A stretch of 23,160 nucleotides of DNA, from positions 1-23,160 of IMG/VR virus record IMGVR_UViG_3300023174_000656; one strand, 5' to 3'. Under the pieces are notes generated by a model. That model had not been told where the DNA came from. It saw nothing but the letters and a program-made list of their open reading frames with translations, and searched no databases. This document shows positions 1 through 23,160 of the stretch, piece by piece (the stretch's first letter is position 1; every line of letters starts with the position of its first letter). A program made the translations under genes and the position numbers. The DNA comes from a virus.

Positions 1-794
1 CCAACGTGGCGGCCAACCAGGGCAACTACATCCCCGGCCTGACGACGGCGGGCCAGACCATTGCGAATGCCGGTCAGACCGACATCACCGGCGCGGCCAA
101 CCCGTACCTGACAGCGGGCACCAGCAGCGCTGTCGATCTGGTGGGCGGGTACATGAACCCCTACGTCCAGAACGTAGTGGACCAGATCCGGCTCGCCAAC
201 CAGCAGAACATCCAACAGAACCTGGCACCCGGCTTGACCGCCGGTGCGGTGGGCGGCGGGCAGTTTGGCTCGCAGCGGGGTGCCAACGCCTTGGCCATGG
301 GCATCTCCAACGCCAACATCGGGGCATTGGGCCAACAGTCGCAGGCGCTGCAGTCCGGCTACACCGAGGCCCTGAAGGCCGCCATGCAACAGCGCGCCAA
401 CCAGGTGGGCGCTGGAAAGACAGCGGCAGACGCCGCTACCGCGCAGGGTAGACTGGGACTCGACACTGGGACGCAACAAGCCGCATTGGCCAAGCAGATA
501 CAAACCCAAGGGCTGGCGGACACTGACGCGCTGCTGAAGGCCGGAAATGCGCAGCAGACCATCGCGACCAACCGCCTGAACGCGCCTTTGGACATCCTGG
601 GCAAGACTCTAGCGAACACCTCAGGCGTGGTGCTGCCGACGGCAAGCACCACCGAGTTGAATATGTCTCCGCTGTCCCAGATCAGCGGTCTGGCTGCGCT
701 TGGCGCGGGGGCTATTACCAAAAACAAAGATACCGGCAAGTCGCCCTTAGAGGACTTCTTGGAAGCGTACAAGAAGCAATTTGGAGGAGGGTAA
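1..794 (+). CDS. Phage virion / probable DNA-ejection protein, 5'-truncated
   Basis: The reading frame is open to the left edge of the window, so the true start lies upstream; the GTG at position 6 is only the first possible internal start. At least 263 residues are present. The protein is rich in Gly, Ala, Gln and Asn, has no Cys or signal peptide, and ends in GGG. Long Ala/Gln helical stretches in the middle (residues about 100-180 from the GTG) resemble internal virion or tail-associated proteins of podovirus-like phages, but I see no family-defining motif. It is followed after 3 nt by the next gene, whose ribosome binding site (GGAGGAGGG, 783-791) lies in the end of this gene, so the two are translationally coupled. 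A structural role is inferred from composition and from its place at the end of the late region. Confidence 0.6.
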   Translation, partial: NVAANQGNYIPGLTTAGQTIANAGQTDITGAANPYLTAGTSSAVDLVGGYMNPYVQNVVDQIRLANQQNIQQNLAPGLTAGAVGGGQFGSQRGANALAMGISNANIGALGQQSQALQSGYTEALKAAMQQRANQVGAGKTAADAATAQGRLGLDTGTQQAALAKQIQTQGLADTDALLKAGNAQQTIATNRLNAPLDILGKTLANTSGVVLPTASTTELNMSPLSQISGLAALGAGAITKNKDTGKSPLEDFLEAYKKQFGGG

Positions 795-797
795 ATC

Positions 798-2561
798 ATG
801 GCAACAACATCACCCTTGGACATCCTTAACGCAGGTATGCAGGCTACGTTAAAGTCCCCAATTATTGGTAAAACGGATGAGCAGGTAAAGGCAGAGGCGG
901 ACGCCCTTGATATTGCATCGGAGGCTTTGGCACAACGCTACGCGCAACCAAACTGGTTTAATGTAGCCGCAGGTTTTTTGAAGCCCCAGTTGGGCGGCTT
1001 TGGTGCATCCCTAGGAAGCGCTGCCCAGGCGTTGGGTGAGAATTTAGAAAAACAACGCGAAAACCAGTTGCCTTTGTACGCGGTGCGGGCGCAAGCAGGC
1101 GCCATGAAAAGCCAGATGGCCAACCGTCAATTGGCGGCAAAGGCCTACGAGGATGCTAAAAAAGGGAATTTTGATCCAGAACGCCTACCAGCTTTACAGG
1201 CTACCTTAACTTCCTACGGCGCTCCCGAGTTGGCGGATTCTGTGGGTAAGATGATTGAGACAAGGCAAAAAGACCGAAGTTTGGATACGACTGCCCAACA
1301 ACTTTTGACTACGCAGATGGCAGAAGATCGAGCCTTGCTTACCGAACGACGTAAACAAAATTTGATTACAGAAGAGCAGTATAACCAAGGCCTCGCAGAT
1401 ATTTTTAATCGTAGGCAAGAACGGCCCAAGCCAACTGTACCTGGAACCGCTGGAGCGGATATTGTTGCGCCTGAAGTTAAGGCGCCTGCGGCCCCTACGG
1501 TATTCAAACCCCTTGATCCTCTTGGCGACCCTAAAAAAGATTTGGCATTTGATAATTTAACCCCAGCACAAAAAGATGCTATTAATAAAACGCTAATAAA
1601 TGACGGTAAACTACCTTTTAAGGACGACAAGACTTTTAAAGAAAGTTGGGAAAAAAATGTTAACAAACTTAGCCCCGCTGGGCGTGCAGAATTTATACAG
1701 TTAATAAATACGGCCGGTTCTTCTGTTAACCCCATTGAAGTTCCTGCTAAGGACAAAATTCCTGCGGCAGCCAAAGCACCCGCGCCTGCGGCAGTGGCTC
1801 CCGCGACAACTACTCCTACGGCAGCCGCTCCTAAGGAATTTGTGTATAAAGACAACTACGCTCTACCGCATAAAAATCCGATGACTGCGGATCAAATAAA
1901 AGAAAATGACGCAACTAAAGTTACTGCCGCAGAAGCAAACGTCGGTGATAAAAATTACTATAATGCTGTTAAAGCTATTTCACAACCTACACAATATAAA
2001 ATAGCAGATGATGCTAATAACTTTATAATTGACCAATTTAAGAAAAACCCTAAAGATGTTAAAGCAGTAATGGATTTAGTACGTAAAGCGGGTGGCTTTG
2101 CGGCTATGGTCAACCAAGGCTTAGGAATTTCTTTTAACGGGCCATTTGCGGTAAACGTAGCGATACCCGTAGAAACCGGATTAATTGCATCTCTAAGCGA
2201 CAACCAACGAACACTTTTTGATGCTATGGCCCAAAGTGCAGCAACTAGCGCTTATTTCAATATGAAACAACGGGGGGTTGATCCTGAAAAAGCGGGTATT
2301 GATAAGTTTGGCGCGCAGATGCAACAAGAAATAGGGTTAAAACAAACCCCTGGAGCTTTATTTTTAGCTGCCAATAAAAATGCGGCAAATTTGCACATGG
2401 CAAAAGAAGCTGCGGACATTTTTGATAAGGAACTCCCCAAAGTTAAAGGTTACTATGCCCCACATTTAGAAATTAGGCGGCAATCTCCAGAAATGTTTAA
2501 GCTGGAGCAAAAATATGATTTTATAAATAAAGCCCACAATAAGGCTTTTAACGGCGAATAA
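798..2561 (+). CDS. Probable virion-associated protein, Ala/Lys-rich, 587 aa
   Basis: Family not recognised. The protein has a helical N-terminal part (residues 1-200, Ala/Gln/Lys-rich), a low-complexity Ala/Pro/Lys linker (about 205-240 and again 315-345) and a more globular C-terminal part (about 345-587) with no obvious catalytic motif. The start ATG has an excellent ribosome binding site, GGAGGAGGG, 6 nt upstream. The gene sits in the same operon as the partial structural gene before it and an Ala-rich gene after it, which suggests an internal virion, tail or ejection role. Base use changes within the gene: from about 1300 on, codon third positions are mostly A/T, in contrast with the GC-rich first gene. 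It could equally be a scaffold or head-tail accessory protein. Confidence 0.6.
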   Translation: MATTSPLDILNAGMQATLKSPIIGKTDEQVKAEADALDIASEALAQRYAQPNWFNVAAGFLKPQLGGFGASLGSAAQALGENLEKQRENQLPLYAVRAQAGAMKSQMANRQLAAKAYEDAKKGNFDPERLPALQATLTSYGAPELADSVGKMIETRQKDRSLDTTAQQLLTTQMAEDRALLTERRKQNLITEEQYNQGLADIFNRRQERPKPTVPGTAGADIVAPEVKAPAAPTVFKPLDPLGDPKKDLAFDNLTPAQKDAINKTLINDGKLPFKDDKTFKESWEKNVNKLSPAGRAEFIQLINTAGSSVNPIEVPAKDKIPAAAKAPAPAAVAPATTTPTAAAPKEFVYKDNYALPHKNPMTADQIKENDATKVTAAEANVGDKNYYNAVKAISQPTQYKIADDANNFIIDQFKKNPKDVKAVMDLVRKAGGFAAMVNQGLGISFNGPFAVNVAIPVETGLIASLSDNQRTLFDAMAQSAATSAYFNMKQRGVDPEKAGIDKFGAQMQQEIGLKQTPGALFLAANKNAANLHMAKEAADIFDKELPKVKGYYAPHLEIRRQSPEMFKLEQKYDFINKAHNKAFNGE

Positions 2562-2573
2562 TAGGGGATTACC

Positions 2574-4046
2574 ATGAATGAAGAAGAAAAAGCCGCACTC
2601 ATAAAAGAAGCCGAAGCTGAAGCCAACGCCTATTTAAAAGGCGCAAGGCCTACTGTTAACGCAGAACAAGGAGCGGAATATAAACTCCCAAAAGACATAG
2701 CCGATACCTATGCTGCTCTTAGAAAAGCTGAAGCTGCTTCCGAAAATCAACCTAGCAGTTTCATGCCTTCTCCTGAAACAGCGGCGTTAGCTGCGGCGGC
2801 GGCAGGAGCATACGCCCAGCACACCGGAAGGACGTTAGGAAACGGGCTGCTACGACCGGGCGAGGGCGTGTACTCTTCTTCCGCGCCCCCTGTTGCACCC
2901 CCTGCCGTGGCGCCTACCGCGCCCGCAGCTCCCGCTGGCCCAAGTCTGGTGGACACCCGTATCGCTCAGGTTACCGAACAACAGCGTTTGTTAGATGAAG
3001 CGCTGAATGCTAGGTTACGACAATTAACGGGTGACCCAAGGGCAAATTATGTTGGATTTTCGCCAGAACAAATAGACCGCCTTTTTAATGGTGGAAATTC
3101 CGATACTCTCAATACTCCAGGTGTTTCGCGTGAATTTACACACAACGATGAGACTTCTCGAAAAGCGGACGTTACCAGCTTAAACCGAGAAAGGCTTGGT
3201 TCAGCGGGATTAGACCCCCGAGCCGCCGTGGAGCAGGCTGGGCCTTTAGTTACGTTGGCCAATAGCCGCATAGCGGTTCCTCCCCACGTAGCCGTTGACC
3301 TGAACCAAAGCAGGCAAACAGCCGCCGCCGCAGAAGCGGAACGGCTGCGGCAGGAGCATGCGCGCCAAACGCAACTGAACCAATCCACACTTGCGGCATT
3401 GAATGCCAAAAGGCAAGCAGACGCCGCAGCCGCAGAGCGCTCTGCTGCCGCCAAAGCGGTAGCCGATGAAAATGCCGCAATACAGGCTCGCTTAGCCGCA
3501 GAAAGAAGCCAGAGAAATGCGGGACTAAGGGCTGGTGCTGGAAAGGTTGCTTTAGGCGGCCTTGGGGGCCTAGAAACAGGCGCCCAAGCCGTAAACATGT
3601 ACAACAACTACCTCGCGGGCGTTAAACCAGACTGGACAGAAAAGCTTAGCCTTGCCGGGGGATTGGCGTCCATGTTTGGAAACAGGCCTTTTGGTATTGC
3701 AGGCCAAGTAGCCCAAATTCCATATGCTATTTCTAAAGGAAATTTAGGCGGTGCCGCCGCGAATGCTGCGGTATCTGCGCTACCTATCCCCGTGCAACTT
3801 GGGATGTACGCCCCCGAGGCGTCAGCGCCAACGGTTACTTCCGAAAGCTATCCGCCTGAAATTAAAACTAACTTGAGCAAAATGGCGAAAGCGCTATCTC
3901 CCGAAGACTATGCCCGAATGCGTGCTTCATATTTAACCAATGTATCTCGTTATGGCCAAACCCCTACCGATGAAGAAAAACTACTCGGCGTAATTCGTTC
4001 TGGACAAAGGGGCGGGGTAGACCCCAACACCCTTCTCCGAAATTAA
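2574..4046 (+). CDS. Probable virion-associated protein, Ala-rich coiled coil, 490 aa
   Basis: Family not recognised. N-terminal Lys/Glu/Ala-rich helices (1-70) lead to a Pro/Ala-rich linker (about 100-125). A long Ala/Glu/Arg coiled coil (about 245-315) precedes a Gly/Ala-rich segment with hydrophobic stretches (about 320-410) that could contact membrane, and then a polar tail. The order of coiled coil followed by Gly/Ala-rich hydrophobic part is common in phage ejection and tail-tip proteins, so a role in DNA delivery is an inference. The ATG follows the previous stop by 12 nt with a GGGGAT ribosome binding site. Codon use is AT-rich like the upstream gene. The gene ends exactly where a tiny opposite-strand ORF ends (stops at 4044-4046 and 4047-4049), so there is no room for a bidirectional terminator. 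Confidence 0.55.
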   Translation: MNEEEKAALIKEAEAEANAYLKGARPTVNAEQGAEYKLPKDIADTYAALRKAEAASENQPSSFMPSPETAALAAAAAGAYAQHTGRTLGNGLLRPGEGVYSSSAPPVAPPAVAPTAPAAPAGPSLVDTRIAQVTEQQRLLDEALNARLRQLTGDPRANYVGFSPEQIDRLFNGGNSDTLNTPGVSREFTHNDETSRKADVTSLNRERLGSAGLDPRAAVEQAGPLVTLANSRIAVPPHVAVDLNQSRQTAAAAEAERLRQEHARQTQLNQSTLAALNAKRQADAAAAERSAAAKAVADENAAIQARLAAERSQRNAGLRAGAGKVALGGLGGLETGAQAVNMYNNYLAGVKPDWTEKLSLAGGLASMFGNRPFGIAGQVAQIPYAISKGNLGGAAANAAVSALPIPVQLGMYAPEASAPTVTSESYPPEIKTNLSKMAKALSPEDYARMRASYLTNVSRYGQTPTDEEKLLGVIRSGQRGGVDPNTLLRN

Positions 4047-4130
4047 TTAAAAAAGCCGTAAGTGCGGGAGTGTTTCCAAAAGCGCTAGTGCAGCCACGAT
4101 CAGCCAGCACCAGCCAAGAATGCGGATCAC
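4047..4130 (-). CDS. Possible 27-residue membrane peptide
   Basis: A GTG at 4130 overlaps the stop of the preceding - strand gene as GTGA, the same coupling used by several confident genes here. The encoded peptide is one hydrophobic helix (core WCWLIVAALALL) with a basic, Leu-rich tail, as in single-pass phage micro-proteins. It ends at 4047, immediately beside the stop of the convergent structural gene. Evidence is limited to the coupling, the composition and the tight packing; there is no recognised family. It may be the last gene of the early operon or a chance ORF. Confidence 0.4.
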   Translation of the reverse strand: MIRILGWCWLIVAALALLETLPHLRLF

Positions 4131-4369
4131 ATCCCACCCCGCTTCTCCGTGAGCGCCAGCGCCACCAGGGGGTTGATGGACTGCACAAACTCAATGCACA
4201 GCTCGCGCTCCTTGCGGGCGTACATGAGCGCCACCTTCTCCTCAACCTTGCGCCCGAACTCAAGGATGTCAAGGTTGTTGGTGTACAGGCCGTTGGGGTC
4301 TACGGGGCTGTTGGGTGACTGGCACTTGCAGTCCATGAGAACCATTTTGAGGTCGTGTTCTGTGAGCAT
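4127..4369 (-). CDS. Small phage protein, 80 aa, unknown function
   Basis: Start chosen at the ATG at 4369, because AGGAGA lies 5 nt upstream; a longer frame reaching 4528 would run through the repressor gene on the other strand and has no such site. The product is soluble, with two Cys near the N-terminus (CKC) and an acidic, helical C-terminal half containing LEFGRKVEEKVALMYARKER. No family recognised. It lies downstream of the helicase gene in the early - strand operon but is separated from the gene before it by 139 bp, which hold the 5' half of the oppositely oriented repressor. Its 5' leader overlaps the repressor promoter, so the two may affect each other's expression. Confidence 0.6.
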   Translation of the reverse strand: MLTEHDLKMVLMDCKCQSPNSPVDPNGLYTNNLDILEFGRKVEEKVALMYARKERELCIEFVQSINPLVALALTEKRGGM

Positions 4370-4380
4370 AGCTTCTCCTG

Positions 4381-4408
4381 TTGGTGTAACTTGGGGTTTG
4401 ATTATAAT
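4381..4408 (+). promoter_or_regulatory. Promoter of the Cro/YdaS-like repressor, predicted leaderless transcript
   Basis: TATAAT at 4403-4408 is a perfect -10 box. TTGGTG at 4381-4386 is a partial -35 at 16 nt spacing. Seven nt after the -10 is the A of the repressor ATG (4415), so transcription would begin at or within a base or two of the start codon. A TGTAACTTGG element at 4385-4394 between the boxes recurs at another promoter in this window (20665-20674). Confidence 0.6.
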
Positions 4409-4414
4409 GCAGCC

Positions 4415-4615
4415 ATGACGCTGCAAGAATACTTTAAGACCGACGTGAGGGGCGCCAAAGGCGAGATGGCCGAATACCTCAAAATTACCCCCACGTGGAT
4501 GGCCCTGCTTATCGCGGGGACGAGACAACCTTCGCCCGTGCTGGCTCTGGCGATTGAGGAAGCAACGCAGGGCCTTGTGACCCGGAAAGAGCTTCGGCCA
4601 GATATTTTTCGCTGA
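4415..4615 (+). CDS. Cro/YdaS-like helix-turn-helix repressor, 66 aa
   Basis: A small DNA-binding regulator of the phage Cro/YdaS type. The layout matches that family: an N-terminal MTLQEYF helix, a helix-turn-helix across about residues 14-40 (KGEMAEYLKITPTWMALLIAG), then the typical SPVLALAIEEATQG segment and a final VTRKELRPDIF tail. ATG 4415 is preferred over the upstream ATG 4355 because the family starts with MTL and a perfect -10 box ends 6 nt before it. There is no Shine-Dalgarno, in keeping with a leaderless message as for lambda cI from PRM. The gene is antisense to the early operon and its last 107 bp overlap the end of a - strand gene. It probably represses an early or its own promoter; which operators it binds is unknown. 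Confidence 0.85.
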   Translation: MTLQEYFKTDVRGAKGEMAEYLKITPTWMALLIAGTRQPSPVLALAIEEATQGLVTRKELRPDIFR

Positions 4616-4736
4616 TAGCCCTGCGCCACGCCGCCAGCAGCATCTTGTTGTCCTCGCGCAATACCTTGTTCTCCTCGCTCACCTCCTCGGCGTACTTCGC
4701 CAGGTTCTCTTGCTTCCAGCTCGCAAAGTCAGCCAT
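4509..4736 (-). CDS. Small helical phage protein, 75 aa
   Basis: Starts inside the end of the helicase gene (8-nt overlap) behind an A-rich GGAAGAAG ribosome binding site. Residues 1-45 form a charged helix (MADFASWKQENLAKYAEE, then ENKVLREDNKMLLAAW) of a type often seen as a tiny gene beside phage replication genes. The remaining Pro/Ser-rich tail lies antisense to the last 107 bp of the repressor gene and looks like overprinted sequence. Function unknown. Coupling to the helicase suggests a co-expressed accessory protein. Confidence 0.6.
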   Translation of the reverse strand: MADFASWKQENLAKYAEEVSEENKVLREDNKMLLAAWRRAISEKYLAEALSGSQGPALLPQSPEPARAKVVSSPR

Positions 4737-6111
4737 TTTTCTTCTTCCTTTTCTTCATGGAGTCCAGCAATATGTCCTGCACCCTGCGCTTGGTTGTGAG
4801 CCGCTCCAGCACCAGCTCGTCCACGGTGTCCCTGGCGATGATCCGGTGGATGAAGACCGGACGGTCGTACCCGGCCTGCAACTGGCGCGTCGGCCCGATC
4901 CGCTCAATGATCTGCAGGTGCTCCTCAAGGTTCCAATTCGGTGAGAAGAACACCAAGATGTTACCGCCGTCCTGCAAGTTCAGGCCATGGCCCGCGCTTG
5001 CCGGATGCGCGAACAACACCGGTATCCTGCCCGCGTTCCAGTCCTTGATTGTGCCGGGGTTTTTGTCCAAGTGCCGCCCCTGCGGGAAGGCCTTGAGCAG
5101 CCGCTCCAAGTCGCTCTTGAAGTTGTAGGCCACCAGCACCGGCATGCCCGCCGCCTCCTCAATGACCGACTCCAAGGCCTCCAGCTTGGCCTTGTGGGTC
5201 TCGGTCCAGTTCTTGCGGGTGTCGTCGGTGTAGGCCGCGCCAGCGGCGAGTTGCAGGCATTTGATGGTCTTGGCCGCCGCGTTGAAGGCCTCCACCTCGA
5301 TGCCTTCCAGCTCGGTGTACATCTCCTTCTCCATGTCCTGGTAGTGCTTGCGCGCCTTGGGCGGCAGGTCCACCATGATGTCGTTGACGATGGGCTCGTG
5401 CAGGTCGAACCAGTCCTTGGCCTCGATGGTCAGGCACACATCCCGCAGCCGGTCTTGTATGTCGGTCTGGGCCGAGGCCGTGGGCGTCAGGCTGAACCCG
5501 TCGTAGCCCTGCTGGAACCAGCGCTGGCTGAACGCCGTATACGTGCGGCCCAGCCGGGCGCCCGCATCGATGAACCACGCCTGCCCCCACAGATCCTTCA
5601 GGCCGTTGCTGGCCGGTGTGCCGGTCAGCTCAATCAGCCGCTTGATGTGGGTGTGGGCGATGCTGCCCAGCGCCTGGGCGCGCTTGGTGCCTTGGCGTAG
5701 CCTGAAGTTCTTGACCTTGGTGGACTCGTCAAGCACCACGGTCCGGTACGGCCACTTGTCGCCCCAATAATCCGTGAGCCAAACGATCTGTTCAAAATTG
5801 GTCACATACAATTGCGAAGGCGTCTTAATAGCCGCAATGCGCTCTTTCTCGGTGCCGGTGATCACAGACACGTTCATGCCGCGCAGATGGTTCCATTTCA
5901 GCACCTCGTTGGGCCATGTGTCGTTGGCTACCCGTAGGGGCGCTATAACTAATACCGGGCCATCCTCAACCATCTGGAGGGTATCTATGGCCGTCAGAGT
6001 CGCCACGGTCTTGCCGGTACCCATACCGGCCCATATCGCGCACCGCGGAGTGTCGATGATGTGGTCGATGATCATGCCCTGGTAGGGGCGGGGCGTGAAC
6101 TCAGACCTCAT
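4729..6111 (-). CDS. SNF2-type DEAD/DEAH helicase (superfamily 2 ATPase), 460 aa
   Basis: A phage superfamily 2 DNA translocase/helicase. Motifs in order: Q-like RPYQ (8-11), Walker A GMGTGKT (29-35), motif Ia APLRV (57-61), Walker B LDES (127-130), motif III LTGTP (162-166), motif V SAGHGLNLQ (372-380) and motif VI QIIERIGPTRQ (400-410). The length is normal for the compact phage members of this group, which lack accessory domains. The start overlaps the VRR-NUC stop as ATGA, so the two are translationally coupled; the pairing of a SNF2 helicase with VRR-NUC is common in phage replication operons and suggests joint action on branched DNA or recombination intermediates. The C-terminus is a basic KKRKKK tail whose A-rich codons double as the ribosome binding site of the next gene. 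Confidence 0.92.
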   Translation of the reverse strand: MRSEFTPRPYQGMIIDHIIDTPRCAIWAGMGTGKTVATLTAIDTLQMVEDGPVLVIAPLRVANDTWPNEVLKWNHLRGMNVSVITGTEKERIAAIKTPSQLYVTNFEQIVWLTDYWGDKWPYRTVVLDESTKVKNFRLRQGTKRAQALGSIAHTHIKRLIELTGTPASNGLKDLWGQAWFIDAGARLGRTYTAFSQRWFQQGYDGFSLTPTASAQTDIQDRLRDVCLTIEAKDWFDLHEPIVNDIMVDLPPKARKHYQDMEKEMYTELEGIEVEAFNAAAKTIKCLQLAAGAAYTDDTRKNWTETHKAKLEALESVIEEAAGMPVLVAYNFKSDLERLLKAFPQGRHLDKNPGTIKDWNAGRIPVLFAHPASAGHGLNLQDGGNILVFFSPNWNLEEHLQIIERIGPTRQLQAGYDRPVFIHRIIARDTVDELVLERLTTKRRVQDILLDSMKKRKKKNG

Positions 6112-6383
6112 GCCAGCAGCGCGTCAACGCCCTCCAAGCTGTTGATCACCACCACGCGCTGGCCCACGGCCCGCATGCGCGTGTGCTCGCGGAGCTGGTG
6201 CGGCTCGGGAACCTTGCCGAGGGCCTTGAGCTCCACCCAGATGGTGCCGTGTTCATAGTATGGTGGCAGCATCACCAGCCGGTCGGGCGCGCCGTTGCGC
6301 CCGATCCACTTGACCTTGCGGACCTCGCCGCCCATCTCCTTGACCTTCTTCACAAGGTACTTCTCGATGTCTGACTCTCTCAT
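6108..6383 (-). CDS. VRR-NUC domain nuclease, 91 aa
   Basis: A stand-alone VRR-NUC endonuclease of the PD-(D/E)XK superfamily, whose members cut branched or flap DNA structures. The catalytic signature is complete: GAPDR at 31-35 (metal-binding D34), ELK at 51-53 (E51, K53) and Q63 in the following helix. The N-terminal helix MRESDIEKYLVKKVKEMGG is typical. At 91 residues it is a minimal single-domain member. ATG 6383 has AGGAAC upstream. It begins 9 nt after the end of the Mom-like gene and overlaps the helicase start by 4 nt. It probably resolves replication or recombination intermediates together with the helicase. Confidence 0.92.
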   Translation of the reverse strand: MRESDIEKYLVKKVKEMGGEVRKVKWIGRNGAPDRLVMLPPYYEHGTIWVELKALGKVPEPHQLREHTRMRAVGQRVVVINSLEGVDALLA

Positions 6384-6391
6384 TTTTGTTC

Positions 6392-6959
6392 CTATGCTAA
6401 ATGCAACACATACTTATGCTTGTAAAAAGAGCCCACTTTTATATGACCCAGATTTTCCATCTGTTGTTTTGTTCTGTTTACCGTGGCTTTATTCGCAACT
6501 TGTTTTCCTTCTTTAGTAAGCCATCTTGGATATGGGCCTGTTCTCCCTACATATGTCCAATTGGCTGCTGCGTACACACCACCTGTATGATTTTGGCTTT
6601 CATCGGCATAGGTAACTAACGATACAAATCTTTTTTCTTTTTTTTATTATTTTTATGCTTTTTGACAAAAGAAAAGAGCATGCGTTTTTTGGAGTGTCTG
6701 GACGCATAACCATCCGCGTTAGAGACAACACTTTTTTCCAGTTATCTTTATTTACCGATTCGCAAGCAACTCTGGTAGGTGGCAGCCACCACACTACGCC
6801 AAATAACTCATCTGTATATTTAAGATACAGCCCATGGAGGTATACCCCCGTGTTAGAAGCACCTTTGGCATAGTGGTATTGCTCCACTAAAACACGTGCA
6901 TCGGGTATTGGTACTGGTCTTACCTCCCAATCCTCTGCATGAAGCGGGTATCCTTCCAT
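6392..6959 (-). CDS. mom: Mom-like adenine modification protein (GNAT fold), frameshifted
   Basis: Related to phage Mu Mom, a GNAT-fold enzyme that converts adenines in phage DNA to a carbamoylmethyl form and so blocks host restriction. The N-terminal part reads from 6959 (119 codons to a stop at 6600-6602) and has QYHYAKGASNTGVY (27-40), FGVVWWLPP (53-61), LTRMVMRPDTPKNACSF (80-96) and a Ser/Lys/Ile helix. The conserved C-terminal part (VTYADESQNHTGG, then VYAAANWTYVG) continues in the next frame to 6392. The shift lies in the A-tract 6645-6631 (eight A, G, six A). Removing one A, or a +1 or -2 shift, gives a 188-residue protein of normal architecture. The gene is clearly more AT-rich than the polymerase gene next to it, which suggests transfer. 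It could be a dead gene, a sequencing error, or expressed by slippage. Confidence 0.8.
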
Positions 6960-6962
6960 TTC

Positions 6963-9896
6963 CTACCCCTTCCTGTATCGGTATGTTTCAAAACCCGCTG
7001 CAGCCAGCGGGATGTCGGGCGCCCAAGCGGGGTTGGCCGCCAGCAGGCTGGCCAGGTGCTTGGCGTTGTACTGCGGCTCGTCTGGTGCCTCCGCAATAAT
7101 TTCATCATGCACAGTGAGCACAATCTGGTAGCCCGCCGCCTCAATCAGGGGCATGTTGGCCGCCATGATGTCGCGCGCCACGGCTTGGGAACAATTTTCA
7201 AACAGCTTGCCCCCGTGTGTATGTATGCGCGTCCACTTCCGAGTGTACTGGTCGATGCCCATGTACGTGATCTTGTCGCCGTCCTCAATCTTGGGTGACG
7301 GGTAGCACATGGCCCGGCCCGAGGGCAGCCCGAGCACCAGCCAGTTCTTGCTGGCCCGCACCTTCAGGCCTAGCTCGTTGAAGGTGGTGCCTCGGTTAAG
7401 CAATGCCTTGATCACCAGATCCTTGAGCGCGGCCCAGTAGTTGGTGATGTTGGGGTGGGCGTCGCGCCACATGCGCTTCAGGACGTCACAGGCCACGAAG
7501 GCGTCCTCGGACAGCCCGTACATGGGCCGCTTGTCCTTCTTGGTCCAGCCCAAAAACTTGTCGGCCTTGGCCACCACGTCATCGGGCGCATCCAGAAGCA
7601 CCTTGTCGGCCAGGTCGTCCAAGTTGATGCCATAGGCCCCCGCAAACGTCGCAAACGCGCCCACGCCGCCCTCGTAGCCGCAGTTGTGTACCAACAGTGG
7701 TCCCCGATTTGTAATCACTGTAAACCGATTATTCGGGCCGCTGTTCAAGATGTCGAATACGGGCCTCAAGGTCAAATATTCGTTGTTGCATTTCCCTAAC
7801 GGTGCGTTTGTTCCCTCCTCGGTTTTCTCCCAAGGGTATAAACCGCAAATTACCCGGTTCGTAACCTTTATTGACGTCAATACGATCCATGTCAAAAGAG
7901 GGCTTATCCCAACCTTCCAGGGTGACAACGTACTGCAAAAATGCGGCTTTGTCTTTCCGCCATAGCGGCCAGACATGAATCCCCCGGCCACCATACGAGG
8001 GGTACTGTTTGCTAGTAGTGTTGTGACACCGGTTGTTGCATGCTGATAGCCTGTTGAGTAAGCGCCTGCGGTGGTCATCATCTGGGCAGGCATCGGCATA
8101 TTTGAAAAAGCTCTTACGCCAATGACCAGCTTGTTTTTTAGCGCAACGGTTGCAGCGCGTACTGGCTCCTTTACGCAAGTTGTACCCAAATACCAAATGT
8201 GGTTCTGCGCCGCACGCACACTGAACCCGAACCATGTCCTGCTTGTTTGCGCCGGTACTGCGGCGCTCAATACCCAAGACGGTAAGTTCTCCGAACCTGT
8301 CTCCAATGCCCGGCAAAGGATGTTTTCGTTCAAAGCGAGTTGCTGCGCCTGCGTCCAAGTTGTCCCGGTTCTGATCAAATGATCCGGCGTTACTTCTATA
8401 CCGGCGAGGTTTAACGTCGCCCGAAAACCCTTCGGTATCAATCCCTGATGTTGAACCCATTGCTTTCCGTCCCATAGCAAATCCTCCGTAGTAACTGAAT
8501 GTAGTAATTTTATACCATTGTTGGTTAATACGGGGGTATACGCCCCAAAACAGGCCAGCTCCATCACCTTGCCGCGTTGGCGTAATTCGTCATTCACTTG
8601 TTCGGCTTTTATACCAAAAGCCTTCGCGTAGGCCAGCTTGTACAGGTCAGGGCCCACCTTGGCGTCGAAGTCGCGGAAGGCTTGGAGCTTCCATTCCTCG
8701 TTGGCCAGCCAGCTCTGCACGCGGCCCTCGATGTTGGACAGGTCGGCCACCACCAGTTTCTTGCCAGTGGGCGCCACGATGCAGCTACGGATCGCCGAAC
8801 TCACCAGCTCCATGACGTTGTCGGTCGTCAGGTGCGCGCACCCAGCGCGCAGCGCCTCAATTCCCGCGTCGATCGCCTTCTGCTTGAGCGTGGGCCTGGG
8901 CAGGTTCTGGGGCTGGAACAACCGCCCCGCCCAGCGCCCCGTGCGGGTGGCGCCGCAGAACTGCAACAGCCCACGCAGGCGCCCGTCCGCACTGGTGCCC
9001 CGCATCAGCACGCGGTACTTGGCCGTGCTGGTGCTGCTGGCCTGTAGCCGGATCAGCAGCAGCTCGCGCATATCGGGGTTCAGGTCAAGCGTGGCCAGTG
9101 CCTTCTCAATCGTGGCCATCTGCAGGTCGGGCAGGTCAATGCCGAAGGCCTCAAACAGGTGCAGCCGGAAGACCTCGTTCAGGGTGGCACTGGCCACGCT
9201 GCCGTCGGTCAGCGCCTGCGTGCGCCCAGCCAGCTCGCGCTTGGCCCGGTCAATGGCCTCAATAGCCGAGTACACCAGACCAAGGTCAATGGCCACGCCC
9301 CGGTCGTTAATGCGCTGGTCGAGCTGCCACAGCTCGCGCTCGGCGGGCGTGAAGTTGATCATGGGCATGCGCTTCTTGATCTCCCGCATGGCCTCTACGT
9401 CAGCGGCGGCGTAGGCCTTGAAGCGCTCCCAGTCCTCTGGGTGCGTCTCGCGGGTGGCGCGGTCGAGCTTGCGGTTCTTGCCCAACGGCTTGGTGAAGAG
9501 CTGGATCAGCCGCTTGCCGTCCTTGTCCTTGGCCTTGTCGGAAGGCAGTCCCAGCACCTCGCAGAGCATGCCCAAGCTGCCGGGCAGGCTGTGGGCCATG
9601 GCCTGGACCATGGTGTCGTGTATGCGGCTGGTGGGGATGTCAATGCCCCAGACGTGCCGGATCACCGTGCGGTCGAAATGGGAGTTGTGGATCACCACCT
9701 CGACGTCGGGGTCGTTGAAACCCGCCACGACGTGCCAGGGCAGTACATGGGGTAGTGTGAAGTCGGTCACCTGCACCGGGGCATCGTCCCATGCCCATGC
9801 CGCGAGCAGTATCTCTGCATTCGCAGCATAGGCATGGGTGCCATGGGTAATCGGTGTCTTGGAGAATGTCTCCAAGTCGAGGTAAAGCGTTCGCAT
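6963..9896 (-). CDS. polA: DNA polymerase I (family A) with 3'-5' exonuclease and in-frame intein, 977 aa precursor
   Basis: The replicative phage polymerase. Exonuclease motifs: LDLET with D7/E9, IHNSHFD with N71/D75, and YAAAD with Y162/D166. Polymerase motifs: TGRWAGRLFQPQNLPR (319-334), motif A ADLSNIEGR (384-392, catalytic D385), motif B RGKVMELA-CGYEGG split by the intein, and motif C TVHDE (928-932, catalytic D931). There is no 5'-3' exonuclease domain, as usual in phage enzymes. The position equivalent to E. coli Phe762 is Leu447. An intein occupies residues 449-738; after splicing the enzyme is 687 aa. No good Shine-Dalgarno precedes ATG 9896, but the exonuclease motif begins at residue 6, so the start is secure. 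It sits in the early operon after the SSB gene. Its activity depends on intein splicing because motif B is incomplete without it. Confidence 0.95.
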   Translation of the reverse strand: MRTLYLDLETFSKTPITHGTHAYAANAEILLAAWAWDDAPVQVTDFTLPHVLPWHVVAGFNDPDVEVVIHNSHFDRTVIRHVWGIDIPTSRIHDTMVQAMAHSLPGSLGMLCEVLGLPSDKAKDKDGKRLIQLFTKPLGKNRKLDRATRETHPEDWERFKAYAAADVEAMREIKKRMPMINFTPAERELWQLDQRINDRGVAIDLGLVYSAIEAIDRAKRELAGRTQALTDGSVASATLNEVFRLHLFEAFGIDLPDLQMATIEKALATLDLNPDMRELLLIRLQASSTSTAKYRVLMRGTSADGRLRGLLQFCGATRTGRWAGRLFQPQNLPRPTLKQKAIDAGIEALRAGCAHLTTDNVMELVSSAIRSCIVAPTGKKLVVADLSNIEGRVQSWLANEEWKLQAFRDFDAKVGPDLYKLAYAKAFGIKAEQVNDELRQRGKVMELACFGAYTPVLTNNGIKLLHSVTTEDLLWDGKQWVQHQGLIPKGFRATLNLAGIEVTPDHLIRTGTTWTQAQQLALNENILCRALETGSENLPSWVLSAAVPAQTSRTWFGFSVRAAQNHIWYLGTTCVKEPVRAATVALKNKLVIGVRAFSNMPMPAQMMTTAGAYSTGYQHATTGVTTLLANSTPRMVAGGFMSGRYGGKTKPHFCSTLSPWKVGISPLLTWIVLTSIKVTNRVICGLYPWEKTEEGTNAPLGKCNNEYLTLRPVFDILNSGPNNRFTVITNRGPLLVHNCGYEGGVGAFATFAGAYGINLDDLADKVLLDAPDDVVAKADKFLGWTKKDKRPMYGLSEDAFVACDVLKRMWRDAHPNITNYWAALKDLVIKALLNRGTTFNELGLKVRASKNWLVLGLPSGRAMCYPSPKIEDGDKITYMGIDQYTRKWTRIHTHGGKLFENCSQAVARDIMAANMPLIEAAGYQIVLTVHDEIIAEAPDEPQYNAKHLASLLAANPAWAPDIPLAAAGFETYRYRKG
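7683..8552 (-). mobile_element. Intein in DNA polymerase A, 290 aa, inserted in motif B
   Basis: A protein-splicing element, read in the polymerase frame. Block A starts at Cys449 (CFGAYTPVLTNNG), an N2-like block is DLLWDGKQWV (472-481), and block B is GIEVTPDHLIRTG (499-511) with the expected Thr503 and His506. Block F is VFDILNSGPNNRFTV (713-727) and block G is GPLLVHN ending at Asn738 with penultimate His737. The first residue of the downstream extein is Cys739. All residues needed for Cys-type splicing are therefore present. The splicing parts total about 120 residues (449-528 and about 700-738). The 170 residues between them match no endonuclease in this frame; the DNA there encodes an HNH enzyme in another frame. 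A group I intron is unlikely because both junctions and the whole insert stay in frame. Confidence 0.93.
7729..8475 (-). CDS. HNH homing endonuclease nested out of frame inside the polA intein, 248 aa
   Basis: Probable homing endonuclease of the intein, translated separately from a frame offset from polA on the same strand. ATG 8475 has a strong ribosome binding site (GGAGG, 7 nt spacing). The conserved part starts with GDRFGELTVLG (58-68), the usual beginning of this phage HNH family. A zinc finger follows with C86-x-C88 and C108-x2-C111, then NNRCHN (147-152), YGGRGI (161-166), and the nuclease core DMDRIDVNKGYEPGN (195-209) with GENRGGNKR (216-224). The first 55 residues overlie intein splicing blocks and resemble no family. 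The C-terminal 25 residues are a charged helix. It would cut intein-free polA alleles and promote homing; this is inferred from its location. A translation product of its own is likely but not proven. Confidence 0.88.
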   Translation of the reverse strand: MGRKAMGSTSGIDTEGFSGDVKPRRYRSNAGSFDQNRDNLDAGAATRFERKHPLPGIGDRFGELTVLGIERRSTGANKQDMVRVQCACGAEPHLVFGYNLRKGASTRCNRCAKKQAGHWRKSFFKYADACPDDDHRRRLLNRLSACNNRCHNTTSKQYPSYGGRGIHVWPLWRKDKAAFLQYVVTLEGWDKPSFDMDRIDVNKGYEPGNLRFIPLGENRGGNKRTVREMQQRIFDLEARIRHLEQRPE

Positions 9897-9920
9897 GTGG
9901 GTGTGTAGTGCGACGCTAGT

Positions 9921-10106
9921 CTACACCTGAAATTCGTCTTTAACGTTGGCGTGCATCTCTTCGCTGATCTGGGCGGCGGCGTAGGTAAGGGCGTTGGACT
10001 CGAACATGCGTCCCACCAGTTCGGGGTTCTTCTTGGCGTAGCCGTCCCCGAATACCCAGTCGATGGTCTCAACGATGGTCAGTAGTTCTTCTTTCATGGC
10101 GCTCAT
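9921..10106 (-). CDS. Small phage protein, 61 aa, unknown function
   Basis: ATG 10106 follows GGAGATACACAC, a leader sequence also found in front of the first gene of this operon (12706). A second in-frame ATG lies 9 nt downstream. The product is acidic and helical (MKEELLTIVETIDWVFGDGY, later YAAAQISEEMHANVKDEFQV) without recognised motifs. It lies between the SSB and polymerase genes, 24 nt before the latter, which suggests a replication accessory, but there is no direct support for that. Confidence 0.65.
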   Translation of the reverse strand: MSAMKEELLTIVETIDWVFGDGYAKKNPELVGRMFESNALTYAAAQISEEMHANVKDEFQV

Positions 10107-10186
10107 GTGTGTATCTCCGATGTGTATAGGTGGGGGTACTCGCTGCGTCTGGTGTTACGTATGGACGAGATACACACCGCCAGCAT
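10103..10186 (-). CDS. Possible 27-residue micro-ORF upstream of the 61-aa gene
   Basis: This ORF fills the otherwise empty 98-nt gap between the SSB stop and the next gene. ATG 10186 has a purine-rich GGGGGGAAAG upstream, and its stop overlaps the next start as ATGA, the coupling style of this genome. The peptide begins MLAVCISS and matches no family. It spans an 11-bp inverted repeat (10107-10117 and 10167-10177), so ribosome passage through it could open the next gene's ribosome binding site. It might be a regulatory leader or a chance frame. Confidence 0.35.
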   Translation of the reverse strand: MLAVCISSIRNTRRSEYPHLYTSEIHT

Positions 10187-10204
10187 CCGCTTTCCCCCCG
10201 AAAA

Positions 10205-10741
10205 TTAAACCAAGTCTTCCGCGGTCAGGTCGTCGAAGTCTTCAACGTCGGCCACGCCGCCACCGGAGAAGCTCTCGCCGTCGCGGTAGAACTGCACGCC
10301 CAAGAGCGTGGCGTTCACGCGCTTGCCGTAGTTGTTGTCCTGCGCCCAGAACTCCACGCTTGCGTTGACGTAGCAACCGGCGTAGGGCTTGCCGTCCTGC
10401 TCGGTGAGCGGGGCCTTGTTCACGTCGATCACCAAGGGTCGAATCGCGTTGCGGGCGCTGATGTACAGGTTGCCCTCAAAGCCATCGTAGTTGGACTTGA
10501 GATCGCCGCTGTGCAGGCAGACCTTGTCGGCTGCGCGCATGGCCTTGAGATTGGCCTCGGCCTTGGCCGCCCACTTCTCCTTGGCCACCGCGTCGATCGC
10601 GGCGTTGATGGCCGCAACTTGGGGGTCCTTGGGGTCGATCAGGAAGGCAGCGGAGAAGGCGGGTTTGCCCTCACCGTTGACCGTGGTGGCCTCAAACAGT
10701 TGAGGGAAGGACAGGCGGACGTTGTTCAGTTTGATTTTCAT
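10205..10741 (-). CDS. DUF2815 phage single-stranded DNA-binding protein, 178 aa
   Basis: A DUF2815 protein, the family of the OB-fold SSB described in phage Enc34, which coats single-stranded DNA during replication. Typical features are the N-terminal MKIKLNNVRLSFPQLFE, the AFSAAFLIDPKDPQ segment, NLYISARNAIRPLVID in the middle and CYVNASVEFWAQDN near residue 130. The C-terminus is acidic (DVEDFDDLTAEDLV), as in SSBs that recruit partners through an acidic tip. The start is the ATG at 10741, with GGAG 7 nt upstream; a TTG 12 nt further upstream gives a slightly longer frame without support. It lies 15 nt after the DUF2800 gene, with which it is commonly paired in phage genomes. Confidence 0.9.
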   Translation of the reverse strand: MKIKLNNVRLSFPQLFEATTVNGEGKPAFSAAFLIDPKDPQVAAINAAIDAVAKEKWAAKAEANLKAMRAADKVCLHSGDLKSNYDGFEGNLYISARNAIRPLVIDVNKAPLTEQDGKPYAGCYVNASVEFWAQDNNYGKRVNATLLGVQFYRDGESFSGGGVADVEDFDDLTAEDLV

Positions 10742-10756
10742 AGGGTGCTCCAAAGG

Positions 10757-11908
10757 TTAGGAAATTGTCACGTCGTCAAAATCAGAAACGTCGGCTGATG
10801 TGACCAGCGCCGGACGTTTATCGGACTCGGGCGCCACCGATGGCTGGCCCTCGCTCTGGGTGATCAGCGCTTGGATCTTGACCCACTGGCGTGGCCCAAT
10901 CTCTTGCGCCTTGACCAGCTCCTCAATGCTGGTGGGGCTCGCCAACTTGTAGTCGTACATCTGGTCGTGTTTGATGCGCATGGCCTTGAGCGCTGCCTCC
11001 GCGACCTTGGGGTTGGCCCACATGCGGTTACCGCGCTTGCCCTGCACCAGCTTGTAACCTTTGACGGGCTCACCAGCCAACAGCCGCCGCTCAACCTCCG
11101 CGCGCACGGCCTTGACCCAGCCCTCAATCAGGTTGGCGTTGGCCATGACCCGCGCCAGGTCGTCCTGGTCAGCGGTCTTGGGCACCACCGTATCGAAGTC
11201 GTCCAGCACCTTCTCGCGCAGGGCCGGGCAGATCGCCTTGGCACGGCACCACTGACAGGCCTTCTCCGACGGCGCGTAGAAGTCAGGGGCGTAGCGCACA
11301 TGCTCCGCCGCGAACATCACCTCAGTTATGAAGTTGTGCAGATCGTCCATGCTGAAGCTGAACTCGGGTTTGGCCAGCAGCCGGGGCTGGCTAATGGCGA
11401 TGCGCACCCGATGGAAGTCGTAGGCAACTTTCAGCTCGTCCCATGCCGCTGCCGCGTAGATCATGAGCTGGGGGTTACTGTCGGCCTCCACCTCCTTGAA
11501 CCCGAACTTTGCGTCCACAATGATCAGCTCGTCGGGCGTCACGATCACCGCGTCAGCCGTGCCGTGGGCACCCTCCTCGCCGGTCAGCCAGCCGATGAAC
11601 AGCCGCTGCTCCACCATCAGTGTGCCGCCGGTGGATACCACGATGTCGCGGACATGGTCGACGTAGAACTGCACGTCTCGAGCCTGCGCCGCCTGCAAGA
11701 CCAGCCCGGTTTCCTTTTCGGTCTGGCCAACGTAGCCGACAGCGTCGGTGCCCGTCTCCAGGCACTTGGCCGCGAAGGCGTGCATCATGGTGCCCTCGTC
11801 GGCGTTCTTGGACGACGTGTCCTCAATACCCTCGGACAGCGCAACACTGCCAGGGCAGGTCATCCACCGCGCCGCAGAGCTGGGTGACAGCTTAGCGTGG
11901 CCGCTCAT
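10757..11908 (-). CDS. DUF2800 PD-(D/E)XK nuclease, Cas4/RecB-like, 383 aa
   Basis: A phage DUF2800 protein with a RecB/Cas4-type nuclease core. Visible motifs are His43 in DEGTMMHAFAAK, Asp119 in HGTADAVIV, D132-x-K134 in IIVDAKFG, and the QLMIYA motif (Gln147). Four Cys are placed as in Cas4/AddB iron-sulfur nucleases: C18 (WMTCPGS) and C218-x2-C221-x5-C227 (CQWCRAKAICPA). It probably resects DNA ends for recombination alongside the SSB encoded next. The start is ATG 11908 (MSGHAKLSPSSAARW), which overlaps the stop of the Tad2-like gene as ATGA; a longer frame from 11956 is not supported. The iron-sulfur cluster is inferred from Cys spacing only. Confidence 0.88.
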   Translation of the reverse strand: MSGHAKLSPSSAARWMTCPGSVALSEGIEDTSSKNADEGTMMHAFAAKCLETGTDAVGYVGQTEKETGLVLQAAQARDVQFYVDHVRDIVVSTGGTLMVEQRLFIGWLTGEEGAHGTADAVIVTPDELIIVDAKFGFKEVEADSNPQLMIYAAAAWDELKVAYDFHRVRIAISQPRLLAKPEFSFSMDDLHNFITEVMFAAEHVRYAPDFYAPSEKACQWCRAKAICPALREKVLDDFDTVVPKTADQDDLARVMANANLIEGWVKAVRAEVERRLLAGEPVKGYKLVQGKRGNRMWANPKVAEAALKAMRIKHDQMYDYKLASPTSIEELVKAQEIGPRQWVKIQALITQSEGQPSVAPESDKRPALVTSADVSDFDDVTIS

Positions 11909-12162
11909 ACCAGCATCCAATCTTCTGCCAGCATGTCCGTCTGGCTTGCCAGCCATGGCACGCGAGCGCCGGGGGTGTTGGTTGCGTCGTCGGGGTAGCT
12001 CATGAAAATGTACGGCAGCGTCATCTTGCTATGCGCGTCCGGGCGTTGCAGCTCAAGCCAGAGGCCCTTACCGTTCCATCCAACGCGTGCCAGCTTTTTG
12101 CCGTGTTTCAAGGCGCGTAGTGCCTCGCTGAATGACATATCGTGTGTTGCTAGAGTGTTCAT
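11905..12162 (-). CDS. tad2: DUF2829 protein, Tad2-like anti-Thoeris sponge, 85 aa
   Basis: A DUF2829 protein, the family of Tad2, which binds and sequesters the cyclic ADP-ribose signal of the bacterial Thoeris defence system. Diagnostic segments are SFSEALRALKHGKKLARVGW (10-29), the WNGKG turn (29-33), LPYIFM (49-54) and the almost invariant C-terminal VPWLASQTDMLAEDW (68-82). The length is normal for the family. ATG 12162 overlaps the stop of the preceding gene; a second in-frame ATG at residue 9 gives the shorter form common in the family. Being second or third in the early operon fits a protein needed quickly after infection. Activity against Thoeris is inferred from family membership; other DUF2829 members may bind other nucleotides. 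Confidence 0.88.
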   Translation of the reverse strand: MNTLATHDMSFSEALRALKHGKKLARVGWNGKGLWLELQRPDAHSKMTLPYIFMSYPDDATNTPGARVPWLASQTDMLAEDWMLV

Positions 12163-12347
12163 TCTTTAGGCTCCACATCGGTCACCGCGTCGGCAGTGGT
12201 GTTGCGGATCGACTCAAGGTGTTCGACCAGATGCTGCGCCAGCGCCTTGGCCGCGCCAGTGCCGCCGTCCTCGGGCGTGTCCCATTTGATGTTCACCACG
12301 TTGGGGTCGTCTGGGTGGTCGGTAAGGGTCAAAACCACGGTGCTCAT
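12159..12347 (-). CDS. Small acidic phage protein, 62 aa
   Basis: The start at 12347 overlaps the previous stop as ATGA and the stop overlaps the next start, so the gene is translationally coupled at both ends. The product is acidic, with a beta-rich N-terminal half (STVVLTLTDHPDDPNVVNIK) and a helix (GAAKALAQHLVEHLESI). The short pattern with VxIxW and a following helix is common among small phage early proteins. No function can be assigned. Confidence 0.65.
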   Translation of the reverse strand: MSTVVLTLTDHPDDPNVVNIKWDTPEDGGTGAAKALAQHLVEHLESIRNTTADAVTDVEPKE

Positions 12348-12706
12348 GCCGTCAGCTCCTTCAGGAAGGCCGCGTAGTCCTCGGGCTTGAGCTGCGGGCC
12401 CTTGGCCGCGCCGAACTTAGCCAGCGCCGCGATGGTCTTGGCCCGGTCCACCTTAAACGTGTCCGTGATGGCCTTGGCCACCTGAGCGTAGTCAATACCA
12501 GCGGTCGTCGAGGGCGCTGTCGTACCTGCGGCTGGCGCGGGTGTAGGTGACTTTGGGGGTGCCACCTCGGCCTTCGCCTCGGGGTAGTGGGTAACGTCGG
12601 GCACAAAAACCTTCGGGGCCGCGTTGGCTGGGGGGAAGGCTTTAAGGGTCGCTGTCAGTTCCTGTAACGCGTTTTTCAAGTCGCGCATGTCTTGTTCAAG
12701 GCTCAT
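12344..12706 (-). CDS. Pro/Ala-rich phage early protein, 120 aa
   Basis: First gene of the leftward early operon. ATG 12706 follows GGAGATACACAC, about 40 nt after the predicted transcription start. Residues 1-25 form a short coiled coil (LEQDMRDLKNALQELTATLK). A Pro/Ala/Thr linker (about 26-70) leads to a compact helical C-terminal domain (71-120) with IDYAQVAKAITDTFKVDRAK and FGAAKGPQLKPEDYAAFLKE. That C-terminal pattern occurs in small proteins beside phage recombination genes, but I cannot name a family. A role in early replication or host takeover is only suggested by position. Confidence 0.6.
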   Translation of the reverse strand: MSLEQDMRDLKNALQELTATLKAFPPANAAPKVFVPDVTHYPEAKAEVAPPKSPTPAPAAGTTAPSTTAGIDYAQVAKAITDTFKVDRAKTIAALAKFGAAKGPQLKPEDYAAFLKELTA

Positions 12707-12725
12707 GTGTGTATCTCCAGTTAAG

Positions 12726-12756
12726 CAACAACCAAATCGTTGTCGCGGCGATCATA
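12726..12756 (-). promoter_or_regulatory. P1: leftward early promoter with 5' hairpin
   Basis: On the - strand TATGAT (12756-12751) is a good -10; the -35 at 17 nt is weak (CAGCAA). Five nt after the -10 begins a hairpin: CGACAAC (12745-12739), loop GATTTG, GTTGTTG (12732-12726), with one G-U pair. The transcript would begin at or next to the hairpin. It drives the replication operon. Confidence 0.6.
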
Positions 12757-12800
12757 CACGGCTTTTTTGCGTCTTGCTGTAACTTTTTAAAAAATATTTG

Positions 12801-12855
12801 TTGTGAAATACAAAAAGTTGTTGTATGATTCGTTCCGTCAGCGCTTTTGCTGATG
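12801..12855 (+). promoter_or_regulatory. P2: rightward early promoter with 5' hairpin
   Basis: TTGTGA (12801-12806), 17 nt, TATGAT (12824-12829): a good sigma-70 promoter, preceded directly by AAAATATTTG. Six nt later a hairpin starts: CGTCAGC (12836-12842), loop GCTTTT, GCTGATG (12849-12855), with one G-U pair. It is divergent from P1 and drives the array of small genes. Confidence 0.75.
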
Positions 12856-12875
12856 CTCACCTAGGACACCCACAC

Positions 12876-13061
12876 ATGATCGATACCCTAAAAAAGATGT
12901 TCCGCCAGCCCACGCCCATTGAGGTGGCGTTACGCGAGTTGCAAGAAGCCCGCTTGGCTCGCTTGGAGGCCCAGTCCGCTATGGACTACGCTAGGAGCGT
13001 GGTCGATTACAACAACGCCCGCATCACCCGCTTAGAAGCGTTCTTGGAGGCCCACAAATGA
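12876..13061 (+). CDS. Small helical phage protein, 61 aa
   Basis: First gene of the rightward operon. ATG 12876 is chosen because the upstream in-frame ATG at 12825 lies inside the promoter -10 region. The product is nearly all helix, with a basic start (MIDTLKKMFRQP) and a charged coiled coil (LRELQEARLARLEAQSAMDY). Similar small helical proteins are common in phage early operons; function unknown. The stop overlaps the next start as ATGA. Confidence 0.65.
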   Translation: MIDTLKKMFRQPTPIEVALRELQEARLARLEAQSAMDYARSVVDYNNARITRLEAFLEAHK

Positions 13062-13273
13062 ACTGCTGCGACGACTGGGGTCAATGCACCCAAGGCAAGG
13101 ACTGTCCCATCCGAGCCAAGGAAGAATCGGTGTTTAGCTACATCGTCAAATTCTTTGCCATCATCGGCTTCTACACATTCTTGATGATCGTGTTGGGCTA
13201 CCTGTACGCATCTGCCCCACTGGTGAAAGAACGCACCTGCACACCTGACTTGATTGATAGGATATTCAAATGA
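13058..13273 (+). CDS. Small Cys-rich membrane protein, 71 aa
   Basis: The N-terminus has four Cys in a short cluster (NCCDDWGQCTQGKDCPIR, residues 2-19), then a single membrane helix (about 27-50: YIVKFFAIIGFYTFLMIVLG) and a polar tail. This arrangement is seen in small inner-membrane proteins of phages of Gram-negative hosts. The Cys may bind metal or form disulfides. It overlaps both neighbours by 4 nt. Function unknown. Confidence 0.7.
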   Translation: MNCCDDWGQCTQGKDCPIRAKEESVFSYIVKFFAIIGFYTFLMIVLGYLYASAPLVKERTCTPDLIDRIFK

Positions 13274-13362
13274 CTTGGCCCTTCCCAACCTACCCCCTGC
13301 CGGTGCCAGCAAAGGCACCGCCTAAATTTAACCCTGAGAACTACGAGGACGCATTGATATGA
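13270..13362 (+). CDS. Micro-ORF, 30-residue Pro-rich peptide
   Basis: ATG 13270 overlaps the previous stop as ATGA and follows AGGATA; the stop overlaps the next ATG. The peptide is rich in Pro (TWPFPTYPLPVPAKAPP). Uninterrupted coupling to both neighbours is the main support. Function unknown. Confidence 0.5.
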   Translation: MTWPFPTYPLPVPAKAPPKFNPENYEDALI

Positions 13363-13442
13363 AAAACCTACTTACTCTCGCCACCATTGCTGCATTGGCT
13401 GCCGTTGGCATGCAGTACCTACTCAACATGAGGGCGTATTGA
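13359..13442 (+). CDS. Micro-ORF, 27-residue membrane peptide
   Basis: ATG 13359 overlaps the previous stop and has GAGGAC 9 nt upstream. After a Lys-Asn start the peptide is one hydrophobic helix (LLTLATIAALAAVGMQYLL), consistent with a single-pass membrane peptide or a very short signal-anchor. It ends 1 nt before the next ATG. Function unknown. Confidence 0.5.
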   Translation: MKNLLTLATIAALAAVGMQYLLNMRAY

Positions 13443-13443
13443 T

Positions 13444-13668
13444 ATGAGCAATCTAATACGACTACCACCATCAACCAATATGACGGCGCAACAGGCGCTT
13501 GACTCGGCACTTGTTGACACTGAAAGTGACCATCTAACGGACGTACTCATCTGCGGCTACACCAAGGGTGGCGAGCTGTATATTCGGTCTAGCCGACTGA
13601 CGCGGGCCGAGGCATTCTTCTTGGCAAGCAAAGCCGCACAGTGGGCGCAGAGTGGGGAGCCTCTTTAA
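13444..13668 (+). CDS. Small phage protein, 74 aa
   Basis: A GAGGG ribosome binding site lies about 9 nt before ATG 13444. The product has a beta-strand middle (VLICGYTKGGELYIRSSRLT) and a C-terminal helix ending in AAQWAQSGEPL. This compact fold is widespread as an unnamed phage early protein. The stop TAA shares its last base with the next ATG (TAATG). Confidence 0.65.
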   Translation: MSNLIRLPPSTNMTAQQALDSALVDTESDHLTDVLICGYTKGGELYIRSSRLTRAEAFFLASKAAQWAQSGEPL

Positions 13669-13913
13669 TGGGAGAGCTACATCTACCTGAGCTTTGGTAC
13701 GCCAAGGCGCACCTACCAACCGAGCGAATCTTCAAGGACTGTTTCTGCGACAAGATGTGCCCCGGCTGGAGCACGACAGCGTTTCGGGATTTGCACACTG
13801 TGGCCATCAAACGCATTGCAGAACTCAACACCAAGATGCCTAACGAATGGCAGTACGTCATTCTTGGGTGGGAACTTAACAACGAGCAAACAGAACAGGA
13901 CGAAACACCGTGA
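13668..13913 (+). CDS. Small phage protein with Cys cluster, 81 aa
   Basis: Start chosen at ATG 13668 (TAATG overlap) rather than an upstream frame inside the previous gene. Residues 25-31 carry CFCDKMC, which may hold a metal. The rest is mixed helix and ends in acidic residues. No family recognised. The stop overlaps the next gene as GTGA. Confidence 0.6.
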   Translation: MGELHLPELWYAKAHLPTERIFKDCFCDKMCPGWSTTAFRDLHTVAIKRIAELNTKMPNEWQYVILGWELNNEQTEQDETP

Positions 13914-14203
13914 AAAAACCACACAAACACGCAGACCTTATTAAGGCATGGGCTGATGGCGCTGAGATTGAATTTAGATGCCTTGATGAATGGAGAAGAA
14001 TTACAGCCCCACGATGGGATCAAGACGGTGAATACCGAATCAAACCCGAGCCGAAACTTGATTTAACCACTGAATGTAAGATTATTGGAGCATACAGAAG
14101 CATCATGTGGAACAGCACAACCGGCACGGTACCGGGCGCAAACCTACGCCTCACCTTCGATGGCGAGACCGGCAAATTGAAAGCAGCAGAGGTGATTGCA
14201 TGA
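13910..14203 (+). CDS. Phage protein with YRIKPE motif, 97 aa
   Basis: GTG start 13910 overlaps the previous stop (GTGA). The N-terminal 50 residues contain KAWADGAEIEFRCLDEWRRI and WDQDGEYRIKPEPK. This pattern (helix, then strand pair closed by YRIKPE) is a recurrent small domain in phage proteins of unknown function. The C-terminal half has beta-like strands (NLRLTFDGETGKL). No enzyme motif is visible. Confidence 0.65.
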   Translation: MKKPHKHADLIKAWADGAEIEFRCLDEWRRITAPRWDQDGEYRIKPEPKLDLTTECKIIGAYRSIMWNSTTGTVPGANLRLTFDGETGKLKAAEVIA

Positions 14204-14352
14204 AACTCGATAGAGGCAACCCCAACCTTAAGAAAGCAGCCATGCGGGTAAATCCCGAAGCTACGCTGGAATCGTTCACCCCAACGACGGGCGACCAGTG
14301 GCAACGACCGCCAGCATCGCAGCCCTGCCCTACTTGTGTATCGCTGGCTTGA
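14200..14352 (+). CDS. Small phage protein, 50 aa
   Basis: ATG 14200 overlaps the previous stop as ATGA. The product is basic at the start (MKLDRGNPNLKKAAMRVNPE) and has a C-terminal CPTC that could bind metal. No family recognised. Its end carries the GAGGAA site of the next gene just downstream. Confidence 0.5.
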   Translation: MKLDRGNPNLKKAAMRVNPEATLESFTPTTGDQWQRPPASQPCPTCVSLA

Positions 14353-14362
14353 GGAACCACTG

Positions 14363-14557
14363 ATGACCCCCGAAGAGCGAGAGAAAGCCATCAAGCGCAA
14401 GCCGTGGAAGTTTTGCCGCAAGTGCAAGTGCGACATCAAGTCGCCTACCCAATACTGTTACGACTGCTACAAGGGTCATAACTTTACCGCTAGCCCGTAT
14501 GGGCTTATTAACGCACCTAAAGATTTTAAATTTGTACCTTCGGAGGAAAGACGATGA
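14363..14557 (+). CDS. Small zinc-ribbon protein, 64 aa
   Basis: ATG 14363 is preferred over a GTG 27 nt upstream because GAGGAA lies 7 nt before it. Four Cys form two knuckles, C18-x2-C21 and C32-x2-C35, an obvious zinc ribbon, with basic residues around it (KRKPWKFCRKCKC). Small zinc ribbons of this type often bind nucleic acid or polymerase. The stop overlaps the next start. Confidence 0.65.
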   Translation: MTPEEREKAIKRKPWKFCRKCKCDIKSPTQYCYDCYKGHNFTASPYGLINAPKDFKFVPSEERR

Positions 14558-14760
14558 CTGCATTTGAACTGATTGAAGCTAACGGCTTGACCCTGCATGG
14601 CGACATTGAACACTTTGCCGAGCTGGTACGTGCTGATGAGCGCAGGCGAGTAACCAACATGCTGCTGTATATGCACAACAAAGCTGCTGCGTATCACAAC
14701 TATTACAAACACGCGGCGATTGAATTGAACCGTAAAACTGGTGAAGGAGAATTAGTATGA
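14554..14760 (+). CDS. Small helical phage protein, 68 aa
   Basis: ATG 14554 overlaps the previous stop as ATGA and has CGGAGGAAAG upstream. The product is helical with a charged ADERRRVTN segment and a C-terminal acidic end. No family recognised. Confidence 0.6.
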   Translation: MTAFELIEANGLTLHGDIEHFAELVRADERRRVTNMLLYMHNKAAAYHNYYKHAAIELNRKTGEGELV

Positions 14761-14999
14761 CAGCATCCTTGTACAACTGTGGCCACTGCGGCAAACCGCA
14801 GATCGTGGGTAGCCCCTGCCCCTGCTGGGCTTCCGGAAATGAACTGACATCCATTGAGAAACTTGGTATTGCTATCAGTGACTTTATCGGGGAGCATAAC
14901 CTGATGTGGTCTGATGCTTTGGTTTTAGCGTGGCAAGAAGCTGAAGCCGACTATGTTGATGAGCTGAACAATGCAATTAACCAAGGCAGGGGGATGTGA
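14757..14999 (+). CDS. Small Cys-knuckle protein, 80 aa
   Basis: ATG 14757 overlaps the previous stop and follows GAAGGAGAA. The N-terminus has a likely metal site with C8-x2-C11 and C21-x-C23 (NCGHCGKPQIVGSPCPCW), followed by an acidic helix. It resembles small phage zinc-finger proteins. Function unknown. Confidence 0.6.
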   Translation: MTASLYNCGHCGKPQIVGSPCPCWASGNELTSIEKLGIAISDFIGEHNLMWSDALVLAWQEAEADYVDELNNAINQGRGM

Positions 15000-15541
15000 T
15001 GACTAAAGACGAAGCACTAAAGCTGGCGCTGGCGGCGCTGGAGGGAGTTTTAGATGATTCTCCGAGTGTGCTGGATGCGTCCATTTCGGGCGGCTTATAT
15101 GAGGTAGTTCAATGCCGAGACGCCATCGCGGCGCTTAAAAAAGCCTTGTCCCAGCCAGCGCAGGAGCCTGTGGCGTGGATGAACAACAAAGATTTTGAAC
15201 CGATACGAGTACGCATTATGCAAGAAGCATACGAGCTTGCAGACCGTAATGATTCAGAAGGCTATAACGCAATCAAAGTAATGTGCGGTGATGTTCAAAT
15301 GATGTTGCCACCACAGCCAGCGCAGGAGTTAGACGAGGCTGCCATTCGTGCCGATGAGCGTGACAAATACGAAGCTCAGTTTAAAAAGCTGATGCGGCTG
15401 CACGAATTGCGCGAGTCTCAACCAAACAAACCTTGCTGTCTTGCTGAGCGTGAGGCTTGTGCGAAGCTATGTGAGAGCCATGTTAGCTATCCGTCGCGAC
15501 TGCATTTTGCAGCAGCAATCCGAGCAAGGGGAAACACATGA
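14999..15541 (+). CDS. Phage early protein, 180 aa, unknown function
   Basis: ATG 14999 shares a base with the previous stop (TGATG); a GTG 3 nt upstream is possible. The protein begins with the helix TKDEALKLALAALEGVL and contains two PAQE linkers (LSQPAQEPVAWM and PPQPAQELDEAA). It ends with a block, EREACAKLCESHVSY then FAAAIRARG, that recurs in small phage proteins and has a counterpart at the end of the gene at 20363. The PAQEPVAWM segment is common in phages of Gram-negative hosts. It appears to be modular, built from repeated phage segments. No enzyme motif is seen. Confidence 0.65.
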   Translation: MTKDEALKLALAALEGVLDDSPSVLDASISGGLYEVVQCRDAIAALKKALSQPAQEPVAWMNNKDFEPIRVRIMQEAYELADRNDSEGYNAIKVMCGDVQMMLPPQPAQELDEAAIRADERDKYEAQFKKLMRLHELRESQPNKPCCLAEREACAKLCESHVSYPSRLHFAAAIRARGNT

Positions 15542-15732
15542 CTGAGCGTTATTTCGCGGACGGCAAGGAGTTTTTGTACCCCCACGCCGGTGACCCGTCG
15601 CCACCCAAAGATACTAAGGTGCTGGTGCTTACCCGTGGCGGGGTGTGCATTGTCGGCTTCTGGGGTAACGAGTGGTGCCTCGGCTGGCTGCCGCTGCCAA
15701 AAAGAAACAAGGAGAAAGAAGATATGAAGTGA
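15538..15732 (+). CDS. Small DUF551-like phage protein, 64 aa
   Basis: ATG 15538 overlaps the previous stop. The core VLVLTRGGVCIVGFWGNEW followed by LGWLPLPK resembles the C-terminal WLPLPK motif of DUF551-type small phage proteins, but the match is short. The tail is basic. Function unknown. Confidence 0.6.
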   Translation: MTERYFADGKEFLYPHAGDPSPPKDTKVLVLTRGGVCIVGFWGNEWCLGWLPLPKRNKEKEDMK

Positions 15733-15968
15733 AGTCACACCACCACGCGATACGAACGCTGCTCCGGTCAAAGCCCGACGGGCTGACGACGAAAGAGATA
15801 ACCGACGCACTGAATATCAGTAGATTTACTACGCAGTTCGCGGTGAAGAATATGCCAGACGCCTACATAGACCGATGGCTTCGCACGCCAAGCAGCCCGC
15901 TGCAGGCTGTCTGGTGTGTAGTAGTGCCCCCCGAAAATTGTCCTAAACCTGAAAGCAAACTAAAATGA
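15729..15968 (+). CDS. Small winged-helix-like protein, 79 aa
   Basis: The GTG at 15729 overlaps the previous stop as GTGA; a longer frame from 15672 would overlap the upstream gene needlessly. Residues 5-50 look like a helix-turn-helix: AIRTLLRSKPDGLTTKEI, DALNISRFTTQFAVKNM. This could bind DNA as a regulator. The remainder is short and polar. Confidence 0.6.
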   Translation: MKSHHHAIRTLLRSKPDGLTTKEITDALNISRFTTQFAVKNMPDAYIDRWLRTPSSPLQAVWCVVVPPENCPKPESKLK

Positions 15969-16225
15969 TACCCTTTACCGATGCCCAGCGCCAACAACTG
16001 CGTGACCTCAGCGATGTGCGCGATAGCAATACTTACAAGGAGGTGAACCCCCGCCTTGAGGCCTACATTATCGCGCTGCGCGACCAGTATCCTGAGTGCT
16101 TCCAGCGCACCCAGGCCGACCTCAAGGAGCGCGTGTTCATGGACACCCCGGCCACCATCCCACCGAGCCTGTACAAGCGCGCCGTGCTCACGCTGGACAA
16201 CAGCTCGCGCAAGGTTCTGGGGTGA
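15965..16225 (+). CDS. Small phage protein, 86 aa
   Basis: ATG 15965 overlaps the previous stop. The product is soluble, with helical DAQRQQLRDLSDVRDSN and AYIIALRDQYPECFQ segments. No family recognised. It overlaps the following regulator as GTGA, so the two are likely translated together. Confidence 0.6.
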   Translation: MIPFTDAQRQQLRDLSDVRDSNTYKEVNPRLEAYIIALRDQYPECFQRTQADLKERVFMDTPATIPPSLYKRAVLTLDNSSRKVLG

Positions 16226-16437
16226 CAGGCATAGAGCAGGCGTGCTACGCGGCGGGCAGCCAGGCCAAGCTGGCCGACCTGCTCGGGTGCAGCCAGCAGA
16301 ACATCAGCTCGTGGCTGCGCAGGGGCTACGCCCCCGCAGAGCGCGTGGTGGAGATCGAGCAGGCCACGGGCGTCCCCCGCGTGCTGCTGGTCAGCCCCAA
16401 GCTGCGCGAGCTGCTGTCCCCGCCAGAGGCGTTCTGA
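16222..16437 (+). CDS. YdaS/Cro-like helix-turn-helix regulator, 71 aa
   Basis: GTG 16222 overlaps the previous stop (GTGA). The protein has the YdaS/Cro layout: GSQAKLADLLGCSQQNISSW (13-32) as helix-turn-helix, then RRGYAPAERVVEIEQATGV and a Leu-rich tail. It is the last gene of the small-gene operon and is followed by two inverted repeats before the primase gene, a sensible place for its operators. It is distinct in sequence from the repressor at 4415, so the phage has two such proteins that may act as opposing switch components. Confidence 0.85.
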   Translation: MTGIEQACYAAGSQAKLADLLGCSQQNISSWLRRGYAPAERVVEIEQATGVPRVLLVSPKLRELLSPPEAF

Positions 16438-16460
16438 TACACTGACCGAGAACCCGGCTA

Positions 16461-16481
16461 GGGCGCGCTGATCACGCGCCC
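16461..16481. promoter_or_regulatory. Inverted repeat GGGCGCG / CGCGCCC
   Basis: A perfect 7-bp stem (16461-16467 and 16475-16481) with a 7-nt loop lies just after the YdaS-like gene. It has no U-tract, so an intrinsic terminator is unlikely. It may be an operator or an mRNA hairpin. Confidence 0.45.
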
Positions 16482-16491
16482 GAACGCACCT

Positions 16492-16524
16492 TATCCAGGC
16501 CCGCCGTTGTTCCTTACCTGGATA
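16492..16524. promoter_or_regulatory. Inverted repeat TATCCAGG / CCTGGATA upstream of primase gene
   Basis: A perfect 8-bp inverted repeat (16492-16499 and 16517-16524) with a 17-nt spacer, 17 bp before the primase-helicase start. It could be an operator or a hairpin controlling entry to that gene. Confidence 0.45.
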
Positions 16525-16541
16525 GCACACATGGATAGCCA

Positions 16542-18614
16542 ATGCCCCAACCTACACCAAAGCTACCCCCAATCGGCAGGGTATTCAACGGCGCCAACAT
16601 ACCCCCAGAACTCAGAGCCATGCGCCGGTGGGCCGTCTGGAAAGCAATTTGGAACGAGTCCCGCCAGAAGTACGACAAGATCCCGTGCAGCCCCCAGCAC
16701 TACGGCCTGTCCACCAAGAAAGTGGCCGACTGGGGCGACTTCGACACCGCGGCCAAGGTCCTGTCCCTCAACCCCACGCGCTACTCGGGCCTCGGGCTGG
16801 TCCTGACCGACCTCACCGGTGTGGTGGGCATCGACCTCGACAACTGCCGACAGGACGGCCAGATCGCACCATGGGCCAAGGCCATCGTGGAGACCATGGG
16901 CAGCTACACCGAGATCAGCCCCAGCGGCACCGGCTTGCGCATCCTGGCCCACGGCGAGTTCCATACCGACTGGAACAACCACGACATCGGCATTGAGGTC
17001 TACAGCGGCCACACCCCGCGCTTCCTGACCATCACCGGCGACACCAGGCTGGCCCGGCCCATGGTGCCCGCCCAGCCCCAAGCACTGCAGGCCCTGTTCG
17101 ACGGCATGCGCAAGTCCAGCCTGCCCACCGCCAACGTCATACCCATCGAGATGCCCGAGTTGGTCAGCGAGCTGGCGCTGCCCGACGTGGCCGAGATGCC
17201 CATACCCGAGGCCACCCGCGAGCTGCTGCTGCACGGCCCAAGTGACGACGTGCAGGACAGATCCGGCGCGCTACACGCGGCGGGCGTCCACCTCTACAGC
17301 GCGGGCTACGACGACGCCACCGTCCTGAGCATCCTGGCGGCCAGCCAGCCGGTGATGGACATCGCGTTGGCCCACCGCCGCCAGGACCCCGACCGGGCGC
17401 TGCAGTACCTGTGGCTTGAGCACTGCCAGAAGGCCAAGCCCAAGGCCACCACGCCCACCGACGTGCTCTCAGAGTTCGACGACCTGTCCGAGACCACCGA
17501 GGTGGTTGAAGCAAAAAAGGTCGCGGCGGTCCATGAGGAGCGCTTTGCCCTCAAGACCGCCGAGGAGTTTGCGAAGCGGCAGAAATCAAGCTGGATTGTC
17601 AAGGGTTTGGTGCCCAACGCCAACCTGGGCGTGATATACGGCGCCAGTGGATCCGGCAAGAGCTTCTTTGTGCTCGACCTGATGGCCGCGGTATCGCGTG
17701 CCCTTACAGCGCAGCAGATCAAGGAGGCCTTGGCCCAGGGCAAGGAGATTAAACACAGCACCTGGCGCGGCCTGAAGGTGTCGGGCGCAAAGGTATGCTG
17801 GATCGCCGCCGAGGGCCAGGAAGACATGCGCAAGCGCGTGCAGGCCTACGCCCTCGCGAATGCCGTGCCACTGGCCGAGTTGCCCATGGCGTTCATCGAC
17901 GTCGCACCCAACTTCTTGGAGGTGGCTGATATCAAGGCTGTGATCAAGCAGATGCGCCTTAAAGGGCACTTTGACATCGTGGTGGTCGACACCTTGGCCC
18001 AGGTCATGGCCGGGGGCAACGAGAACAGCGGCGAGGACATGGGCAAGGTACTTGCCTACTGCCGCGAGATCACTCGGCTCACGGGCGCCATGGTCATCCT
18101 GATCCACCACAGTGGTAAGGATGAGAGCCGGGGCGCGCGGGGCTGGTCAGGGCTACGTGCGGCTGCTGACTTTGAGTTTGAGATCATCCGGGCCGACGCT
18201 GACCGTGTGGCCACTGTCACCAAGATGAAGGGCGGAGCCGACGGCGCTGAGTACGGCTTCCGTCTGCGCACCCTGGTGGTGGGCCAGGACGAGGATGGCG
18301 ACGACGAGACTACCTGCGTGGTGGACTACACGGACAGCAGCCGGGCATCTGTGGCGGCGGCTCAGGGCCCAAAGGGCGATAACAACAACCTCGTACTGGA
18401 GACGGCCACTACCTTATTGGCGCTCAGTTCAGGGCCCCTTACCGTCAACGAACTGGTCGCAGCGGCCATCAGCAAGATGGATCGGGGCAACACAGACGCC
18501 CGCGATACTCGTTCCCAGACCGCCAGACGCAGCCTGAAAACGCTTGTTGAGCAAGGTTTTCTGGCCCAGAATACCCAAGGCCATGTGGCGATACCAGACG
18601 GCGGGAAAGTGTAA
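16542..18614 (+). CDS. Bifunctional primase-polymerase / RepA-type helicase, 690 aa
   Basis: N-terminal PrimPol domain: D98-x-D100 in GVVGIDLDNC, SPSGTGLRIL (126-135) and IEVYSGHTPRFLTITG (151-166). C-terminal AAA ATPase of the RepA/DnaB type: Walker A GASGSGKS (367-374), Walker B DIVVVDT (478-484), the HHSGKDESRGARG segment (522-533) and a terminal winged-helix-like region (about 610-690). It would both prime and unwind DNA at the replication fork and work with polymerase A and the SSB from the other operon. An acidic linker rich in Glu and Asp lies at about 300-335. ATG 16542 is kept because the frame starts with a typical Pro-rich leader; its ribosome binding site is weak (GGATAG), so translation may be regulated. 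The TGCAAC repeat cluster follows directly. Confidence 0.9.
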   Translation: MPQPTPKLPPIGRVFNGANIPPELRAMRRWAVWKAIWNESRQKYDKIPCSPQHYGLSTKKVADWGDFDTAAKVLSLNPTRYSGLGLVLTDLTGVVGIDLDNCRQDGQIAPWAKAIVETMGSYTEISPSGTGLRILAHGEFHTDWNNHDIGIEVYSGHTPRFLTITGDTRLARPMVPAQPQALQALFDGMRKSSLPTANVIPIEMPELVSELALPDVAEMPIPEATRELLLHGPSDDVQDRSGALHAAGVHLYSAGYDDATVLSILAASQPVMDIALAHRRQDPDRALQYLWLEHCQKAKPKATTPTDVLSEFDDLSETTEVVEAKKVAAVHEERFALKTAEEFAKRQKSSWIVKGLVPNANLGVIYGASGSGKSFFVLDLMAAVSRALTAQQIKEALAQGKEIKHSTWRGLKVSGAKVCWIAAEGQEDMRKRVQAYALANAVPLAELPMAFIDVAPNFLEVADIKAVIKQMRLKGHFDIVVVDTLAQVMAGGNENSGEDMGKVLAYCREITRLTGAMVILIHHSGKDESRGARGWSGLRAAADFEFEIIRADADRVATVTKMKGGADGAEYGFRLRTLVVGQDEDGDDETTCVVDYTDSSRASVAAAQGPKGDNNNLVLETATTLLALSSGPLTVNELVAAAISKMDRGNTDARDTRSQTARRSLKTLVEQGFLAQNTQGHVAIPDGGKV

Positions 18615-18619
18615 TTAAA

Positions 18620-18764
18620 TGCAAACTTGCAAAGAAATGCGTAAACAACAATGCAACAACTGCAACAGCACTGCAACAGTTGCATCTTGTTGCTTGTTGC
18701 AAATGCAACAGATGCAACACACCCCTTTAGGGGGTGTTGCTTGTTGCAAGGCCTGATGCGTTGC
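18620..18764. repeat. Iteron-like cluster of TGCAAC / GTTGC repeats (candidate origin or operator)
   Basis: Seven forward TGCAA(C/A) copies (18620, 18628, 18652, 18661, 18672, 18704, 18713) and six reverse GTTGC copies (18679, 18689, 18696, 18736, 18743, 18760) lie in 145 bp with no gene. One dyad, TGCAACAGTTGCA (18672-18684), is a perfect palindrome around a central A. An AT-rich stretch (18791-18811) follows. Position right after the primase-helicase gene and the iteron plus AT-rich layout fit a replication origin; a multi-site operator is the alternative. Confidence 0.55.
18714..18740. promoter_or_regulatory. Hairpin ACCCC-TTTAG-GGGGT flanked by GCAAC/GTTGC
   Basis: A 5-bp GC stem (18721-18725 and 18731-18735) with a 5-nt loop, extended by GCAAC (18714-18718) and GTTGC (18736-18740) around a 2-nt bulge. 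It lies 100 bp after the primase gene and lacks a U-tract. It may be a rho-type or weak terminator, or part of the origin. Confidence 0.4.
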
Positions 18765-18798
18765 TTTTGATGTTTGTATGCAAAAAACAACAGAATAA

Positions 18799-18868
18799 AA
18801 AATATTTTTGAGCGGGTGTAAATTACAACAAAACCCTTGTACACTTCCCCCATCGCAACGTCGCGATG
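18799..18868 (+). promoter_or_regulatory. P3: rightward promoter module with 5' hairpin
   Basis: AAAATATTTTTGA (18799-18811), 28 nt, then a -10-like TACACT (18840-18845), then 5 nt and a hairpin CATCGC (18851-18856), loop AACGTC, GCGATG (18863-18868), followed by ACACACACAC and CGGAG. Spacings are identical to P4. No canonical -35 is present at 17 nt. TGTAAATTACA (18817-18827) is an 11-bp palindrome inside the module. Confidence 0.55.
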
Positions 18869-18892
18869 ACACACACACAAACGGAGCTGACC

Positions 18893-19189
18893 ATGAACGC
18901 AAACGAGATCGCCCTGACCCAGGTTGATACCCTGGGCTTGCTGCTGGCCCAGATCAAGGAGTTGACAGACAAGGCCGAAAAGATCAAGGACGAGATCAAG
19001 GACACCGCAGTCCAAACTGGTGGTGTTAAGACCTTCGAGGGCAACCTCTTCAAGGCTACGGTGGTCGAGGCTAACCGCAGCGTCACCGACTGGAAGGCCA
19101 TAGCTAAGGTTCTTGGCATCCCTGCCGATCTGATCGCCAAACACACGGCCACCACCGCCGTGTTTTCGGTGAAGACCACATCCCGCTAA
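18893..19189 (+). CDS. Small phage protein, 98 aa, helical N-terminus
   Basis: ATG 18893 is preferred, with CGGAG 6 nt upstream; an in-frame ATG at 18866 lies in the promoter hairpin. Residues 1-45 form a charged helix (LGLLLAQIKELTDKAEKIKD) and the rest is a compact domain (FEGNLFKATVVEANRSVTDW, then IAKVLGIPADLI). The same short pattern is common in phage early regions of unknown role. It is the first gene of the P3 transcript, followed by a strong terminator. Confidence 0.65.
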   Translation: MNANEIALTQVDTLGLLLAQIKELTDKAEKIKDEIKDTAVQTGGVKTFEGNLFKATVVEANRSVTDWKAIAKVLGIPADLIAKHTATTAVFSVKTTSR

Positions 19190-19196
19190 CCAACCC

Positions 19197-19217
19197 GCCC
19201 CCTCGGGGGCTCTTTTT
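19197..19217 (+). terminator. Intrinsic terminator
   Basis: GCCCCC-TC-GGGGGC (19197-19210) followed by TCTTTTT: a short GC-only stem plus U-tract. It lies 8 nt after the 98-aa gene. The next ATG follows 14 nt later, so downstream genes are expressed by partial read-through. Confidence 0.7.
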
Positions 19218-19230
19218 GAAAGACCTGACC

Positions 19231-19566
19231 ATGCAGACGATCACACTGGGCAAAGCCCGCTACACCATACGCGACGACCGCGAGGGGTTTCTTGAGGAGG
19301 TGCTCAAGTTCACCGGCAAGCACAAGAAGGTGCTGCCCAAAGGCGGCGTGTCCCGCAAATACCCGCGCTACGGCGCGTACTCAAGCACGGCGGAGTACGT
19401 CCGCCAGTACTACATTGCCAATGCAGAGGTGTATACCGCCACGGACGGTAAGGGCAAAATTTACGGGCATGCGGACTACGTCAAGTCCATCGACGACTTT
19501 TTTCAGCCCATGAGCACGCACCAGACGGTGCCGCAGGGCGAATACAGCATGGAGGTTGAGGCATGA
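19231..19566 (+). CDS. Small basic phage protein, 111 aa
   Basis: ATG 19231 lies 14 nt past the terminator; the longer frame uses a TTG inside the terminator and is not accepted. The protein is basic with a GKHKKVLPKGGVSRKYPRYG segment, an aromatic stretch (AEYVRQYYIANAEVYTATDG) and an acidic end. No family recognised. The stop overlaps the next ATG. Its position after a terminator suggests a tuned, lower level of expression. Confidence 0.6.
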   Translation: MQTITLGKARYTIRDDREGFLEEVLKFTGKHKKVLPKGGVSRKYPRYGAYSSTAEYVRQYYIANAEVYTATDGKGKIYGHADYVKSIDDFFQPMSTHQTVPQGEYSMEVEA

Positions 19567-19790
19567 GCACCAAACCGGCCACAAAGTCGCCAAAACGGGC
19601 CATTGCGGCCCGCGCCGAGCTCGTAGCGGAGTACCGCATGCCCACCGATGTCGCGGACTGGATACGTCAAGCTGAGGCCCGGATCATGTACCTGACGACC
19701 AAAGTTGAGGAACTGAAGGCGGAGAATGCGGCGCTCAAGCGTTCGCACAAGCTGATGGAACAACGCGTAATGGGTCAATCACAGGAGTAG
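19563..19790 (+). CDS. Small coiled-coil protein, 75 aa
   Basis: ATG 19563 overlaps the previous stop. The N-terminus is basic (KPATKSPKRAIAARAEL) and the C-terminal half is a clear coiled coil (YLTTKVEELKAENAALKRSH). This could be a dimeric DNA-associated accessory protein, but no family is recognised. Confidence 0.6.
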   Translation: MSTKPATKSPKRAIAARAELVAEYRMPTDVADWIRQAEARIMYLTTKVEELKAENAALKRSHKLMEQRVMGQSQE

Positions 19791-19793
19791 CCG

Positions 19794-19836
19794 TATAATG
19801 GCGAAACCCCAATAGCTTGGACACTACCGGGGTTTC
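19794..19836 (+). promoter_or_regulatory. TATAAT and GAAACCCC/GGGGTTTC hairpin ahead of the homing endonuclease
   Basis: TATAAT (19794-19799) is a perfect -10, though its -35 (TGGGTC at 17 nt) is weak. It is followed by an 8-bp perfect inverted repeat, GAAACCCC (19803-19810) and GGGGTTTC (19829-19836), with an 18-nt loop. The hairpin could end the preceding transcript or control the endonuclease. Both are 24-66 bp before its ATG. Confidence 0.45.
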
Positions 19837-19859
19837 TCATCACACGAAAGGCACTTCGC

Positions 19860-20366
19860 ATGACTGCGCAAATTCTAACCCAAGCTCGCCTGCGCGAGCT
19901 GTTTTACTACGATCCCGCTACTGGTATTTTTACGCGCAAACTGGATCGCCAATGCGTTAAAAAAGGACAGATTGCGGGAAGCCCAAACGAATTTGGGTAC
20001 TTAAAAATCGGTATTGGCAAAAAAGTGTACTCCGCCCATCGGTTAGCTTGGCTGTACCTTTACGGGGAAATCCCAGAAGGCGTTGAAATAGACCACATAA
20101 ATCGAAACAAAAGCGATAACCGCATTGCTAATTTGCGTTTGGTTACACACCAACAAAACATGGAAAATCAAAAAACCCACGTAACCAACAAGAGCGGATA
20201 CAAGGGCGTAAGCTGGTGGGCGCCAACGCAAAAGTGGAAAGCTCAAATCGGGCATCAAGGTAAAAAATATCACATCGGTTTGTATCAAACCAAAGAAGAA
20301 GCGAAAGCCGCATACGAAGAACGCGCGCAACAAATACGTACACATCATTCAAAGGAAACCGTATGA
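19860..20366 (+). CDS. HNH-AP2 homing endonuclease, free-standing, 168 aa
   Basis: An HNH nuclease fused to an AP2-type DNA-binding domain, the usual make-up of free-standing phage homing endonucleases. An N-terminal strand region (ELFYYDPATGIFTRK) leads to the nuclease core: YSAHRLAWLYLYGEIPEG (59-76), IDHINRNKSDNRIANLRLVT (80-99) and QQNMENQ (102-108). The AP2 part follows (NKSGYKGVSWWAPTQKWKAQ, then GKKYHIGLYQTKEEAKAAY). It has lower GC than its neighbours, as expected of a mobile gene. The stop overlaps the next ATG by 4 nt, so the insertion is tightly packed and has caused no visible damage. Confidence 0.92.
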   Translation: MTAQILTQARLRELFYYDPATGIFTRKLDRQCVKKGQIAGSPNEFGYLKIGIGKKVYSAHRLAWLYLYGEIPEGVEIDHINRNKSDNRIANLRLVTHQQNMENQKTHVTNKSGYKGVSWWAPTQKWKAQIGHQGKKYHIGLYQTKEEAKAAYEERAQQIRTHHSKETV

Positions 20367-20623
20367 CCGAGAAAAAGGAATTAAGTCAATTAGCCCGTCA
20401 AATATTAAGTGGGGGCGGGCATGTAAAACTGTTTAATCAGCAGGAGTTTGATGCCGCGCTGGCGCTGGCCAAGGCCGAGATCATCGACATGGCGGTGCAG
20501 GCTACCAGGCACGCCATCGGCATCGAGAACGAGGCCTGCGCAGAGCTGGCCGAACAGTGCGTGGACATCAAGAAGCTGGCCGACGCGATCCGTAACCGTT
20601 GGAAACGGCCAACGGAGCATTAG
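20363..20623 (+). CDS. Small phage protein, 86 aa
   Basis: ATG 20363 overlaps the endonuclease stop. The N-terminal 30 residues are AT-rich in codon use like the endonuclease gene, while the rest is GC-rich like the phage, so the 5' end may have been replaced or carried by the insertion. The C-terminal part (IENEACAELAEQCVD, ADAIRNRW) resembles the end of the 180-aa protein at 14999. Function unknown. Confidence 0.6.
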   Translation: MTEKKELSQLARQILSGGGHVKLFNQQEFDAALALAKAEIIDMAVQATRHAIGIENEACAELAEQCVDIKKLADAIRNRWKRPTEH

Positions 20624-20636
20624 GGTAAACACCTAG

Positions 20637-20706
20637 AAAATATTTTTGAAAAAGCGGTTTTTACTGTAACTTGGCGTTACACTAACACCGTCGCAACAAC
20701 GCGATG
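20637..20706 (+). promoter_or_regulatory. P4: rightward promoter module with 5' hairpin and TGTAAC operator-like palindrome
   Basis: AAAATATTTTTGA (20637-20649), 28 nt, TACACT (20678-20683), 5 nt, then hairpin CGTCGC (20689-20694), loop AACAAC, GCGATG (20701-20706), then ACACACATACGGAG. Spacing is identical to P3. TGTAAC-TTGGC-GTTACA (20665-20681) is a perfect 6+5+6 inverted repeat overlapping the -10, as expected of a repressor operator. Confidence 0.6.
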
Positions 20707-20726
20707 ACACACATACGGAGAACATC

Positions 20727-20930
20727 ATGGAAAAAGTTGTAAAAGAATACGCAAACGTGAACAACGGTGGAAAAGAACGTTTTACCCGTTGCGGCCAAAC
20801 TTATACCGTCAACAGCTACATCCCTAATATGGGATGGTTGGGCGAACAAAAAATTAATCAAAATGACGCAAAACAAGCTTTGGCTTACACCAAAGCTCCG
20901 CAGGATGTCATATCTGCAATTTTGGTTTAA
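20727..20930 (+). CDS. Small phage protein, 67 aa
   Basis: ATG 20727 follows CGGAGAACATC, 20 nt after the promoter hairpin. The product is basic to neutral (KEYANVNNGGKERFTRCGQT, PQDVISAILV). No family recognised. The next gene uses the same GGAGAACATC leader, probably a duplicated ribosome binding region. Confidence 0.6.
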   Translation: MEKVVKEYANVNNGGKERFTRCGQTYTVNSYIPNMGWLGEQKINQNDAKQALAYTKAPQDVISAILV

Positions 20931-20940
20931 GGAGAACATC

Positions 20941-21141
20941 ATGATGGATCCCACCACAATCACCACAGAGCGCGGCGCACGAGTCAGCGTTGACATATAC
21001 GCCAACTGGGAGGATCCCAAGGCCCCAGACGATGTCTGGCTGAGCATCGCGGTGCCGATGGCCAGTGCCAGCGCGGTGCTGACACCGGCCCAGGCCAGAG
21101 AGCTGGCTGCAGCCCTGATTGCCTTTGCGGAGGCAGCATGA
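20941..21141 (+). CDS. Small phage protein, 66 aa
   Basis: ATG 20941 with GGAGAACATC upstream; a longer frame from 20767 overlaps the previous gene and is not accepted. The product has strands (ARVSVDIYANWEDPKAPDDV) and an Ala-rich helix (LTPAQARELAAALIAFAEAA). No family recognised. The stop overlaps the next ATG. Confidence 0.6.
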   Translation: MMDPTTITTERGARVSVDIYANWEDPKAPDDVWLSIAVPMASASAVLTPAQARELAAALIAFAEAA

Positions 21142-21353
21142 GCCAAGTACAGATGCACCCCCAGGAATGGATTGTCTTCGTGAACGGCAACGAGCACACG
21201 ACCGTCAAGGCTTGGAACGAGGAAGACGCGGTGGAGAAGGTGCTGTTTGGCGGCACGATAGGGCGGTACGTATACGAGATCTCCGCTGAGCCCTACGAGT
21301 CAGATCAGGACCCGGAGGAGGACTACTACCCAAGCCGCAACTACAGAGGTTAA
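21138..21353 (+). CDS. Small phage protein, 71 aa
   Basis: ATG 21138 overlaps the previous stop. The product has a strand-rich core (EWIVFVNGNEHTTVKAWNEE) and an acidic Tyr-rich tail (ESDQDPEEDYYPSRNY). No family recognised. It is the last gene before the terminase genes and is followed by the hairpin that holds the terminase ribosome binding site. Confidence 0.6.
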   Translation: MSQVQMHPQEWIVFVNGNEHTTVKAWNEEDAVEKVLFGGTIGRYVYEISAEPYESDQDPEEDYYPSRNYRG

Positions 21354-21356
21354 ACT

Positions 21357-21393
21357 CTGCTCCTAACGCGCTGAGAGATGCGCTAAGGAGCAG
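21357..21393 (+). promoter_or_regulatory. Hairpin covering the small-terminase ribosome binding site
   Basis: CTGCTCCT (21357-21364) and AGGAGCAG (21386-21393) form an 8-bp perfect stem, and an inner GCGC/GCGC pair can extend it. The AGGAG on the 3' side is the ribosome binding site of the small terminase gene (ATG 21397). Folding would block its translation. Confidence 0.6.
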
Positions 21394-21396
21394 AAC

Positions 21397-21894
21397 ATGG
21401 CAACAGGCAAGAAGATGGGGCGTCCACCGGGCGATTCCCCGTACCCGAACAAAGAAAAGATCAAGGACCAGTTGGTAAGCTGGCTGGCGCAGGGCAAGAC
21501 GCTGCGCGAGTTCTGCCGACAGGAAGGTATGCCGCATAACACTGTGCTATATGCATGGGAGCAGCAAGACGAAGACTTCGCACGGCGCATCGCGCGCGCG
21601 CGCGTTATAGGCCACGACGTGATCGCCGAAGAGTCGTTGGCCATCATGGACACCGAGCCACTTGCGGTATTTGACGAGGTGGGCAACAAGCGCTACGACC
21701 CCGGCAGCATTGCCTGGAACAAGGGGCGCGCCGAGCACCGCCTCAAGCTACTGGCCAAGTGGAACCCGCGCCTGTACGGCGACAAGACGATCCTTGCAGG
21801 CGACGAAGAGGCACCGCTGGCCGTCGAGGTGAGCTTTGACGTGTTCGGCGAGCTGCTGAAAAACATCGCGCTTACTCGACAGTCAAGTGAGTAG
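21397..21894 (+). CDS. terS: Terminase small subunit-like protein, 165 aa
   Basis: A small terminase protein that recognises phage DNA to start packaging. Residues 24-58 form a helix-turn-helix with DQLVSWLAQGKTLREFCRQE and GMPHNTVLYAWEQ. The middle (EDFARRIARARVIGHDVIAE) is a charged helical region for oligomer formation, and the tail (LAVEVSFDVFGELLKNIA) could contact the large subunit. Its start is decided by AGGAG 6 nt before ATG 21397. It overlaps the large terminase start by 8 nt, which is the usual terS-terL order and supports the assignment. The length is normal for this group. Confidence 0.88.
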   Translation: MATGKKMGRPPGDSPYPNKEKIKDQLVSWLAQGKTLREFCRQEGMPHNTVLYAWEQQDEDFARRIARARVIGHDVIAEESLAIMDTEPLAVFDEVGNKRYDPGSIAWNKGRAEHRLKLLAKWNPRLYGDKTILAGDEEAPLAVEVSFDVFGELLKNIALTRQSSE

Positions 21895-23160
21895 CGCAGT
21901 CGCCCTGCTGCAGGACCCCAAGGTCCGCGAGCAGTACGCCAAGCTCAAGCCCGAGCAGCGCGCGGCCTTTGAGTGGCGCGCCCGCTGGCTCATGGCCGCT
22001 CACAAGCACCAGCTTGAGCCGCTGGAGGACTGGTGGTCCATCTGGCTGATGTGCGCAGGCCGTGGTGCAGGCAAGACGCGCGCAGCCGCCGAGAATCTGG
22101 GCTGGTGGGCGTGGGAGCAGCCCAACACCCGCTGGCTGGTGTCCGCCCCCACCAGCGCGGACTTGCGCGGCACGTGCTTTGAGGGCGACTCCGGCCTGCT
22201 GTCGGTGATCCCCACGGCGCTGGTGGCCAAGTACAACAGCAGCCTGCACGAGCTGACCCTGATCAACGGCAGCTTGATCAAGGGTATCCCGGCGTCCGAG
22301 CCCGAGCGCTTTCGCGGTCCGCAGTTCCACGGTGGCTGGCTCGATGAGCTGGCGGCGTGGGAGTACCTGCAAGAGGCGTGGGACATGATTCAGTTCGGCA
22401 TCCGACTGGGCCAGCACACCAAGCTGATTGCGTCCACCACGCCCAAGCCCAAGCCGGTGGTGATGGACCTGATCGACCGCGAGGGTGATGACGTGGTGGT
22501 CAGCCGGGCCAGCACGTACAGCAACATCAAGAATCTGGCCCCATCGTTCCAGAAGCAGATCCTCCAGTACGAGGGCACGAAGCTGGGCCGCCAGGAGATC
22601 CACGCCGAGATCATCGACCCTGAGGAGTCGGGCATTGTCAAGCGCGACTGGTTCAAGCTCTGGCCCAACGGCAAGCCCTTCCCACGTTTCGAGTACATCG
22701 TGCAGTCTGTGGACTGCGCCGCCAGCGAGAAGACGCACAACAACCCGACCGCCCACATCACCTTCGGCGTGTTCAAGCCCGAGGACGGCGGCATGTGCGC
22801 GATGGTGGTCGACTGCTGGCAGGACCACCTGCAATACCCCGACCTGCGGCCCAAGATCCTGGACGAGTACGAGACGGTCTACGGCGAGGGCAAGGCCAAG
22901 AAGCGCGTGGACCTGCTGCTGATCGAGGACAAGAGCGCGGGCATCAGTCTTATACAAGACCTGCGCAGGGCGGGAGTACTGGTGCAGGCCTACAACCCTG
23001 GGCGCGCGGACAAGATCCAGCGCCTGTCCATCGTGGCCAACATCATCAAGGCCGGGCGCGTATGGATACCCGAGTCAGGCAACCGCAAGGGCTTCGTGAG
23101 GGACTGGGCCGAGGGCATGGTCAGCCAGGTATGCAGCTTCCCCGAGGGCACGGCCCACGA
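21887..23160 (+). CDS. terL: Terminase large subunit, 3'-truncated
   Basis: The packaging motor ATPase/nuclease. GTG 21887 lies within the end of terS (8-nt overlap), and the frame is open to the window edge (at least 424 residues). Walker A is GRGAGKT (58-64), Walker B WLDE (151-154) with catalytic E154, and the coupling motif is IASTTPKPKP (181-190). The RNase H-like nuclease begins with SVDCA (274-278, D276), followed by LLLIEDKS (343-350). The GWWAWEQPNTRWLVSAPT segment after Walker A is typical of the Terminase_6-type phage group. The rest of the nuclease domain lies beyond the window. GTG is preferred because the family's usual first residues begin just after it. Confidence 0.95.
   Translation, partial: MSSAVALLQDPKVREQYAKLKPEQRAAFEWRARWLMAAHKHQLEPLEDWWSIWLMCAGRGAGKTRAAAENLGWWAWEQPNTRWLVSAPTSADLRGTCFEGDSGLLSVIPTALVAKYNSSLHELTLINGSLIKGIPASEPERFRGPQFHGGWLDELAAWEYLQEAWDMIQFGIRLGQHTKLIASTTPKPKPVVMDLIDREGDDVVVSRASTYSNIKNLAPSFQKQILQYEGTKLGRQEIHAEIIDPEESGIVKRDWFKLWPNGKPFPRFEYIVQSVDCAASEKTHNNPTAHITFGVFKPEDGGMCAMVVDCWQDHLQYPDLRPKILDEYETVYGEGKAKKRVDLLLIEDKSAGISLIQDLRRAGVLVQAYNPGRADKIQRLSIVANIIKAGRVWIPESGNRKGFVRDWAEGMVSQVCSFPEGTAH

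Follow-up and report, generated by a model that had tools for sequence, protein, structure and literature searches.

The minus strand of viral record IMGVR_UViG_3300023174_000656 carries a Mom-family (PF25680) gene that is split over two reading frames, and this locus raises the question of whether the split is a genetic switch, a recent loss of the gene or an error in the sequence. The gene is at positions 6959–6392 of the window, i.e., the whole stretch of 23,160 nt that was analysed. The N-terminal half is in frame 0 (positions 6600–6959, minus strand); it starts with an ATG at 6959 and ends with a TGA at 6600 after 119 codons, and a truncated product is expected from it. The C-terminal half (positions 6392–6630, minus strand; FVSLVTYADESQNHTGG...HLA, with a TAG stop at 6392) is in a frame that is offset from that of the N half by +1 (or -2). 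The site of the frame change is the tract AAAAAAAAGAAAAAA (positions 6631–6645, minus strand), which consists of eight A residues (6645–6638), a G and six A residues (6636–6631). Other frames around the tract have many stops. The run of eight A residues is the longest homopolymer within the window; another A run, of seven residues, is at 1651–1657. When the gene was shuffled by a first-order Markov model, about 20% of the shuffles also had a run of eight, which by itself is unremarkable in so A-rich a gene. The tract segment is rich in lysine and arginine in most homologues, so an A run is expected in an AT-rich version of it. What is notable is that the frame breaks between two halves that are both conserved, and not the run of eight.

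Both halves are recognised as Mom sequences. The N half matches positions 1–105 of the PF25680 profile (2.8e-16, 60.2 bits) and the C half matches positions 102–184 (1.1e-09, 38.8 bits); PHROG 1384, annotated as 'Mom-like', also matches both. A read-through chain of 188 residues, joined across the tract at AAGA, reaches 105.8 bits (3e-30); the score of an intact relative is slightly lower, at 101.7 bits. The curated PF25680 cut-off of 27.1 bits is exceeded by both halves and by the read-through chain. A first-pass annotation had described a Mom-like gene whose halves lie in frames differing by +1 or -2, with the change falling at the A tract. The profile and PHROG matches confirm the first point and the ORF coordinates the second, and the position of the change at 6645–6631 stands as well.

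A GNAT-like fold such as that of phage Mu Mom is displayed by an AlphaFold model of the intact relative, which was modelled in place of the window copy (mean pLDDT 82). The top match of this model in the PDB is Mu Mom itself (8bv8; Foldseek E of 6e-10, TM of 0.66–0.68 by query). The window gene and Mu Mom thus share a family by profile and by fold, but identity in the structural match is only about 20% and the window copy is out of frame. Among the genes identified here there was no com-like translational activator. Mu Mom is a phage DNA modifier that protects from restriction (PMC6483171), and by analogy the window gene may have had a similar DNA-modification (anti-restriction) role. It does not have the single uninterrupted frame of a Mom-family gene, and because of this interruption it represents, as sequenced, a broken member of the family and not a working one.

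The closest relative is record IMGVR_UViG_3300034106_001615 (L001, L003, L014 and L071), the contig of which is colinear with the window across the replication genes and the terminase. Its mom gene is found at the same site, between a polymerase gene and a VRR-NUC-like gene, and has 76% aa identity to the window gene (75–80% over the two halves). Unlike the window gene, it encodes 188 residues in one open frame and has no A tract. All nine homologous loci from a first search, and all 35 from wider viral and genome searches with which these overlap, are single-frame and free of stops. The longest A run in the tract zone of the 35 loci is six, and none has a run of seven or more. Among the homologues found, the run of eight and the frame break are private to the window record. 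The first-pass annotation had suggested slippage or phase variation at the tract, and had named tract conservation among homologues as a check, and homologues with disrupted conserved residues and extra stops as evidence to the contrary. No homologue with extra stops was found, but a conserved switch is not borne out, as the tract and the frame change are absent from every homologue.

An exact pattern scan of the viral collection gave no near-identical records around the tract, and no isolated phage was matched by tblastn with the N half alone. When the mom gene of the intact relative was used as a query, 241 phage records gave only distant Mom proteins with less than 60% identity. An apparent frame change in the second match of locus L024 was rejected, as it is actually a separate, adjoining Mom paralogue; this locus, on the same contig as L007, has two different Mom homologues next to each other (positions 211–930 and 1016–1564).

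The window gene is immediately downstream of the gene for a family A DNA polymerase (positions 6963–9896, minus strand), which contains an intein-like insert in frame, and immediately upstream of a small endonuclease or Holliday-junction-resolvase-like gene, termed VRR-NUC-like (positions 6108–6383, minus strand). The G+C content of mom is 41%, compared with 61–64% in its neighbours. A mom gene is present between the polymerase and VRR-NUC-like genes in one of the 47 relatives that hold both, L071, which is the L001 contig. In 15 relatives the polymerase gene directly abuts the VRR-NUC-like gene with no mom, the two being a few bases apart (as TGATATG). Three of these mom-free relatives (L049, L100 and L090) have a polymerase end that is 92–95% identical in nt sequence to that of the window. 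The low G+C content, the single occupancy among 47 relatives and the direct abutment in 15 indicate that mom is cargo. Longer polymerase/VRR-NUC-like junctions are found in some other relatives; the distance between the two genes (positions 6383–6963 in the window; L049 to L100) varies among relatives between a few bases and 1.7 kb. The junction is likely a cargo site. A different Mom-like gene (29% identical) is located between the VRR-NUC-like gene and a helicase gene in the close relatives L050 (positions 3318–4004) and L051, which implies that Mom-type genes have entered the replication module more than once. As all the homologues found are intact and have no run of eight, the break most likely reflects either a loss that is very recent or a slip in sequencing, and not a conserved genetic switch.

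The polymerase gene has features of its own. The intein-like insert (positions 7683–8552, minus strand) is 290 codons in length and in frame; it is present in L052 and is absent from L100, L049 and others. An HNH endonuclease ORF of 248 codons (positions 7729–8475, minus strand) is inside the insert but in a different frame. A comparison of the window and L052 inserts shows that variation in the centre falls on the third positions of HNH-frame codons, and that the edges follow the polymerase frame. This pattern of variation suggests that the insert may represent a nested homing endonuclease in an overlapping frame. In L090 (positions 2570–3480) the polymerase gene is interrupted elsewhere by a different intein-like segment, the ends of which are 36–47% similar.

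The preservation of the two mom halves bears on the age of the break. The C half retains all 37 of the residues that are invariant among close homologues and has no extra stop, and no invariant column is broken in the N half. This agrees with the earlier claim that both halves keep conserved Mom residues and that any loss must be recent. In a simulation, six neutral substitutions in the 240 nt of the C half spoil the intact state with a probability of 96%, which indicates that the break is young. When changes in the C half were polarised with L004, one lineage-specific aa change was assigned to the window and seven to L003, with eight unassignable. The differences between the window and L003 at codon positions 1, 2 and 3 of this half number 14, 8 and 41. 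Together with the aa changes, this shows that selection on the C half has not been relaxed, and it follows that the break is recent, artefactual or decoded. On these sequence comparisons the frame change is probably a recent one.

Purifying selection until the present fits a gene decoded by slippage equally well. Here the frame would be changed at the A tract in some transcripts or by some ribosomes to give a low level of full-length Mom, or tract length would vary as a form of phase variation. The continued selection on the C half is in keeping with this explanation, and bacterial A tracts are known slippage sites (PMC1088944). T7-type polymerase slips strongly and readily, with insertion favoured on A as well (PMC6260861). 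However, restoration of the mom frame needs the loss of one A (or the gain of two), and in tests with E. coli RNA polymerase the A runs examined gave no rescue by deletion and little insertion (PMC6260861). A single-subunit (T7-type) RNA polymerase gave no match in the window or the relative, in a search where controls gave no match either. A/T runs are commonly selected against once they reach nine residues (PMC1088944), whereas the mom run has eight. The arguments from these two studies come from systems other than the host of this phage, and would apply to it by analogy.

Other properties of the tract also argue against decoding, which overall is unlikely. The tract is missing from all 35 homologous loci. 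No stimulatory RNA structure was found downstream of it, the fold being not unusual (z of 0.17) and there being no Rfam match. A -1 ribosomal shift at the in-frame A_AAA_AAG was rejected, because the -1 frame stops within a few codons. There are known cases where indels are rescued by slippage at A/T runs, e.g., in Buchnera, Blochmannia, IS elements and Citrobacter tssM. As in these genes, the break in mom is at an A run and the downstream part is kept, but the mom tract is not conserved, its run is just eight and the deletion direction is needed. A more specific proposal, that a newly acquired anti-restriction gene is held low or bet-hedged by transcript slippage or by length variation of the run of eight, is more doubtful still, and the results here give the switch idea no positive support. 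Were mixed tract lengths to be present in reads, the phage would be tuning a DNA modifier by means of a homopolymer.

The main rival to a real loss is that the consensus length is wrong in the longest homopolymer of the window and that mom is intact in the phage. The sole frame break in conserved genes coincides with this homopolymer, A runs are sites of sequencing and assembly slips too, and the unrelaxed selection on mom and the lack of a second lesion are consistent with such an error. Yet the contig is otherwise clean: the other conserved window genes display no comparable frame break relative to their counterparts, and the few unpaired gaps are near alignment or gene ends and break no window ORF. 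In addition, eight A residues are a short run for short-read consensus errors. An error at this site is a tentative possibility, more credible than decoding by slippage, but the frame change is probably present in the real DNA.

Conservation of sequence in both halves could also be explained if each were made as its own chain and the two came together as an active enzyme. In the C frame, however, the first usual start codon is the GTG at 6577, beyond the conserved TYADESQNH block, and a scan revealed no start-like codon at the tract. Mom homologues are all single-chain, and a two-chain enzyme is highly improbable.

The favoured explanation, with a probability of roughly 0.55, is that mom is an accessory gene that was acquired and whose frame was very recently broken by a real mutation. 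Horizontal transfer would have placed it, as a single-gene cassette, between the DNA polymerase and VRR-NUC-like genes. A length change of one base in the A run, within the lysine-rich segment, would then have broken the frame very recently. The product as sequenced would be a stub of 119 residues from which the C-terminal strands and the TYADESQNH block, itself strongly conserved, are missing, and this stub is presumably inactive. No second Mom-like gene able to replace the broken copy was found in the window. In the phage variant seen here, both the Mom enzyme and its modification are thus most likely off. If so, the variant would be fit only in hosts that lack the matching restriction, and the anti-restriction gene is most likely dispensable here. 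As it stands, mom would represent anti-restriction cargo that was gained and then promptly lost at a junction of the replication module.

Follow-up and report, generated by a model that had tools for sequence, protein, structure and literature searches.

The window, by which we mean the whole stretch of 23,160 nucleotides analysed here (positions 1 to 23,160 of the IMG/VR viral record IMGVR_UViG_3300023174_000656), encodes a family A DNA polymerase whose gene is a single ORF with no stop across 977 codons. The gene is interrupted by an intein, and the intein in turn contains a second ORF in another frame; the coordinates of all features are collected in Table 1. The intein motifs are Cys449 (8552-8550), TPDH at 503-506, HN at 737-738 and Cys739 (7682-7680) in PolA numbering, which in intein numbering become Cys1, TPDH at 55-58, a terminal LVHN and Cys at +1. 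This bears out the complete intein blocks that an earlier reading made from the letters alone (the sequence-only reading) had claimed for the polymerase frame. The insertion point, GKVMELA/CGYEGG with the slash marking the intein, is in what we take to be polymerase motif B. Residues C1, T55, H58, H289 and N290 are invariant in 49 inteins, and the +1 residue is Cys or Ser in 55 of the 55 inteins tallied. The structure model is confident at residues 1-96 and 258-290, with pLDDT of about 96-97 over residues 1-90, and disordered in between. Its fold matches are solved inteins, the best being gp41-1 at 8e-4, with the HINT fold, and among family profiles the intein frame matches phrog_93 (1e-15). 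No Pfam family scores above cut-off for the intein frame or for the protein of the inner ORF. By the features tested, namely motifs, HINT fold and an in-frame insert missing from homologues, the insert is an intein, its splicing being inferred. The stretch between the splicing halves is open, as the sequence-only reading had noticed, with its length corrected from 170 to 161 codons (residues 97-257).

Table 1. Features of the polA locus and of the two overlapping frames in the window.
Feature	Positions	Strand	Remarks
polA ORF, 977 aa precursor (3'-5' exonuclease and family A polymerase), intein-interrupted	6963..9896	-	family searches
N-extein, residues 1-448, C-terminal GKVMELA in polymerase motif B	8553..9896	-	
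Intein, 290 codons, Cys1-Asn290	7683..8552	-	motifs, intein fold, missing from close relatives
Intein N-terminal splicing part, residues 1-96 (Cys1, LWDGKQWV, TPDH)	8265..8552	-	pLDDT, invariant C1/T55/H58
Intein middle, residues 97-257, predicted disordered, stop-free	7782..8264	-	most of HNH core in other frame
Intein C-terminal splicing part, residues 258-290, C-terminal LLVHN	7683..7781	-	pLDDT 94-96, invariant H289/N290
Cys +1, residue 1 of the C-extein	7680..7682	-	Leu in nearest intein-free alleles
C-extein (CGYEGGVGAF...), stop codon included	6963..7682	-	
HNH endonuclease ORF, 248 aa, stop included	7729..8475	-	-1 frame relative to intein
Conserved HNH core, residues 50-240 counted from ATG 8460	7741..8313	-	
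GGAGG, possible ribosome binding site, 7 nt before ATG 8475	8483..8487	-	
ATG across an intein Trp codon; family-common start position (NTG, mostly ATG)	8458..8460	-	

The inner ORF lies wholly within the intein on the same strand, just as the sequence-only reading had it, and since its first base falls 77 nt after the first base of the intein it is out of frame. That reading had called it an HNH enzyme and suggested family searches as a check; the protein matches phrog_374, annotated "HNH endonuclease", at 1e-31 and phrog_3377 at 1e-17. The core carries Cys81, Cys83, Cys103 and Cys106, H130, R144, the pair D192-R193 and N204, with D192-R193 and N204 among the invariant residues; an aligned canonical HNH ORF has Asp-His where this protein has Asp-Arg. 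The structure model is poor for residues 1-45 and confident for most of 50-240. PDB searches with the HNH protein, by sequence and by fold, found no convincing match, and no solved structure fits the model. By the features tested, the partner of the intein is an enzyme of the HNH family whose Asp-His motif is altered and for which cleavage is inferred. Nested HNH genes are usual in introns, and the Sodalis phage SO-1 genes gp38/gp39 are annotated as a "type I self-splicing intron", so the insert might be read as a group I intron with a nested endonuclease gene and an open frame that is incidental. We give that reading almost no credence: covariance models for group I and group II introns (Rfam) found no match in the window or in seven relatives, the intein frame is open in every locus, and intein motifs and an intein fold are present.

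A search of viral and genome contigs with the HNH alignment collected 85 loci. All 85 have the same layout, with the HNH frame open, the intein-polymerase frame open across it and the intein motifs present, and with 4-39 stops in the third frame. Since the search started from the HNH protein, in-frame or free-standing members of its family would have been equally findable, and there are none among the loci retrieved. Homologues with the HNH in frame, or with an interrupted intein frame, would have refuted the sequence-only reading; they number 0 of these 85 same-register loci and 0 of 37 nested loci in the other register, described below.

A quantitative expectation for openness comes from reshuffling the synonymous codons of each HNH core (about 173 codons) across 73 dereplicated copies. 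None of the 73 has a stop in the intein frame over the core, against 3.1 expected per copy, and the third frame has 11.1 against 11.5 expected. The copies share ancestry, so they do not amount to 73 independent tests. For the window alone, with the HNH protein and codon usage held fixed, 4.5 intein-frame stops are expected over 176 codons and 0 are observed, an outcome that fewer than 1 in 1000 reached among 2000 shuffles; the earlier estimate of about 8 stops in a random frame was too high. As a control, free-standing HNH relatives have 5-17 stops in each of their other frames. A frame left open by chance is ruled out by the shuffling in both families together with this control, and a sequencing artefact is ruled out by independent records from isolates and from metagenomes.

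Selection on the two frames was separated by an overlap-aware dN/dS in which differences are classed by their effect in both frames. In the HNH core, dNN/dSN for the HNH protein is 0.10 (0.07-0.12), which is strong purifying selection, and dNN/dNS for the intein is 0.63 (0.51-0.80). The latter may be near neutral, since transition bias may inflate the synonymous changes of the intein. In the stretch where HNH residues 2-48 coincide with splicing blocks A to B, the intein scores 0.29 (0.17-0.44) and the HNH protein 0.45, or 0.76 in more divergent pairs. Selection is partitioned, with the HNH protein constrained in its core and the intein constrained over its splicing blocks, and the structure models agree. 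Stop avoidance and partitioned selection support an intein frame kept open over the HNH by selection, that is, the double coding that the sequence-only reading had inferred and for which it had named two-frame dN/dS as a check. The HNH frame might instead be the dead relic of a former endonuclease that is no longer translated. Decay does occur, as two second-family loci, L133 and L150, combine an HNH broken by a stop with an open intein, the pattern expected of a decaying endonuclease. As a description of the present family, a relic is scarcely tenable against the strength of purifying selection on the core, the invariant Cys and active-site-like residues, and the absence of any stop in the HNH of 85 copies.

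How translation of the HNH would start is less uniform than the reading of the window alone suggested. The GGAGG that it had taken for the ribosome binding site is in place, and is confined to the window and its closest relative, L001; no ribosome binding site general to the family was found. What the family has in common is an NTG start at a conserved Trp codon of the intein (ATG in 70, GTG in 13, TTG in 6 and CTG in 4 of 93 placeable copies), and nearly all copies have an ATG 44-60 codons upstream of the HNH core, mostly 50-53. With start codons drawn from conserved Trp codons, the splicing domain itself would supply the translation start of the endonuclease. Alternatively, a ribosome on polA might slip by -1 inside the intein, giving a fusion of N-extein, N-terminal intein part and HNH with no separate HNH protein, and a frameshift joining the two frames was among the outcomes that would have counted against the sequence-only reading. 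The HNH frame is indeed the -1 frame of the intein, and in many copies it is open slightly upstream of the start. Slippery heptamers in the right phase are nevertheless present in only 13 of 73 copies, at scattered positions, with no conserved slippery site; nearly every copy has its ATG ahead of the core; and the second family has a +1 register. We regard programmed slippage as quite unlikely. The regular ATG and the rarity and scatter of slippery sites favour, without demonstrating, a separate internal start of the HNH, whose translation is itself inferred.

The sequence-only reading had advised looking for polA homologues with and without the insert, and exact empty sites do exist. In the family of the window there are intein-free relatives (L161, L162 and others) whose C-exteins are up to 97% identical at the protein level. 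The site in L161 reads GKVQELA/LGYEGG, meaning that the invaded allele also gained the Cys required at +1. Between L161 and the window, nucleotide identity drops from about 88-98% farther out to 60-72% within the 100 nt immediately upstream of the site, as would be expected of a short co-conversion tract; ordinary recombination could also be the source of such a pattern. Among Jerseyvirus phages, SETP3 has an 897-bp insert that skrot lacks exactly, and the two are least alike (82%) in the 100 nt around the site. Between Jerseyvirus and Dhillonvirus, the element is 83% identical and the exteins 64-65%; between SETP3 and the Kagunavirus phage fEg-Eco19, the element is 97.5% identical and the N-extein 76.5%. 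An element more alike than its exteins between genera implies that intein and HNH travel together. The existence of intein-free alleles that are nearly identical apart from short diverged flanks points to homing, as far as such indirect evidence from sequence comparison can. The nuclease might also be active against the DNA of competing phages or some other target, with the intein merely a protected residence, and it can be said for this that homing-type nucleases can work between phages and that free-standing HNH relatives exist in phages. We think it unlikely, as exact presence and absence at one site, short diverged flanks, and an insert more similar than the exteins between genera are what homing predicts, and all are seen.

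A second family of polA inteins, found in Caulobacter phage RLK, APSE phages, Shewanella phage SFCi1 and Streptococcus Javan113, carries its HNH in the other shifted register, +1 relative to the intein; this HNH is related to the first (E = 8e-19, profiles compared with the RLK/APSE pair). Its 44 classified viral loci comprise 37 nested out of frame and 7 free-standing, with none in frame. Over 32 nested copies there are 0 stops against 170 expected, and 321 in the third frame against 299 expected. The inteins are mostly at a different PolA site from those of the first family, and three (L144, L152 and L154) are in SNF2-like helicases. Five polA genes (L054, L066, L067, L071 and L133) have two inteins, one of each register, so that one strand codes in all three frames. 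The two registers represent either two origins or a register switch, and we do not choose between these. A mini-intein without an HNH is found at the motif-B site of PolA in Ruminococcus phage NatCom_29429; together with the free-standing HNH relatives it fits the proposal of the sequence-only reading that an HNH gene invaded a mini-intein, the direction of which remains an inference. Given both registers, several PolA sites, the helicases and the lack of any in-frame copy in this survey, we find it fairly likely that inteins with out-of-frame endonucleases form a general class of mobile elements, in which Trp codons of the intein provide the HNH start.

We consider it very probable that the insert is a mobile intein of PolA in which one stretch of DNA codes for splicing and for homing in two frames, with splicing, translation and cleavage all inferred. 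In the polymerase frame, the ends of the insert would form a splicing domain that excises itself and restores motif B, and the roughly 160 residues between the splicing parts would be an unstructured linker kept merely stop-free. In the -1 frame, an HNH-family endonuclease would be made separately from an internal start near the conserved Trp codons of the intein. This enzyme would cut intein-free polA, and repair would copy the whole insert, hence both genes at once, with short flanks copied along that would bring the Cys needed at +1. Such an element may have originated through invasion of a mini-intein by an HNH gene, and not the other way round. The computational support consists of two coding and conserved frames, partitioned selection, an intein fold, exact empty alleles whose flanks have diverged, and horizontal transfer of the insert. 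Counting against it are the Asp-Arg in place of the canonical Asp-His, the lack of a solved structure matching the HNH model, the lack of a family-wide ribosome binding site, and ordinary recombination as another possible source of the co-conversion pattern.

Known elements share parts of this arrangement. In canonical large inteins such as PI-SceI, PI-MtuI and the LAGLIDADG helicase intein of Salmonella phage Ent2, sequence coding for the endonuclease likewise divides the splicing domain between blocks B and F and the whole homes as a unit. Their endonuclease is an in-frame domain within the intein polypeptide; that of the polA element is a protein of its own, read in another frame. Split inteins in "fractured genes", said to have been described by Dassa in 2009 (cited in PMC3229294), reportedly have an independently translated endonuclease gene between the intein halves. 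Their host gene is broken into two ORFs and they splice in trans, whereas the 977 codons of polA form a single ORF. Group I introns with nested HNH genes, such as that of I-PfoP3I in a phage DNA polymerase intron (PMC3428280), also place an endonuclease gene in a self-removing element that homes as a unit; an intron is removed as RNA, which leaves its frame free, and an intein is removed as protein, so its frame must stay open. The closest published relative of the polA element is the ShiLan domain, which, like the Pacc40 insertion, has an out-of-frame HNH within the insert, an open host frame and a homing-like distribution in phages (Arsenault, Gosselin and Gogarten 2025, PMC11855218). It differs in that the host genes are methylases, no splicing element was found and the host protein is thought to retain the insert (PMC11855218); the polA HNH is enclosed by a complete intein with a predicted fold. 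By definition, the polA element is neither a canonical large intein nor a split intein with an intervening endonuclease, and neither a group I intron nor a splicing-free ShiLan insertion. The APSE-1 polA intein (APSE-1_46) and SO-1 gp38/gp39 are of the same nested out-of-frame HNH kind and are known as annotation lines only. A full-text literature search, which did not cover preprints or most subscription journals, the 1999 APSE-1 paper among them, turned up no account of an intein with an out-of-frame endonuclease within it. Earlier notice is possible, as the 1999 paper is cited for phage inteins in PMC549080 and the APSE-1 RefSeq record NC_000935 has an HNH CDS inside polA.

About 164 annotated phage records span the greater part of the HNH, and 167 that of the intein. 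They are mainly Salmonella Jerseyvirus, with others from E. coli Kagunavirus, Dhillonvirus, Pseudomonas MR14, Vibrio 97.13 and EBPR siphovirus 2. Reading frames were inspected in twelve of these records. The HNH is absent from nearly all annotations examined; among those of the first family only SO-1 lists it, as part of a type I intron, and the Ent2 record lists an intein "encoding splicing domains" and nothing more. The double-coding layout is overlooked yet common in phages, including well-studied ones of Salmonella and E. coli, and phage PolA inteins in databases that seem to be endonuclease-free, about 150 Salmonella phage records included, would be mobile elements. With splicing and homing as separate overprinted proteins, the endonuclease can be expressed, can decay and can evolve independently of splicing even though the two remain linked in the DNA, and the records amount to a large natural data set of overlapping genes under sharply divided selection. 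As there are cultivable phages with and without the insert, direct tests of homing are feasible. Within motif B, the insertion sites vary, with ELA/CGY, GKA/CELG and GKV/CILG among others.

In polA genes that carry two inteins, found at five of the homologous loci compared with the window (L054, L066, L067, L071, and L133), each intein has its own nested HNH endonuclease ORF, one in the -1 frame relative to the intein and the other in the +1 frame, so one strand of the same polA is used in all three frames. Inteins with a nested out-of-frame HNH are also found outside polA: in the homologous records L144, L152, and L154, SNF2-like helicases host them. At L133 and at another locus, L150, the HNH frame contains a stop with the intein frame still open, an apparent case of endonuclease decay. 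Many copies among L026-L110 have a second NTG, mostly GTG, 18 codons upstream of the HNH core. This NTG apparently arises from W66, a further Trp codon that is invariant in the intein, and may serve as an alternative start for the HNH.

Rfam gives no support for the type I intron annotated in Sodalis phage SO-1 (L014). The intein region of Salmonella phage SS3e (L015) has frame breaks, and polA of Salmonella phage SE2 (L022) is annotated as 2 CDS flanking an open intein; both are probably sequencing or annotation errors. In Salmonella phage Ent2 (L023), the annotation places a LAGLIDADG endonuclease in frame within the helicase intein (4951 onward), a few genes from the polA intein, and a single phage therefore has both layouts.

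Features in the window and in a related phage
Feature	Location	Strand	Match or annotation
gp38/gp39, Sodalis phage SO-1 (L014)	2578-3336		Public annotation: type I self-splicing intron
Mom-like DNA modification gene	Window 6402-6959	-	phrog_1384, 3e-19
Second HNH gene, free-standing	Window 19860-20366	+	phrog_99, 2e-70

In the window, the Mom-like reading frame is interrupted at an A-rich run (~6630-6646), past which another frame holds the remainder of a Mom-like protein; a frameshift, a programmed slip, and an assembly error are all candidate causes. The free-standing HNH gene is distant from polA and of the canonical Asp-His type.
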